IMG/VR virus record: IMGVR_UViG_3300031237_000012
Coordinates: 1-42,700 of that record
Length of the DNA stretch: 42,700 nucleotides
From: a virus
Reading direction: 5' to 3' (one strand)
The translations under genes were made by a program, and so were the position numbers. Below are positions 1 through 42,700 of this stretch, piece after piece. Numbering within the stretch: the stretch's first letter is position 1; the number at the start of each line of letters is the position of its first letter. A model generated the notes under the pieces. It was not told the DNA's origin and did not search any database. It saw only the letters and a program-made list of their open reading frames with translations.

Positions 1-8
1 CAAGGCCA

Positions 9-134
9 CCAAAACTTCTATAACAATGGCGCGGGTGTTGGTGGCCTTGTGGCCGTTGCTGCGCCACTGGGCGCCTACTGGCACGGTGCAACCGCGTTGC
101 AAGGTAAGGTGTGGGGCAATAACCTTGGCTTTGG
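9..134. repeat. Terminal direct repeat, left copy
   Basis: These 126 bases recur exactly at 42575-42700 at the other end of the window. The match stops sharply at base 9; bases 1-8 differ from the sequence before the right copy. Closing the molecule through the repeat gives a 42,566-bp unit and restores an open reading frame across the join. This is what a circular assembly of a permuted phage genome looks like; a short physical terminal repeat is also possible. Confidence 0.93.
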
Positions 135-291
135 CGGTAATGGTGTAAACCACAGCGCTGGGCGCTTGGACCGGGGCGGCTGGCGCGTTAACCATGGCAT
201 GCAGGGCAGTGGCAAGGGTAACGGGCAGCGCAACGGCTGGGGCGGCTACAGGGGCTTTGGTGGTACGTTTGGCTTTGGTAGTAGTGGCCAT
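9..291 (-). CDS. Junction gene, 5' part: basic Ala/Pro/Thr-rich small protein
   Basis: The ATG at 291-289 opens a reading frame that runs off the left end. It continues in frame at 42574 and stops at 42435, giving 423 nt and about 140 residues. The N-terminal 45 or so residues are low-complexity (Lys, Thr, Ala, Pro, Val), like a flexible nucleic-acid-binding tail. A compact C-terminal part of about 85 residues follows. An AGGT at 302-305 (minus) is a modest ribosome binding site. The tail-plus-small-domain layout recalls the 167-aa protein at 17105, but I cannot show homology. The function is unknown; a DNA-binding or regulatory role is inference. Upstream lie GTTACC repeats (418-476) that may control it. 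Confidence 0.7.
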
Positions 292-417
292 TTTGGTTAC
301 CTATTAGTTGTTGGTACGTTGCCGGTAGTGGCAAGTGGTACATAGCATGGTGCGTGCCAACATTAGCAAATCCCTATAAACCAAGCACTTAGCGCTTGGC
401 CCCGTGCTGCATAAAGT

Positions 418-476
418 GTTACCTGTTACCTTGGGTAACGCCTGTGTGTTACCCAAGGTAACGTCTGTGTGTTACC
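418..476. repeat. Tandem GTTACC repeats: operator or iteron cluster
   Basis: Two 23-bp tandem units (425-447 and 448-470) each start with a perfect palindrome, GTTACC-N3-GGTAAC, and end with CTGTGT. Extra GTTACC half-sites lie at 418-423 and 471-476. The two palindromes are also reverse complements of each other. A further GTTACC occurs at 296-301, between this cluster and the start codon of the leftward junction gene. The dyad and regular spacing suggest repeated binding of a dimeric protein. It could be an operator of the leftward operon or an iteron-type replication element. Confidence 0.75.
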
Positions 477-692
477 ACAAATTTCTACCTTTATGCACAT
501 GGTGCGCGTAGCAAGGACCATGCCAGAGCGGAGTTGGCGTGCCACAAGAGCCTGAGGCACGCCACTGGCAGTCCACACCAATCTGGTGCGGGGTCGGGCC
601 AGGAAGTGAGCAAGACTAGAGGATCATGATTGCCCGCGCAGGTGGACAATCTGTCGACTATTCTGGAATCAGCCGACAGATCAGGGTGGGGG
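477..692. other. Non-coding stretch with several hairpins
   Basis: I see no convincing gene here. A 72-codon frame on the minus strand (709-491) has no ribosome binding site and unusual composition. The stretch has three clear inverted repeats: 535-543 with 556-564 (9 bp, 12-nt loop), 576-580 with 584-588, and 649-656 with 674-681 (8 bp, 17-nt loop). None is followed by a T tract, so they are not standard terminators. The stretch follows the end of the early leftward genes and borders the GTTACC cluster. It may hold RNA structure or part of a replication or packaging region. Confidence 0.5.
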
Positions 693-908
693 CTAAATAA
701 AGACGTCATTGTGGAGCATGCAGAGCTTTAGATTATAGTCTAGCTCTTCGCGTGTTGCTGAGGGAGGGGCTATCTCGATTATGCGGAGTACACAAGCTCT
801 TTGTTTATTACTGTTGTGCTCCTGCCAGCGACCATCATTTAGATGAACGCCTTGATTATGAGCGCATCCTGCGAGTAACAGAGCTACGAACAACATCAAA
901 GCTTTCAT
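693..908 (-). CDS. Small predicted lipoprotein
   Basis: A 71-aa protein with a classic lipoprotein signal: Met-Lys, a hydrophobic core and the lipobox LAGC, making Cys15 the lipidated residue. The mature part is about 57 residues, hydrophilic, with two further cysteines (about 40 and 64). The size resembles Rz1-type spanins, but the mature part is not Pro-rich and no Rz partner is adjacent, so I do not call it one. It lies 11 nt after the primase-helicase and is the last clear gene of the leftward early arm. It is probably inserted in an envelope membrane; superinfection exclusion is one possible role, by inference. Confidence 0.7.
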   Translation of the reverse strand: MKALMLFVALLLAGCAHNQGVHLNDGRWQEHNSNKQRACVLRIIEIAPPSATREELDYNLKLCMLHNDVFI

Positions 909-919
909 CTTACACCTCG

Positions 920-3094
920 CTATATCTTAGCTATGAGTGTATCGAGGAATACATCGAAGTCCTTAACCATGAACACTTTGTCCTTCATTACATCTTTCTT
1001 GGATACTGTGTTGACTCTACTCTGGCCAATGTCCTCAGCGCCGAGCTCTTCGAGCAGATCACGGAAGTTGGCCACCTCTAATCGGCCCAGCTTATCCTCT
1101 GGGAGCAGCATATCAAGCATCATGGGCATGGAGAAGCGGTAATCTTCCGTGCCAGAGCGGAATATGATCTTCCTGAACTCACTGAGTTTGTTGGCCACGT
1201 CTCCATTAGTCCAGCGCTTGGCTACTTTGGCTAGGATAGGATACTCGCTAAGATAGTCAGACACGTGGGACTGGGAGTATTCGTTGGCAGGGCGGATGTC
1301 GCCCTCTAAGAAGAGCTGGTAGCCGTAGATTAGGAGGGTAAGCGCGCAGTCTGTAATTACTTCACGATCGCTTGATTTAGTGTCGCCAAACATCTTAACG
1401 CCTTCTACCTCCAATGTAATGAAGCGACGCTCACCAGCACCCTTGGTAGAGCGGATATAGTTGCGGTTCTTATCCACTGTGGTGAGCATGAGGGCCGCCC
1501 GGCGCAAGCATTCTACTGCGTCCTCCCCATGGCTACGGCGCTGGTTACTGATGCGCGTAGTGCTGAGCGTGAAGATATTCTGCTCTACAGTCTTGGCGCA
1601 TCTATCATCTGGGTCATATTCGTCGAACACAGCAACGATGCAGTCTCGGCATTGGCGCACATACTCAACCATGTTGGATCGTGGACCTTCCTTCTCTAAC
1701 TGAGCGATGGGCGGCGTGTAGCCGAGATACTCCAGGCAGCGCGTGAAGCTCTTAGGGAAGTTGGACTTGCCGCACCCACTGGGGCCAACGAGAGCCAACA
1801 CCCACTGTACATCTACCTTACGATCTGGTGACCACAGCGCAACCATGTCCCGAGAGCAGCGAATCATAGTTTCTACTGTTTCATCCATGGTCATAGGACC
1901 TTTGACCTTTATGCCATCTGTAAACATGCGCCTTGCTGCTTCCTGGGCTTGGGCCAAGGTAACTGGCGGCTGCTGGCTAAGCAGTAGCAGCGGTATGGAC
2001 ATCATACGAGCCTGCATTTCCATCGCACAGGCCTGCTTAACCTGAGTTCCACGGACACCAGCGCCTTCGCCCACAAACACGGTGTCCGCCAGCCACGTCT
2101 CATATCGCATTGCAAATGACTCTAAGGTTTCAGCACCTGATGGAATGTCCTCTTTGTTGTAGATTGCTCCACCTACATCCTGAACATAATTACTCCATAG
2201 CGGGTGATTAAGAAGCCTTCTGTAGTTGGCAGCAGTCTGCTCAATGAGGATTCTGTCCTTGGTAACTTTGACTTTGACTTGGTACTTGGCGATGAGGTGA
2301 GCAACTGGGAGAGCAGTTGTGACATCAACTCCTGAATCTTCAATGACTGCAAGGAAATGGGAACGGGCAAATTCTCCTTGGTCCACAAGCCAGTCGTCCC
2401 AGCCATTCCTGCCGTCTTGCATAGGAGGGACATTGGGAAAGGTGCAGGTGATATCAGGCCTAATTGCATGGATCCACCCCTTGAGCTGAGATGCGGCATG
2501 CATCACGTTAGGATTTTCGATTATGTCCCCGTCAAAGCACACTACGATCTTAGCGCTTGGCACCATGCACTTGATCATATCAGACAGAGATTCTTTCAGC
2601 CTTTTGTCTGTACTCCAGTTGGTGCATCCTGAGAGCGCTAGGCTGGGGATGCCAGTAATAGACTGGGCCAGAGCAGAGCTAGTGAACTTTTCGTGGAACA
2701 TGACTATCGGGGCTTGACACATCTCTGAAACTGTTGAGTTATAGTAGATGCAATCAGCACCCTTGTCGCTTATCTGTACGAATTTGGGAGGATTAGAAAC
2801 TGGGTGGAATGTCTTGTTTCGGCGCTGATATATATCTGCCTTGGGCCAGTTGCAGGGGCGGAGGAGCCAGCGATCATCATACAGCTCCCCGTCTGGTCCT
2901 CTAATTTGGAATGCCCACCCCTCTAAGATAAGTGGCGCAAATTGATTCTCACCAGTCTTTGTGAAGAATCCGACGTTTGCGTTCTTGTAGGGGAGTATGG
3001 GTAGGTCTTGTATAGATAGGCCGCGATCATCTAGATACTGCGCCACCTCACTCAAATAAGTTTTATCCGTCTGGAGAAACTTAGAAATGGTCAT
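920..3094 (-). CDS. Primase-helicase: TOPRIM-like domain plus P-loop ATPase
   Basis: A 724-aa replication protein. The N-terminal half looks like the DUF3854-type TOPRIM region found in phage and plasmid primases: a Glu-bearing strand near residue 135 (EKFTSSA), KIVVCFDGD at about 182-190, and GWDDWL near 231. The C-terminal half is a helicase-like ATPase: Walker A GPSGCGKS at 437-444, Walker B IVAVFDEYD at 486-494, a sensor-like LMLTTVDKN, and an arginine-rich segment after it. It probably primes and unwinds DNA for the family A polymerase encoded at 12.6 kb. GGAG 6 nt before the ATG supports the start. The leader (3095-3236) is crossed by an antisense promoter and terminator. No separate replicative helicase of the DnaB type is seen. 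Confidence 0.82.
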   Translation of the reverse strand: MTISKFLQTDKTYLSEVAQYLDDRGLSIQDLPILPYKNANVGFFTKTGENQFAPLILEGWAFQIRGPDGELYDDRWLLRPCNWPKADIYQRRNKTFHPVSNPPKFVQISDKGADCIYYNSTVSEMCQAPIVMFHEKFTSSALAQSITGIPSLALSGCTNWSTDKRLKESLSDMIKCMVPSAKIVVCFDGDIIENPNVMHAASQLKGWIHAIRPDITCTFPNVPPMQDGRNGWDDWLVDQGEFARSHFLAVIEDSGVDVTTALPVAHLIAKYQVKVKVTKDRILIEQTAANYRRLLNHPLWSNYVQDVGGAIYNKEDIPSGAETLESFAMRYETWLADTVFVGEGAGVRGTQVKQACAMEMQARMMSIPLLLLSQQPPVTLAQAQEAARRMFTDGIKVKGPMTMDETVETMIRCSRDMVALWSPDRKVDVQWVLALVGPSGCGKSNFPKSFTRCLEYLGYTPPIAQLEKEGPRSNMVEYVRQCRDCIVAVFDEYDPDDRCAKTVEQNIFTLSTTRISNQRRSHGEDAVECLRRAALMLTTVDKNRNYIRSTKGAGERRFITLEVEGVKMFGDTKSSDREVITDCALTLLIYGYQLFLEGDIRPANEYSQSHVSDYLSEYPILAKVAKRWTNGDVANKLSEFRKIIFRSGTEDYRFSMPMMLDMLLPEDKLGRLEVANFRDLLEELGAEDIGQSRVNTVSKKDVMKDKVFMVKDFDVFLDTLIAKI

Positions 3095-3096
3095 GC

Positions 3097-3126
3097 TTGC
3101 TCCTCTGGCCGGGCGTGTGCTACAAT
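3097..3126 (+). promoter_or_regulatory. Plus-strand promoter antisense to primase leader
   Basis: -35 TTGCTC at 3097-3102, 18-bp spacer, -10 TACAAT at 3121-3126 preceded by TGC (extended -10). The predicted start is about 3132. No plus-strand gene follows, but a strong terminator does. It belongs to the same TTGCnT-type family as other promoters in this genome. Confidence 0.65.
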
Positions 3127-3131
3127 GGCCG

Positions 3132-3189
3132 CGTTCATGCTAAATACGCGCTTTGCCCCGAATAGTCCAACAGCTACTCGGGGCTTTTT
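3132..3189 (+). ncRNA. Candidate antisense RNA to primase-helicase leader
   Basis: The interval between the promoter at 3097-3126 and the terminator at 3155-3189 would give an RNA of about 58 nt. It has a short 5' hairpin (GCGT/ACGC) and a strong 3' hairpin. All neighbouring genes are on the opposite strand, so this RNA would be fully complementary to the leader of the primase-helicase message. This is like antisense control of plasmid replication genes (CopA or RNAI in concept). It is inferred from DNA signals only. Confidence 0.5.
3155..3189 (+). terminator. Intrinsic terminator
   Basis: A 12-bp near-perfect stem (GCCCCGA at 3155-3161 pairs with TCGGGGC at 3178-3184, extended inward by more pairs) is followed by TTTTTATT. 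The T tract is on the plus strand only, so it does not stop the leftward early transcript. Confidence 0.85.
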
Positions 3190-3236
3190 ATTGCTTGCAG
3201 GTTTTGCATTGTACGCGCTTGGCAACTGCCCGGCAA

Positions 3237-3635
3237 TTACGGTGCGTAGCCGCCCCTGACAACTCGTACGCCGCGCAAAGGGGTTGGCGTGGTGGGCACA
3301 CGCGGTACAGGCCCAGCGTTGGCCCTACGCTGGCGTAGCAGGCTAATAGCATTGGTGAGCATGGCCCAAGGACGGGCGCTGTCGTAGGGCAATTGGTTAC
3401 GCAGAGCTTCCAGGTCTTGCAGTAGATTGCTAGGCGTGAAGTGCTCAGTGCAGAACTCTAAGCGCTGAGCGTGGCACGCTTCACACGTTATAAACACAGC
3501 CACGACCCCATCTCCTTCACTGGCCACCAAGCGCCACATGGAAGTCTTGGCTGGGATAGGGCCATTGCACTCGCAGCAACGAACCTTTCTGCTCGCAGTG
3601 CTAAGCACTTCATCGTACGAAATGTATTCACTCAT
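3237..3635 (-). CDS. Zinc-finger protein of unknown function
   Basis: 132 aa. Two CxxC pairs (CCEC near residue 20 and CEAC near 52) are spaced like a treble-clef or ribbon zinc site. The C-terminus is basic and Pro-rich (residues about 100-132), which is typical of a disordered nucleic-acid-binding tail. The start codon overlaps the stop of the upstream gene (TGATG), so translation is probably coupled. I do not recognise a specific family. Confidence 0.7.
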   Translation of the reverse strand: MSEYISYDEVLSTASRKVRCCECNGPIPAKTSMWRLVASEGDGVVAVFITCEACHAQRLEFCTEHFTPSNLLQDLEALRNQLPYDSARPWAMLTNAISLLRQRRANAGPVPRVPTTPTPLRGVRVVRGGYAP

Positions 3636-3901
3636 CAGTGATTACCTCTTCCAGTGCGCAGTTCTCCACACTTAGAGCATACATCAATGGATCTGAGCTG
3701 ATTATACTCTAAGTTGTGCCACTCATGATCACAATCTTTCTTTTGTAGCTGCTTCTCTAACTCCTCTATGCGGGCCAATAGGCGATCAACGCGGAATTTA
3801 TGGTCCTTATATAGGACAAACACACCCTTGGAGGATCTGTCCATGGGCATATGATCCTTAGTGCCGGGCCAGAACGGCGGGTGAAATCTGGTTATGCTCA
3901 T
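3635..3901 (-). CDS. Small zinc-ribbon/coiled-coil protein
   Basis: 88 aa from the ATG at 3901, chosen because GGAG lies 8 nt upstream; the GTG 6 nt further upstream overlaps that site. A central charged helix (LLARIEELEKQLQKK) looks like a coiled coil. It is followed by a C-x-H ... CSKC cluster that can bind zinc. The start overlaps the stop of the 27-aa gene before it (TAATG). Function unknown. Confidence 0.68.
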   Translation of the reverse strand: MSITRFHPPFWPGTKDHMPMDRSSKGVFVLYKDHKFRVDRLLARIEELEKQLQKKDCDHEWHNLEYNQLRSIDVCSKCGELRTGRGNH

Positions 3902-3984
3902 TACCACTCTCCTTCATCATACAGAACCCAGATGGCCAAGCTCAGCCAAATGAGTAATAGGATAATCCCGCCCCAGTACCACAT
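3901..3984 (-). CDS. 27-aa single-pass membrane peptide
   Basis: A 27-residue frame, almost entirely one hydrophobic segment (Trp-Tyr-Trp start, Ile/Leu core, DEGEW end). GGAGG lies 8 nt upstream of the ATG, and its stop overlaps the next start (TAATG). The tight packing on both sides and the strong ribosome binding site argue that it is translated. Function unknown; tiny phage membrane peptides often act on host envelope proteins, but nothing here shows that. Confidence 0.55.
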   Translation of the reverse strand: MWYWGGIILLLIWLSLAIWVLYDEGEW

Positions 3985-3986
3985 AC

Positions 3987-4091
3987 TCAGTCCTCCTCTC
4001 CTATACATGCGTGGAATAATATGACCAGTATAAAGCCAGCGAATAGGACAAACATCACCAGCCCCATTACCATCTCTGGATGCGCGTGCAT
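3987..4091 (-). CDS. 34-aa membrane peptide
   Basis: 34 residues: short polar N-terminus (MHAHPE), one membrane helix (about residues 8-27), acidic C-terminus (GEED). AGGTG lies 4 nt upstream of the ATG. It ends 2 nt before the next small membrane gene, forming a run with its neighbours. Function unknown. Confidence 0.55.
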   Translation of the reverse strand: MHAHPEMVMGLVMFVLFAGFILVILFHACIGEED

Positions 4092-4128
4092 GCTACACCT
4101 CAGCGCGCCGTCCTTGGCGCTTATCAAG

Positions 4129-4299
4129 TTAGAGTTTCCACATCCACATCATGTTGGAAGTAATCCCAACAAGATAAGAGTAAGGAGGTGGTACGAAGAA
4201 CGCGGCCACAATCCCCATGCTGACTCCAAGTTTCAGCACCACAGCATGCTCAATCTTCAGCCAAGGGATGTGGCGAGTCACAACTTCATTCAGACACAT
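4129..4299 (-). CDS. 56-aa membrane protein
   Basis: The start at 4299 overlaps the end of the 62-aa gene before it. The upstream part of the open frame lies inside that gene and is probably not used. Two hydrophobic segments (about residues 18-36 and 38-54) with a Pro-Pro-Pro turn suggest a helical hairpin in the membrane. No clear ribosome binding site, so translation may depend on coupling. Function unknown. Confidence 0.5.
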   Translation of the reverse strand: MCLNEVVTRHIPWLKIEHAVVLKLGVSMGIVAAFFVPPPYSYLVGITSNMMWMWKL

Positions 4300-4474
4300 G
4301 CTGCACCGCCAGTCCAATAAGGACAAATACTGCCAGTACCCCGGCAGCGATAGCGTGGATACCATGCGCCTCTACAAACGTGGCACTGAGGTAGGTGAGG
4401 TGGGTCATCAGCTCTCCCTTATGAGCCCAGTGCCGAGCGTTGATTGCTTCCTTGATCCTGTCGAAGATGTTCAT
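4286..4474 (-). CDS. 62-aa membrane protein
   Basis: AGGAG lies 9 nt before the ATG. The N-terminal half is amphipathic and charged; residues about 40-58 form one membrane helix (GIHAIAAGVLAVFVLIGLA). The size and topology would fit a small holin-like or envelope-acting protein. The recognisable lysis genes, however, are in the late region at 33.7-35.9 kb, so I leave it as unknown. Confidence 0.6.
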   Translation of the reverse strand: MNIFDRIKEAINARHWAHKGELMTHLTYLSATFVEAHGIHAIAAGVLAVFVLIGLAVQHVSE

Positions 4475-4529
4475 GCTTTGTACTCCTATATAATTAATAT
4501 TCTTTTCGGGCTGTGGTGCTCACCCCAAT

Positions 4530-4551
4530 GGCGCACTCGTCGGAATGCGCC
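4530..4551. other. Hairpin between early genes
   Basis: Inverted repeat GGCGCA (4530-4535) / TGCGCC (4546-4551) in the 90-nt gap between two early genes. No T tract on the leftward side, so it is more likely an RNA processing or stability element than a terminator. Confidence 0.35.
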
Positions 4552-4564
4552 CTAAGAGTTATTC

Positions 4565-4777
4565 TCACATCCTCATATTAGTATTGGGAATATCCCAGTT
4601 CATTTCACGTTCCAGCGCGTGGCCGAAGCTCGACACGCGCATCTTTGGGCTCTCCTTGTGCCATGGCCAAGCATGATGCTTATGCACCCAGCCCCGAGCG
4701 CGGAGCCATTCCTCTGCAACGGCCCGCATCTCCTCGTCTGACCAAGCGGATGGATCAATGGGGGCCTTCATCTTCAT
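4565..4777 (-). CDS. 70-aa protein, RGW-type small family
   Basis: Acidic and Trp-rich. The segment EEWLRARGW ... WPWHK resembles YLLVRGW ... WEWSK in the gene just upstream (4755-4940), so the two look like diverged duplicates. The pattern (helix, Arg-Gly-Trp, Trp-x-Trp strand) suggests a small alpha/beta domain. The start overlaps the neighbour by 23 nt. Function unknown. Confidence 0.62.
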   Translation of the reverse strand: MKMKAPIDPSAWSDEEMRAVAEEWLRARGWVHKHHAWPWHKESPKMRVSSFGHALEREMNWDIPNTNMRM

Positions 4778-4940
4778 CCTCGAATTGAAAGTCCAACGCT
4801 TGGCCTATAGTAACCGCCCTTTGATGGTAGGCTGGGCTATCCCCATACGGATAGAATTTTGACCACTCCCAGCCGTCTACATCTTGCTCCCAGCCGCGCA
4901 CTAGGAGATAGTTAATGCACTGCATCTTAAAGGTGTTCAT
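4755..4940 (-). CDS. 61-aa protein, RGW-type small family
   Basis: The start at 4940 is chosen because it overlaps the preceding stop as ATGA and has GAGGAGG upstream. It carries the same LxxRGW ... WxW-K pattern as the next gene, then an acidic C-terminus. Part of a coupled run of four small genes behind the promoter at 5300-5328. Function unknown. Confidence 0.65.
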   Translation of the reverse strand: MNTFKMQCINYLLVRGWEQDVDGWEWSKFYPYGDSPAYHQRAVTIGQALDFQFEDEDEGPH

Positions 4941-5101
4941 AGCAGCCCCTCCTCTAGTTGGATTGAGATCTCTTTGGTGTCGTAGCAGAAATACAGGCGT
5001 CCGTCTGCCACCCATATCTTCACTTCATCTTTCTGGCTGAAATGAAGCCCAAAGTATTTGAGAGCATCTTTCATTTCTTGGTACAGATCTTCCATACTCA
5101 T
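4937..5101 (-). CDS. 54-aa hypothetical protein
   Basis: Runs from an ATG that overlaps the previous stop (ATGA) to a TGA that overlaps the next start (ATGA). Mixed composition with an N-terminal helix (MEDLYQEMKDALKYFGLHF) and beta-like residues after it (KIWVADGRLYFCY). The double overlap is strong evidence that it is a real gene. No family recognised. Confidence 0.65.
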   Translation of the reverse strand: MSMEDLYQEMKDALKYFGLHFSQKDEVKIWVADGRLYFCYDTKEISIQLEEGLL

Positions 5102-5262
5102 AGCGGCAACCCTCTCAGATCCCAGGTAATTGGGCAGAATAGCCCATCTTCAAACGCATAGAAAGGCATGCAGCGTGGGTACGGAGCCCGCCACATGATA
5201 AGGTTTTCGTAGGAATTAAAAGTCAGGGGGATGTAGAGCGGAGTGCGGAATAGATAAGTCAT
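5098..5262 (-). CDS. 54-aa hypothetical protein, first after a promoter
   Basis: The start at 5262 is supported by AGGA 9 nt upstream. A longer frame from 5328 would run through the promoter and operator and is unlikely. The product is aromatic- and Pro-rich (MTYLFRTPLYIPLTF), possibly a small beta protein. It is the first gene downstream of the leftward promoter at 5300-5328. Function unknown. Confidence 0.6.
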   Translation of the reverse strand: MTYLFRTPLYIPLTFNSYENLIMWRAPYPRCMPFYAFEDGLFCPITWDLRGLPL

Positions 5263-5292
5263 TTTGGGAGTTCCTACTAATGTTGTAGCTGG

Positions 5293-5323
5293 TAGTGCCA
5301 CTGTACTACAGGCAGTGGCACTA
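5293..5323. promoter_or_regulatory. Perfect inverted repeat over promoter (operator)
   Basis: Arms TAGTGCCACTG (5293-5303) and CAGTGGCACTA (5313-5323), 11 bp each and perfectly complementary, 9-bp centre. It covers the spacer, the -10 and the predicted start of the leftward promoter. A similar repeat lies over the promoter at 9.86 kb, so this looks like a specific binding site for one regulator. Confidence 0.7.
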
Positions 5324-5328
5324 TGCAA
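5300..5328 (-). promoter_or_regulatory. Leftward promoter P5.3
   Basis: On the minus strand: -35 TTGCAT (5328-5323), 17-bp spacer, -10 TACAGT (5305-5300), followed by GGCAC. It lies between the nucleotidyltransferase gene and the small gene starting at 5262. Confidence 0.7.
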
Positions 5329-5331
5329 GGG

Positions 5332-6090
5332 TTACGGGTGCTCTTGGCTATTCCAATCAATGTCATCAAGAGGACACAGGGGTTCAACGCAGTCAGTTGA
5401 GAACTCAGCGCTGAGCTGCTCATCTTCAAGCTCTACACCATCCACCACTGTAAGAGGATCTACCTCTCTGAACAGACCAAGTAGAACCTGAGCCTGCCAC
5501 TCTTCAGACCGGTCGTAAAACTTAGCACGATTAATGCCCTGTAGCAGCCGCGCGGTCACCTTGGCTAAGTTGCCGGGGCTGATATGGTATCCTTTGGCAA
5601 TGAACTTCTGCAGCCGCATGAAGCTGCCGCCAGCGTCTTCATTACGAACTGGGGACATATAAGTCAGCGACTTACTGGCCAGATCTCGGTAGAAGCGCTC
5701 GTTACAGTAGCTCTTCCAGCCGTCCTTATACCACACAGCCGCGCTGGCAATGGTAAAGTCAAAGGATTCACAGCATGCTCCTGGCTCAGCAAAAGTCCAG
5801 CGCGTGATGAACTGCACTGGCGTCTGGCCACGAGTAAGAATGGTGTAGGCGTTGGAAGTCTTCATGTCCCGCACTTGGCGCTGAGCGGCGAATAGGACAG
5901 CCTGATTGTCTATATACCCTAGATCAGAACCCCAAAGATCAATATCATTGACCTCCTCCCCAGAAATTCTGGCCCGGATATATCCTCCGGCCAAGAACAG
6001 CCGACCATTGGAGCTCTTGAGCAGCCTGACCACATCTTTAGGTAGGCTAGTCACTATACGTTGTACGTCTTCTGCAAATAATTGACTCAT
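5332..6090 (-). CDS. Nucleotidyltransferase of the CCA-adding/poly(A) polymerase fold
   Basis: 252 aa. The N-terminal third has the polymerase-beta superfamily signature: FLAGGYIRA (Gly-Gly near 35-36) followed by NDIDLWGSD, with two acidic residues at about 49 and 51, and a third candidate acid in SFDFTIA (about 111). This arrangement is typical of the catalytic head of tRNA nucleotidyltransferases and poly(A) polymerases. The C-terminal half is helical and does not show a full tRNA-binding tail; the protein is shorter than cellular CCA-adding enzymes. It probably transfers a nucleotide to an RNA, protein or small molecule; the target is unknown. Start overlaps the previous stop (ATGA). Confidence 0.72.
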   Translation of the reverse strand: MSQLFAEDVQRIVTSLPKDVVRLLKSSNGRLFLAGGYIRARISGEEVNDIDLWGSDLGYIDNQAVLFAAQRQVRDMKTSNAYTILTRGQTPVQFITRWTFAEPGACCESFDFTIASAAVWYKDGWKSYCNERFYRDLASKSLTYMSPVRNEDAGGSFMRLQKFIAKGYHISPGNLAKVTARLLQGINRAKFYDRSEEWQAQVLLGLFREVDPLTVVDGVELEDEQLSAEFSTDCVEPLCPLDDIDWNSQEHP

Positions 6091-6416
6091 GGTTGTATTC
6101 CTCTGTTAATGAGGCATTGACGGCAAAGAAGCTTGAAGCAGGGGGCGCCATAGGACCCTGTGTTGGCCACTTGCATATTGATGCGAGTATACACAAGCCC
6201 ACAATCATCGCATGTATCAATTGGCTGTGTCATGCTGGGGTCAGGGAGCGGAGCGCTGGGCGGAGGAGGAACAGGCGCTTGGCCCGGCACCGCCCAGCTA
6301 TGCTCCTCAAAGGAATCAGAGGCTTTGAGCTCTGTCTCCTTATTGGTCTCCCAGTGATGCTGAACATCTCCCACTCTATCAGCTATGTCCTGGGTCCAAT
6401 CAGCGAAAGATTTCAT
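6087..6416 (-). CDS. Zinc-finger protein with Pro-rich linker
   Basis: 109 aa. Residues about 45-63 are Pro-rich; the C-terminal part has CDDC ... CRQC, a likely single zinc-binding module. The N-terminus is acidic and helical. It overlaps the nucleotidyltransferase start by 4 nt, so the two may be co-translated and work together. No specific family recognised. Confidence 0.68.
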   Translation of the reverse strand: MKSFADWTQDIADRVGDVQHHWETNKETELKASDSFEEHSWAVPGQAPVPPPPSAPLPDPSMTQPIDTCDDCGLVYTRINMQVANTGSYGAPCFKLLCRQCLINRGIQP

Positions 6417-6552
6417 CTATCTTCTCCGATATGTACGCGACTAAGAATAGTCCGCCGAATACATACAGCGGCACCAGTATGATAAGAGCCCACCATGGCG
6501 GCACTATGAACATCAGGTACGGGACTAACATCACCCAAGCATAGGCATCCAT
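6400..6552 (-). CDS. 50-aa double-pass membrane protein
   Basis: ATG at 6552 with GGAG 7 nt upstream; the 14-base context GGAGACTCACCATG is shared exactly with the gene starting at 7121. Two hydrophobic segments separated by Pro-Pro-Trp-Trp suggest a membrane hairpin; the C-terminus is charged (EKIDEIFR). It overlaps the next gene by 17 nt. Function unknown. Confidence 0.6.
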   Translation of the reverse strand: MDAYAWVMLVPYLMFIVPPWWALIILVPLYVFGGLFLVAYISEKIDEIFR

Positions 6553-6563
6553 GGTGAGTCTCC

Positions 6564-7121
6564 TTAATCTTTGATGCCAAGTAGGCGCATCAGGGTTGGG
6601 CGGTCGCTCATATTGCTGGATTGAGGGACTAGATCTAGAGCCTTAGCAATGAACAGCAGCCATGATGTTCTGGTTTTTGCCCTTGAGGAAAGGATTTCAC
6701 GACAATGTCTGTGATACAGGTCGCTAACTTTGAAGGAGTTATGCATCTTCCCGCTTGCACCCAATGTGAGCCCATCCAAGAATGTATCATTCTCAAACTT
6801 TAGCCCAATAAGTTCGAAAAGTACATGCGCTCCTTCAGAGCACGCCCCGGCATACATGATTTGGTATGGGCTGATAAAGCGCTCTACCAGAGGCTCTTCG
6901 CGCTTGGCTTTGTCCATGAAAGCCCTACGAGTGATGAGATGATGCTCTCCCATCCCATCTTTCAGCACCACGTACTTGGTGCTCGGGTCTCCGCTCGTAT
7001 CGATGTAGCTGGCGGCCACGGAGATGATTTTCATCGGCTGGTTCTTGATGAACCATGTCTCACCGGGCAGCGCTTGGAACTCGGGCTTTCCTGGGAAGGC
7101 GCTCGGAAGATTTGTACACAT
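6564..7121 (-). CDS. 185-aa hypothetical early protein
   Basis: Good ribosome binding site (GGAG 7 nt before the ATG). The N-terminal half looks beta-rich (GETWFIKNQPMKIISVAAS), the C-terminal half helical, ending in MRLLGIKD. No catalytic motif, signal or membrane segment is visible. It lies among genes that look early by position. Function unknown. Confidence 0.68.
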   Translation of the reverse strand: MCTNLPSAFPGKPEFQALPGETWFIKNQPMKIISVAASYIDTSGDPSTKYVVLKDGMGEHHLITRRAFMDKAKREEPLVERFISPYQIMYAGACSEGAHVLFELIGLKFENDTFLDGLTLGASGKMHNSFKVSDLYHRHCREILSSRAKTRTSWLLFIAKALDLVPQSSNMSDRPTLMRLLGIKD

Positions 7122-7131
7122 GGTGAGTCTC

Positions 7132-7458
7132 CTAGTGCTTGGTAGTGCTGGAAGGGAATTCGAGGACGTTGTTGGTGTACTTGGGCTCGTTGGGCCCTGA
7201 CTCTGGCCCCCACTGGCAGCCGCTCTCTACGAATGCACGCACCCGAGCTATGTGACACTCTGAGTGACAGACAGGGTAGTATTGGCGGACTTCATGGCTG
7301 GCCCAAACCCACGCCGGGTAGTACTGGCACACCCCGGCCAGCTTGCGAACTACCTCCTTGAAGGTAAGATTCTCCAAGGAGGTAGGCTCAACATTATTGA
7401 GCGCACAGTAAGCGAATACTGTGTCGATCATGGCCGCATCTCTGATTTGGTCGGTCAT
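7132..7458 (-). CDS. 108-aa hypothetical protein
   Basis: Acidic to neutral protein with five cysteines, two of them close together (VCHSEC, about residues 63-68); a metal site is possible but not clear. The start overlaps the stop of the upstream gene by 4 nt. Function unknown. Confidence 0.66.
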   Translation of the reverse strand: MTDQIRDAAMIDTVFAYCALNNVEPTSLENLTFKEVVRKLAGVCQYYPAWVWASHEVRQYYPVCHSECHIARVRAFVESGCQWGPESGPNEPKYTNNVLEFPSSTTKH

Positions 7459-7640
7459 TTGTTGTACCTGCTTTCTTCGTATTCTTGCAGGAAGTAGGCG
7501 CGGCCTTTCTTATCGCGCCCGTTCTTGTAGTGCTTCTGCTTAGCTGCCAGAAGCTCAGCGGCCTCCAGTTCACCAAGGTTGTCTTTCTCAACCTTGGTGC
7601 CCTGTTTCAGGTCATTGGCCATGACCCGCCAACGTTTCAT
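7455..7640 (-). CDS. 61-aa basic protein
   Basis: Start at 7640 chosen because it overlaps the preceding stop as ATGA. The open frame extends upstream only into the neighbour. Highly charged, Lys-rich helix (ELLAAKQKHYKNGRDKKGR), likely to bind nucleic acid or acidic partners. Function unknown. Confidence 0.62.
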   Translation of the reverse strand: MKRWRVMANDLKQGTKVEKDNLGELEAAELLAAKQKHYKNGRDKKGRAYFLQEYEESRYNK

Positions 7641-8053
7641 TTTCCGACGATAGCCTGCAGAAGGGAGAGAGGATCGTTGTGATTCGCGCCCAGCCACACC
7701 TCCACCTTTTCATCTTCCGTGATAGTGGTCGCCCACAGGTCCAAGGCGGCAGAGATTTTCTTGGCATAGACCGGGTTCTGCGCCATCTCCTTGACCTGAG
7801 GATGCTTGTCCAGATTTTCGCCCGGCAGCTTGCCGTCTAGAGAGCGGATGCCAACGATGGCGATGCGGAACAGGCTGCGGTCTGGAGTTTCGCCATCACC
7901 TACGCGGTCTTCAATGACCACCAGTGCAGTGAGCCGATCGTAATCAGTGAGGAGGCCACTGTCATTGAACAGAGTAATGGCGAAGTGATCAGGCTCAGTG
8001 GAAAGAATCCACTCACCGGTTTCTGGAATGGTATGATTAGTAATAACTTTCAT
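7637..8053 (-). CDS. 138-aa hypothetical acidic protein
   Basis: Acidic protein with alternating beta-like and helical segments, no signal or membrane segment. The C-terminal part (EKVEVWLGANHNDPLSLLQAI) is conserved in style with small phage single-domain proteins, but I cannot name a family. It is coupled to the 61-aa gene by a 4-nt overlap. An RNA hairpin lies in its leader at 8078-8099. Confidence 0.66.
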   Translation of the reverse strand: MKVITNHTIPETGEWILSTEPDHFAITLFNDSGLLTDYDRLTALVVIEDRVGDGETPDRSLFRIAIVGIRSLDGKLPGENLDKHPQVKEMAQNPVYAKKISAALDLWATTITEDEKVEVWLGANHNDPLSLLQAIVGK

Positions 8054-8077
8054 GGTAATTCCTCTTACAATTTAGGA

Positions 8078-8099
8078 CTGGCCCCCTGCTGAGGGCCAG
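8078..8099. other. Hairpin between first two leftward early genes
   Basis: CTGGCCC (8078-8084) pairs with GGGCCAG (8093-8099). Downstream on the leftward strand is TCCTAAATTG, without a T run. It may act as a partial terminator or stabilise the message after the first gene. Confidence 0.45.
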
Positions 8100-8113
8100 C
8101 TGAACGTTGGCGG

Positions 8114-8545
8114 TTAAGCCTTGAGAATGCCCTGGAGGATGTCCTGCAAGCCGCCACCAGCGGCCAAGCGCGCCATGTTCAGCTCCTCGTAGTATTCAGG
8201 CAGATCGTCTTTCACTTCAGCCAGGAACCCTTCGATGGAGGTTACTACTCGCTCTTCCAGGCTAGCGAGGACTGCGATCTGCCCATCGGTGAACTTGGAA
8301 TCTTCCGACTCCAAGTTTTCCGGAGCGAGGTACTCGTTCGGTTCGTTGTCATCGCTTACGCCGCGGACATACCGCACCCCGGCGTTACCATTATCCAGGA
8401 TGTCCAGGCAGATGGAGATGCGCTCATTGCCACCGAAGTTCTGAGCTTCTTCTGGCGTAATGCGCAGCGCTACGATGTAAGTGTTCAGCTCTGGGGTAAC
8501 CACGAATTCGTCACGACCAGCCAGTTCAGTAAGAAGAGAGTTCAT
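8114..8545 (-). CDS. First leftward early gene, 143-aa acidic protein
   Basis: Strongly acidic protein, first gene left of the divergent control region. N-terminal beta-like half (FVVTPELNTYIVALRITPEE), then a long acidic helix and a Gly-rich end (LAAGGGLQDILQGILKA). Acidic early phage proteins often mimic DNA to block host nucleases or bind host RNA polymerase; that is inference from position and charge only. An AAAGG site lies 9 nt before the ATG. Confidence 0.7.
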   Translation of the reverse strand: MNSLLTELAGRDEFVVTPELNTYIVALRITPEEAQNFGGNERISICLDILDNGNAGVRYVRGVSDDNEPNEYLAPENLESEDSKFTDGQIAVLASLEERVVTSIEGFLAEVKDDLPEYYEELNMARLAAGGGLQDILQGILKA

Positions 8546-8718
8546 GCTGTTGTACCTTTATAGGGTTGGGGTTTGTGGTGCAGGTACATAGTGGCACTAC
8601 CCAAAATCCTAGGCAATAGCCTGACAAAAATAATTTTAAAATAATTTTGTTGCCTTTAGTGGCACCTATTAGTAAGGTGGCACTACACCCACAGCACACG
8701 TATAAAGGCAGGCACACT
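8546..8718. promoter_or_regulatory. Divergent early control region
   Basis: The only point where leftward early genes and the rightward replication arm diverge. It holds three AGTGGCAC-type motifs (near 8589, 8659 and 8677), an AT-rich tract at 8624-8650 made of two AAAATAATTTT-like repeats, and a small inverted repeat AGGC/GCCT (8611-8622). Both flanking genes carry TATAAAGG before the start codon. A rightward promoter is clear; the leftward one is not obvious, although a CTATGTACC segment near 8590 also occurs upstream of the junction gene. The AT-rich tract could be an UP element or an origin. Confidence 0.6.
8650..8678 (+). promoter_or_regulatory. Rightward promoter P8.65
   Basis: -35 TTGCCT at 8650-8655, 17-bp spacer containing AGTGGCACC, -10 TAAGGT at 8673-8678, followed by GGCACT. 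Faces the replication arm. The -10 is weak by sigma-70 rules, but the architecture matches the other sites. Confidence 0.6.
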
Positions 8719-8886
8719 ATGAAAATTATTCTCTGGGCCCTACTAGCTATGAATATTGTGTACGGAATATTCATGGTCTTTTACGGCACTGTCGTGAACA
8801 CCGCCAGCAACAATGAATGGTATTCCCTAGCCAACTTCGCCGCAGCGGCCTTTATAGGTTGGTGCATTAGCACAGTGAGGGACTAA
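8719..8886 (+). CDS. 55-aa double-pass membrane protein
   Basis: First gene of the rightward arm; start at 8719 chosen as the first ATG after the promoter, with AAAGG upstream. Two hydrophobic segments (about residues 3-23 and 36-51) make it an inner-membrane hairpin. An early membrane protein could alter host envelope functions, but its role is unknown. Confidence 0.6.
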   Translation: MKIILWALLAMNIVYGIFMVFYGTVVNTASNNEWYSLANFAAAAFIGWCISTVRD

Positions 8887-8888
8887 TA

Positions 8889-8993
8889 ATGATTATTCCA
8901 TTCAAGCCAATTACTTGGGAAGACTGCAAAGGCATGGGCCCGAAATTCCTGGTCTTTGTTCCAACACCTTACGCGTCAGGATGGTGGTCATGA
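8889..8993 (+). CDS. 34-aa peptide
   Basis: Begins 2 nt after the previous stop and its TGA overlaps the next ATG. Composition is ordinary for protein (MIIPFKPITWEDCKGM start, aromatic C-terminus). The close fit between neighbours supports translation, but a peptide this short is uncertain. Function unknown. Confidence 0.45.
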   Translation: MIIPFKPITWEDCKGMGPKFLVFVPTPYASGWWS

Positions 8994-9292
8994 ATATCAC
9001 ACCCGGCACTCTGTGCTTAGTTGTAGGCTATCGTATCATCGCTGACAATCTAGGGAAATCAGTCGTGGCCCGCAATTTGGTGAAGATAGGGGATACTCTC
9101 CCAGACGGTGGATATTTTGGCGGACCGGCGGAGCAGGCCTGGGCATGCGAGGGGAATGATCTGACCCTTCTAATGGGAGGAAGACCAGTCAGAAATTGCT
9201 CCTACGCTCATTTCGCCCCGGAGCATCTGCTCCCCATCCCACCCCTAGCAGATCCAATATCAACTAAGAAAGAAGAGGAGTTAAAAGTATGA
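8990..9292 (+). CDS. 100-aa hypothetical protein
   Basis: The start at 8990 overlaps the previous stop as ATGA; an ATG 9 nt upstream in frame is an alternative. The first half looks like a small beta domain (GTLCLVVGYRIIADNLGKSVV ... in short strands). It resembles the next gene in that both begin with a short barrel-like segment (KVFIYDLGIM). Function unknown. Confidence 0.6.
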   Translation: MNITPGTLCLVVGYRIIADNLGKSVVARNLVKIGDTLPDGGYFGGPAEQAWACEGNDLTLLMGGRPVRNCSYAHFAPEHLLPIPPLADPISTKKEEELKV

Positions 9293-9558
9293 GTCTCTGT
9301 GTGAAGACAGGCGCTAAAGTCTTTATCTATGACTTAGGCATCATGGCCCCGGCCGACATCTACGCGGTTGGCCCGGAAACTTTAATCATCCGTTGGAATT
9401 TGGCAGGAGCGAGAGATGTGGGGCCGATCAAGGCCCGAGAGCTGGGCGCTACGCACTTCGTACAAGAGGGCCCGCGTCAAGACGACGACTGGTGCCGCGA
9501 TGATCTCGGCGTCTTAGTAACTCAGCGCCGGTTTGTGGAGGGTGATCTCTGTGAATAA
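9289..9558 (+). CDS. 89-aa hypothetical protein
   Basis: Coupled to the previous gene by an ATGA overlap. Beta-rich N-terminus, acidic C-terminus (QDDDWCRDD). No motif recognised. Part of the run of small genes right of the divergent control region. Confidence 0.62.
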   Translation: MSLCVKTGAKVFIYDLGIMAPADIYAVGPETLIIRWNLAGARDVGPIKARELGATHFVQEGPRQDDDWCRDDLGVLVTQRRFVEGDLCE

Positions 9559-9826
9559 TACCATACCGACTGAAGTACATCTCTACTACGCAAAGCCTGA
9601 GAATATGTCTCAAGGATATCTCACTGTTCATCATAACAAGGGGCTGGATAATTGCGGCGGCTACACTTGGCTGGGATCAGCTCCTGTGGACTTTGGGGAG
9701 GTTATCTTCGATGAGAAAGAAATTATGCTGAAAGCGCTGCATAAAGAATTGGGAGAAGCTCAGGGAAAAGTGAATTTCATCAAGGACCGCATACAGGAGT
9801 TGCTGGCCTTGGGGCATGAAGTTTAG
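9551..9826 (+). CDS. 91-aa hypothetical protein, GTG start
   Basis: GTG at 9551 is chosen because GGAGG ends 9 nt upstream and it overlaps the preceding stop by 8 nt. N-terminal beta-like half, C-terminal amphipathic helix (residues about 55-88) that may form a coiled coil. Function unknown. Confidence 0.58.
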   Translation: MNNTIPTEVHLYYAKPENMSQGYLTVHHNKGLDNCGGYTWLGSAPVDFGEVIFDEKEIMLKALHKELGEAQGKVNFIKDRIQELLALGHEV

Positions 9827-9848
9827 GGTTAGGATCATTAGATTGGGG

Positions 9849-9877
9849 TTGCATGTTTTGTGGTGGCACTGTACACT
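9849..9877 (+). promoter_or_regulatory. Rightward promoter P9.86
   Basis: -35 TTGCAT at 9849-9854, 17-bp spacer, -10 TACACT at 9872-9877. It lies in the gap before the gene at 9912 and is embedded in an inverted repeat. Confidence 0.7.
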
Positions 9878-9887
9878 AGTGCCACCA
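9861..9887. promoter_or_regulatory. Perfect inverted repeat over promoter (operator)
   Basis: TGGTGGCACT (9861-9870) and AGTGCCACCA (9878-9887) are perfect complements with a 7-bp centre that contains the -10. TCTTTT follows, so a terminator hairpin is an alternative reading. The same core occurs as an operator-like repeat at 5293-5323. Confidence 0.65.
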
Positions 9888-9911
9888 TCTTTTAATTCAG
9901 GGGTAGATATA

Positions 9912-10241
9912 ATGACCAAACCAACGTATGAAGAGTTGCTGGAGGAGGTTCAGCGGCTTCGATCACAGCTTTCGTTTGGGGAGGACAAAGAGTTCACCAA
10001 CACGCTAAAGAACAAACTGCCGGGCGCTGAGGATATGACATCTTTCGAGCGCGCGGGCTACTACATCATGCGTCCGGCTGAGATCTGGCTTATGATTGTA
10101 GGTACTCCACCCAGCACTCGTGATCTGGCCAAGCTTGGCCGCAGTCTCCAGGCTCTGGGCTGGGCGCGTAGCGCTCGGCTTGGAAATGTCGTGTTTAAGA
10201 TTTCGGTGAGCGACTATGCAAAGCAGATCTCGCTGGGATAA
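9912..10241 (+). CDS. 109-aa hypothetical protein
   Basis: Start at 9912, downstream of promoter P9.86; the open frame upstream of it overlaps the promoter and is not used. N-terminal coiled-coil-like helix (YEELLEEVQRLRSQL), then a segment (RDLAKLGRSLQALGWARS) that looks like a winged-helix or HTH-type module also seen in small phage replication-associated proteins. A DNA-binding role is a weak inference. Confidence 0.62.
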   Translation: MTKPTYEELLEEVQRLRSQLSFGEDKEFTNTLKNKLPGAEDMTSFERAGYYIMRPAEIWLMIVGTPPSTRDLAKLGRSLQALGWARSARLGNVVFKISVSDYAKQISLG

Positions 10242-10572
10242 TCGGCGCAGTGGCCGCACTACTAGGATGTTGACTGAAGCGCTCCGCCACTGCTTTAACG
10301 GGGGCAGCTCGTACGTGGTCCTACCTAGAGGATTGTTTGAGTACTGCTGCCAAATCCTTAAAGATCTTGGTGCTACCTATATCTGCAAGACAAGACGCTT
10401 TGCGGAGTTTGGGGCCAATTCTAAGATCTACTTCAAAGTTCTGCACGATCAGGATGTCAACCCAGAGACCTTTGAGATTAGAGGAGTCAGGGAAGAGCAT
10501 ACTTTCTGGGATCACGAGGCTGTGCGCCAAGCGCATAACCGCACCATAATGAAATATCACGAGTATGACTAG
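10216..10572 (+). CDS. 118-aa protein with GRTTR motif
   Basis: Starts 26 nt inside the previous gene. The N-terminus RRSGRTTRMLTEAL followed by SSYVVLP looks like a P-loop and following beta strand in which the lysine of Walker A is replaced by Thr (GRTT). Similar short proteins occur in phages; the fold is probably a partial or degenerate NTPase. Function unknown. Confidence 0.58.
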   Translation: MQSRSRWDNRRSGRTTRMLTEALRHCFNGGSSYVVLPRGLFEYCCQILKDLGATYICKTRRFAEFGANSKIYFKVLHDQDVNPETFEIRGVREEHTFWDHEAVRQAHNRTIMKYHEYD

Positions 10573-11011
10573 CATGAGTGAAGAAGATATCGTAGCTGAG
10601 CTCTTAGTGCAGACCGCGAAGGTGCCAGTGGCAGAGGCCCCACGCGATATGTACGAGAAAGTAATTACCCAGTGGCGGGAGATGCGGGCCAAGCGCTTAG
10701 AGTTAGAGCGCTTGGCCAAGAGCGCTCAGCACGCTGAAACTGCCTTCAAATCCTACGCCATTGAAGTATTTCGCGCTCAGAAGCTTGAGGGCGTCATGAT
10801 CGGTGGTCGGATCACGGGGCTCAACACTCGGCCCGTGGCCACAGTCAGCAACAAGGAAGAGCTGATTAAATTTATCAGGGAAACTGGCGACTTAGCGCTG
10901 CTGCAATTCCGCTTGGCCACTGGCACAGTGGATGAGTACAAGGGCGATGGTAAGGAAGTGCCCGGCGTTGAGTATATTGATGTCTACGACTTAACTGACA
11001 AGAAGGCTTAA
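10565..11011 (+). CDS. 148-aa phage replication-neighbourhood protein
   Basis: Charged helical N-terminal region (about residues 1-75: REMRAKRLELERLAK), then an alpha/beta C-terminal part (NKEELIKFIRETGDLALLQFRLATGTV ... PGVEYIDVYDL). Proteins with this C-terminal pattern are common next to phage DNA-binding and polymerase genes but have no assigned function that I can name. The start at 10565 overlaps the previous stop; an ATG at 10574 is an alternative. Confidence 0.62.
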   Translation: MTSMSEEDIVAELLVQTAKVPVAEAPRDMYEKVITQWREMRAKRLELERLAKSAQHAETAFKSYAIEVFRAQKLEGVMIGGRITGLNTRPVATVSNKEELIKFIRETGDLALLQFRLATGTVDEYKGDGKEVPGVEYIDVYDLTDKKA

Positions 11012-11013
11012 TT

Positions 11014-11352
11014 ATGAGAATGGATGAACTGACTGCGCGGATCCTGGGGTGGGCCAATGATCGTAATCTCATTGAAGGCTCTACGGTGGAAAAGCAATTC
11101 GTCAAACTTGTTGAGGAAGTGGGAGAACTCGCCGCAGGATTGGCGAGGGGCAAGACGGACGTTGTGGATGACGCGCTGGGAGACATCATGGTTATTGCCA
11201 TCATCATGTGTGCGCAACGTGGGACTACTCCGCCACAGATTCTTGAAGCAGTATGGAATATCATCAAGGATCGTAAGGGTCGTATGGTTGACGGAGTGTT
11301 CATCAAAGAGAATGACGCCATGATGTCTGGCGCTGGCAACGTACAGGGCTAG
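11014..11352 (+). CDS. MazG-like nucleoside triphosphate pyrophosphohydrolase
   Basis: 112 aa, the usual size of single-domain MazG-like proteins. It shows the EExxE helix (VKLVEEVGELAAGL, about residues 31-44) and the second metal-binding helix (VVDDALGDIMVIAII). The family hydrolyses (d)NTPs to monophosphates plus pyrophosphate. In a phage with a nucleotide-modifying block this could clean the pool of unwanted dNTPs or counter (p)ppGpp signalling. Followed by promoter signals at about 11334-11363. Confidence 0.82.
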   Translation: MRMDELTARILGWANDRNLIEGSTVEKQFVKLVEEVGELAAGLARGKTDVVDDALGDIMVIAIIMCAQRGTTPPQILEAVWNIIKDRKGRMVDGVFIKENDAMMSGAGNVQG

Positions 11353-11363
11353 TGTGCTATAGT
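11334..11363 (+). promoter_or_regulatory. Rightward promoter P11.36
   Basis: Extended -10 TGC-TATAGT (-10 hexamer at 11358-11363), directly followed by GGCACC. The -35 (TGGCAA at 11334-11339, 18-bp spacing) is weak. Matches the promoter at 41162-41190 over TATAGTGGCACC. Confidence 0.6.
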
Positions 11364-11400
11364 GGCACCTGCACAACCCACAAAGCGCGGAGCTCTTAGC

Positions 11401-11793
11401 ATGAGTGAATCAAGACCTGAAGGCAAGATTGAAATCTCGCTGGACACGTGGGCTGAGTCTAAGCCCACTCCTATTGATCTATCACAAAAGGACATCGACG
11501 AGATACATGCCCTGTTGGACAAGGTGGGCGAGAAGTGCTCAGAGCTCGGCACTAGCTTTTTCTGCAGCTTTGTCACTAAGCTTAACGGCATTGGCTCCGG
11601 AACATTACAGTCCCGCGTAGGGGTCACCAAAGGCACCCTAACCCCCGAGGTATGGTGCGGCCAGTTTCTGGCTGTTGGTGGCCTGGACAACCTTCTGGAT
11701 AATTTAGGAGATCTGATCGATTCGGCGAACGCCCGTCTCGAAAACTGCAAGACCCTGTCCCTAATCCTCCCGTCTACGAGTATAATTGTATGA
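11401..11793 (+). CDS. 130-aa hypothetical protein upstream of ssDNA-binding candidate
   Basis: Start at 11401 supported by GGAG 8 nt upstream. Acidic N-terminus, then helical segments (DIDEIHALLDKVGEKCSELG and LDNLLDNLGDLIDSANARLENC). It ends with an ATGA overlap into the next gene. No family recognised; the position next to replication genes suggests an accessory role. Confidence 0.62.
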   Translation: MSESRPEGKIEISLDTWAESKPTPIDLSQKDIDEIHALLDKVGEKCSELGTSFFCSFVTKLNGIGSGTLQSRVGVTKGTLTPEVWCGQFLAVGGLDNLLDNLGDLIDSANARLENCKTLSLILPSTSIIV

Positions 11794-12581
11794 CTAAGAA
11801 GTCTGATGAAGAACCAGTTGTAGCTGAGCAGACCAAAGAGATTGCTAACTACGACGAAATGCTGGCGGCCATGGCCAAGAAAGCCACAGCCATTGAAAAA
11901 CCTACCACCAGCAACATCGGCACACGTGCCGGTATCCTCACCTACAATGGCACCCCAGTACCGGATAACAAGCTCAGCGTCATCATCATCGCCAGCACCC
12001 ACGCCAATCTGTACTACGAGGGTGAATACGATGAGAAGAACCCAACCAACCCCGTATGCTATGCGTACAGCGAGGACGGGGAGAACATGGTGCCGCACCC
12101 TAAGAGCTCCAAGCCCCAGCACACAGACTGTGAGAGCTGCCCTTGGAACCGCTGGGAGAGCGACCCCAAAGGTGGCCGGGGCAAGGCCTGCAAGAATAGT
12201 CGGCGCTTGGCGCTGATCCCAGCCGACACCACACTGGAGGATCTGAAGACTGCTGAGATTGCTACTATGCAGTTGCCAGTCACCAGCGTTAAAGTCTGGG
12301 CGCAATACGTCAACAAGCTCAGCACTCTGTTTGCGCGCCCCCCGCTCGGCGTGTACACTACGATCGGCAGCGTGCCAGATCGCGATACAACCTTCAAGCT
12401 CACCTTCCTCAATGGTCCGCTGGTGGATGTCAGCATGATTATGGCCCTTGTAGAGAAGGCGTCTGTGGCCCAGGAGCAACTGGAGCGGGTCTACGAGCCC
12501 AACCCAGAGCTTACTGAGGAAGAGATTGCGGCCAAAGCTGAGCGCGAAGCGGCTGGTGCTAAGCGCGGCAAGCGCTTCTAA
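11790..12581 (+). CDS. Candidate phage ssDNA-binding protein with Cys cluster
   Basis: 263 aa. Central Cys/His cluster (DCESCPWNRW ... GKACKNSRRLALI, about residues 111-140) that probably binds zinc. The C-terminus is an acidic helix followed by a basic end (EREAAGAKRGKRF). This cluster is typical of a phage protein found just upstream of family A polymerase genes and proposed to coat single-stranded DNA; I cannot see a classic OB fold from sequence alone. Two residues inside (RLALIPADTTLEDL) look like a beta-barrel continuation. A role in replication follows from its position. Confidence 0.6.
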   Translation: MTKKSDEEPVVAEQTKEIANYDEMLAAMAKKATAIEKPTTSNIGTRAGILTYNGTPVPDNKLSVIIIASTHANLYYEGEYDEKNPTNPVCYAYSEDGENMVPHPKSSKPQHTDCESCPWNRWESDPKGGRGKACKNSRRLALIPADTTLEDLKTAEIATMQLPVTSVKVWAQYVNKLSTLFARPPLGVYTTIGSVPDRDTTFKLTFLNGPLVDVSMIMALVEKASVAQEQLERVYEPNPELTEEEIAAKAEREAAGAKRGKRF

Positions 12582-12623
12582 TTTCCCAAAGGCCAAGGAT
12601 GGCCACCTATTAGAGTACTGAGC

Positions 12624-14423
12624 ATGATAGGCACTGAGCGCTTAGAGATTGAGCTCGACATTGAATCCCATAAGATCGTTAAAGGCGCCCCGCTGCGACC
12701 CATCCCTGTGGGCGTAGCACTGGGCATTCCCCAGCCCGATGGCAGCACTCAGCGCGTGTATCTGGCTTGGGGGCACCCAGAGGGCAACAACTGTACAAAG
12801 GAGCAGGCACGTGAAGTCCTACTCAAATACTGGGACGAAATCTTCATCACCCACAACGGGCTTATCTTTGATATTCCTAACCTTACTTATCATTTCGACC
12901 TGCCTGAACGCGACCCACTACTCACTCATGATACGCTCTTCTCGTCCTATCTCAACAACCCGCACGCGAGATCTCTTTCTCTTAAGGATCTAGCCAACGA
13001 CTGGCTGGGCATTGCGCCGGACGAACAGCAAGATCTGTACGACTGGATTGTGGACAACGTGCCGGGCGCTAAGCGCTCAGAGGCTGGCGCTTACATAGCG
13101 GAGACTCCAGTTAGTCTATCCGGGCCGTATGCAGTGGGCGACATCTATCGAACCCGCGAGCTACACGAGTTCAATAAGGACACTATATCGGACCAAACTG
13201 AGGCGTATAATAGGGAGCGTATTCTGGCCCCAATACTGAGCAGGATGCAGAATGGGGGTATATTGGTGGACGAGGCTCGTCTTAAGGACGATTGCCACAA
13301 AGCCAATATGAAGCGCGCCATGTTGGATCACTTGATCCGCGAGCATCTGCGTGTGGGCCCTGATTTCGAGATTAAGGACGCCAATCTCTGCGCTAAGCTT
13401 AAAGAGCTTGGATATGAAGGATTTCTATTAACCCCCAAAGGCAAATCGTCTATGGGGAAAAATAGTCTGGAGGCAGTCCTTGAAAATGATCCGAAGCTTA
13501 AGAGCCTTTTGGCATCTAGGAGTACATACGATACCCTCATCGGCACTTTCATGGAGCCATGGCTTCGCTATTGTCAATCCAACGGAGGGCGAATTCACCC
13601 CTCGTATCACCAAGTACGAAACCCAGACGGCTTCGGAACTCGCACGGGACGCTTATCTTCAAGCGACCCTAACGGGCAAAACGTTCCTAAGGATCAGGGC
13701 CTCGACTACTGGGGTGACCCGTTTCCGGATATGCGTACTTATCTGTTACCTGAAGTTGGTCAAGTTTGGTTTTGTGGTGACTTTAAGTCGCAGGAGCCAA
13801 GACTGACTGCGCACTTTGAGTGCGGAGCGCTGATGCAGGCGTATATAGACGATAGGTTCCTGGACTGCTATAAATGGGTTAAGGATTTAGTGGGGGGAGA
13901 CGTCACCAGACATGAGGCCAAGCAAGTGTTCTTGGGGTTGGTATATTCCATGGGCCTGGACGCACTGGCAGGGAAACTTGATTGCTCCAAAGAGCGTGCC
14001 AAGTATCTGAGAGATACTATCAAAGCCATGCTGCCAGATGTTACCGAACTTGATAAAGAGTGTAAAGCCAGATTCAAGCATGGTCTACCAATTCGTACCC
14101 TCGGTGGTCGCATCTATTATTGCGAGCCTGGATCTAGTCCATGGGGAGGAACTTGGGATTACAAGGCGCTCAACACTCTGATTCAGGGCAGCGCCGCTGA
14201 CCAAGGTAAGGAGGCCATGATCTATCTTGACCCTAAGATCTCGGCTACTGGCGGGAGGATATTGGTGCCAGTACATGATGAAATTAACTCCAGCGTCTTT
14301 GAAAAGGACGTGCCGTACATAGAAGAGATTTACCAAGAGGCGGCCAACGCTCTGAAGTGCGATGTGCCGATGATCTTTGACACAGGATGGGGCCCGCACT
14401 GGGGCGCAGCGAAGCCAGCATGA
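12624..14423 (+). CDS. DNA polymerase, family A, with 3'-5' exonuclease
   Basis: 599 aa. Exonuclease motifs: ELDIES (Asp12/Glu14), THNGLIFD (Asp83) and YAVGDIYRT. Polymerase motifs: A in CGDFKSQEPRLTAH, B in RHEAKQVFLGLVYSMG, and C in VPVHDEI (His-Asp-Glu at 551-553). It lacks a 5'-3' exonuclease domain, as usual for phage enzymes of this type. It probably replicates the genome together with the primase-helicase. Motif B has Tyr rather than Phe at the O-helix position (VYSMG). The start lies close to Exo I, so the N-terminus is short; the ribosome binding site is weak (GAG). Confidence 0.93.
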   Translation: MIGTERLEIELDIESHKIVKGAPLRPIPVGVALGIPQPDGSTQRVYLAWGHPEGNNCTKEQAREVLLKYWDEIFITHNGLIFDIPNLTYHFDLPERDPLLTHDTLFSSYLNNPHARSLSLKDLANDWLGIAPDEQQDLYDWIVDNVPGAKRSEAGAYIAETPVSLSGPYAVGDIYRTRELHEFNKDTISDQTEAYNRERILAPILSRMQNGGILVDEARLKDDCHKANMKRAMLDHLIREHLRVGPDFEIKDANLCAKLKELGYEGFLLTPKGKSSMGKNSLEAVLENDPKLKSLLASRSTYDTLIGTFMEPWLRYCQSNGGRIHPSYHQVRNPDGFGTRTGRLSSSDPNGQNVPKDQGLDYWGDPFPDMRTYLLPEVGQVWFCGDFKSQEPRLTAHFECGALMQAYIDDRFLDCYKWVKDLVGGDVTRHEAKQVFLGLVYSMGLDALAGKLDCSKERAKYLRDTIKAMLPDVTELDKECKARFKHGLPIRTLGGRIYYCEPGSSPWGGTWDYKALNTLIQGSAADQGKEAMIYLDPKISATGGRILVPVHDEINSSVFEKDVPYIEEIYQEAANALKCDVPMIFDTGWGPHWGAAKPA

Positions 14424-14539
14424 GCAATGAGAGCGAACATATTTGGGTAGACACTGACAAATTGATGTGTCTAATCATAGGAGTTTTCTTTATAGGAGTA
14501 TTCATAGGTATCATAGGAACAGCTATCTATGTACACTAA
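14420..14539 (+). CDS. 39-aa membrane peptide between polymerase and nuclease
   Basis: Begins at the ATGA overlap with the polymerase stop and ends inside the next gene. Polar N-terminus (MSNESEHIWVDTDK) and one membrane helix rich in Ile/Val/Gly (about residues 16-37). The double overlap supports translation. Its role in a replication operon is unknown. Confidence 0.55.
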   Translation: MSNESEHIWVDTDKLMCLIIGVFFIGVFIGIIGTAIYVH

Positions 14540-15179
14540 GCCGATTAGCTATAGCGGCATGTCCCTCTACGAAAAATGTCCCAAGAAGTGGCACGACTGC
14601 TACATCCTAGGGAACCGAGAGCCGAGCGGTAAGGCCGCAGAGCGCGGCACTTACCTCCATGATCTGCTGGAGAAGTATTTCAAAGGGATTGGCCCATACC
14701 CCACCGGCAACTCCTGTCTAGCCAAGTGGGATAAGTACATGGCTTCCCTCAAGGATCGTGGGTTGGTGGCCGAGGGGGAAGTGGCCGTAGACAAACAGTG
14801 GGGGAGGGCAAAGTATGACGACCCTGAGGCGTGGTTCCGGGGCAAGATTGATGGGGACATTGAGCCTGAGGACGAAGTATACGACTGGAAGTCGGGCAAG
14901 GTGTACGATTCACACGTCCGTCAAGGTAAGGCGTATGCAGCGCTCCGCTCTGCAAATACTCCTATCACCACTGTACGCTTCGTTTACTTGGACATACCCC
15001 ATCATGTCCAAGAGTGGCGTTACAGTCTTGGAGAAATCCAGGACGAAAAAGGCTATATCGATGAAAAGATTCAGATTATACGCCTTGACGAAGAGTGGGT
15101 GGCCAACCCTACTAGTGGCGAGTGTCATTGGTGTAAACTAAGTTGGAGGAATGGCGGATCATGCACAAGCGCACCGTAA
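14529..15179 (+). CDS. Cas4/RecB-like PD-(D/E)XK nuclease with Fe-S-type cysteines
   Basis: 216 aa. RecB-type nuclease motifs: His44 in GTYLHDLLE, Asp108 in RGKIDGD, Asp119-Trp-Lys121 in YDWKSGK, and the QxxxY motif (RQGKAYAA, Gln132). Four cysteines are placed as in Cas4/AddB iron-sulfur nucleases: Cys17 (YEKCPKK) and Cys199, Cys202, Cys212 near the C-terminus. The family resects or trims DNA ends. No CRISPR array or cas genes are present, so it serves replication or recombination. Start at 14529 is inside the tiny upstream gene. Confidence 0.85.
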   Translation: MYTKPISYSGMSLYEKCPKKWHDCYILGNREPSGKAAERGTYLHDLLEKYFKGIGPYPTGNSCLAKWDKYMASLKDRGLVAEGEVAVDKQWGRAKYDDPEAWFRGKIDGDIEPEDEVYDWKSGKVYDSHVRQGKAYAALRSANTPITTVRFVYLDIPHHVQEWRYSLGEIQDEKGYIDEKIQIIRLDEEWVANPTSGECHWCKLSWRNGGSCTSAP

Positions 15180-15340
15180 TCAAGCCTCATATTAAATGGG
15201 ATTCTGGCAAACGTCTATGGGTATGCTCTGGGCACAATCTATCAGTTGGCATGCCCATAGTGGGCTATGCTTTCACTCCCATCTTAGCGTTCAGAACTTG
15301 GAGGGGAGATTTCAATAGATATTGTAGTGGCGGCCTATGA
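15161..15340 (+). CDS. 59-aa hypothetical protein
   Basis: Start at 15161 lies 10 nt after GGAGGA. Basic N-terminus, one Cys-Ser-Gly-His segment, aromatic C-terminus (FRTWRGDFNRY). The stop overlaps the next start. Function unknown; it lies inside the nuclease/helicase run. Confidence 0.6.
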   Translation: MHKRTVIKPHIKWDSGKRLWVCSGHNLSVGMPIVGYAFTPILAFRTWRGDFNRYCSGGL

Positions 15341-15891
15341 GAAGAGAATCCAGCATTGAGAAAGCCTTTGCTCGCATCTGCACTAAACTGTTCACGGCCT
15401 TTGGGCTGCCCCACAAATACGTCAAAACAGTTACTCCTGGGCGTAAGGGGTGGCCCGACCGGCTACTGGTATTCGGGCCCAGTGGCCACCACATCTATAT
15501 AGAGTGGAAACAGCCGGGCGAAGAGCCAGATGCTATGCAAAGACAAGTACATAATGAACTCCGAGCGCTAGGCGCTGAGGTACGATGGTATGACAACCAC
15601 TACATCGCTCTGGTCGAAATCGAGGCCTTCGTTAGAGCCAAAACCGGAGCAAATCCGTGGGATGAAGCTGATTGTCCAGAATGGTGGAGTCAGATTATTC
15701 TTAAAGCCAGGAAAGGGAAAGACCTCTATAGTCCTAAAGAGCTTCGAAGTCCTGAAGCGCATGGACCTAGTAGACGCACTCCTAGTACTCGGACCGTTGC
15801 GCGTCATAACGACAAGCTGGCCCTCAGAGCTCCAGAAGTGGGAAGACTTCCGCCATCTGTCATACGTGACGATCCATGGTGGGAAGACTGA
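15337..15891 (+). CDS. VRR-NUC domain nuclease
   Basis: 184 aa as read. Residues 1-107 are a typical VRR-NUC domain, a minimal PD-(D/E)XK nuclease: GWPDRLLVF (Asp41), IYIEWKQPG (Glu56, Lys58) and Gln69 in the QRQVHNEL helix. The family includes stand-alone phage nucleases that act on branched DNA. The last ~77 residues look unlike a domain and lie wholly inside the helicase gene in another frame, giving a 302-nt overlap. Either the natural stop was lost or this tail is truly expressed. Confidence 0.8.
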   Translation: MRRESSIEKAFARICTKLFTAFGLPHKYVKTVTPGRKGWPDRLLVFGPSGHHIYIEWKQPGEEPDAMQRQVHNELRALGAEVRWYDNHYIALVEIEAFVRAKTGANPWDEADCPEWWSQIILKARKGKDLYSPKELRSPEAHGPSRRTPSTRTVARHNDKLALRAPEVGRLPPSVIRDDPWWED

Positions 15892-17029
15892 ACGACTGAA
15901 AGCGATGAAGGCTGACGTAGACGTATACCTGATGAATATTGAGGGGCTGCTGACGACTGAGTGGAGACTCGGGCCACAGAAGAGGGGATATCCCCTTAAT
16001 GAAGTAGCCTTGAATTTCTTGCGCGGCAAGAGGGTCATGCTGGCCGTAGATGAGTCCACTAAATTCAAGACAAATGATTCCGCCAGATTTAAGACCTTGA
16101 AGAAGTACCTCAAATACTTTGCGCGCCGGGTAGTTATGACTGGCACCCCTAAGCCGAACAAGCTTGAGGACTTATTCTCGCAATGCTATATCACGGATAT
16201 GGGGGAGGATTTAGGTGAGTATATCACGCACTTCCGCAACGAGTATCTTGCTCTCGATCATGATGGCAAATATATACCTCAAGTTACTGCTGTTGATAGA
16301 ATTGCAGCAAAGATCGCGCCAACGACCCTGCAACTCGAAGACTCCGAGGCTATACCTTGTCAGTACGTCGACATCTGGCTCCCATTCCCAGAAGAGCTGA
16401 AGCCAGCCTACAAGGAGTTATCCAGAAACTTCATAGCAGAGATTGCTGGTAAGGATGTCATGGCGGTCAACGCCGGGGTCTTGTTTGGCAAGCTCCGCCA
16501 ACTGGCCCAAGGGGCTTTTGTAGATGATGAAGAAGATTGCGGTTATCGTGTTGCTCATGATCTTAAATTGGATGCTCTAGAGAACTTATTAGAAGAGCTG
16601 AACGGTGAACCGGCCTTTTGTCTTTACTGGTACAACTCTGACTATCAGCGCATTAACCAGCGCCTTGGCTACACAGTGCCAAGGGTTGGGGGCGGCGTTA
16701 GCGCCACTCAGGGAGCCGCGTACTGCGCCAGCTTTGGCGCCGGGGGTATGCCCCTGCTGCTGGGGCAACCGCAAAGCGTAGCGCATGGTGTGGACGGTCT
16801 ACAGCAGAACTGCAATAACGTGATTTGGTTCGCCAATGATCCTAGCTGGGAGAATACCTTCCAAGCTAACCGGCGAGTGGCCCGCCAAGGGACCAAAGCT
16901 GAGCAGGTGTTCATCTATAGGATCATGCTGGACTGCCCGTTTGAGCGCGCTCTGCTGGCGATAGTAGACGGTAAGGAGTGTAGTGAGGCGGAGTTTTTAG
17001 CTATCCTACGAAATTATTTAGTTGCTTAA
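15590..17029 (+). CDS. SNF2-type DEAD-like helicase
   Basis: 479 aa. Motifs in order: Q-like KPEQIRGM (about 18-25), Walker A LKPGKGKTS (38-46), DEST box in LAVDESTKF (154-157), TGTPKPN (motif III), and motif VI-like QANRRVARQGT near 430. This is the compact phage form of SNF2/DEAD helicases, usually next to VRR-NUC nucleases. It may remodel forks or recombination intermediates. Start at 15590 has GAGG 9 nt upstream although it lies deep in the VRR-NUC gene. Confidence 0.88.
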   Translation: MTTTTSLWSKSRPSLEPKPEQIRGMKLIVQNGGVRLFLKPGKGKTSIVLKSFEVLKRMDLVDALLVLGPLRVITTSWPSELQKWEDFRHLSYVTIHGGKTERLKAMKADVDVYLMNIEGLLTTEWRLGPQKRGYPLNEVALNFLRGKRVMLAVDESTKFKTNDSARFKTLKKYLKYFARRVVMTGTPKPNKLEDLFSQCYITDMGEDLGEYITHFRNEYLALDHDGKYIPQVTAVDRIAAKIAPTTLQLEDSEAIPCQYVDIWLPFPEELKPAYKELSRNFIAEIAGKDVMAVNAGVLFGKLRQLAQGAFVDDEEDCGYRVAHDLKLDALENLLEELNGEPAFCLYWYNSDYQRINQRLGYTVPRVGGGVSATQGAAYCASFGAGGMPLLLGQPQSVAHGVDGLQQNCNNVIWFANDPSWENTFQANRRVARQGTKAEQVFIYRIMLDCPFERALLAIVDGKECSEAEFLAILRNYLVA

Positions 17030-17050
17030 TAGGTGCCACTGCTGTATACT
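17022..17050 (+). promoter_or_regulatory. Rightward promoter P17.0
   Basis: -35 TTGCTT at 17022-17027, 17-bp spacer containing GGTGCCACT, -10 TATACT at 17045-17050 with TG one base before. The -35 lies at the end of the helicase gene. It would drive the 167-aa gene and the modification block. Confidence 0.75.
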
Positions 17051-17104
17051 GCAAACTCCTAAGAAATAAAGTTTTTGTCCAATCAACGATACTGAGGTGC
17101 AGAA

Positions 17105-17608
17105 ATGACTGATCAATCCGTAGAAGATCTCTTGGCTCAGGCCGCTCAAGCTACCGCTGGCGCAGATGTTCCACCAGCCAAGAAAGAGCGGATCAAGAAA
17201 ACCCTGGAAGGTGGAGTGGCTAAAGAACCGAAAGCTCCCAAGGAACCGAAGGCTGCGAAAGAGCCTAAAGCTCCTAAGCTGTATCCTCAAGCTAACGAAG
17301 ACGGCACACAGAAGTTCGAAGAAGACGGCACCACGCCTGTCCTCGGCCCAAAAGAAACGGCTTTCAAGGCGCCGAAAGCTCCTCGCGGACCTCGTGGCAG
17401 CAATGTCTTCCTGGACACTCAGGTCCTGAACAAAGTTGAGGGCAAGGGGGCTGGCTACCGCGACGGTAGCAAGCGCAAACAATTCTTCGATCTCATCACT
17501 CCAGGCATCACAGTGGGCGAGTACTACGCGGCAGCGGGCGGCAAGTCAGTCGGCCACACCTATCTCGTCTGGTACATCAGCGGCGACCAATCAGTAAGCA
17601 TCGAATAA
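17105..17608 (+). CDS. Lys/Pro/Ala-rich protein with small C-terminal domain
   Basis: 167 aa. Residues about 25-60 contain a Lys-Glu-Pro-Lys-Ala repeat (KEPKAPKEPKAAKEPKAPK), like the tail of histone H1-type or other DNA-compacting proteins. The C-terminal 70 residues (GYRDGSKRKQFFDLI ... GKSVGHTYLVWYIS) look like a compact, perhaps winged-helix, domain. It has its own promoter, a strong AGGTG site 5 nt before the ATG and a hairpin right after the stop, all signs of high separate expression. A DNA-binding role is inference. Confidence 0.68.
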   Translation: MTDQSVEDLLAQAAQATAGADVPPAKKERIKKTLEGGVAKEPKAPKEPKAAKEPKAPKLYPQANEDGTQKFEEDGTTPVLGPKETAFKAPKAPRGPRGSNVFLDTQVLNKVEGKGAGYRDGSKRKQFFDLITPGITVGEYYAAAGGKSVGHTYLVWYISGDQSVSIE

Positions 17609-17625
17609 CTGCTTACTCAGTGCCA

Positions 17626-17651
17626 CGAAACCCGGCTCCGGCCGGGTTTCG
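17626..17651 (+). terminator. Strong hairpin after 167-aa gene
   Basis: An 11-bp perfect stem (CGAAACCCGGC at 17626-17636, complement at 17641-17651) with a TCCG tetraloop. No T tract follows beyond the stem-encoded TTT, so termination is probably partial; it may set the ratio between this gene and the modification block. Confidence 0.6.
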
Positions 17652-17673
17652 ACCCTCTGGAGACTGAATTGAG

Positions 17674-17799
17674 ATGAACAGAAATAATTGGAATGAGTGG
17701 CAGAATCATCTAAGAGAGGTTAAGGAGAAAGAAGAAAGACTGCAGAAGGAGATATGCCGTCTTCGTGAAGAAATAAGAAAATTGAAGGGCGAATCATGA
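17674..17799 (+). CDS. 41-aa coiled-coil peptide
   Basis: Almost entirely a charged helix with heptad-like spacing (Leu at EERLQKEICRLREEIRKL). Its TGA overlaps the glycosyltransferase ATG. GGAG lies about 11 nt upstream. It may be a small partner or a translational leader for the glycosyltransferase. Confidence 0.55.
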   Translation: MNRNNWNEWQNHLREVKEKEERLQKEICRLREEIRKLKGES

Positions 17800-19043
17800 A
17801 GATACTCATAACGTTCTTCCCCATAGATGATATGGGGGGCATCATCAATCATCATGAGCAGCTATGTGCCGGGCTCCAAGAGCTTGGCCACCAAGTAACT
17901 ACCAAGCTGCTGATGTGGCGGCCACACGCTCCGCGCTCAGCCGCTGGCGGCGTCAATGACATGGGATTCAGCGGGCTCTCCTTTGACCAGCGCAAGGGGT
18001 TCACCTTCCTTAACAAGGACATAATCCCATACCAAGGCGCTGAGAACTTGGCGCGATGGAAGGAGTACGCAAGTGGCTTCGATCTCATCATTTGGCAAGT
18101 GGCAGTTCCTACGAAGCGCAAAGAAAATGCGGGGAATACAGATTGGATCAGCCTCTATAACACGGACGTACCACAGGTCGCTGTCATTCACGACGGTAAC
18201 TTTCTTGATTCCTACCCATGGCTGCATCTTGTTGGGTATAAACTGGCGGGGCTGGCCTGTGTTCATAACTGCGCGTTTAATTCGGCTAGACAAATTAACA
18301 TCCCCTCAGCGCTCGTACTTAACCCGTTCGATATAAGTAATCCGGCCCCGATAGATAGGAGCTCGTTCAAAGCACGTAATCCGGGGTTCCTGAGCGTGCA
18401 GACCTTTAAGGCGTGGAAGCGTGTCCCGGAGCTTTGCGCTGCCATCCCACACATGGGCAATATTGCCAAGCATGTGGCGGGCAAGGGCATAGACTACTAC
18501 TATTTGACAAGCGAGGACAAGTGCAAGTATCCCGGAGTTTGGGATAACGCCATAGCCCACGGGATGAACTACATGGACGTCATATCTAACTTCCAGAGAG
18601 ATAAAGTTCTGCGCTCAGTCACTACGCTCATAGACCCCAGTTGGTCTAAGAAATATGGGGCCATTGGCGCGCATTTCAACCGAGTAATGGTGGATGCCAT
18701 TCTACAGGGGGCCATCCCCATAGCTCGGGACTTGGGGGTTGGCGGGGGAGCAGATGATCTATTTCAGGATGGCTGGAATTGCTTCACTATTCCATGGGAT
18801 GATGACCCCATACATTTCGGCGTGTCAGTAAATCATTTTGCGCATACGCCATTTCATGAGTATGAAGATATAATTATGAACGGCAGAGATCTTCTGCAGA
18901 AATTTGAGCGCAAGGCCGTGGCCCAGCGCTTCATAGACTTAGGGCTGGGCGCGTTGTGCGAGCAGCGCGGGGTTCTGTCTGAAGAAGTTAAGATCAAAGG
19001 ATATCTGGCTCTTCAACACTTTTTCGCTGGGGGTATAGCATGA
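17796..19043 (+). CDS. GT-B fold glycosyltransferase
   Basis: 415 aa. The N-terminus MKILITFFPIDDMGG and the following helix-strand pattern, and the C-terminal LQGAIPIARDLGVGGG ... DGWNCFTIPW, are typical of GT-B (GT4-like) enzymes that use NDP-sugars; the latter matches the usual sugar-nucleotide loop followed by an Asn-Gly/Cys-Phe motif. A conserved Lys-Ala-Trp-Lys-Arg (about 208-212) may contact the phosphates. Its direct linkage to a 5-hmdU-type enzyme and a thymidylate-synthase-family gene points to hydroxymethylated bases in DNA as acceptor, but a protein or small molecule acceptor cannot be excluded. Confidence 0.8.
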   Translation: MKILITFFPIDDMGGIINHHEQLCAGLQELGHQVTTKLLMWRPHAPRSAAGGVNDMGFSGLSFDQRKGFTFLNKDIIPYQGAENLARWKEYASGFDLIIWQVAVPTKRKENAGNTDWISLYNTDVPQVAVIHDGNFLDSYPWLHLVGYKLAGLACVHNCAFNSARQINIPSALVLNPFDISNPAPIDRSSFKARNPGFLSVQTFKAWKRVPELCAAIPHMGNIAKHVAGKGIDYYYLTSEDKCKYPGVWDNAIAHGMNYMDVISNFQRDKVLRSVTTLIDPSWSKKYGAIGAHFNRVMVDAILQGAIPIARDLGVGGGADDLFQDGWNCFTIPWDDDPIHFGVSVNHFAHTPFHEYEDIIMNGRDLLQKFERKAVAQRFIDLGLGALCEQRGVLSEEVKIKGYLALQHFFAGGIA

Positions 19044-19231
19044 AGCAATTTCTTGTCGCTTGGTATAGCTTGACCGATGGCATGATCTATCACACGTTCG
19101 TGGATGCTGTAAGGATCTTCTTCGCCGCTGAAGAAGCCCAGAAAAAGGTAATTAATGAGGATCCAAAGTTGTGGGAGAAAATTGTCCGCGAAACTACAAT
19201 GATGGATATTCGTGAGGTGTGGACAAAATGA
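19040..19231 (+). CDS. 63-aa protein in the modification block
   Basis: Both ends overlap the neighbours as ATGA, so it is translated between the glycosyltransferase and the base-modification enzyme. Mixed helix (AEEAQKKVINEDPKLWEKIV) after a beta start (QFLVAWYSLTDGM). The pattern resembles small accessory domains, but I do not recognise it. Confidence 0.6.
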   Translation: MKQFLVAWYSLTDGMIYHTFVDAVRIFFAAEEAQKKVINEDPKLWEKIVRETTMMDIREVWTK

Positions 19232-20076
19232 ACGAAGAAATTGTTGGGAAATTCTGGTACTGGATACGGGAGCGGGAGAGTATAAGAATTAGCAAGGAAC
19301 ATGGTGAGCCCAGACGGGTGTGGACAAATGACCCTATTCTGGCCACTTATCACTTCTGCAACGTGCGCAGAGAAGATGACCGTGGCACTAGGGAGATACG
19401 AGATGTAGTGCAGCACTACTTCCCCCTAGATCAGGATGATGTGGCCACAGTCAGCTGCTTGCCCACCATCTATCTGATGGCCCGCCTCTTCAACCATGCC
19501 CCCACACTGGAGCGCATCCTGCTGGCCACAGATCATGGGGCCAGTATTGAGGAAGCGTTTGAGCAGCTGAAGGAATACAGGGATGCCGGGAACAAGATTT
19601 TCAATAGTGCGTACGTGGTGAGCACTGCGGGCGAGAAGATGGACAAGATCGACTATGTTCTGCGCTTAGTGCTCGCCGCTCAGCGCACGTTGATCCCTAC
19701 TACATCTTTAGCAGAAGCTCATGCTGCATTAAGTAGCATTGCCGGGCTGGGCGGCACGGGCTTCCTAGCAGCGCAGGTAATTGCCGACCTACGTAACGAT
19801 CGCTATCTGGTTGCCGCTGCCGCTGAGCAGGATTGGTGCTCACCAGGACCAGGATCTATACAAGGCCTAGACTTTATATTTGAGGGGGGAACCTCCGTCG
19901 GCAATTTCATGGCCCGCATGGCTATTCTGTACGATATTATGCCGGATGATATATGGGATATGGCGCTCCACGCTCAGGATCTGCAGAACTGTCTATGTGA
20001 GTTTGGCAAGTACATGCGCCTGAGTAACCCACGGCTCAAATCCCGTAAGCGCTACTACAAGAGGGAAGAAAAATGA
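19228..20076 (+). CDS. HMUDK-helical/aGPT-Pplase-like DNA base hypermodification enzyme
   Basis: 282 aa from the ATG at 19228 (ATGA overlap). The N-terminal motif WIRERESI ... VWTNDPIL ... FCNVRREDD (about residues 12-51) and the later GLGGTGFLAAQVIADL and GPGSIQGLDFIFEGG are the signature of the family described as 5-hmdU DNA kinase helical domain / alpha-glutamyl-putrescinyl-thymine pyrophosphorylase. The second motif is the helix-hairpin-helix and Gly-Pro-Gly loop of DNA-glycosylase-like folds. Members flip and modify 5-hydroxymethyluracil in DNA. This copy has no P-loop kinase domain attached. It is preceded by a glycosyltransferase and followed by a TS-like enzyme. Confidence 0.82.
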   Translation: MNEEIVGKFWYWIRERESIRISKEHGEPRRVWTNDPILATYHFCNVRREDDRGTREIRDVVQHYFPLDQDDVATVSCLPTIYLMARLFNHAPTLERILLATDHGASIEEAFEQLKEYRDAGNKIFNSAYVVSTAGEKMDKIDYVLRLVLAAQRTLIPTTSLAEAHAALSSIAGLGGTGFLAAQVIADLRNDRYLVAAAAEQDWCSPGPGSIQGLDFIFEGGTSVGNFMARMAILYDIMPDDIWDMALHAQDLQNCLCEFGKYMRLSNPRLKSRKRYYKREEK

Positions 20077-21125
20077 TTACAGTAAGAGAATTCACAGATC
20101 TACGCGGCATGTGGAGAATGCTATGCTTCAGGGCCACAGACCCCAATCTCACTGAAAAGGTGGAGACCCGCAATGGCCCGGCCATCAAATTCAAGGGTGT
20201 GCAATGTCTCACGGTGCGTGAGCCTTGGGAGCGTGTTCTATTTGATCCAGACCGGAATTGCAATCATGTATTCCATCTCATGGAATCGATATGGATGCTG
20301 GCAGGGCGCAACGACGTGGGGTTCCTCCAGCAATTCAATAGCAACATTGAAAACTACAGCGATGATGGATCAGTTTTCCACGCTGCTTACGGTCACAGAT
20401 GGCGGAACCATTTTGATGTGGACCAGATCACCAAATGTATTGAGATGTTGGATGAAGATCCCAACGACCGGCGCGCAATAATCAGCATGTGGGACGCTAG
20501 GGAAGATGGCAATGGGAAGAGTGGTAAAGACTTCCCATGCAACATGATGATTATGCCGTCGTTCAGTCAGAAAGATTCCCCAGACGGTATGACTAAATAT
20601 GACCGACTTGATTTCACTATTATTAATCGCAGTAACGATCTTGTGTGGGGCCTGTGTGGCGCTAATGCTGTTCACATGACCATGTTGCAGGAGTTCATGG
20701 CTGATGCTCTAGGAGTTAAGTGCGGGGCTTGGCACCACATTACCAACAACCTGCACGTATACGAGCAGCACTGGCCACTGGTGAAGAAAATCGCTGAGGA
20801 GGTTGCTGGCCCTATGTCGGGCAGAAAAGAATGGGAGCGCTATGCTGGCGTACTCACTCCCCCCAAACGTAAGCCTATGGTCGTTAATTGGCGGACATTC
20901 CTTAAGGAATGTGAGGAGTTGTGTAATGGGAAAACAGAAGGCTTTACGGAACCGTTTTTGGAGGAGACGGTGGAACCTGTTTGGGCGAGCTGGAGGGAGT
21001 GGAAGGCCGGGAACTTCCAAGAAGCTATTGACATTGCTGAATGTATTGACGCGTATGATTGGAGACTCGCAATCGTCCAGTGGTACAACAGAGCACTATT
21101 TAAAAAAGGAAAACCTAATGCTTAA
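20073..21125 (+). CDS. Thymidylate-synthase-family enzyme, probable dUMP hydroxymethylase or TS
   Basis: 350 aa, longer than the ~264 aa of cellular ThyA. TS hallmarks: Arg-Arg at 133-134 (NDRRAIISMWD), catalytic Cys156 in KDFPCNMMIMP, INRSNDLVWGLCGANAVH (Asn198) and the His-x-Tyr element in NNLHVY (228-230). In phages this longer form makes either dTMP or 5-hydroxymethyl-dUMP; sequence alone does not settle which. The flanking hypermodification genes favour hydroxymethylation. Start overlaps the previous stop (ATGA). Confidence 0.85.
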   Translation: MITVREFTDLRGMWRMLCFRATDPNLTEKVETRNGPAIKFKGVQCLTVREPWERVLFDPDRNCNHVFHLMESIWMLAGRNDVGFLQQFNSNIENYSDDGSVFHAAYGHRWRNHFDVDQITKCIEMLDEDPNDRRAIISMWDAREDGNGKSGKDFPCNMMIMPSFSQKDSPDGMTKYDRLDFTIINRSNDLVWGLCGANAVHMTMLQEFMADALGVKCGAWHHITNNLHVYEQHWPLVKKIAEEVAGPMSGRKEWERYAGVLTPPKRKPMVVNWRTFLKECEELCNGKTEGFTEPFLEETVEPVWASWREWKAGNFQEAIDIAECIDAYDWRLAIVQWYNRALFKKGKPNA

Positions 21126-21642
21126 TTCTCTAGAAAGAGTACACTTAGCGCGTCGCGCTGGGCGCGTTACACGCTATCATCAGCACACCCTACTGAAAAC
21201 TGAAAACGTGGCTGAGCATACCTTTGGTCTGATCAATATTCTAATGATCATGACTGATCGTCAAATCACTTCTAAGCTGCTCATGGCCGCGATGACTCAT
21301 GATCAGGGTGAGTACGTGAGTGGGGATATCCCAAGCCCCATCAAGCACGGGTTGGGGGTGGAGTTCAAGGATCTACTGAACACCATTGAAGATAAGGCCA
21401 TGCACGATATCCATGGCGGCACATGGGAAGAATTAAGCGAATGGGAATATCTGCTTCTTAAAACAGCAGATAATCTGGATGGGCTCCTCAAGTGTATTGA
21501 GGAGAAAAGAATGGGGAACTACACTATCGAGTTCATTGGCGATAAATACGCTGAATATCTCGAAGCTCAGCTCCCAGCACTTGGCGGCGGCCCGGCAGCG
21601 GAGCTGGTGCGCCTTACTCTAAACGAATGGCATTGGAAGTGA
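21118..21642 (+). CDS. HD-domain 5'-deoxynucleotidase (YfbR-like)
   Basis: 174 aa. Start at 21118 has AGGA 8 nt upstream and overlaps the previous stop by 8 nt. HD residues: His near 21-23, AEHTF (His34), MTHDQGEY (His61-Asp62), GDIPSPIKHG (Asp70) and KTADNLDG. The pattern matches YfbR-type nucleotidases, which dephosphorylate deoxynucleoside monophosphates. Here it could deplete dTMP so that modified precursors enter the DNA; that role is inference. Confidence 0.85.
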   Translation: MLNSLERVHLARRAGRVTRYHQHTLLKTENVAEHTFGLINILMIMTDRQITSKLLMAAMTHDQGEYVSGDIPSPIKHGLGVEFKDLLNTIEDKAMHDIHGGTWEELSEWEYLLLKTADNLDGLLKCIEEKRMGNYTIEFIGDKYAEYLEAQLPALGGGPAAELVRLTLNEWHWK

Positions 21643-21645
21643 ATC

Positions 21646-21966
21646 ATGAGTGATAATTACGATCATATTCAAGAAGTGGCCAACTCCGACGTAAGAACTC
21701 TTCGGGTTAAGAACGAGTCTTACGGGGCCAGTTGGCGGAAGCGGGGCGGAGTCGGCGCCTTCATGATGCTGGCCAGGAAATGGGACCGACTGGAGACTCA
21801 GTGCATCAAGCATGGGTACGACATCTTCCAAGCTGTACTCGCGGGGGTCTGCAGTAAGGATGATATCTTGGATGATATAAGGGATTTGAGGGCCTATCTG
21901 CTTCTGGTGGAGTCGCACCTTACCAAGCCCGATAATAAGCCTGACGACGACGATATTCCTTTATAG
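21646..21966 (+). CDS. Nmad1-like nucleotide-modification-associated protein
   Basis: 106 aa. The segment NESYGASWRKRGGVGAFMMLARKWDRLE and the following DIF/RDLRAYLLL match the small all-helical family formerly DUF1599, now nucleotide modification associated domain 1. It is repeatedly found beside phage DNA-modification and nucleotide-pool genes. It ends 8 nt before the bidirectional terminator. The biochemical function is unknown. Confidence 0.78.
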   Translation: MSDNYDHIQEVANSDVRTLRVKNESYGASWRKRGGVGAFMMLARKWDRLETQCIKHGYDIFQAVLAGVCSKDDILDDIRDLRAYLLLVESHLTKPDNKPDDDDIPL

Positions 21967-21973
21967 CGTCCTC

Positions 21974-22001
21974 AGAAAAGCCCCTAGTTAGGGGCTTTTC
22001 T
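21974..22001. terminator. Bidirectional intrinsic terminator
   Basis: A 28-bp perfect palindrome: AGAAAAGCCCCT (21974-21985), AGTT, then its complement (21990-22001). There are T tracts on both strands (CTTTTCTTT and its mirror). It lies exactly where the rightward replication arm and the leftward late operon converge, and stops both. Confidence 0.95.
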
Positions 22002-22430
22002 TTACCTGTAGATCTGATATCTACGCTGGGCCTTTATTGTGGTTACGGTGCCCAGTGTGCCACCAGAGCTCTGCACGTATATGGAATGATCTCCAGGGGT
22101 GGGTATAGTCTTACGAATCACCCCGGTAAGATGGCCCACCACAGGGAGATTAACCTCAGAGGGGAATGACCCCGAGTTGACCAGAAGTTCTCCATTCCAA
22201 TAGGACGCGTATGAGTAAGTATAGTATGAGTCCCCGTCCAAATACACTCTGAGAGCATTGCTGGCGGCGGGTGGCGCCACTATATGTCCAGAGAATGGTA
22301 TGGATAGCATGATGGTGACTTCTTCGTCACATTCAGTAGTCACGAAGTCTATCTTTTCCATGAGGACTTCGTGATAAATAGTATTTGAGCTCGCTGCTAG
22401 TTCTGTATTCTTCTTTTCATCTAAGATCAT
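22002..22430 (-). CDS. Late-operon last gene, possible fibre-associated protein
   Basis: 142 aa; its stop codon abuts the terminator. Beta-rich with Ser/Thr/Gly/Tyr (TYSYASYWNGELLVNSG), as in tail-fibre-linked or carbohydrate-binding domains. N-terminus acidic. It follows the fibre gene and probably adds to the adsorption apparatus; inference from position and composition. Confidence 0.6.
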   Translation of the reverse strand: MILDEKKNTELAASSNTIYHEVLMEKIDFVTTECDEEVTIMLSIPFSGHIVAPPAASNALRVYLDGDSYYTYSYASYWNGELLVNSGSFPSEVNLPVVGHLTGVIRKTIPTPGDHSIYVQSSGGTLGTVTTIKAQRRYQIYR

Positions 22431-22443
22431 AGTTTATTCTCTG

Positions 22444-22710
22444 TTATGTCTGAGTTAGTGAAGCGTGTTTGAGCACCTTGTCGATGTCTTCTTGTCCCAC
22501 TGGCTTCTCCCCCATTTCCACCAAGTGGATATTCACAGCATACATCTGCAACTGGCCGGCATCCTTGATGGAAGGATCAAACGCAGTGCGATGAAATCTG
22601 CTAGCGACTTCTTTACCATCCTCTAAGAGGAGCAGGGCAAAGCGAATCTGCACCATGCCAGATCGAGTGATTTCGATCTGATCTACTATGGATTTCCTTT
22701 CAATGGTCAT
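22444..22710 (-). CDS. 88-aa hypothetical late protein
   Basis: Overlaps the fibre gene stop (TAATG) with GAGGTGG upstream. Beta-like N-terminus (VDQIEITRSGMVQIRFALLL) and acidic C-terminus. This pattern occurs in small proteins next to phage tail fibres, perhaps chaperones, but there is no clear family. Confidence 0.6.
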   Translation of the reverse strand: MTIERKSIVDQIEITRSGMVQIRFALLLLEDGKEVASRFHRTAFDPSIKDAGQLQMYAVNIHLVEMGEKPVGQEDIDKVLKHASLTQT

Positions 22711-23420
22711 TATGCCACCTCGTATGCGATGGTGAAGTTAAGAGTTGTATTGGTGCCGGAAGTGTGCCCAGTCACAGTATACACAGAGGCGCCACTGGGG
22801 GACGCCGCAGTCATAACCAGAAACTGTATAATCCCAGAAGAGGTGAGATATCCCCCCAAGTTAGTAGCCCCGGACAAATTCCAGTTGGAATAGAGCATCG
22901 CCCCGGTCGGGACTCCCAAAGCCCCAGAAGCTACGGGGGAGAACGGGATGCCAGTGACCTGCAAGTTGCCAGCCGCTGTGGTGTGAGTAAATGCACTTGT
23001 CTCCAGAATGATCTTCGTATACACCAACTGCCCGATCTTGGTATAGGATCCTTGACGAGTTGCATAGGTGACAGAAATATTGCCCGGAGTAGAGTACGTT
23101 AGGACTGGGGTCCAAGTACCCTCTTCATAGTCATCGAGAGTGTTGGCGTCGGCGCTCGGCACCTGCACGGCGGGGAATTTAATCTGACCCCCGGTGAGGG
23201 TCAGCAACCCAGTGACGGTGGGAGTGGCGAATGTGCCGCCAGTCATGGTCTTGCCAGCCAGAGATACCGATGCGGTAGAGCCATCTGTCGACAGACTGTT
23301 AGTCAGCGCGGTGGCGATATCAGTGAGCGTGGTGTTCGCCCAAGTTGTGGCGATCACCGTGCCTGGAATCACTGGGTTCCCGGCTGGGAGGCTGTATACA
23401 CTAGAACCATTGCGAGGCAT
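22710..23420 (-). CDS. Tail fibre/receptor-binding protein
   Basis: 236 aa. The N-terminus MPRNGSSVYSLPAGNPV-I-PGT is the virion-binding head found in many podovirus fibres and spikes. Residues about 90-130 (YEEGTWTPVLTYS ... GSYTKIGQLVYTKI) are the beta-rich module seen at the C-terminal end of many phage fibres. There is no long spike beta-helix, so it is a short fibre. GGAG precedes the ATG, and the upstream gene's stop overlaps it (TAATG). Confidence 0.82.
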   Translation of the reverse strand: MPRNGSSVYSLPAGNPVIPGTVIATTWANTTLTDIATALTNSLSTDGSTASVSLAGKTMTGGTFATPTVTGLLTLTGGQIKFPAVQVPSADANTLDDYEEGTWTPVLTYSTPGNISVTYATRQGSYTKIGQLVYTKIILETSAFTHTTAAGNLQVTGIPFSPVASGALGVPTGAMLYSNWNLSGATNLGGYLTSSGIIQFLVMTAASPSGASVYTVTGHTSGTNTTLNFTIAYEVA

Positions 23421-25570
23421 TATTGCTCTCCTTGTTCGAGTCGGGCTGCCTGTGGGATAACTCCACCACGCAGAAGGTTGGCCAAAGAAATTCTGGCGGT
23501 GGGGTTATTGACCAGAGCCTGAATAGCCCCTTGGTCGTAGAATTTACTTGCTGGGCCAGCCACACCTCTGGTGAGGGCCATCAGGGCGCTCACTACTCCA
23601 GGTCTGTCGAGACCGCGTATCACTACATCATCGCCAGCTCCGGCTGCTGCATCTCCGCCCACACGAGCCCTTGGGATTATCTGATTAGTCTGGCTCAATA
23701 GAGATCTAACCTCTGGGGCCACTTCTCCCTTGCCCGCTGCGCTCTCTATGCGATTGCGCAGTTGCTTGGCCGACATGCCTTCCGCCGGTACTCCGGAACC
23801 AGCTCTAAGGATCTTAGACAGACGATACTCGCTGCGTAACCCCGGGAGTTCTGGTCTGGGATTCTGGTCACTGAAGAGTTTATCCAGCGCCCGCTTCATG
23901 CCGCCCATAGCCTGCTTATCTGCTGCGCTGCCAGTGACCGAGTTAGCGGACAGCCCTGTTCTCAGAGCTTGATATTCTTCCCCAGAGATCTTATTGCCGG
24001 GCTTGGCAAGATTCAGGAGGTGATCCACCATGCTGAGGGTTTTATCCCCAGGAGATACTGGCCCAGCCAATTGATACTGACGCCCGATATCTAATACGTC
24101 TTTGAAGAACTTGCGATCTGGGGAGGCAGTGGCCCCCTTGTACGCATCCCCTATGGCTCCGCCAGTTCTGCGCAGGTTAGCCTCCAAGGAAGAGTTGGTT
24201 ATATCGTTGCCAGCCATGCCCATGCGCTGGGCAATCGCAGAGGTGAGAGATTCTTCCGGAACTGGCCCCGAGCCACTCTCTCCGCCCATTTTGCGGAGGG
24301 CAGCACCTATGGGTGAGCTGTACTCTTGCCCGGCTGGAATGTCAATACCCCTAGTTCTCAGAGCTTCTGCCGCTGCGCTTCTGGTGGCATCTGGCGTTCC
24401 TGCAATACCCCTAAGAGCCGACCCCAGCCCGGACACTGCCCCGCCAGCAGCAGCCCCCATGCCAGCATTGAGTAACTGACTGTCACTGGCCGTGGTGGGC
24501 TGAATGGCCCCCTGGACCGCCCCAGCGGCAGTCCCTAAACCTATGTTGGCTAGAGCTCCGCCCCCGGCAGCCGCTGGCACCAGAGCGCCGACGCTAGCAT
24601 CCCCAATGAGACGGCCAAAGTCCCCTTTAGAGAATCCGCTACCCTGAGGATCCACGCTCTTCCAAAAGTCCCTGGAACGCTGCTCATCAGCCTCGAGCTC
24701 TCTGACTTTCTCTTCATCGCCAGTGGCTTGATTGTAGAGCTTGCGTACCCCCTGAACCATGCCTGCCAGAGATCTGCCAGTGCCCGCCACGATTGGGTCT
24801 ACTTGGTAGACATTCTCAATGTCGCTTTGCATTTTCTGGGCAAATGTTGGCTCCGCCCAACTGCCAGTAGCCCCATTAGGCCCCGGCTGTTGTGGCCCCG
24901 GCGCGGCCTGCTGCGCTGTAGGGGCTGTTTGAGGACGTGCCAGTGCAGTAATGGCGGCCCTAGCTTCTTCAGCGCTACCGCCGCGCGCCAGCACTTCCTC
25001 GTATACCTTGCGCGCCTTTTCTTTAGGAGTCATCAAGGCTTCCTGAGCTGCTGCCACATCTTCTGGTGTATCCAGGTCAGGCTGCATGCCTTGATCCGCC
25101 CTGTTCATTATAGAGGGGACATAATTCTGTGTCTCTTCCGGCAGTTTTCCTAGATCTCCACCAGCTCTGCGAAGAGCTCCGGGCCCGGCATTGTAGGCCG
25201 CCAGAGCCATAGCAGGATCATTGCCATTGTCCTGCATCTGCTTGCGGAAATAGGCTCTGCCAAGCTTTGCATTATACACTCTGTCGTTCTTAAAGGCAAC
25301 TGGATCCCACTCCAGACCAGCCAAGGCCGCTGCCTCTGGGCCGGTCTCAGGCATTACTTGAGCCACTCCGGTGGCTCCCTTGGGAGATACGGCCCCTTGA
25401 TTTCCACCTGATTCTTGGTCTATGAGGGCTGGCCAGTATTTAGCTGTGGGGTCTGGGAGAGCTATGCCAGTCTTGGCAAAATGCGCCAGACGTTCTTTAG
25501 CCTCATCAGGCGAATACCCAGCCTGAATGTCAGTTTCCCAGAGTAGCTTAGCCTGCTCTCTATTCACCAC
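23420..25570 (-). CDS. Internal virion protein with lytic transglycosylase domain
   Basis: 716 aa. The N-terminal SLT domain: Glu53 in ALIDQESGG, VSPKGATGVAQVMPETG (62-77) and MALAAYNAGPGALRR (121-135). These are the catalytic Glu, the Gly-rich loop and the AYNAGP motif. The rest is long, Ala/Gly-rich and helical, with a glycine-zipper-like segment (about 335-390), typical of proteins ejected into the cell envelope. It probably opens peptidoglycan during DNA entry. Confidence 0.88.
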   Translation of the reverse strand: MVNREQAKLLWETDIQAGYSPDEAKERLAHFAKTGIALPDPTAKYWPALIDQESGGNQGAVSPKGATGVAQVMPETGPEAAALAGLEWDPVAFKNDRVYNAKLGRAYFRKQMQDNGNDPAMALAAYNAGPGALRRAGGDLGKLPEETQNYVPSIMNRADQGMQPDLDTPEDVAAAQEALMTPKEKARKVYEEVLARGGSAEEARAAITALARPQTAPTAQQAAPGPQQPGPNGATGSWAEPTFAQKMQSDIENVYQVDPIVAGTGRSLAGMVQGVRKLYNQATGDEEKVRELEADEQRSRDFWKSVDPQGSGFSKGDFGRLIGDASVGALVPAAAGGGALANIGLGTAAGAVQGAIQPTTASDSQLLNAGMGAAAGGAVSGLGSALRGIAGTPDATRSAAAEALRTRGIDIPAGQEYSSPIGAALRKMGGESGSGPVPEESLTSAIAQRMGMAGNDITNSSLEANLRRTGGAIGDAYKGATASPDRKFFKDVLDIGRQYQLAGPVSPGDKTLSMVDHLLNLAKPGNKISGEEYQALRTGLSANSVTGSAADKQAMGGMKRALDKLFSDQNPRPELPGLRSEYRLSKILRAGSGVPAEGMSAKQLRNRIESAAGKGEVAPEVRSLLSQTNQIIPRARVGGDAAAGAGDDVVIRGLDRPGVVSALMALTRGVAGPASKFYDQGAIQALVNNPTARISLANLLRGGVIPQAARLEQGEQ

Positions 25571-26810
25571 CTACCTCCTTCCACACATCATCAAAGGACG
25601 GGGCAGCGCTCTTGCGCATGTTCTTGGAGTTGGTGTAGTCCAGGGGAGAGGTTGGCCCGGTGGACTCAGGCGCTCCCTCGACTTGAATTCCGGCCTGCTT
25701 GGCCACAATGGCGCGATGGTTCTCCAAGTTGGCCAGAAGCTTATTGAGCTGGGCAACTACAGTGTCTCTATTACCGCTGTCCAAGTTGGCTTGAGCTTCT
25801 TTGAGGAAGGTGACGTCAGCGTTGGACACACCACCCCCCAACTTGCCCCCTGTGGCATCCAGTACAAGCTGAGACAGACCCTGACGCAGCATAGCGTTCT
25901 TACCTGATCTGTCCAAATAGCTAGGAGCCAGCCCGAAAGTGCCGGGAAGATACGTGGCCTCACTAGCCATACGGATCATGTCTTTAAGGTTATTACGGGC
26001 ATAATCAGTTTTAGGAAGATCCTGTTCGGCCTGCACTTTCAACTTACCGCGCTCTTTGGACTCCGCAGTTTCTCTGCCAGTAGAAGCCTGGATGGCCGCG
26101 ATACGCTGCTCAATGGGTAGGGCGGAGAGCTCAGCCTGAGTATAGCCGGTCTTGCCCACTGTCTTCCCACCCGCCAGCTCTTTCCTACCCTCAATACCTA
26201 TATTGAGCAGAGCAGCTTTCTGAGAGAATTTATCGGATTCCTGCTCTTGTTTCCTGTTGGAGCTGTAGATCGCAGCTTTGCGAACGACCTCTGGGTCAAG
26301 TCCGTATTGGGGGGCCAACTGTGCAGCGAGCTCTGGGTCCATAGCCCCTGTGGTCAGCCCCTGCACCAACACCGCCATGGCTTGCTTCTTAGGCTCCATA
26401 TGCTCGGTTAATGCTTGCCCGGCGCCCGGCACTCCGGCCTGAACCGCCCCAAACAATTTGGCCGCTTCGGGATCTCCCTTGAGGGTAGTCTCCATAAACT
26501 CATTGTTAATTTGATTAATTTCGGCCTTACTATCAGCGGCAGTCTTACGCTCTTTCGCCCCCATATAGTTAGAGATGCCCTTCCCTACGATATCCCCCCA
26601 GTTAACGATCACCTGATCAGGCTGGCCTCCGCCACCCCTGACAGTCTGCGTGAATTGAGGGCGAGCGATGGTGTTGTTCCACATCTGGGAATTGCCTGAA
26701 GAGAGTTCGGCCTGCCGAGTAGCGTCAGCTTTACGGCGCAAGAGGGCCGCCATCTGGGCATTTGGATCCACCGCAGCATTGGAGACTATAGGATCAAGAG
26801 GGCCCATCAT
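25560..26810 (-). CDS. Internal virion/ejection protein
   Basis: 416 aa, overlaps the transglycosylase gene by 11 nt. Helical, with Gln/Ala-rich segments and no catalytic motif. Neighbours and size fit the second ejection protein of podoviruses. A longer coiled segment lies at about 305-355 (LKEAQANLDSGNRDTVVAQL). The exact role is inferred from position. Confidence 0.65.
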   Translation of the reverse strand: MMGPLDPIVSNAAVDPNAQMAALLRRKADATRQAELSSGNSQMWNNTIARPQFTQTVRGGGGQPDQVIVNWGDIVGKGISNYMGAKERKTAADSKAEINQINNEFMETTLKGDPEAAKLFGAVQAGVPGAGQALTEHMEPKKQAMAVLVQGLTTGAMDPELAAQLAPQYGLDPEVVRKAAIYSSNRKQEQESDKFSQKAALLNIGIEGRKELAGGKTVGKTGYTQAELSALPIEQRIAAIQASTGRETAESKERGKLKVQAEQDLPKTDYARNNLKDMIRMASEATYLPGTFGLAPSYLDRSGKNAMLRQGLSQLVLDATGGKLGGGVSNADVTFLKEAQANLDSGNRDTVVAQLNKLLANLENHRAIVAKQAGIQVEGAPESTGPTSPLDYTNSKNMRKSAAPSFDDVWKEVGGE

Positions 26811-26817
26811 CTACTCC

Positions 26818-27666
26818 TTAAAATATCTTATCTAGGAACCCTAGAGTGAAGAAGTTGCCCAGACCTTTGGCTGCCTTCTTAGGATCACTGACCCAAGTAC
26901 CGGGGTTAAACCCATTGGCCAGATCTCCGAATCTCAAACCAATTCCGTTAACTGAGCCCATTTTGTTGATTTTATCTGCGTTGATCATGCTCCCCTTGCT
27001 TTCATTCATTTCTTTGTCCACAAGGAAGGCGCCAGCCGCCAATGCTCCTAGGCCCCCAGCCGCCGCTGCGCCACCACCCCCAGCCGCGCCGCCTGCACCC
27101 GCCCCAGCACCTAAGCTACTGCCGCCCGAAGCTCCAGCCCCACTCAGAAGGCCGCTTGTGCCCCCCGCCGTGGTGCTGCCCAGCGCGCCAAAGCTGGAAG
27201 GCGCTGCCGAGCTGCCATATGTGCCCAGCATGCTGCCCAGACCTCCGCCAGCGCTTGCCCCACTGGCGCCTCCGCTGACTAAGCTTCCACCCAGTCCGAA
27301 CCCAGTGCCTCCAACTCCACTCCCAGCATACGCGGTGCCTGTGGCCCCCAGACTACTGCCAGCGGACGGAGCAATCATCCTATTTACGTCCTTATACTTG
27401 TTGTAGGCGTCCAGGCCTTGCTGAAGAGGATTTGATTGCTGCTGTTGCTGCTGCGTCTGAGTCTGCGTATCAAATGCCCCAATCCCAGGCTGCTGTGGGC
27501 GGGGATTCTGCTGTAGCGGCTGTAGAGGCTGATATGCCATCTGAGGCTGAGTATTTTCAGATGTACTTGACTGAAGAATAGTAGAGTTTCTGAGATCACG
27601 ATCTCGTTTCTGATCGATCTCTCGCTTCAATCTCAGTTGCTGACCAAGAGACATATAATCAGTCAT
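26818..27666 (-). CDS. Gln- then Gly/Ala-rich virion protein
   Basis: 282 aa. Charged N-terminus, a Gln-rich stretch (about 45-85), then a long Gly/Ala/Ser low-complexity region (about 100-215), then an ordered end (DPKKAAKGLGNFFTLGFLDKIF). Likely an ejected or pore-associated protein; the Gly/Ala stretch could form membrane helices. Low-complexity coding makes the opposite strand look open. Confidence 0.65.
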   Translation of the reverse strand: MTDYMSLGQQLRLKREIDQKRDRDLRNSTILQSSTSENTQPQMAYQPLQPLQQNPRPQQPGIGAFDTQTQTQQQQQQSNPLQQGLDAYNKYKDVNRMIAPSAGSSLGATGTAYAGSGVGGTGFGLGGSLVSGGASGASAGGGLGSMLGTYGSSAAPSSFGALGSTTAGGTSGLLSGAGASGGSSLGAGAGAGGAAGGGGAAAAGGLGALAAGAFLVDKEMNESKGSMINADKINKMGSVNGIGLRFGDLANGFNPGTWVSDPKKAAKGLGNFFTLGFLDKIF

Positions 27667-28286
27667 TACTTACTCCCCAAATAACTTCCGCCCAAGCTGG
27701 CCCCAGCCCCGAGCAGGCCTCCCTTCTTGGAGTTGCTGGCGTTAGTTTTTGACATGCCGGCATTGAACTGAGCCGCTGCGGCGGACATGGGATCGGCCGC
27801 GTTGTATCTAGGCTGAATGAGCCCAGACAGGGTATTGATCTTACTCATCTCAGAATTAAGATCGGAAGCTCTCTGTGCTCTGGCCTCGTTGGCCCCAGCT
27901 ATGACAGAGTTCTGACTGGCCAGCAAATTGGCATCATTGTGGCTGGTCATAAGATTCTGCATGGCCCGGTTGTAGGCCTCAGATCCAGGTTCCAACCCCT
28001 GATTTCTAAGCTGGGTATTGAGAGAATCAGTTTCCCTTTCCTGCTCTTTACGACCACGATCCATTACGGATCCGTAGAGGGCGTTGCCGACATTATCACC
28101 ATTGTAGTAATTGGTGCTATCTGCCCATTTGTCCAGATAGTTCTTCATAATAGCGTTAGAGTAATTAGATCTTTGCTCTAAATTGCTATTGTATTGATCA
28201 TTTTGGGCGTTGATCTGATTCGCCATGCCTATATAGTCAGGTGCCTTGGGCGCTTTGCTGCCCCCTCCCTTCCCTCCGCCACCCAT
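27666..28286 (-). CDS. 206-aa virion-associated protein
   Basis: Start at 28286 chosen because GAGG lies 8 nt upstream; the longer frame (28349) overlaps the acetyltransferase gene. Begins MGGGGKGGGSKAPKAPDY, then is rich in Asn/Gln/Ser helices (SNLEQRSNYSNAIMKNYLDK). This N-terminus and composition are typical of the first ejection protein of podoviruses of this kind. No catalytic motif. Confidence 0.68.
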   Translation of the reverse strand: MGGGGKGGGSKAPKAPDYIGMANQINAQNDQYNSNLEQRSNYSNAIMKNYLDKWADSTNYYNGDNVGNALYGSVMDRGRKEQERETDSLNTQLRNQGLEPGSEAYNRAMQNLMTSHNDANLLASQNSVIAGANEARAQRASDLNSEMSKINTLSGLIQPRYNAADPMSAAAAQFNAGMSKTNASNSKKGGLLGAGASLGGSYLGSK

Positions 28287-28288
28287 AG

Positions 28289-28744
28289 CTAAGCCCTCGA
28301 TACTCTTTCTATAACTTTGGCCCAGAGAGGAGAGTTCAGCACTCTGCACTGGGATCTATTCATTGAGTAGACCAGAAGAGATGCCCCGGTCTCGTAGAAT
28401 TCCTTCACTTCACATTCAAGCTCAAATCCGAAATGTTCGTCAAGTTTAATGGCCTCAGCATTGGAGGAATTTACTTGACCTATGATCTTCTTCACACCCA
28501 GCTGATTGAATGGATAGTCGAATATGGCCGCTATCCAGTCTCTACTTGGCGTGAATAAATCCTCCACCCAGATATGGGCCATCACTATTGCCCCATTATA
28601 CGCGTCATAAATTACCCCGGCAAGCGGCTTCCCTGTCTCAGCTTCTACACAACAAATGCACACTGCTTTGGGGCTGTATTGATACTGCAACATGTGGCCC
28701 AAGAACGGGAGATGCATGGTGGAGCAATGTACGATAGTCTTCAT
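28289..28744 (-). CDS. GNAT-type acetyltransferase
   Basis: 151 aa. GNAT hallmarks: beta4-alpha3 region (AIVMAHIWVEDLFTPSRDW), a QLGVKKIIGQVNSSNAEAIKLDEHFGF segment (motif A/B with the Asn-x-x-Ala-x-x-Leu helix), and a closing FYETGASLLVYSM strand. Phages often carry such a gene next to the tail genes; the target is unknown. AGGTG precedes the ATG. Confidence 0.78.
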   Translation of the reverse strand: MKTIVHCSTMHLPFLGHMLQYQYSPKAVCICCVEAETGKPLAGVIYDAYNGAIVMAHIWVEDLFTPSRDWIAAIFDYPFNQLGVKKIIGQVNSSNAEAIKLDEHFGFELECEVKEFYETGASLLVYSMNRSQCRVLNSPLWAKVIERVSRA

Positions 28745-28751
28745 TTGGCAC

Positions 28752-30374
28752 CTATAATGATTGTCCTGGGACTATTGCCCAGTCGCAACTTACGAACTCT
28801 GTCGGCGCGTTAGTTGACAATTTCATGGCCAGACTGGCCGCGTAACCCATCTTCCCCACCCCAAGCCAGGAATATCTAGACACTGAAGGAGGAGACCACA
28901 AAGTAGAATCCCAGATGCCAGAATCCCAAACGTCCGTAGCCGTGGGGGCATTTGGAGCAAACCACATATTGACATCCCAAAGAGCCGTATCCCAGAAATC
29001 TACTGAAGTAGGCCCCCCAGGAGGATCGTCGAGATCAGATATTGGGTTTGGAGTAAAGTCCACCGCTATGTTCATAGTGAGGGATGGAGTGTACTGGCTA
29101 ACAAAAAGGGGGCGAACAAGATTATAGGTCTTGTTAACTCCAGTACGATCAAAGTAGTTATACGCTACTGTGAATCCACTAATGATGAAAGAGCCAGAGG
29201 ATCCATCAATGGACAAATTATCTAAGTTATTGCCGGGCTCCATGACAAATACCCTCTGAGTTTCATCAGAGAAGTATAGAGTCTTATCATGCTGTTGCAT
29301 AGTTCTGATGGGGAGATCGTACTTTGTCCAAGCCCCTGTGAGTGTGTTCATCACAAATTGAGTAGCCGGGAGGCCGCCAGTGGACGGAAAATTGACAAAC
29401 AGAGAAGTCATTGGCGGGATGTTAAGGATCTCCCAATTGGGGATCTGGCCTCGTATCGTAACGAAATCGCTGAAGGTTTGGCTGATATTCTTAGAGAGAG
29501 TATCCTCATCTCTGGATATGGCCTGAGTACCCCCCACCACCTTACTGATGGGAACTATGCCACCATTGGTGAGCATGACAACATCGCCGCCCAAGTCATC
29601 ATTCGTGCGGGCCCCTAGAGGAGCCCCCACAAAGTATCTAGCCTTGAGTTCGAACGTGGCCGCTGTGTTTGGGTCGGGGCCAATATACCCCACAATTTCT
29701 CCCTCACTGCTCTGGAACACCAGAACATCATCAAGGCCCTCACCTGAATCTATAGACCAAGTAAAGATATTCTGCAGGAACCCGCCCATGGTGAAGACCC
29801 CACCCAGATAGAACGGGGTCATAACGCCAGTGATGGCATCTGTGGGGAGATACCATGCCACCATAGAATTCTGTTCTATGAACCACAATTTCTTGTTGTA
29901 GGATCTCACTCCCACCATGATCTGTGTACTGGCCCCAGTCGTGACCATATCCGCCCAGACAGTGCCGTCATAGAGCTTGCCGACTTCAGTGCCGTTCACA
30001 GCCACTAAGTAGTTCCCAGCCACATTTGAGAAACTGGTGTGGTGGATATACCCATTGGTGAGGACTACGCTGGGGGCCGGGGCTGCCCCGGAAGTGGTGG
30101 CATCAAATATGCCGCTGTCCGTGGCCGCGAATAGTTTACTGGAGCCGGACACTCCATTATAGACCATCAGAGTCTTTACAATGGCGCCGAATCCAGTCAT
30201 CCACTCTTTGTAGCCACTACGAACTCGCAGAGATCTAGCACTCGGGTACATGTTCAGCATGTCCAGAGCGAAGGTGGGATCCATATTGGCTATAGAGTCA
30301 TAGTCATTCAGCCCCTTGGTAGGGGCCGGAATACTCTTAATTACAGCAGATCGTTGTTTGCGCTTGGCCCACAT
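28752..30374 (-). CDS. Tail nozzle/hub protein (P22 gp10-like role)
   Basis: 540 aa, beta-rich, with repeated WD- and Gly-Asn-type turns and the opening IPAPTKGLNDYDSIANMDPTFA. This opening and the size fit the nozzle (stabilisation) proteins of podoviruses, which close the head after DNA packaging. The C-terminus has two near-repeated WD segments (DVWDSGIWDSTLW). Coupled to the adaptor gene (TGATG). Confidence 0.8.
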   Translation of the reverse strand: MWAKRKQRSAVIKSIPAPTKGLNDYDSIANMDPTFALDMLNMYPSARSLRVRSGYKEWMTGFGAIVKTLMVYNGVSGSSKLFAATDSGIFDATTSGAAPAPSVVLTNGYIHHTSFSNVAGNYLVAVNGTEVGKLYDGTVWADMVTTGASTQIMVGVRSYNKKLWFIEQNSMVAWYLPTDAITGVMTPFYLGGVFTMGGFLQNIFTWSIDSGEGLDDVLVFQSSEGEIVGYIGPDPNTAATFELKARYFVGAPLGARTNDDLGGDVVMLTNGGIVPISKVVGGTQAISRDEDTLSKNISQTFSDFVTIRGQIPNWEILNIPPMTSLFVNFPSTGGLPATQFVMNTLTGAWTKYDLPIRTMQQHDKTLYFSDETQRVFVMEPGNNLDNLSIDGSSGSFIISGFTVAYNYFDRTGVNKTYNLVRPLFVSQYTPSLTMNIAVDFTPNPISDLDDPPGGPTSVDFWDTALWDVNMWFAPNAPTATDVWDSGIWDSTLWSPPSVSRYSWLGVGKMGYAASLAMKLSTNAPTEFVSCDWAIVPGQSL

Positions 30375-31087
30375 CAGACCCCCCAGCTTCCGTCAGGAAC
30401 GTTGCTAGTATCAATGTAGTGGAATCCGTCAGTGCCACTCAGCTGGATTACTGGAGCGCCTTGATCCTGGCCCTTCTGCGCCTGCAATTGGAAATTGTAC
30501 TCCGACGCCAGTTGAGTAGTATCAAACCCTTTGGCCGCCCATATCCTCAACTTGAGCCCTGACACCATAAGCCGATCATCAAACAGCACCACATCAGACC
30601 CGGCTGTGATAGAACTCTTAGGGGTATTGGTTTCATCAAGAAGCCAATTCTTCTTTATATAGAAGAACGCGAACTCTTCCCCAGCGCCGGGCACAGGAAA
30701 GATAGTGAAGTTGTCATCCAGAATTCTGTATCGGAAATAGACCCCTACGCTGACTATGCCGTACTGAGTCCATCCCCACTGCTGAGGAGAGAGTGGGCCA
30801 ATCATGGGTCTCTTGTTATTGAGAGCCCATTCGGTTTGATTTACTATTCTGCCGAAATCAGACGGCATGGGGAATGCAGTGGTGGAGCTATCCCCAGTGT
30901 AATTGGCCGTCTCCATAAGGAACTGCCAGTCATGTACGGCCACAGCATCTTGCCCCAAGCTCTGCAAGAGAGCCAGAGCTTGGGCCACATTCTGCTCTTG
31001 GTTAGTCACGCCCACCGTGCCGGACTGGATGCCCAGCTCTCCTAGGGCTCTGTCTATAATGACTTGTACAGTGGCCCTAGTCGCCAT
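30374..31087 (-). CDS. Head-tail adaptor protein
   Basis: 237 aa. Helical N-terminus (IDRALGELGIQSG ... QALALLQSLGQDAVAVHDWQFL), then beta segments, and a helical C-terminus ending in a GFHYIDTS extension. Size and pattern match podovirus adaptors (P22 gp4 / T7 tail tubular A type) that join portal and nozzle. Start lies downstream of a terminator at 31103-31135. Confidence 0.75.
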   Translation of the reverse strand: MATRATVQVIIDRALGELGIQSGTVGVTNQEQNVAQALALLQSLGQDAVAVHDWQFLMETANYTGDSSTTAFPMPSDFGRIVNQTEWALNNKRPMIGPLSPQQWGWTQYGIVSVGVYFRYRILDDNFTIFPVPGAGEEFAFFYIKKNWLLDETNTPKSSITAGSDVVLFDDRLMVSGLKLRIWAAKGFDTTQLASEYNFQLQAQKGQDQGAPVIQLSGTDGFHYIDTSNVPDGSWGV

Positions 31088-31102
31088 TTATCCTACTCCC
31101 AT

Positions 31103-31135
31103 AAAACGCGCCTTGATCGGTGCGGGTCAAGGCGC
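31103..31135 (-). terminator. Intrinsic terminator inside the late operon
   Basis: A 9-bp stem GCGCCTTGA (31108-31116) / TCAAGGCGC (31127-31135), followed on the minus strand by GTTTTAT. A 14-bp palindrome GGGGAAATTTCCCC (31137-31150) lies just before it. It separates head genes from tail genes and probably lowers tail gene expression. Confidence 0.65.
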
Positions 31136-31154
31136 TGGGGAAATTTCCCCTAAA

Positions 31155-31727
31155 TCACTTAGCAGCTTTTTGAGACTCTTTGAGGAGCTTGTTCTGCTCC
31201 AAGAGCTCCGCCAGCTGAACTTTCATCTGCTCCATTTGGAGCATAACTTCTGCCATCGGGGCCGCCTTATCGGCTGCTGCGATGGATTCCTTGGCCTTGC
31301 GACGCATGTCGTACATGCCAGCAAAGCGAGAACATGTGTTATCATCCACATTGGCGAGTTGCTCTAGCGTATGGATGTGCAGATAAGCGAACTCAGCCTT
31401 CTGAGAATGGGTGAGCCAAGGGATCTCAGTGAGAGGAGTCCCAATCAGCTGCTCGCCCTCGGCTTCCTTGTCGCGGCAGAAAATTTCGTACTGGCGGCGG
31501 AACCGCTGCTTGTCTTCACTAGTCGCTTTCCGCTTGACAATGTTGTTCGCATTGCCTGCTGCGATGATTTCCACAAACTCCTTACCGTCGAAGATGGGGC
31601 GCCCAGCTTTGGCCGAGGCCTCCTCATCATGCACCATAAGGGTATAGAATCTTGCGTGGACCCCAGCGTCAGCCGCGAACCGGCCCTTCATGAAGTCATC
31701 TTCACCAAAAACATCTGCGTTGCTCAT
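31155..31727 (-). CDS. 190-aa virion-associated protein with C-terminal coiled coil
   Basis: Central helix-hairpin-like segment (LEQLANVDDNTCSRFAGMYDMRRKA) and a C-terminal coiled coil (about 155-190: VMLQMEQMKVQLAELLEQNKLL). A protein of this style is often seen between coat and adaptor genes in this type of podovirus. Its role in head assembly is inferred. Confidence 0.65.
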   Translation of the reverse strand: MSNADVFGEDDFMKGRFAADAGVHARFYTLMVHDEEASAKAGRPIFDGKEFVEIIAAGNANNIVKRKATSEDKQRFRRQYEIFCRDKEAEGEQLIGTPLTEIPWLTHSQKAEFAYLHIHTLEQLANVDDNTCSRFAGMYDMRRKAKESIAAADKAAPMAEVMLQMEQMKVQLAELLEQNKLLKESQKAAK

Positions 31728-31759
31728 AGCACACCTATATAGTTAAAGTCAATGAATTA

Positions 31760-32002
31760 TTATGAGAATGCCAACATGTTTTCCATTTCTACGGCCGATG
31801 GAAAATCAGTCTGAAACTGGGCATTAGTGACCGCAGCGTTCATAGTGATCTTTACGGTCAGGCCGTCTGGGTAGAAGGAATAGGCCACTTTGACAGTGGT
31901 AGGGGCTCCAGCAAATCCGCCCGCGAACACTGTGTAGGTGGAAGATCCCAGCACACCAGTAAGAGTTTTGAAATCATTGTAGCCGATAACTGTGATAATC
32001 AT
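31760..32002 (-). CDS. 80-aa hypothetical head protein
   Basis: Small beta-rich protein (VAYSFYPDGLTVKITMNAAV), with no membrane segment. It lies between the decoration-like protein and the coiled-coil protein. A hairpin with a T-containing tail (32021-32036) is in its leader. Function unknown. Confidence 0.55.
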   Translation of the reverse strand: MIITVIGYNDFKTLTGVLGSSTYTVFAGGFAGAPTTVKVAYSFYPDGLTVKITMNAAVTNAQFQTDFPSAVEMENMLAFS

Positions 32003-32010
32003 CGTTTATA

Positions 32011-32036
32011 CCGAAAAGGTGCCCCATCCTTGGGGC
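32011..32036 (-). terminator. Hairpin, possible partial terminator
   Basis: GCCCCA (32021-32026) / TGGGGC (32031-32036), followed on the minus strand by ACCTTTTCGG. Short stem and imperfect T tract, so partial termination is likely. Lies downstream of the coat and decoration genes. Confidence 0.5.
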
Positions 32037-32055
32037 GGTTGGCGCTGGTCGTTCG

Positions 32056-32595
32056 TTACGCGGTAATCGCTGGGCCTACATGAGGCCAGTTGAGAGTTAC
32101 CGAGCCAGTGGTGGAGTTGACAGCAGACAGGTAGACGCCCATTACTGGGAGAGAACCTACTGCCACCAAATCATCCAGAGCACCAGCAGTGCCGCTAAGG
32201 GATACTACCGTTTTGACTGCCGTGGCCGCCACTACCAGACAAGTGGTGAAGCCATACACCTGAACCCAGCCGAAGCCCCCAGCAGCGAGGGTGCCCTTGG
32301 CCACCCCGATACGCTTGCCAGCACCAGCACCAGTCGCGCCGTTGGTGGCAGTGGCAGATACCACATCGAAGGCCTCATCGATGAGTACTACGTGTCCCGC
32401 AGTGGTGCCAGCAGCGGACTTGCAGTACACATAGATAGAAGGGCCGAGGTTAGCTCCAGCGGTAGAGCCAGTGGTGCCCATGGGTGCGGTGTACAGCGTG
32501 GGGGCTCCGGCGTTTGCGCCCAGAGTACCCAAAATGAACGCTCCGCCCTCGGTAGCTGTTTTGACCAAGGTTGGGTCAATTCCCATCTCGTACAT
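32056..32595 (-). CDS. Capsid decoration-like protein
   Basis: 179 aa. The start at 32595 has AGGAG upstream and follows the coat stop by 35 nt; the longer frame enters the coat gene. Rich in Gly/Ala/Thr/Val with alternating beta strands (GTTAGHVVLIDEAFDVVSAT, GFGWVQVYGFTTCLVVAAT), like head-decoration or stabilisation proteins. The position directly behind the coat gene supports this. Confidence 0.65.
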   Translation of the reverse strand: MYEMGIDPTLVKTATEGGAFILGTLGANAGAPTLYTAPMGTTGSTAGANLGPSIYVYCKSAAGTTAGHVVLIDEAFDVVSATATNGATGAGAGKRIGVAKGTLAAGGFGWVQVYGFTTCLVVAATAVKTVVSLSGTAGALDDLVAVGSLPVMGVYLSAVNSTTGSVTLNWPHVGPAITA

Positions 32596-32630
32596 GATTG
32601 CTCTCCTGTTAAAGGGGACAACGAGCTCGC

Positions 32631-33605
32631 TTACGCGAACTCGATGCGGCCTTGGAATTGGGCACCGGAGCAGGTCAGGTTCCCCGCCCATGCAAGAATC
32701 TGCACTTCGGCGTCTTGGTTGATGGAATAGCGCTTGTTAGGGCTCAGCGGCACAAAGTTGCGGGCGCTGTGTGGGCGGAAGTGCAGATACTTCGTGTTGA
32801 GGAAGTACATGGTGTTCGCCGCACCGAAGCCACCGATACCACCATCCAGGACCATATCAGCATCCATGAATTTGACGGTTGGGAAGCCGAACCCGGCTTC
32901 ACCAGATCCGTCAGTGGCAGTGAAGCGTTGCAGAGCACTCAAGAGGCCGACATAGGTCGCCCAGGAGAGGGAGTCTGCCACGATAAGATCTGGACGATCC
33001 ATACCGCGAACCAGACGAGTCCACAGGGTGTTCATGTTGGCGAGCATGTTGGTGTAGTTGCCCGGATCGATGGACTGGGTACGCCAGAATGCCCAAGTAG
33101 TCCGGTCGATGCCGCCGTAGACGTTAGTCTGGGAAGCGGTCACGGTGTTTGGGATCGCAGCGTTCAGGCCGGTGATTTCCTTACCACCGAAGCCTGTGCC
33201 ATCAGCATAGATGCCGCCAGCGATCAAGTTCTGCATGGTGGATTCGGCGACGTCTACACGAGAGGTCAGCAAATCGATCATCTGCTCTGGGCCAGCGTTC
33301 TGGAGTTGTTCCAGGCCGCTGATTACTACCGGGCATGCCGCCTGCTTGATGTCGAACTGCGCGGCAGTGAGGACATCCTGTGCGTTCACTGGCAGGAGAT
33401 CATAACCGCTGTAGAACCCGGCGTTGCCGTTTTCAGCAAAGCTCAGTTCTTCGTAAATGAGACGACCGCCGCTGAATGGGCGGGCTTTGCCTTTCTGCTT
33501 CATACGAGACAGAAGAGCATTGTTCTTGGTAACGTTATCCGCGATTTTACGGGAACGTTTCTCGATGGTTGTAGCGATGATATCGCTTACGTTCGGGAAG
33601 GCCAT
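32631..33605 (-). CDS. Major capsid protein
   Basis: 324 aa from the ATG at 33605, with AGGTG 6 nt upstream. N-terminus MAFPNVSDIIATTIEKRSRKIADNV is the typical helical arm; the middle has SGGRLIYEELSF, a loop, and the P-domain-like EQMIDLLTSRVDVAESTMQNLI; the end has NFVPLSPNKR. HK97-type fold is expected. It has its own promoter (33700-33728) and a structured leader. Its size and order (after scaffold) fit a podovirus coat. Confidence 0.88.
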   Translation of the reverse strand: MAFPNVSDIIATTIEKRSRKIADNVTKNNALLSRMKQKGKARPFSGGRLIYEELSFAENGNAGFYSGYDLLPVNAQDVLTAAQFDIKQAACPVVISGLEQLQNAGPEQMIDLLTSRVDVAESTMQNLIAGGIYADGTGFGGKEITGLNAAIPNTVTASQTNVYGGIDRTTWAFWRTQSIDPGNYTNMLANMNTLWTRLVRGMDRPDLIVADSLSWATYVGLLSALQRFTATDGSGEAGFGFPTVKFMDADMVLDGGIGGFGAANTMYFLNTKYLHFRPHSARNFVPLSPNKRYSINQDAEVQILAWAGNLTCSGAQFQGRIEFA

Positions 33606-33608
33606 TTG

Positions 33609-33656
33609 GCTCACCTCTAAAGAGTTGGTTGATGCCTTGTCTCGTACGAGGTGAGC
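33609..33656 (-). promoter_or_regulatory. Coat-gene leader that can hide its ribosome binding site
   Basis: On the mRNA, GCTCACCTC (33656-33648) is a perfect 9-bp complement of GAGGTGAGC (33617-33609), which holds the Shine-Dalgarno of the coat gene. The loop is 30 nt. The upstream arm also overlaps a smaller hairpin (CTCGTACGAG), so two folds may compete. Confidence 0.6.
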
Positions 33657-33661
33657 TCGTC

Positions 33662-33684
33662 GGATCTGTGGTTAGCACAGATCC
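33662..33684. other. Hairpin at 5' end of coat mRNA
   Basis: A 9-bp perfect stem (GGATCTGTG at 33662-33670 with CACAGATCC at 33676-33684), 5-nt loop. It lies at the 5' end of the transcript from P33.7 and may protect the mRNA from decay. Confidence 0.55.
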
Positions 33685-33699
33685 ATGGGACTTGGGTGT

Positions 33700-33728
33700 A
33701 TAGTACCACTGTTCTACAGCTGATGCAA
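33700..33728 (-). promoter_or_regulatory. Leftward promoter P33.7 for coat genes
   Basis: Minus strand: -35 TTGCAT (33728-33723), 17-bp spacer, -10 TACTAT (33705-33700). It lies between the holin and coat genes. An AGTGGTAC variant of the operator motif overlaps the -10. Confidence 0.7.
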
Positions 33729-33730
33729 AT

Positions 33731-34165
33731 TTATTTTCCGGGCCCCCGCACTCCCTTTACGGCCTCAAAGGTCTTGCCGCCAGTATAGCCCAGATATCCC
33801 ACAGTGAAGGTGTACCACAGAGCCTCTGGGATAGCATTGAAGCCTTTAGTGACATTCATGAAGAAGAGGTCCATCTTTTCTGGGTAGATCACCCCAATCA
33901 AGGGAGCTGCCACCACCATAAATGCTACTATTGCGTAGAAGAGATACAGGAAAGACGGCCTAGCTCTGCTAGTCCACGGATCTTGACTGTTGGCCTCCGC
34001 CACAATGGAGGACATCTGGAGCTGGAGCTCATTCAGACGCCCATTTTGATCCATCTCCATAAGCTTCAGCTGAGCCTCAGCATTGGCCACTGGATCTGGA
34101 ATGAGTTTATCGATTAGGGACTTGCCCAAATCAAACAACCCTGCGGCGACTACTACTGGAATCAT
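33731..34165 (-). CDS. Holin, 3TM-superfamily type
   Basis: 144 aa from the ATG at 34165, coupled to the upstream stop (ATGA). N-terminal amphipathic/hydrophobic helix (VVVAAGLFDLGKSLIDKL), a charged coiled segment (NAEAQLKLMEMDQNGRL), then two membrane helices (about 75-98 and 115-135). This layout fits the phage holin family with three transmembrane segments. With the endolysin at 35.0-35.5 kb it forms the lysis cassette. Confidence 0.72.
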   Translation of the reverse strand: MIPVVVAAGLFDLGKSLIDKLIPDPVANAEAQLKLMEMDQNGRLNELQLQMSSIVAEANSQDPWTSRARPSFLYLFYAIVAFMVVAAPLIGVIYPEKMDLFFMNVTKGFNAIPEALWYTFTVGYLGYTGGKTFEAVKGVRGPGK

Positions 34166-34737
34166 GGGAGTGGTCCTGTGAGTGGGAGATCGGGGGCACC
34201 CTCGTACCAAGTCAGGGCGCCGGTTACAGACTGAGCGGTGCCATCTCCATTGGTAGTTCTTTGAAGATATACAGTGTTTGGTCTCAACTCTCGCTCAATG
34301 CCTTGTGTAGAGTACGTACTGATCTGAACGTTGCCGATGCCACTTGAGCCTATCTCGTATGTTGGGGCCCCGAACTCAGTTCCTGGGGATGAGACGGTAG
34401 CCCCGCTTATGACCTGAACCGTGGTGTCCACAGGGTTAATGTCATTCAAATTGAATGGAGTTACTGGAGTTCCTCCGGTATAGGAAGGATCTCTATACAC
34501 CCTAGTGGTCAGGAACACCCCATTAAACTTGATTGTTCTGCCCTTAATTATGACCGGCTTACTTCCTGTAATGAATATTACGTCAAGATTAGCCCCGGCA
34601 GCTAGACTAGTGACTGGACTAGAGATCTCAAATTGAACACCGTTTTTGACGTTAGCTTCAGTGTAATTTTGAATAGTGGTGGCTCTCGTACCCGAAAACA
34701 GCCCATCAGGCAGTCCAGGCCAGACTTCTCTTGCCAT
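34162..34737 (-). CDS. 191-aa virion protein, beta-rich
   Basis: Start has GGAGAGCAAT just before the ATG, a leader also used by the decoration-like and fibre genes. Thr/Gly/Val-rich beta protein without signal or membrane segment. The composition is like head fibres or decoration domains. Placed between lysis genes. Function unknown. Confidence 0.6.
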   Translation of the reverse strand: MAREVWPGLPDGLFSGTRATTIQNYTEANVKNGVQFEISSPVTSLAAGANLDVIFITGSKPVIIKGRTIKFNGVFLTTRVYRDPSYTGGTPVTPFNLNDINPVDTTVQVISGATVSSPGTEFGAPTYEIGSSGIGNVQISTYSTQGIERELRPNTVYLQRTTNGDGTAQSVTGALTWYEGAPDLPLTGPLP

Positions 34738-34746
34738 ATTGCTCTC

Positions 34747-35004
34747 CTATGGGGGTAGCGTCCCCATCGCTCCATTCCATGTCTGGGTACTGCTAGCTCC
34801 CTGTACAATCGCCCACTGCAATTGCACTCCCTCTAAAGTGGTGTTTGTGAACCCCTGCTGACTTCCGTACCTAATCCATAAATCATTTAGGGAGTCAGCG
34901 GAAGTGGCCCCCACTACTACAGTCAGCAAATATTGCTTAGTCTTATCGTGAAGGCTGCCGGTGAACCCACGATTAGTGAGCCATCTATTGAGGGAGTCAT
35001 TCAT
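34747..35004 (-). CDS. 85-aa hypothetical late protein
   Basis: Short helix (LNDLWIRYGSQQGFTN) between beta-like ends. This segment is common in small structural phage proteins of unknown function that lie near fibre or virion genes. It overlaps the endolysin stop (ATGA). Confidence 0.58.
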   Translation of the reverse strand: MNDSLNRWLTNRGFTGSLHDKTKQYLLTVVVGATSADSLNDLWIRYGSQQGFTNTTLEGVQLQWAIVQGASSTQTWNGAMGTLPP

Positions 35005-35549
35005 ACGAGCACCCTATTCTTCAGCCATCCGTACACGAATCTCTCATTCTTGGGGGAAGTTTCTGCTAGCTCCAGATATCTAGCTCCTTGCAGACAATTA
35101 AGAGCTCTCAGGATGACTACTTCTCCCTCATCACTCCTGTAATCTAGATACTTCTTAAGAGCTTTAACAGTGTTAGGGCCAACTTTCCCGTCCACAACAA
35201 TATCCGGATAGATTCTGGAGCCATCATTCAGGGCGTTTAGACTAGTCTGAAGAAATCTGGACGCCCAAGTTTCGCCCATGTTTACCGCTGTATCTACCAA
35301 CTCCGCTAGTATTCTATTGCTGAGGGCAGCTATCGGCTCGAAGCCTGAATTGGATACGAATCTGCGATAGTAAAGATCAAAGGCGGTTTGGCGATCCAGT
35401 GTTCTCACATCCCCGAACCACCCCATAGCTCTCAGGGCTTTCTTGGTCCAGCCCCACTTGGTGGGGCCCCCGCTATCCAGCGGGTCATCCGTGTATTTCT
35501 CTCCCTCTGTGATGAGCACTTCATTGATTATGTCATCTACAGTCTTCAT
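35001..35549 (-). CDS. Endolysin, glycoside hydrolase 108 type
   Basis: 182 aa. The N-terminal motif ITEGEKYTDDPLDSGGPTKWGWT matches the GH108 active site (catalytic Glu15), as in lysozyme-like phage endolysins. The second half (PDIVVDGKVGPNTVKALKKYL) is the associated peptidoglycan-binding region. Cytoplasmic, with no signal peptide, so it needs the holin. Confidence 0.88.
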   Translation of the reverse strand: MKTVDDIINEVLITEGEKYTDDPLDSGGPTKWGWTKKALRAMGWFGDVRTLDRQTAFDLYYRRFVSNSGFEPIAALSNRILAELVDTAVNMGETWASRFLQTSLNALNDGSRIYPDIVVDGKVGPNTVKALKKYLDYRSDEGEVVILRALNCLQGARYLELAETSPKNERFVYGWLKNRVLV

Positions 35550-35875
35550 TGGAAGAACCCCTTAAGGACTGGGAGCAGGTTAATGATCACCACGATAGCA
35601 GACAAAGTGATGGCCACCCCCTTACCCCAGGATTTTATAGACGCTATATCCGCCTTGACGCCCGATACCCCAGATGTCATGACTTCCTTCATCTCTTCCA
35701 TATTGGATTCAATTTTAGCCACATCAGAACCGATATTCTTCACTACCGGCTCCAGGTTGGCCACCCTAATGGGGAGGTTGTGAGAGTCCAACGTCTCCGC
35801 CCTAAACTTTAGAGTGTGAATTTCTTGTTCGAGGCGACTGAGTCGCTGATAAATTTCAGTATCTTCAGTCGCCAT
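35546..35875 (-). CDS. XhlA-like membrane-anchored coiled-coil protein
   Basis: 109 aa. Long coiled coil (about 8-75), then one C-terminal membrane helix (ITLSAIVVIINLLPVL). This is the layout of XhlA-type lysis-associated proteins; it overlaps the endolysin gene by 4 nt. It probably works with endolysin and holin. Confidence 0.65.
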   Translation of the reverse strand: MATEDTEIYQRLSRLEQEIHTLKFRAETLDSHNLPIRVANLEPVVKNIGSDVAKIESNMEEMKEVMTSGVSGVKADIASIKSWGKGVAITLSAIVVIINLLPVLKGFFQ

Positions 35876-35901
35876 GTGCTCATCCCCTTCCTATCAGTCG
35901 G

Positions 35902-36969
35902 TTACACTCGGCCGCCAGCTTGCGCGGCAGCTTTGCGGACAGTAGTTTCGAGATCATCTTCATCATCGAAATCGGAACTACTGGTTTCAGCAGAATTTGA
36001 AGAAGTGCCAGTTAACTTGGCCGCTGCTTTCTGCTTATCTGACAGAACAGGCTTAGTGCTCCGCTCTGTAATGATCGTGAAGACGTCTGTGTTCATTCTG
36101 CAAGCCTTGTCATAGGCATCCTGCAGACTAGTCGCACGGCCGCCCTCTAGCAAGACAGCCATGTCTTCTCTCACATCTTCGAAGAACTCTTTATCCTTGC
36201 GGAATTCATCGATGGCCTTCTGATTGGCCTCTTCCTGCGAAGTTTGTTGATTGGTCTGGAACTTTTGACGGAATTCTCTAGCCTCGTCCAATTCCTTCTG
36301 GACTTCTGGTGGGATGGAGCTCTGACGCTGATTCAGAGAAGGGTGAGGAATAACTTCCTGCCCCATCGCGTCATTAATGATCTTACGTAAGGGAATTCCG
36401 TACCCCTCCGCGATCTCAACAAGCGAAGAAAATCTTTCCTCGGCTGTCCCAGTACGCAGACGTCGTTCAGCCTGCATAACGTTGCCGATATACTGGCCGG
36501 GATCTGTCTTGTTGTCAAAGGCCTCTTTAATGAAGGGCTCAAGAGTCTGCGCGAATTGGGTGTACGGGGCCATCTGGTCTTGGATCTGCCGGATGCCTTT
36601 GATGGAGTCTTCTTCACGACGTAAGATCTCCTTACGGGCCTCTTCTGGTAGAGCGGCCCAATGCTCACGGGCTTTAGGAGTCCAACTAGATGGGGCTTTG
36701 TCCTGAGACAGGATTTTATCAGGATCGCCACCCAAAGGCTCCTGAACTGGCTCTTTAGCCTGCTCCTTGGTTGGCTCTACCTTCTCTTCCTTGACTGGTT
36801 CTACTTTCTCTTCCTTGGTCGGCTCTTCCTTAGTCTTGAATTTGCCGTCTGCATCACGCTCTTGCGTGGTGGGTTCGAGCTTTTCTACAGCCCCAGAAAC
36901 TGAGGCATCTTTAGCCTCTAATTCACTGATGGCTGCTGCCATGTCTTCCTGAATAGTCGTCTCAGTCAT
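35902..36969 (-). CDS. Scaffolding protein
   Basis: 355 aa from the ATG at 36969, where AGGTG lies 10 nt upstream. Very charged and helical; residues about 47-75 hold KEEKVEP-type repeats, and the C-terminus has an acidic stretch (SSSDFDDEDDLE) followed by a basic end. Position between portal and coat and a Gln-rich coiled coil (about 235-270) fit a head scaffold that is removed after assembly. Confidence 0.78.
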   Translation of the reverse strand: MTETTIQEDMAAAISELEAKDASVSGAVEKLEPTTQERDADGKFKTKEEPTKEEKVEPVKEEKVEPTKEQAKEPVQEPLGGDPDKILSQDKAPSSWTPKAREHWAALPEEARKEILRREEDSIKGIRQIQDQMAPYTQFAQTLEPFIKEAFDNKTDPGQYIGNVMQAERRLRTGTAEERFSSLVEIAEGYGIPLRKIINDAMGQEVIPHPSLNQRQSSIPPEVQKELDEAREFRQKFQTNQQTSQEEANQKAIDEFRKDKEFFEDVREDMAVLLEGGRATSLQDAYDKACRMNTDVFTIITERSTKPVLSDKQKAAAKLTGTSSNSAETSSSDFDDEDDLETTVRKAAAQAGGRV

Positions 36970-37366
36970 CTTCTTGCACACCTATAGTGGGTTTATAGCC
37001 GTGGGTGACATCGTGGATAGCCTCATGGATATCTTTTGTCACTTCCTTAGTATTGGATTCTGGTTTCTTGGCCCCAAAGTCGCCTTTGAGCACCTTCTCT
37101 TCCGAGTATCCGTCATGGATATTCACTACACCGTTCCGTTTATTGTGCTCGGCGAGATCATTAGTGGTTCTGATGACTGAGCCATCTACAGGAGACTTAA
37201 ACGGATCAAATTTACCCGTTACAAACCCCTGTGGAGCTGCCAGTATAATACGCCGGGCCGTGCCATTACACAACGGGCACGGTGGAACATCCTTGTACTG
37301 AGCAATACTGGAGGAGAACTCAAATTGAACATCACACTCATTGCACTGCGCGTCATACTTAGCCAT
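36962..37366 (-). CDS. FmdB-like zinc-ribbon protein
   Basis: 134 aa. N-terminal zinc ribbon: CNEC (about 8-11) and CPLC (about 31-34), followed by ARRII, as in the FmdB regulatory family. The rest is hydrophilic. Placed between portal and scaffold; its role in the virion or in gene control is unknown. Starts at the portal stop (TGATG). Confidence 0.7.
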   Translation of the reverse strand: MAKYDAQCNECDVQFEFSSSIAQYKDVPPCPLCNGTARRIILAAPQGFVTGKFDPFKSPVDGSVIRTTNDLAEHNKRNGVVNIHDGYSEEKVLKGDFGAKKPESNTKEVTKDIHEAIHDVTHGYKPTIGVQEDD

Positions 37367-39372
37367 CACTTAGCACCTTTAGGCTCCGGCTTGGGCTTAT
37401 TGGCCTGTTGCTTGAGAGCGAGTTCATTCTTGGCCTCTGTATTCTCAAGGCTCTGCGCGTTACTCACCGCCGCGGTCTGAAGCTTCATCACAGCTTCTCT
37501 CTGCTTCAATTGAAGTTCGAGAGTTTTAAGCTGAATCTCCATTTCGTTCATTTTGGCCGCATGCGCCAGCTCCATTTCCATGCGTTGTTGCTCAAACTGC
37601 ATCTTCTGCTGTTCGAGCTCCATGCTTTGCTGGCCTTCTTGCTGCTTGATGCCAGCTTCGAGCTGCATCTTCTGCATTTCGGCCTGAGCTTTCTGCTCTT
37701 CTGGGGTTGGCTGAGGTGGAGGAGGATTTTCAGCCATTTGCTGAGCTTTTTTCTGCATAGAATCAAGCTGCTGATCAATCCAGCCTTCGAGTTCACTCGC
37801 TCCACGGTATCCTGAAACAGCGAATTTGATCATTTGGATGGCCAGAGTGGCCATCTCTGGCACCTCCTGCGCCATCTGCATGGTTTGTCCTATCATCCCG
37901 CCCAGCGCCACCACCAATTCTTGCTTCTGACCCTTCTCCAGGGCCCAATCCGCTTGGGTTAAGCTATCAGCCTGGATATCGATCTTGTATTTCGTGCGCT
38001 CATCACTGCGCAGTATCTTCTCAACCTGTGGCAGATACTGCTGATCTGGTTCATCAATGTCGCCAATGATCTGCATGAGCTTTTCAGTGCTGTATAAGCC
38101 GAATGCGAGATCAGCCATGATGCGCATAAGATCTCTAACGAACACGGCGACATCGCGTTGGTATCCATTAAGGCGCACGCTCGCAAATTGTGCCTTAATT
38201 TGCTGGGCCTTGGCCGTCTCGTACTGGTTCGTATCCCCTCGTACGATGTCACTCATACCGGAAACTTCAGCAAGAAGCCCTTTAATGGCCTCAAATTGCA
38301 TCTGAAGCTTTTCAAGGACCTGCACGACGTTCTGAACTGGATACCACTCAATAATTCCCTGCAACCCACCTTGCTCTTTAAGCATGGCCCAGTTATCTAC
38401 AGGGACTAGCTTGTTCTCTCCTTCCTGCAGCATGCGCCCAACTGAAGTAGACTGATCAGAGGCGTAGATACCGGCCACTTTGAGCGCATCAATGATTAAG
38501 CTGATACGAGCGTAGAGCACGTCGAGCTGATTATATTGATCCTGAGCCAGATGATAATCGGTCACAGGCAGAAAATCTTCCGTATCCACGTTGGCAATCA
38601 GGGGGCGCGGGCATGGGAAGAAGTCTTTGAGGTTGTATGGATCATCAATTTCCATGAGATTATCTTCCATACCCTTATATCGGAAGATAACTTTCTTGTT
38701 CTTCTTGTCCCAAATCTCATAGACGCAGATCTTGTTCTTATCTACGTCCTGCATATCATAGTCACTGCTGCTAGCGCGAGGCGCTCCGACCTTGGCAAGA
38801 TTCTCTTCACCAAATCTCTCAGTAAAATCTTCCTTGGAGAGGTGCAATTTGCGCCAGATCCAAGTCACTTTTGACCAGCGCTTGGCAGGCTCCCAGCCAA
38901 AATCTCTCCAAAACAGATGCTCTACGTGGATTTTCTCAGATCCTGGGATCGGAGTACCTTCTCCGTCAGTGTCAACATCGAAGCTGCACCATGCTTGGCC
39001 GAGACCGGGCACGAGTCTGTCCAGTACGCTGAGATCAACCGCCTCACGAAAGTTCGGCGCACACATAGTTTCATAATCAAGTACTCTTGCTGTGACCATG
39101 CAGCACACTCGCGCCACATTGTCGTTGTAGGATCCCTTATGTATCTTCTGAACATCAGCCTTTGGAAGACTATTGAACAGAGATTCCTTAAGAGTGTTGA
39201 CGTTGGCGTAGAAAAGATTCACTCTCTTGATGGCCGAGCCCATATCGGCGCCCTCACGCTTGTCCTTATAGCGCTTGTAGACCTTGTCACCATGATTGTG
39301 CCAAGTGTCCAGGTATTTCTCGGACTTCATGATGCGGTCATCCCACATATTTGGGGATTTCTTGGCTGCCAT
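37366..39372 (-). CDS. Portal protein
   Basis: 668 aa. Core region with Trp-rich helices (VTWIWRKLHLSKEDFTERFG) and GMSDIVRGDTNQYETAKAQQIKAQFASVRL, typical of podovirus portals. The C-terminal ~110 residues form a Gln/Met/Glu-rich coiled coil (MQKKAQQMAENPPPP ... QLKQREAVMKLQ), which would make the barrel inside the head. It follows the large terminase by 2 nt. Confidence 0.88.
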   Translation of the reverse strand: MAAKKSPNMWDDRIMKSEKYLDTWHNHGDKVYKRYKDKREGADMGSAIKRVNLFYANVNTLKESLFNSLPKADVQKIHKGSYNDNVARVCCMVTARVLDYETMCAPNFREAVDLSVLDRLVPGLGQAWCSFDVDTDGEGTPIPGSEKIHVEHLFWRDFGWEPAKRWSKVTWIWRKLHLSKEDFTERFGEENLAKVGAPRASSSDYDMQDVDKNKICVYEIWDKKNKKVIFRYKGMEDNLMEIDDPYNLKDFFPCPRPLIANVDTEDFLPVTDYHLAQDQYNQLDVLYARISLIIDALKVAGIYASDQSTSVGRMLQEGENKLVPVDNWAMLKEQGGLQGIIEWYPVQNVVQVLEKLQMQFEAIKGLLAEVSGMSDIVRGDTNQYETAKAQQIKAQFASVRLNGYQRDVAVFVRDLMRIMADLAFGLYSTEKLMQIIGDIDEPDQQYLPQVEKILRSDERTKYKIDIQADSLTQADWALEKGQKQELVVALGGMIGQTMQMAQEVPEMATLAIQMIKFAVSGYRGASELEGWIDQQLDSMQKKAQQMAENPPPPQPTPEEQKAQAEMQKMQLEAGIKQQEGQQSMELEQQKMQFEQQRMEMELAHAAKMNEMEIQLKTLELQLKQREAVMKLQTAAVSNAQSLENTEAKNELALKQQANKPKPEPKGAK

Positions 39373-39374
39373 CT

Positions 39375-40793
39375 CTAAATTCTCCGTGGCCCGGCATTGC
39401 GCGCTTCGCGCTCTGCGAATAATCTTTCCAGACTCATCACATTACTGACAATATCCGGCTTCTTGGTGACGATGGGGCTTTCCTGAGCCTTGGCATAGGC
39501 CGGGTTCAGCCCTAAGCAAAGGTAGCGCAGAGCATCCGCTGGGTTGGAGCACCAATCATGGAGTGGGGACTGTTTGAAGATCTTACGCTTGTCATCCCAT
39601 TCGCGCTGATAGAGTCTCAGCGCGTTAACCCCGATCTTCACTTCTGGATTGGTTATGTCAAAGAACATGTTTGGTAGAGTCTTACGTGTAGCCTGGATAC
39701 CGTTCTGCAGACCTACTTGTGGGACGATAATGCTCTTGATGCCATGCGCCCAGAGCTGTTCCCGTATCGTCTTACCTGTCTGCAAACTTCTGCTATTGGC
39801 GTCGTGTGGAAGGAGCATAGGCGCGTACGAGTACGGCTTGCTCTTAAGCACCTGTACAATGTCATCAATCGCGTAACCGCTGACGGTGAAGAAGTCGATA
39901 ATAGCAATGCCGTCGTGGTGCCTCTGGCAGAACCAAATGGACGTATCATCACTGATGCCCAAGTCCCAACCGCAAATAACCGGCAGATTTGGATCATACG
40001 TGAGCTTCTTGAGCTGCCCAGCCGCTTCGATTTCGTTGATAATCTTCCCGTAGTACGCCCCGCGTACAGCCGCCCGGAAGTCACACTCGAACTCTTGTTC
40101 ATAAGTTTCCTCATCAGAGCCCGGCATATCCTTGAACTCGTCCAGCTCTGCTTGAGTAAAGATGCCAGTCTCGCTAGCCTTGGACATTTGACGGAACCAG
40201 CGCTCATCATTCTCTGCCTCGTCCCAGATGTCACAGAAGTGGTTTGGCCCCTTAGGAGTCCCTACGAATACGACCCAGCCCTTCCGGTCAGCTAGAGCTG
40301 GCATGATGACCTCACCAAAAAGACGAGGCTGCATGTCACCATATTCGTCAAGTACGATACCATCCCAGTACACGCCGCGCAGAGAGTCGGGGTTGTCAGC
40401 GCCGTGCAGCCTGATGATGGCCCCGTTGCGCAGAATGACCGAGAGCTCAGACTCCATGATCTTCTCGATCAGTGGCCCGGCATAATACTTCAGATAGTTC
40501 CAGGCGATCTGCTTGGCCTGAGTATAGAATGGAGCCACGTACCCGAAGCGTGGCATCATAAGGTTGCACTGAATCGCTTTGTCAATCAAGTCGTTGATGC
40601 AGGCAACCGTCTTCCCCATACGACGATGACAGACCAGCACGGCGAACCGCTGGTGCCGAGCGTGAAACTCCATGAACTGATGCCGAAGAACGTAAGGACT
40701 CTTTACACGGCGCGTAGTCCCCTCATCCCTGATATCGTTTGTTATACGATTCAGATCAAAGTTGGCGGGGCTACTACTCGGCGGCAGAATCAT
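39375..40793 (-). CDS. Terminase large subunit
   Basis: 472 aa. ATPase: Walker A HRRMGKTV (56-63), Walker B GIVLDEYGDM (145-154). Nuclease: CGWDLGISDDTS (metal-binding Asp) and later LLPHDANSRSLQ. It cuts and pumps DNA into the prohead. Overlaps the small subunit by 20 nt. Confidence 0.93.
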   Translation of the reverse strand: MILPPSSSPANFDLNRITNDIRDEGTTRRVKSPYVLRHQFMEFHARHQRFAVLVCHRRMGKTVACINDLIDKAIQCNLMMPRFGYVAPFYTQAKQIAWNYLKYYAGPLIEKIMESELSVILRNGAIIRLHGADNPDSLRGVYWDGIVLDEYGDMQPRLFGEVIMPALADRKGWVVFVGTPKGPNHFCDIWDEAENDERWFRQMSKASETGIFTQAELDEFKDMPGSDEETYEQEFECDFRAAVRGAYYGKIINEIEAAGQLKKLTYDPNLPVICGWDLGISDDTSIWFCQRHHDGIAIIDFFTVSGYAIDDIVQVLKSKPYSYAPMLLPHDANSRSLQTGKTIREQLWAHGIKSIIVPQVGLQNGIQATRKTLPNMFFDITNPEVKIGVNALRLYQREWDDKRKIFKQSPLHDWCSNPADALRYLCLGLNPAYAKAQESPIVTKKPDIVSNVMSLERLFAEREARNAGPRRI

Positions 40794-41121
40794 CGGTCAC
40801 GTCCTTTATCTGCTCAATCTGAGCAGGTCTGTTCAACGCGCTCGGCGGCACCGCACTCTCGTAGATGAAAGTCTGCCCCGCCTCCTCCGCCACTTCCTTA
40901 GGAATCAACCGAGCGTATAGCTTCAGAAAGTCTCCATAGTTCCCTTCCTTGTTGGCCCACATCGCCAGCCGAGGCACGCCCCCCACCAGCTCAAATGTCT
41001 CCACGAAGGCAGCCTCTACCTCCTTCCTTGTCGGCCGACGAACCTTCCCACCAGTGGCGAGCGTCATCTGCCGCTGCGTCAGCGCAATGTCCAAAGCCTC
41101 TTCAAAGGATATTTCTTTCAT
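40774..41121 (-). CDS. Terminase small subunit
   Basis: 115 aa from the ATG at 41121. The open frame extends to 41361, but the promoter at 41162-41190 lies inside that extension, so the later start is used. The N-terminal basic helix (MTLATGGKVRRPTRKEVEAAF) suits DNA binding; the following FVETFELVGGVPRLAMWANKEGNYGDFLKLYARLIPKE is typical of this family. Assigned from position and pattern. Confidence 0.75.
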   Translation of the reverse strand: MKEISFEEALDIALTQRQMTLATGGKVRRPTRKEVEAAFVETFELVGGVPRLAMWANKEGNYGDFLKLYARLIPKEVAEEAGQTFIYESAVPPSALNRPAQIEQIKDVTDDSAAE

Positions 41122-41161
41122 GGGACGTGGCTCAGATCTGTGGCGGGGGGCATTCGGTGCC

Positions 41162-41190
41162 ACTATACCACGTTCGCTGGAGGATAGCAA
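41162..41190 (-). promoter_or_regulatory. Leftward late promoter P41.17
   Basis: Minus strand: -35 TTGCTA (41190-41185), 17-bp spacer, -10 TATAGT (41167-41162), followed by GGCACC. It lies 41 bp upstream of the small terminase start and would drive the late operon. Confidence 0.72.
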
Positions 41191-41221
41191 GCTCCGGGCG
41201 TGTACGCGAAGCTCAAAGAGC

Positions 41222-41250
41222 AAAGTAGTGGCACTAGAGTTTCTGGGCAT
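41222..41250 (-). promoter_or_regulatory. Possible second late promoter
   Basis: Minus strand: ATGCCC (41250-41245), 17-bp spacer with AGTGCCACT, TACTTT (41227-41222). A weaker match 60 bp upstream of P41.17, so tandem promoters are possible. Confidence 0.4.
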
Positions 41251-41360
41251 CTCCACATCTCTATTCTTGGCGCTCAGCGCTTGGTGGCACCTGAGTGGAT
41301 CTTCACATTTTGCGCTCGGCGCCTGACGGCGACGCAGAGCGCCGGGCACTTTGTTGATCA

Positions 41361-42030
41361 CCCCGGGGGGCTATGCTCACCGCTCTCCCAGTGATCTCGC
41401 TCCATTTCAAAGCGAGATCGCCTCAACTCAGTGCTGAGCTCCAAGCGCTCTGCGCTCTGCGTCTAGCTCTTGGCATGCGTTTTGCATAAGACGCTCGCTG
41501 CACGAAATTGACGCGGTCCTGTGGTCGGCTCTAAGCGCTCAGCGCTCGGTCACTGTGGGGTAGGGGCACTAGAAATTTGGCGCTTGGCGCGTCGGGCTCA
41601 GCGGGCCGCTGGGGGCCAAAACGGGTGCTGTAGGGGTAAACTGCCGCAATTATTTTTTTGGCAAAATACACTACCCAAGTGCTAAGCGCCAAGTGCCAAG
41701 TACACTACCTTTTACTAATTAACCAATACACCCCCTACACCCCCTACAAAGCCACCCCGCGCCTTGCGCTACGGGGCATACAGCGTAGGGGGCAGACCCC
41801 AACACCAACCCCAACAGACCCCACCAACCCCAACAACAAAGGTGGCCATATGGTGGCCAGTGGTGGCACATGGCTATGCCACTGTAGGGGGTACACTGTA
41901 GGGGTAACGCATAGCCCTAGTGCCACCTAAAAGCGGCCTTTTAGGCGCCTTTAGTAGCACCTGCACGGGGGCTAGGGTTGGGGCCAGCAAGCGCCAAAAC
42001 GCGCCCTGTGGGCTGGCCAAATGGCGGGCA
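41361..42030. other. Large non-coding region with repeats and AT-rich tracts
   Basis: No gene is supported in these 670 bases on either strand. It holds many overlapping AGCGCT/GGCGC-type motifs (41400-41620), AT-rich stretches at 41650-41670 and 41706-41730, TGTAGGGG repeats, a C/A-only tract (41796-41846) and an inverted repeat CCTAAAAG/CTTTTAGG (41926-41945). A leftward promoter-like pair (TTGGCG, 18 bp, TATTTT) is visible near 41660-41690. The mix resembles a replication origin or packaging region. Confidence 0.55.
41628..41910. repeat. TGTAGGGG repeat set
   Basis: Copies on the plus strand at 41629-41636, 41883-41890 and 41897-41904; on the minus strand two tandem 9-bp units (CCCCCTACA) at 41731-41748. 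The tandem pair and the 14-bp spacing of the last two plus copies suggest a bound protein. They flank the AT-rich tract. Confidence 0.6.
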
Positions 42031-42055
42031 ATAAAAAGGCCCCGGTTAGGGGGCC
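42031..42055 (-). terminator. Intrinsic terminator of the junction operon
   Basis: Hairpin GGCCCC (42038-42043) / GGGGCC (42050-42055), followed on the minus strand by TTTTTAT. It lies 25 nt after the stop of the 68-aa gene. Confidence 0.7.
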
Positions 42056-42079
42056 AAGTGCGGGGCGCTGGGGTCTGTA

Positions 42080-42286
42080 CTATTGGGGCAATGGGTGCTT
42101 GGCCAGTAGCGCTTGTGTGCGCGCCCAGTACCAAGCGCCAAGCGCTTGGCGCGTAGCGGGTGTGTGGCCAAGCCGCCACAATGCCAGCCATAGGCCGGGG
42201 TTGCGCGGGCGGGCGCTGGCACGGCTGGCAATGGCGCCAGCGCCTACCAGGTGCATAAGTAGTTGGTGCGCGGTAAGTGTGTGCAT
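42080..42286 (-). CDS. 68-aa hypothetical protein, second gene of junction operon
   Basis: The start at 42286 has AGGT about 9 nt upstream, like the junction gene. Helical, Ala/Leu/Trp-rich with basic ends (WLALWRLGHTPATRQALGAWYWARTQALL), no obvious signal. It follows the junction gene by ~150 nt and precedes a terminator. Function unknown; composition is biased, so some doubt remains. Confidence 0.5.
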   Translation of the reverse strand: MHTLTAHQLLMHLVGAGAIASRASARPRNPGLWLALWRLGHTPATRQALGAWYWARTQALLAKHPLPQ

Positions 42287-42434
42287 GGGGCTAGTACCTG
42301 TAGCCAGTGGGCAAGGTAGCAAAGCCCGGCACGCTAGGCGCCGGGCGCTGGGGTTGTACAGGGGGCAGTGGGGCAGTGGTAGCCATGGGGCACCTGCGCG
42401 CCGGTACAGCCCCCGGCGCTGGGCGGTTGGTTAG
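42287..42434. other. Spacer inside junction operon
   Basis: A GC-rich 148-nt stretch with GGCGC/GCGCC repeats (for example near 42330-42350 and 42413-42421). I see no gene or clear promoter in it. Confidence 0.4.
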
Positions 42435-42700
42435 TTAGGCTTGGGCAAGGTAGCCGCTCTTAACAAAGGCGCGTAGGTAGCTGGCCGGCGTGCCGCTGCC
42501 CAGTAGGGCTTGGGCCTTAAGCGGTGCCAGCGCGGCCACAGCTTGGGCATGGGTAAAGGTGGTGCCCAGCCCGGCCAAAACTTCTATAACAATGGCGCGG
42601 GTGTTGGTGGCCTTGTGGCCGTTGCTGCGCCACTGGGCGCCTACTGGCACGGTGCAACCGCGTTGCAAGGTAAGGTGTGGGGCAATAACCTTGGCTTTGG
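42435..42700 (-). CDS. Junction gene, 3' part
   Basis: This is the C-terminal part of the protein that starts at 291 on the other side of the join; 42575-42700 duplicates 9-134. The frame is conserved exactly through the overlap. Residues encoded here include a Trp-Arg-Ser-Asn-Gly-His segment, a helix-rich Ala/Leu stretch and the end SGYLAQA. The helix-turn-helix-like spacing (TNTRAIVIEVL, then THAQAVAALAPL) hints at a small DNA-binding fold, but this is only a visual impression. The 68-aa gene at 42286 lies downstream in the same direction, and a terminator follows at 42031-42055. Confidence 0.7.
   Translation of the reverse strand, partial: KAKVIAPHLTLQRGCTVPVGAQWRSNGHKATNTRAIVIEVLAGLGTTFTHAQAVAALAPLKAQALLGSGTPASYLRAFVKSGYLAQA
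42575..42700. repeat. Terminal direct repeat, right copy
   Basis: Exact copy of bases 9-134. It lies inside the gene that crosses the join, so the overlap is coding sequence and not a non-coding terminus. That favours an assembly overlap of a permuted genome over a dedicated cohesive or repeat end. Confidence 0.93.

Follow-up and report, generated by a model that had tools for sequence, protein, structure and literature searches.

The window analysed here, a phage record of 42,700 nucleotides (42.7 kb), probably encodes a branch of phage thymidine hypermodification that does without the kinase, in which dUMP would be hydroxymethylated, 5-hmdU incorporated into DNA and then glycosylated directly, with HMUDK_hel as the presenter of the base. 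A probability of about 0.7 is given to this reading. What the sequence shows is which families the genes belong to and how they are ordered, that no kinase can be recognised, that the gene upstream of HMUDK_hel is swapped, and that the glycosyltransferase (GT) is linked with two kinds of enzymes predicted to make 5-hydroxymethylpyrimidine. From these we infer every chemical step, which sugar is used and how it is linked, and that HMUDK_hel acts as presenter.

Gene run and enzyme families

The record possesses an exact 126-b direct terminal repeat at its two ends and is therefore probably complete. Its relevant features are as follows.

9..134: 126-b direct terminal repeat, left-hand copy (the right-hand one is at 42575-42700)
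920-3094 (-): 724-aa DUF3854/VapE-like primase-helicase, a P-loop (Walker-A) ORF
12624..14423 (+): family-A DNA polymerase (PF00476, E=4.6e-41), in the same replication block
15590-17029: SNF2 helicase, a P-loop (Walker-A) ORF
17674..17799 (+): coiled-coil ORF, 41 aa, which runs into the start of the GT gene; its place in the system is doubtful
17796..19043 (+): GT-B glycosyltransferase, 415 aa, occupying the 5-hmdU DNA kinase slot and predicted to glycosylate 5-hydroxymethyluracil in DNA
19040..19231 (+): 63-aa ORF of unknown function between GT and HMUDK_hel, coupled by overlaps, not conserved
19228..20076 (+): HMUDK_hel (aGPT-Pplase1), 282 aa from ATG, alternative GTG start at 19219
20073..21125 (+): TS-superfamily enzyme, 350 aa, predicted dUMP 5-hydroxymethylase
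about 21118..21642 (+): HD-domain 5'-deoxynucleotidase (YfbR-like), 174 aa, predicted dTMP remover
21646..21966 (+): 106-aa operon protein of unknown function, conserved, with homologues in most related operons

The overlapping gene run claimed in the preliminary description is real; the ORFs lie where it had placed them, and overlaps of four bases were found at junctions 17796/17799, 19040/19043, 19228/19231 and 20073/20076. Start/stop overlaps couple the GT-B gene, the 63-aa ORF, HMUDK_hel, the TS-family enzyme and the HD nucleotidase. The predicted dUMP hydroxymethylase, HMUDK_hel and the HD nucleotidase are mutually adjacent near polA, as in the M6/YuA system, and the gene order POLA-SNF2-slot-HMUDK_hel-TS-HD is kept in relatives.

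The gene at 19228 had been assigned to HMUDK_hel from the letters alone, and the profile search gave PF18723 over the whole profile (E=1.3e-37, 130 bits against a cut-off of 25, profile positions 2-280 of 281) along with a match to phrog_2396 (9e-40). It shares 25% identity with YuA gp14. The AlphaFold (AF2) model is all-helical with pLDDT 92.8. Comparison with PDB sequences and folds gave no significant match, the HhH-GPD DNA glycosylases AGOG, OGG1, EndoIII and MagIII appearing in the fold search all at E>1. HMUDK_hel is predicted to be the partner of the slot enzyme which recognises 5-hmdU in DNA.

The labels given earlier to the next two genes also held in profile searches. The TS-family enzyme matches PF00303 (E=9e-24) and phrog_5131 (E=1.2e-89) and is 38% identical to YuA gp17, while the HD nucleotidase, whose homologue is YuA gp18, matches the YfbR-like family PF12917 (E=9.6e-17, 61.7 bits against a cut-off of 25.9). 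The closest solved structure of the TS-family enzyme is the CMP hydroxymethylase MilA (2e-18), with thymidylate synthases behind it (5e-10). In the alignment, the catalytic Cys is present in 93 of 93 rows and an Asn at the base-specificity site in 91 of 93; MilA has Asp at this site, the residue which selects cytosine in the TS superfamily (PMC6400193). Sequence alone may not separate the hydroxymethyl-transferring from the methyl-transferring TS enzymes (PMC5977210), and the prediction of a dUMP 5-hydroxymethylase is based on nearness to YuA gp17 and MilA.

The small ORFs fared differently from their earlier description. The label 'Nmad1' for 21646-21966 finds no backing, as a Pfam search gave nothing for the 106-aa protein even at E<=1, and the protein is only 44% identical to Pam3_54, which is annotated 'nucleotide modification'. 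Similarly, the inclusion of the 41-aa and 63-aa ORFs in the system is unsupported, neither having a counterpart in L002, the nearest GT relative. The 41-aa ORF shows weak coiled-coil matches only, and in L002 a 166-aa gene ends at 8691 and the GT starts at 8758, leaving no room for it. The 63-aa ORF has no Pfam match; its counterpart is missing in L002, where the gap between GT and HMUDK_hel is one base, and in L015, L016 and L094, and in all four the GT directly adjoins or overlaps HMUDK_hel.

The glycosyltransferase and the missing kinase

No match to the window GT was found in Pfam, PHROG or NCBIfam profiles, in a tblastn search against 50,697 phage records, or with the TAGT profile PF20691, which is silent throughout the window. 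The name given to it at first reading is backed by its AlphaFold (AF2) model, which has pLDDT 90.2 and the two Rossmann domains of a GT-B fold, and by Foldseek, which placed it near HepE (E=3.5e-13), PimA (E=4.9e-13) and T4 AGT (1e-9). The nearest neighbours of the GT among solved folds are generic enzymes of the GT4 type, with T4 AGT no higher than 41st and at about 12% identity. Among viral fold matches were SP-15 GTs (2nd and 9th best) and the S-TIM5 DNA alpha-GT. In the GT4 motif EX7E the first acidic residue is aligned with Ala in the window GT; this and the generic nearest folds weigh against the main reading. Pfam GT4/Glycos_transf_1 gave weak, below-cut-off matches in distant GT homologues and none for the window protein, which by motif and profile is not a canonical GT4 member. 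The GT belongs to a phage-specific and apparently uncharacterised glycosyltransferase family.

Since scans for close proteins yielded only one relative each, alignments were used. A search of 2.9 million viral contigs together with 84,980 genomes gave 30 GT homologues, of which 12 occur with HMUDK_hel, 16 adjoin a TET/JBP protein and 2 are cut off upstream. A TS gene is also visible in 11 of the 12 HMUDK_hel-linked loci; two MAG contigs and a set with an unrelated order of genes (L098-L101) are among them. Every homologue with visible upstream DNA is accompanied by HMUDK_hel and a TS-type hydroxymethylase or lies beside a TET/JBP oxygenase, and none was found outside such operons in the 84,980 genomes. 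By family, HMUDK_hel with TS and TET/JBP are two unrelated predicted sources of 5-hydroxymethylpyrimidine, both associated with this GT, which is itself predicted on this ground to be a 5-hydroxymethyluracil-DNA glycosyltransferase.

That the GT acts on a host surface or a virion protein and stands in the operon by chance is the least probable of the readings considered. The solved folds closest to it do include the cell-wall and protein enzymes PimA, TarM and SdgB, but its homologues keep exclusively the company described above, and it fills a slot of kinase and TAGT genes in which swaps recur. A generic cell-wall role was set aside on this genomic context. The preliminary description had named as contrary outcomes a 19228 gene outside the 5-hmdU family and a GT among cell-wall enzymes; family and context speak against both, while the closest solved folds are still generic GT4-type. 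Action on free 5-hydroxymethyl-dUMP or -dUTP before incorporation, or on 5-hmC from a host or phage enzyme, is quite improbable. TET/JBP proteins, which adjoin GT relatives, may act on cytosine in phages, but the hydroxymethylase of the operon carries the Asn fitting uracil, the genes scanned yielded no TET/JBP or dCMP hydroxymethylase, and the systems to which HMUDK_hel belongs are those of 5-hmdU in DNA.

The earlier observation that a 5-hmdU kinase is not recognisable was borne out. The profile of the 5-hmdU DNA kinase, PF18748, gave nothing at E<=1 over the whole record. As this profile misses some kinases, being silent in phiW-14, SH-Ab 15599 and Sinatra, it was dropped as sole proof, and the absence rests also on a P-loop scan of the window, which gave no small convincing ORF. 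Convincing Walker-A motifs occur in two ORFs only, those of the primase-helicase (920-3094, minus strand) and the SNF2 helicase (15590-17029); the former was ruled out as a kinase by its DUF3854 and VapE-like matches. A divergent or host-supplied kinase could prime 5-hmdU, the GT adding to a phosphorylated or later intermediate, and the failure of PF18748 on genuine systems and the many unannotated small ORFs of the window would allow it. This is very improbable, given the result of the P-loop scan and the fact that kinase and GT never co-occur.

An exchangeable slot upstream of HMUDK_hel

In YuA, Pam3, PaMx11 and Sinatra the 5-hmdU kinase lies immediately upstream of HMUDK_hel (YuA gp13 matches PF18748 with E=7.8e-18), and in RHph_TM26 one small gene separates the two. 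The window GT is in the exact operon position of this kinase. Among about 98 HMUDK_hel loci, the slot holds a kinase in 24, a TET-associated glycosyltransferase (TAGT, PF20691, a recognised GT family linked to DNA) in 45 and a GT of the window type in 14, and no locus has two slot enzymes. None of 29 records with a GT in the slot matched PF18748, against 7 of 8 with a kinase there. Fisher tests of the exclusivity among slot enzymes in these loci gave p of 6e-9, 0.012 and 5e-5 uncorrected for relatedness, and after correction (0 same and about 4 opposite pairs) the median p was 0.125, which is not significant. The HMUDK_hel tree has at least 15 changes of slot label and ten loci in which kinase, TAGT and GT are all absent nearby. 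In the four-member clade of the window, the HMUDK_hel proteins are 76-77% identical and the slot reads GT, TAGT, TAGT, GT. Comparison of gene order shows the position upstream of HMUDK_hel to be an exchangeable slot for a kinase or one of several glycosyltransferases, from which a sugar-decorated thymine is predicted in the phage DNA.

HMUDK_hel has invariant residues R16, F43, N45, R48, D51, R86, N89, Y129, D187, G207-P-G, G213, C257, E258 and K261, identical across the kinase, TAGT and GT groups. So many invariant polar residues whatever the partner would suit an HMUDK_hel which is itself catalytic, for instance an aGPT-PPlase-like transferase, with the GT acting on its product or later. The pyrophosphorylase name given by homology in the Pam3 annotation and the non-adjacent GT and HMUDK_hel in L098-L101 point the same way. 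We consider this unlikely, though it is the strongest of the alternatives. As the chemistries of kinase, TAGT and GT-B differ, it is hard to see what one fixed HMUDK_hel reaction could precede all three, and in most cases the gene of the slot enzyme overlaps or touches HMUDK_hel. No kinase-HMUDK_hel fusion was seen among the records fetched, and ViI and phiW-14 have a separate HMUDK_hel gene.

Proposed pathway and relation to known systems

In the kinase-free pathway, the TS-family enzyme would convert dUMP to 5-hydroxymethyl-dUMP, the HD nucleotidase would remove dTMP, letting 5-hmdUTP compete, and the phage polymerase would put 5-hmdU into DNA. The GT-B enzyme would then transfer a sugar from a nucleotide-sugar donor to the hydroxymethyl group, giving a base J-like glycosyl-5-hmdU, while HMUDK_hel, which stays next to the slot whatever enzyme occupies it, may recognise or flip 5-hmdU in DNA and present it to its catalytic partner; this is GT-B here, TAGT in many relatives and a kinase in phages of the YuA/M6 type. 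A helper for the 5hmU:A duplex is plausible because T4 beta-GT, which glucosylates 5hmU in single strands, does so in a duplex only where the base is mismatched with G (PMC4111573). The suggestion made at first reading, that the pathway goes straight to glycosylated 5-hmdU, gains comparative support from the GT in the kinase slot, the lack of kinase/GT co-occurrence, TAGT in 45 loci and the homologues beside TET/JBP. It is an even bet that HMUDK_hel is a general 5-hydroxymethyluracil-presenting subunit with interchangeable partners (kinase, TAGT, GT-B, perhaps radical-SAM enzymes) and that phages of this group make glycosylated 5-hmdU without phosphorylation. HMUDK_hel or 'aGPT-PPlase1' would then be a recognition module for 5-hmdU independent of its partner, the identity of the slot gene would foretell which DNA modification many phages of the environment carry, and a DNA glycosyltransferase specific to 5-hmdU would be of use as a reagent.

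The M6/YuA-type thymidine hypermodification operon (Lee 2018, 2022, as cited in PMC6449724 and PMC9599517) shares with the window HMUDK_hel, the dUMP hydroxymethylase and the YfbR-like nucleotidase beside polA, whereas its 5-hmdU DNA kinase (PF18748) and amino-acid tailoring enzymes are replaced in the window by one GT-B glycosyltransferase. A similar gene combination is already noted in pelagiphages (PMC9599517), where, close to DNA polymerase, the HTVC023P-type cassette combines a putative DNA glycosyltransferase with TS, aG/PT-PPlase1 and 5'-deoxynucleotidase. The fold family of the window GT differs from that of the HTVC023P-type enzyme, and the pelagiphage glycosyltransferase was read as an addition, replacement of the kinase not being proposed (PMC9599517). 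Multiple clade II pelagiphage genomes were said to encode beta-glucosyl-HMC-alpha-glucosyltransferase (PMC9599517), the family name of TAGT. TAGT occupies the identical slot in its 45 loci, including the phages closest to the window, but belongs to a different sequence family from the window GT. T4 AGT has the same GT-B fold and works on a 5-hydroxymethylpyrimidine in DNA; its substrate is 5-hmC and it ranked below generic GT4 enzymes. Bacillus phage SP-15 has a glycosylated thymine-derived base akin to the one predicted here, but that base is dihydroxypentyluracil formed via Thy1-type synthases, and an HMUDK_hel operon is not described for it (PMC5977210). Glucosylated 5hmdU was stated in 2019 to be unreported in phage genomes (PMC6449724), and glycosylated 5-hydroxymethyluracil of this class is what the window predicts for phage DNA. 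The predicted end product has its counterpart in base J of kinetoplastids, where 5-hmU arises by oxidation in DNA by JBP1/2, whereas a hydroxymethylase at the nucleotide level is predicted in the window.

Organization of the operon and predicted roles of its enzymes

The window spans 42,700 bases, an entire virus record, and is probably complete, since a 126-base exact repeat is found at both ends (9-134 and 42575-42700). The open reading frames of the preliminary description were present and densely packed, with 4-base overlaps at the junctions 17796/17799, 19040/19043, 19228/19231 and 20073/20076. Profile searches placed the genes at 19228-20076 and 20073-21125 in the families proposed there; the Nmad1 label of 21646-21966 received no confirmation from the profile check.

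Genes of the operon
17796-19043, +, 415-aa glycosyltransferase (GT), predicted GT-B fold
19228-20076, +, HMUDK_hel (PF18723, E=1.3e-37)
20073-21125, +, thymidylate-synthase (TS) superfamily enzyme (PF00303, 9e-24; phrog_5131, 1.2e-89)
21118-21642, +, YfbR-like 5'-deoxynucleotidase (HD; PF12917, 9.6e-17)

The 415-aa protein gave zero matches across three profile libraries. Its predicted structure is confident (pLDDT 90.2, pTM 0.90) and, together with the PDB matches, supports the GT-B glycosyltransferase proposed earlier. The top PDB matches were HepE (3.5e-13) and PimA (4.9e-13); T4 alpha-glucosyltransferase scored about 1e-9. Among named viral proteins, SP-15 glycosyltransferases and the cyanophage S-TIM5 DNA alpha-GT were among the top matches.

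The closest solved structure of the TS-type enzyme is MilA, a CMP hydroxymethylase. The enzyme shares 38% identity with YuA gp17, whose annotation reads putative deoxyuridylate hydroxymethyltransferase, and possesses Asn at the site where Asp (Asp179) selects cytosine (PMC6400193). Together these features point to dUMP as its substrate and 5-hmdU as the acceptor of the GT.

The predicted model of HMUDK_hel is confident and all-helical and found no significant match in the PDB; its weak matches repeatedly include the HhH DNA glycosylases AGOG, OGG1, EndoIII and MagIII. The invariant residues are identical across partner types, as a recognition role common to all of them would predict. T4 beta-GT modifies single-stranded 5hmU; within a duplex it requires the 5hmU to be mispaired with G (PMC4111573). 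This restriction makes it plausible that HMUDK_hel flips 5hmU out of its pair with A, or presents it to the partner enzyme.

Occupants of the position upstream of HMUDK_hel

In YuA, Pam3, PaMx11, AIIMS-Plu-RaNi and Sinatra, a gene of ~190-210 aa is situated immediately upstream of HMUDK_hel, while in RHph_TM26 one small gene separates the two; TS, HD and polA usually follow downstream. This slot gene in YuA is the 5-hmdU DNA kinase PF18748 (E=7.8e-18). The kinase carries the label 'terminase small subunit' in the records of YuA (gp13, L005:7405-7968) and PaMx11 (gp49, L012:7423-7992).

A PF18748 search of the whole window record found nothing at E<=1, and the only convincing Walker-A proteins were an SNF2 helicase and a DUF3854/VapE-like probable primase-helicase (724 aa, 920-3094, -), which lies on the strand opposite to the other replication genes. 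As the profile detects the kinase in ViI, YuA, Pam3 and others and nothing in phiW-14, SH-Ab 15599 and Sinatra, the kinase absence noted in the preliminary description is well supported, not absolute.

Scanning 2.9 million viral contigs by profile added 80 HMUDK_hel loci, in most of which the genes run polA, PD-(D/E)XK-size gene, SNF2 helicase, small gene, slot, HMUDK_hel, TS, HD. Counted with profiles built in this analysis, the slot holds the kinase in 24 loci, a TET-associated glycosyltransferase (TAGT, PF20691) in 45 and a window-type GT in 14, of which two (L036, L037), distantly related and 6.8 kb off, are to be discounted; two occupants together were found in 0. Three tested TAGT members matched PF20691 at 3.7e-13, 2.4e-8 and 3.8e-19. 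The slot gene adjoins HMUDK_hel on its upstream side, or is separated from it by one small gene, in 24/24 kinase loci, 42 of the 44 measured TAGT loci, all window-type GT operons and the GT locus L065. PF18748 was present in 0/29 GT-slot records versus 7/8 kinase-slot records.

A radical-SAM/SPASM protein (PF04055/PF13186) immediately precedes HMUDK_hel, with the TAGT gene beyond, at L026:1507-2532 and L060:6997-7980, where further tailoring of sugar or base is possible. At L018:4594-5502 and L052:7070-7993 the slot is held by an unannotated ~300 aa protein with zero Pfam matches, perhaps another glycosyltransferase family. At L027-L030 and L078, none of the three slot enzymes (kinase, TAGT, GT) is encoded within 6 kb of HMUDK_hel, whose partner there either is of a fourth type or lies farther away.

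The HMUDK_hel tree of 95 proteins required at least 15 changes of slot label, and the slot has been swapped repeatedly. The window belongs to a clade of four, whose other HMUDK_hel proteins are 76-77% identical to its own; window-type GTs (window, L002) and TAGTs (L013, L014) are interleaved there on starred branches. With kinship ignored, slot exclusivity was strong (Fisher p 6e-9, 0.012 and 5e-5); the relatedness-corrected sign test, which is underpowered, gave 0 same-direction and ~4 opposite pairs (median p 0.125).

Homologues of the glycosyltransferase

The GT profile detected 28 loci in viral contigs and 2 in 84,980 prokaryote genomes. HMUDK_hel was found in 12 of these 30 loci, 11 of them also with TS. 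The TS-bearing loci include L098-L101, with an independent order (HMUDK_hel-FkbM-ORF-GT-TS-PDDEXK-HD-polA), and both MAG contigs (L121, L122), which carry the HMUDK_hel/GT/TS operon. The latter, binned to Cytophagaceae and Flavobacteriaceae (Bacteroidota), are probably phage contigs, hinting at the hosts of the related GT lineage. In 16/30 loci, on other and often larger phage contigs, a TET/JBP oxygenase adjoins the GT; all four records tested were positive (for L110, PF12851 at 1.8e-24). The remaining two loci are truncated on their upstream side, so that every homologue with a visible neighbourhood adjoins one of two unrelated 5-hydroxymethylpyrimidine-making enzymes.

An FkbM methyltransferase (PF05050) stands beside the GT in two separate lineages (L100:5004-5696, L065:5644-6300), suggesting O-methylation of the transferred sugar. 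At L110:4278-7350 the GT, a cytidylyltransferase-like protein (PF01467) and the oxygenase are adjacent, and a CDP-linked donor for DNA glycosylation is possible.

Relation to known hypermodification systems

The gene set forms a branch of the M6/YuA/ViI thymidine-hypermodification systems. The kinase step defining those systems was looked for in the window and not found, and the set is therefore not classed as one of them. The nearest published precedent is a pelagiphage cassette of TS, aG/PT-PPlase1, nucleotidase and putative DNA glucosyltransferase, which its authors took to broaden the system (PMC9599517). In 2019, glucosylated 5hmdU was stated to be unreported in phage genomes (PMC6449724). 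TET-linked members of the GT family may have been described earlier. New here are the occupation of the kinase slot by a different GT family, the evidence for slot exclusivity and recurrent exchange, and the link of the window-type GT family to TET/JBP.
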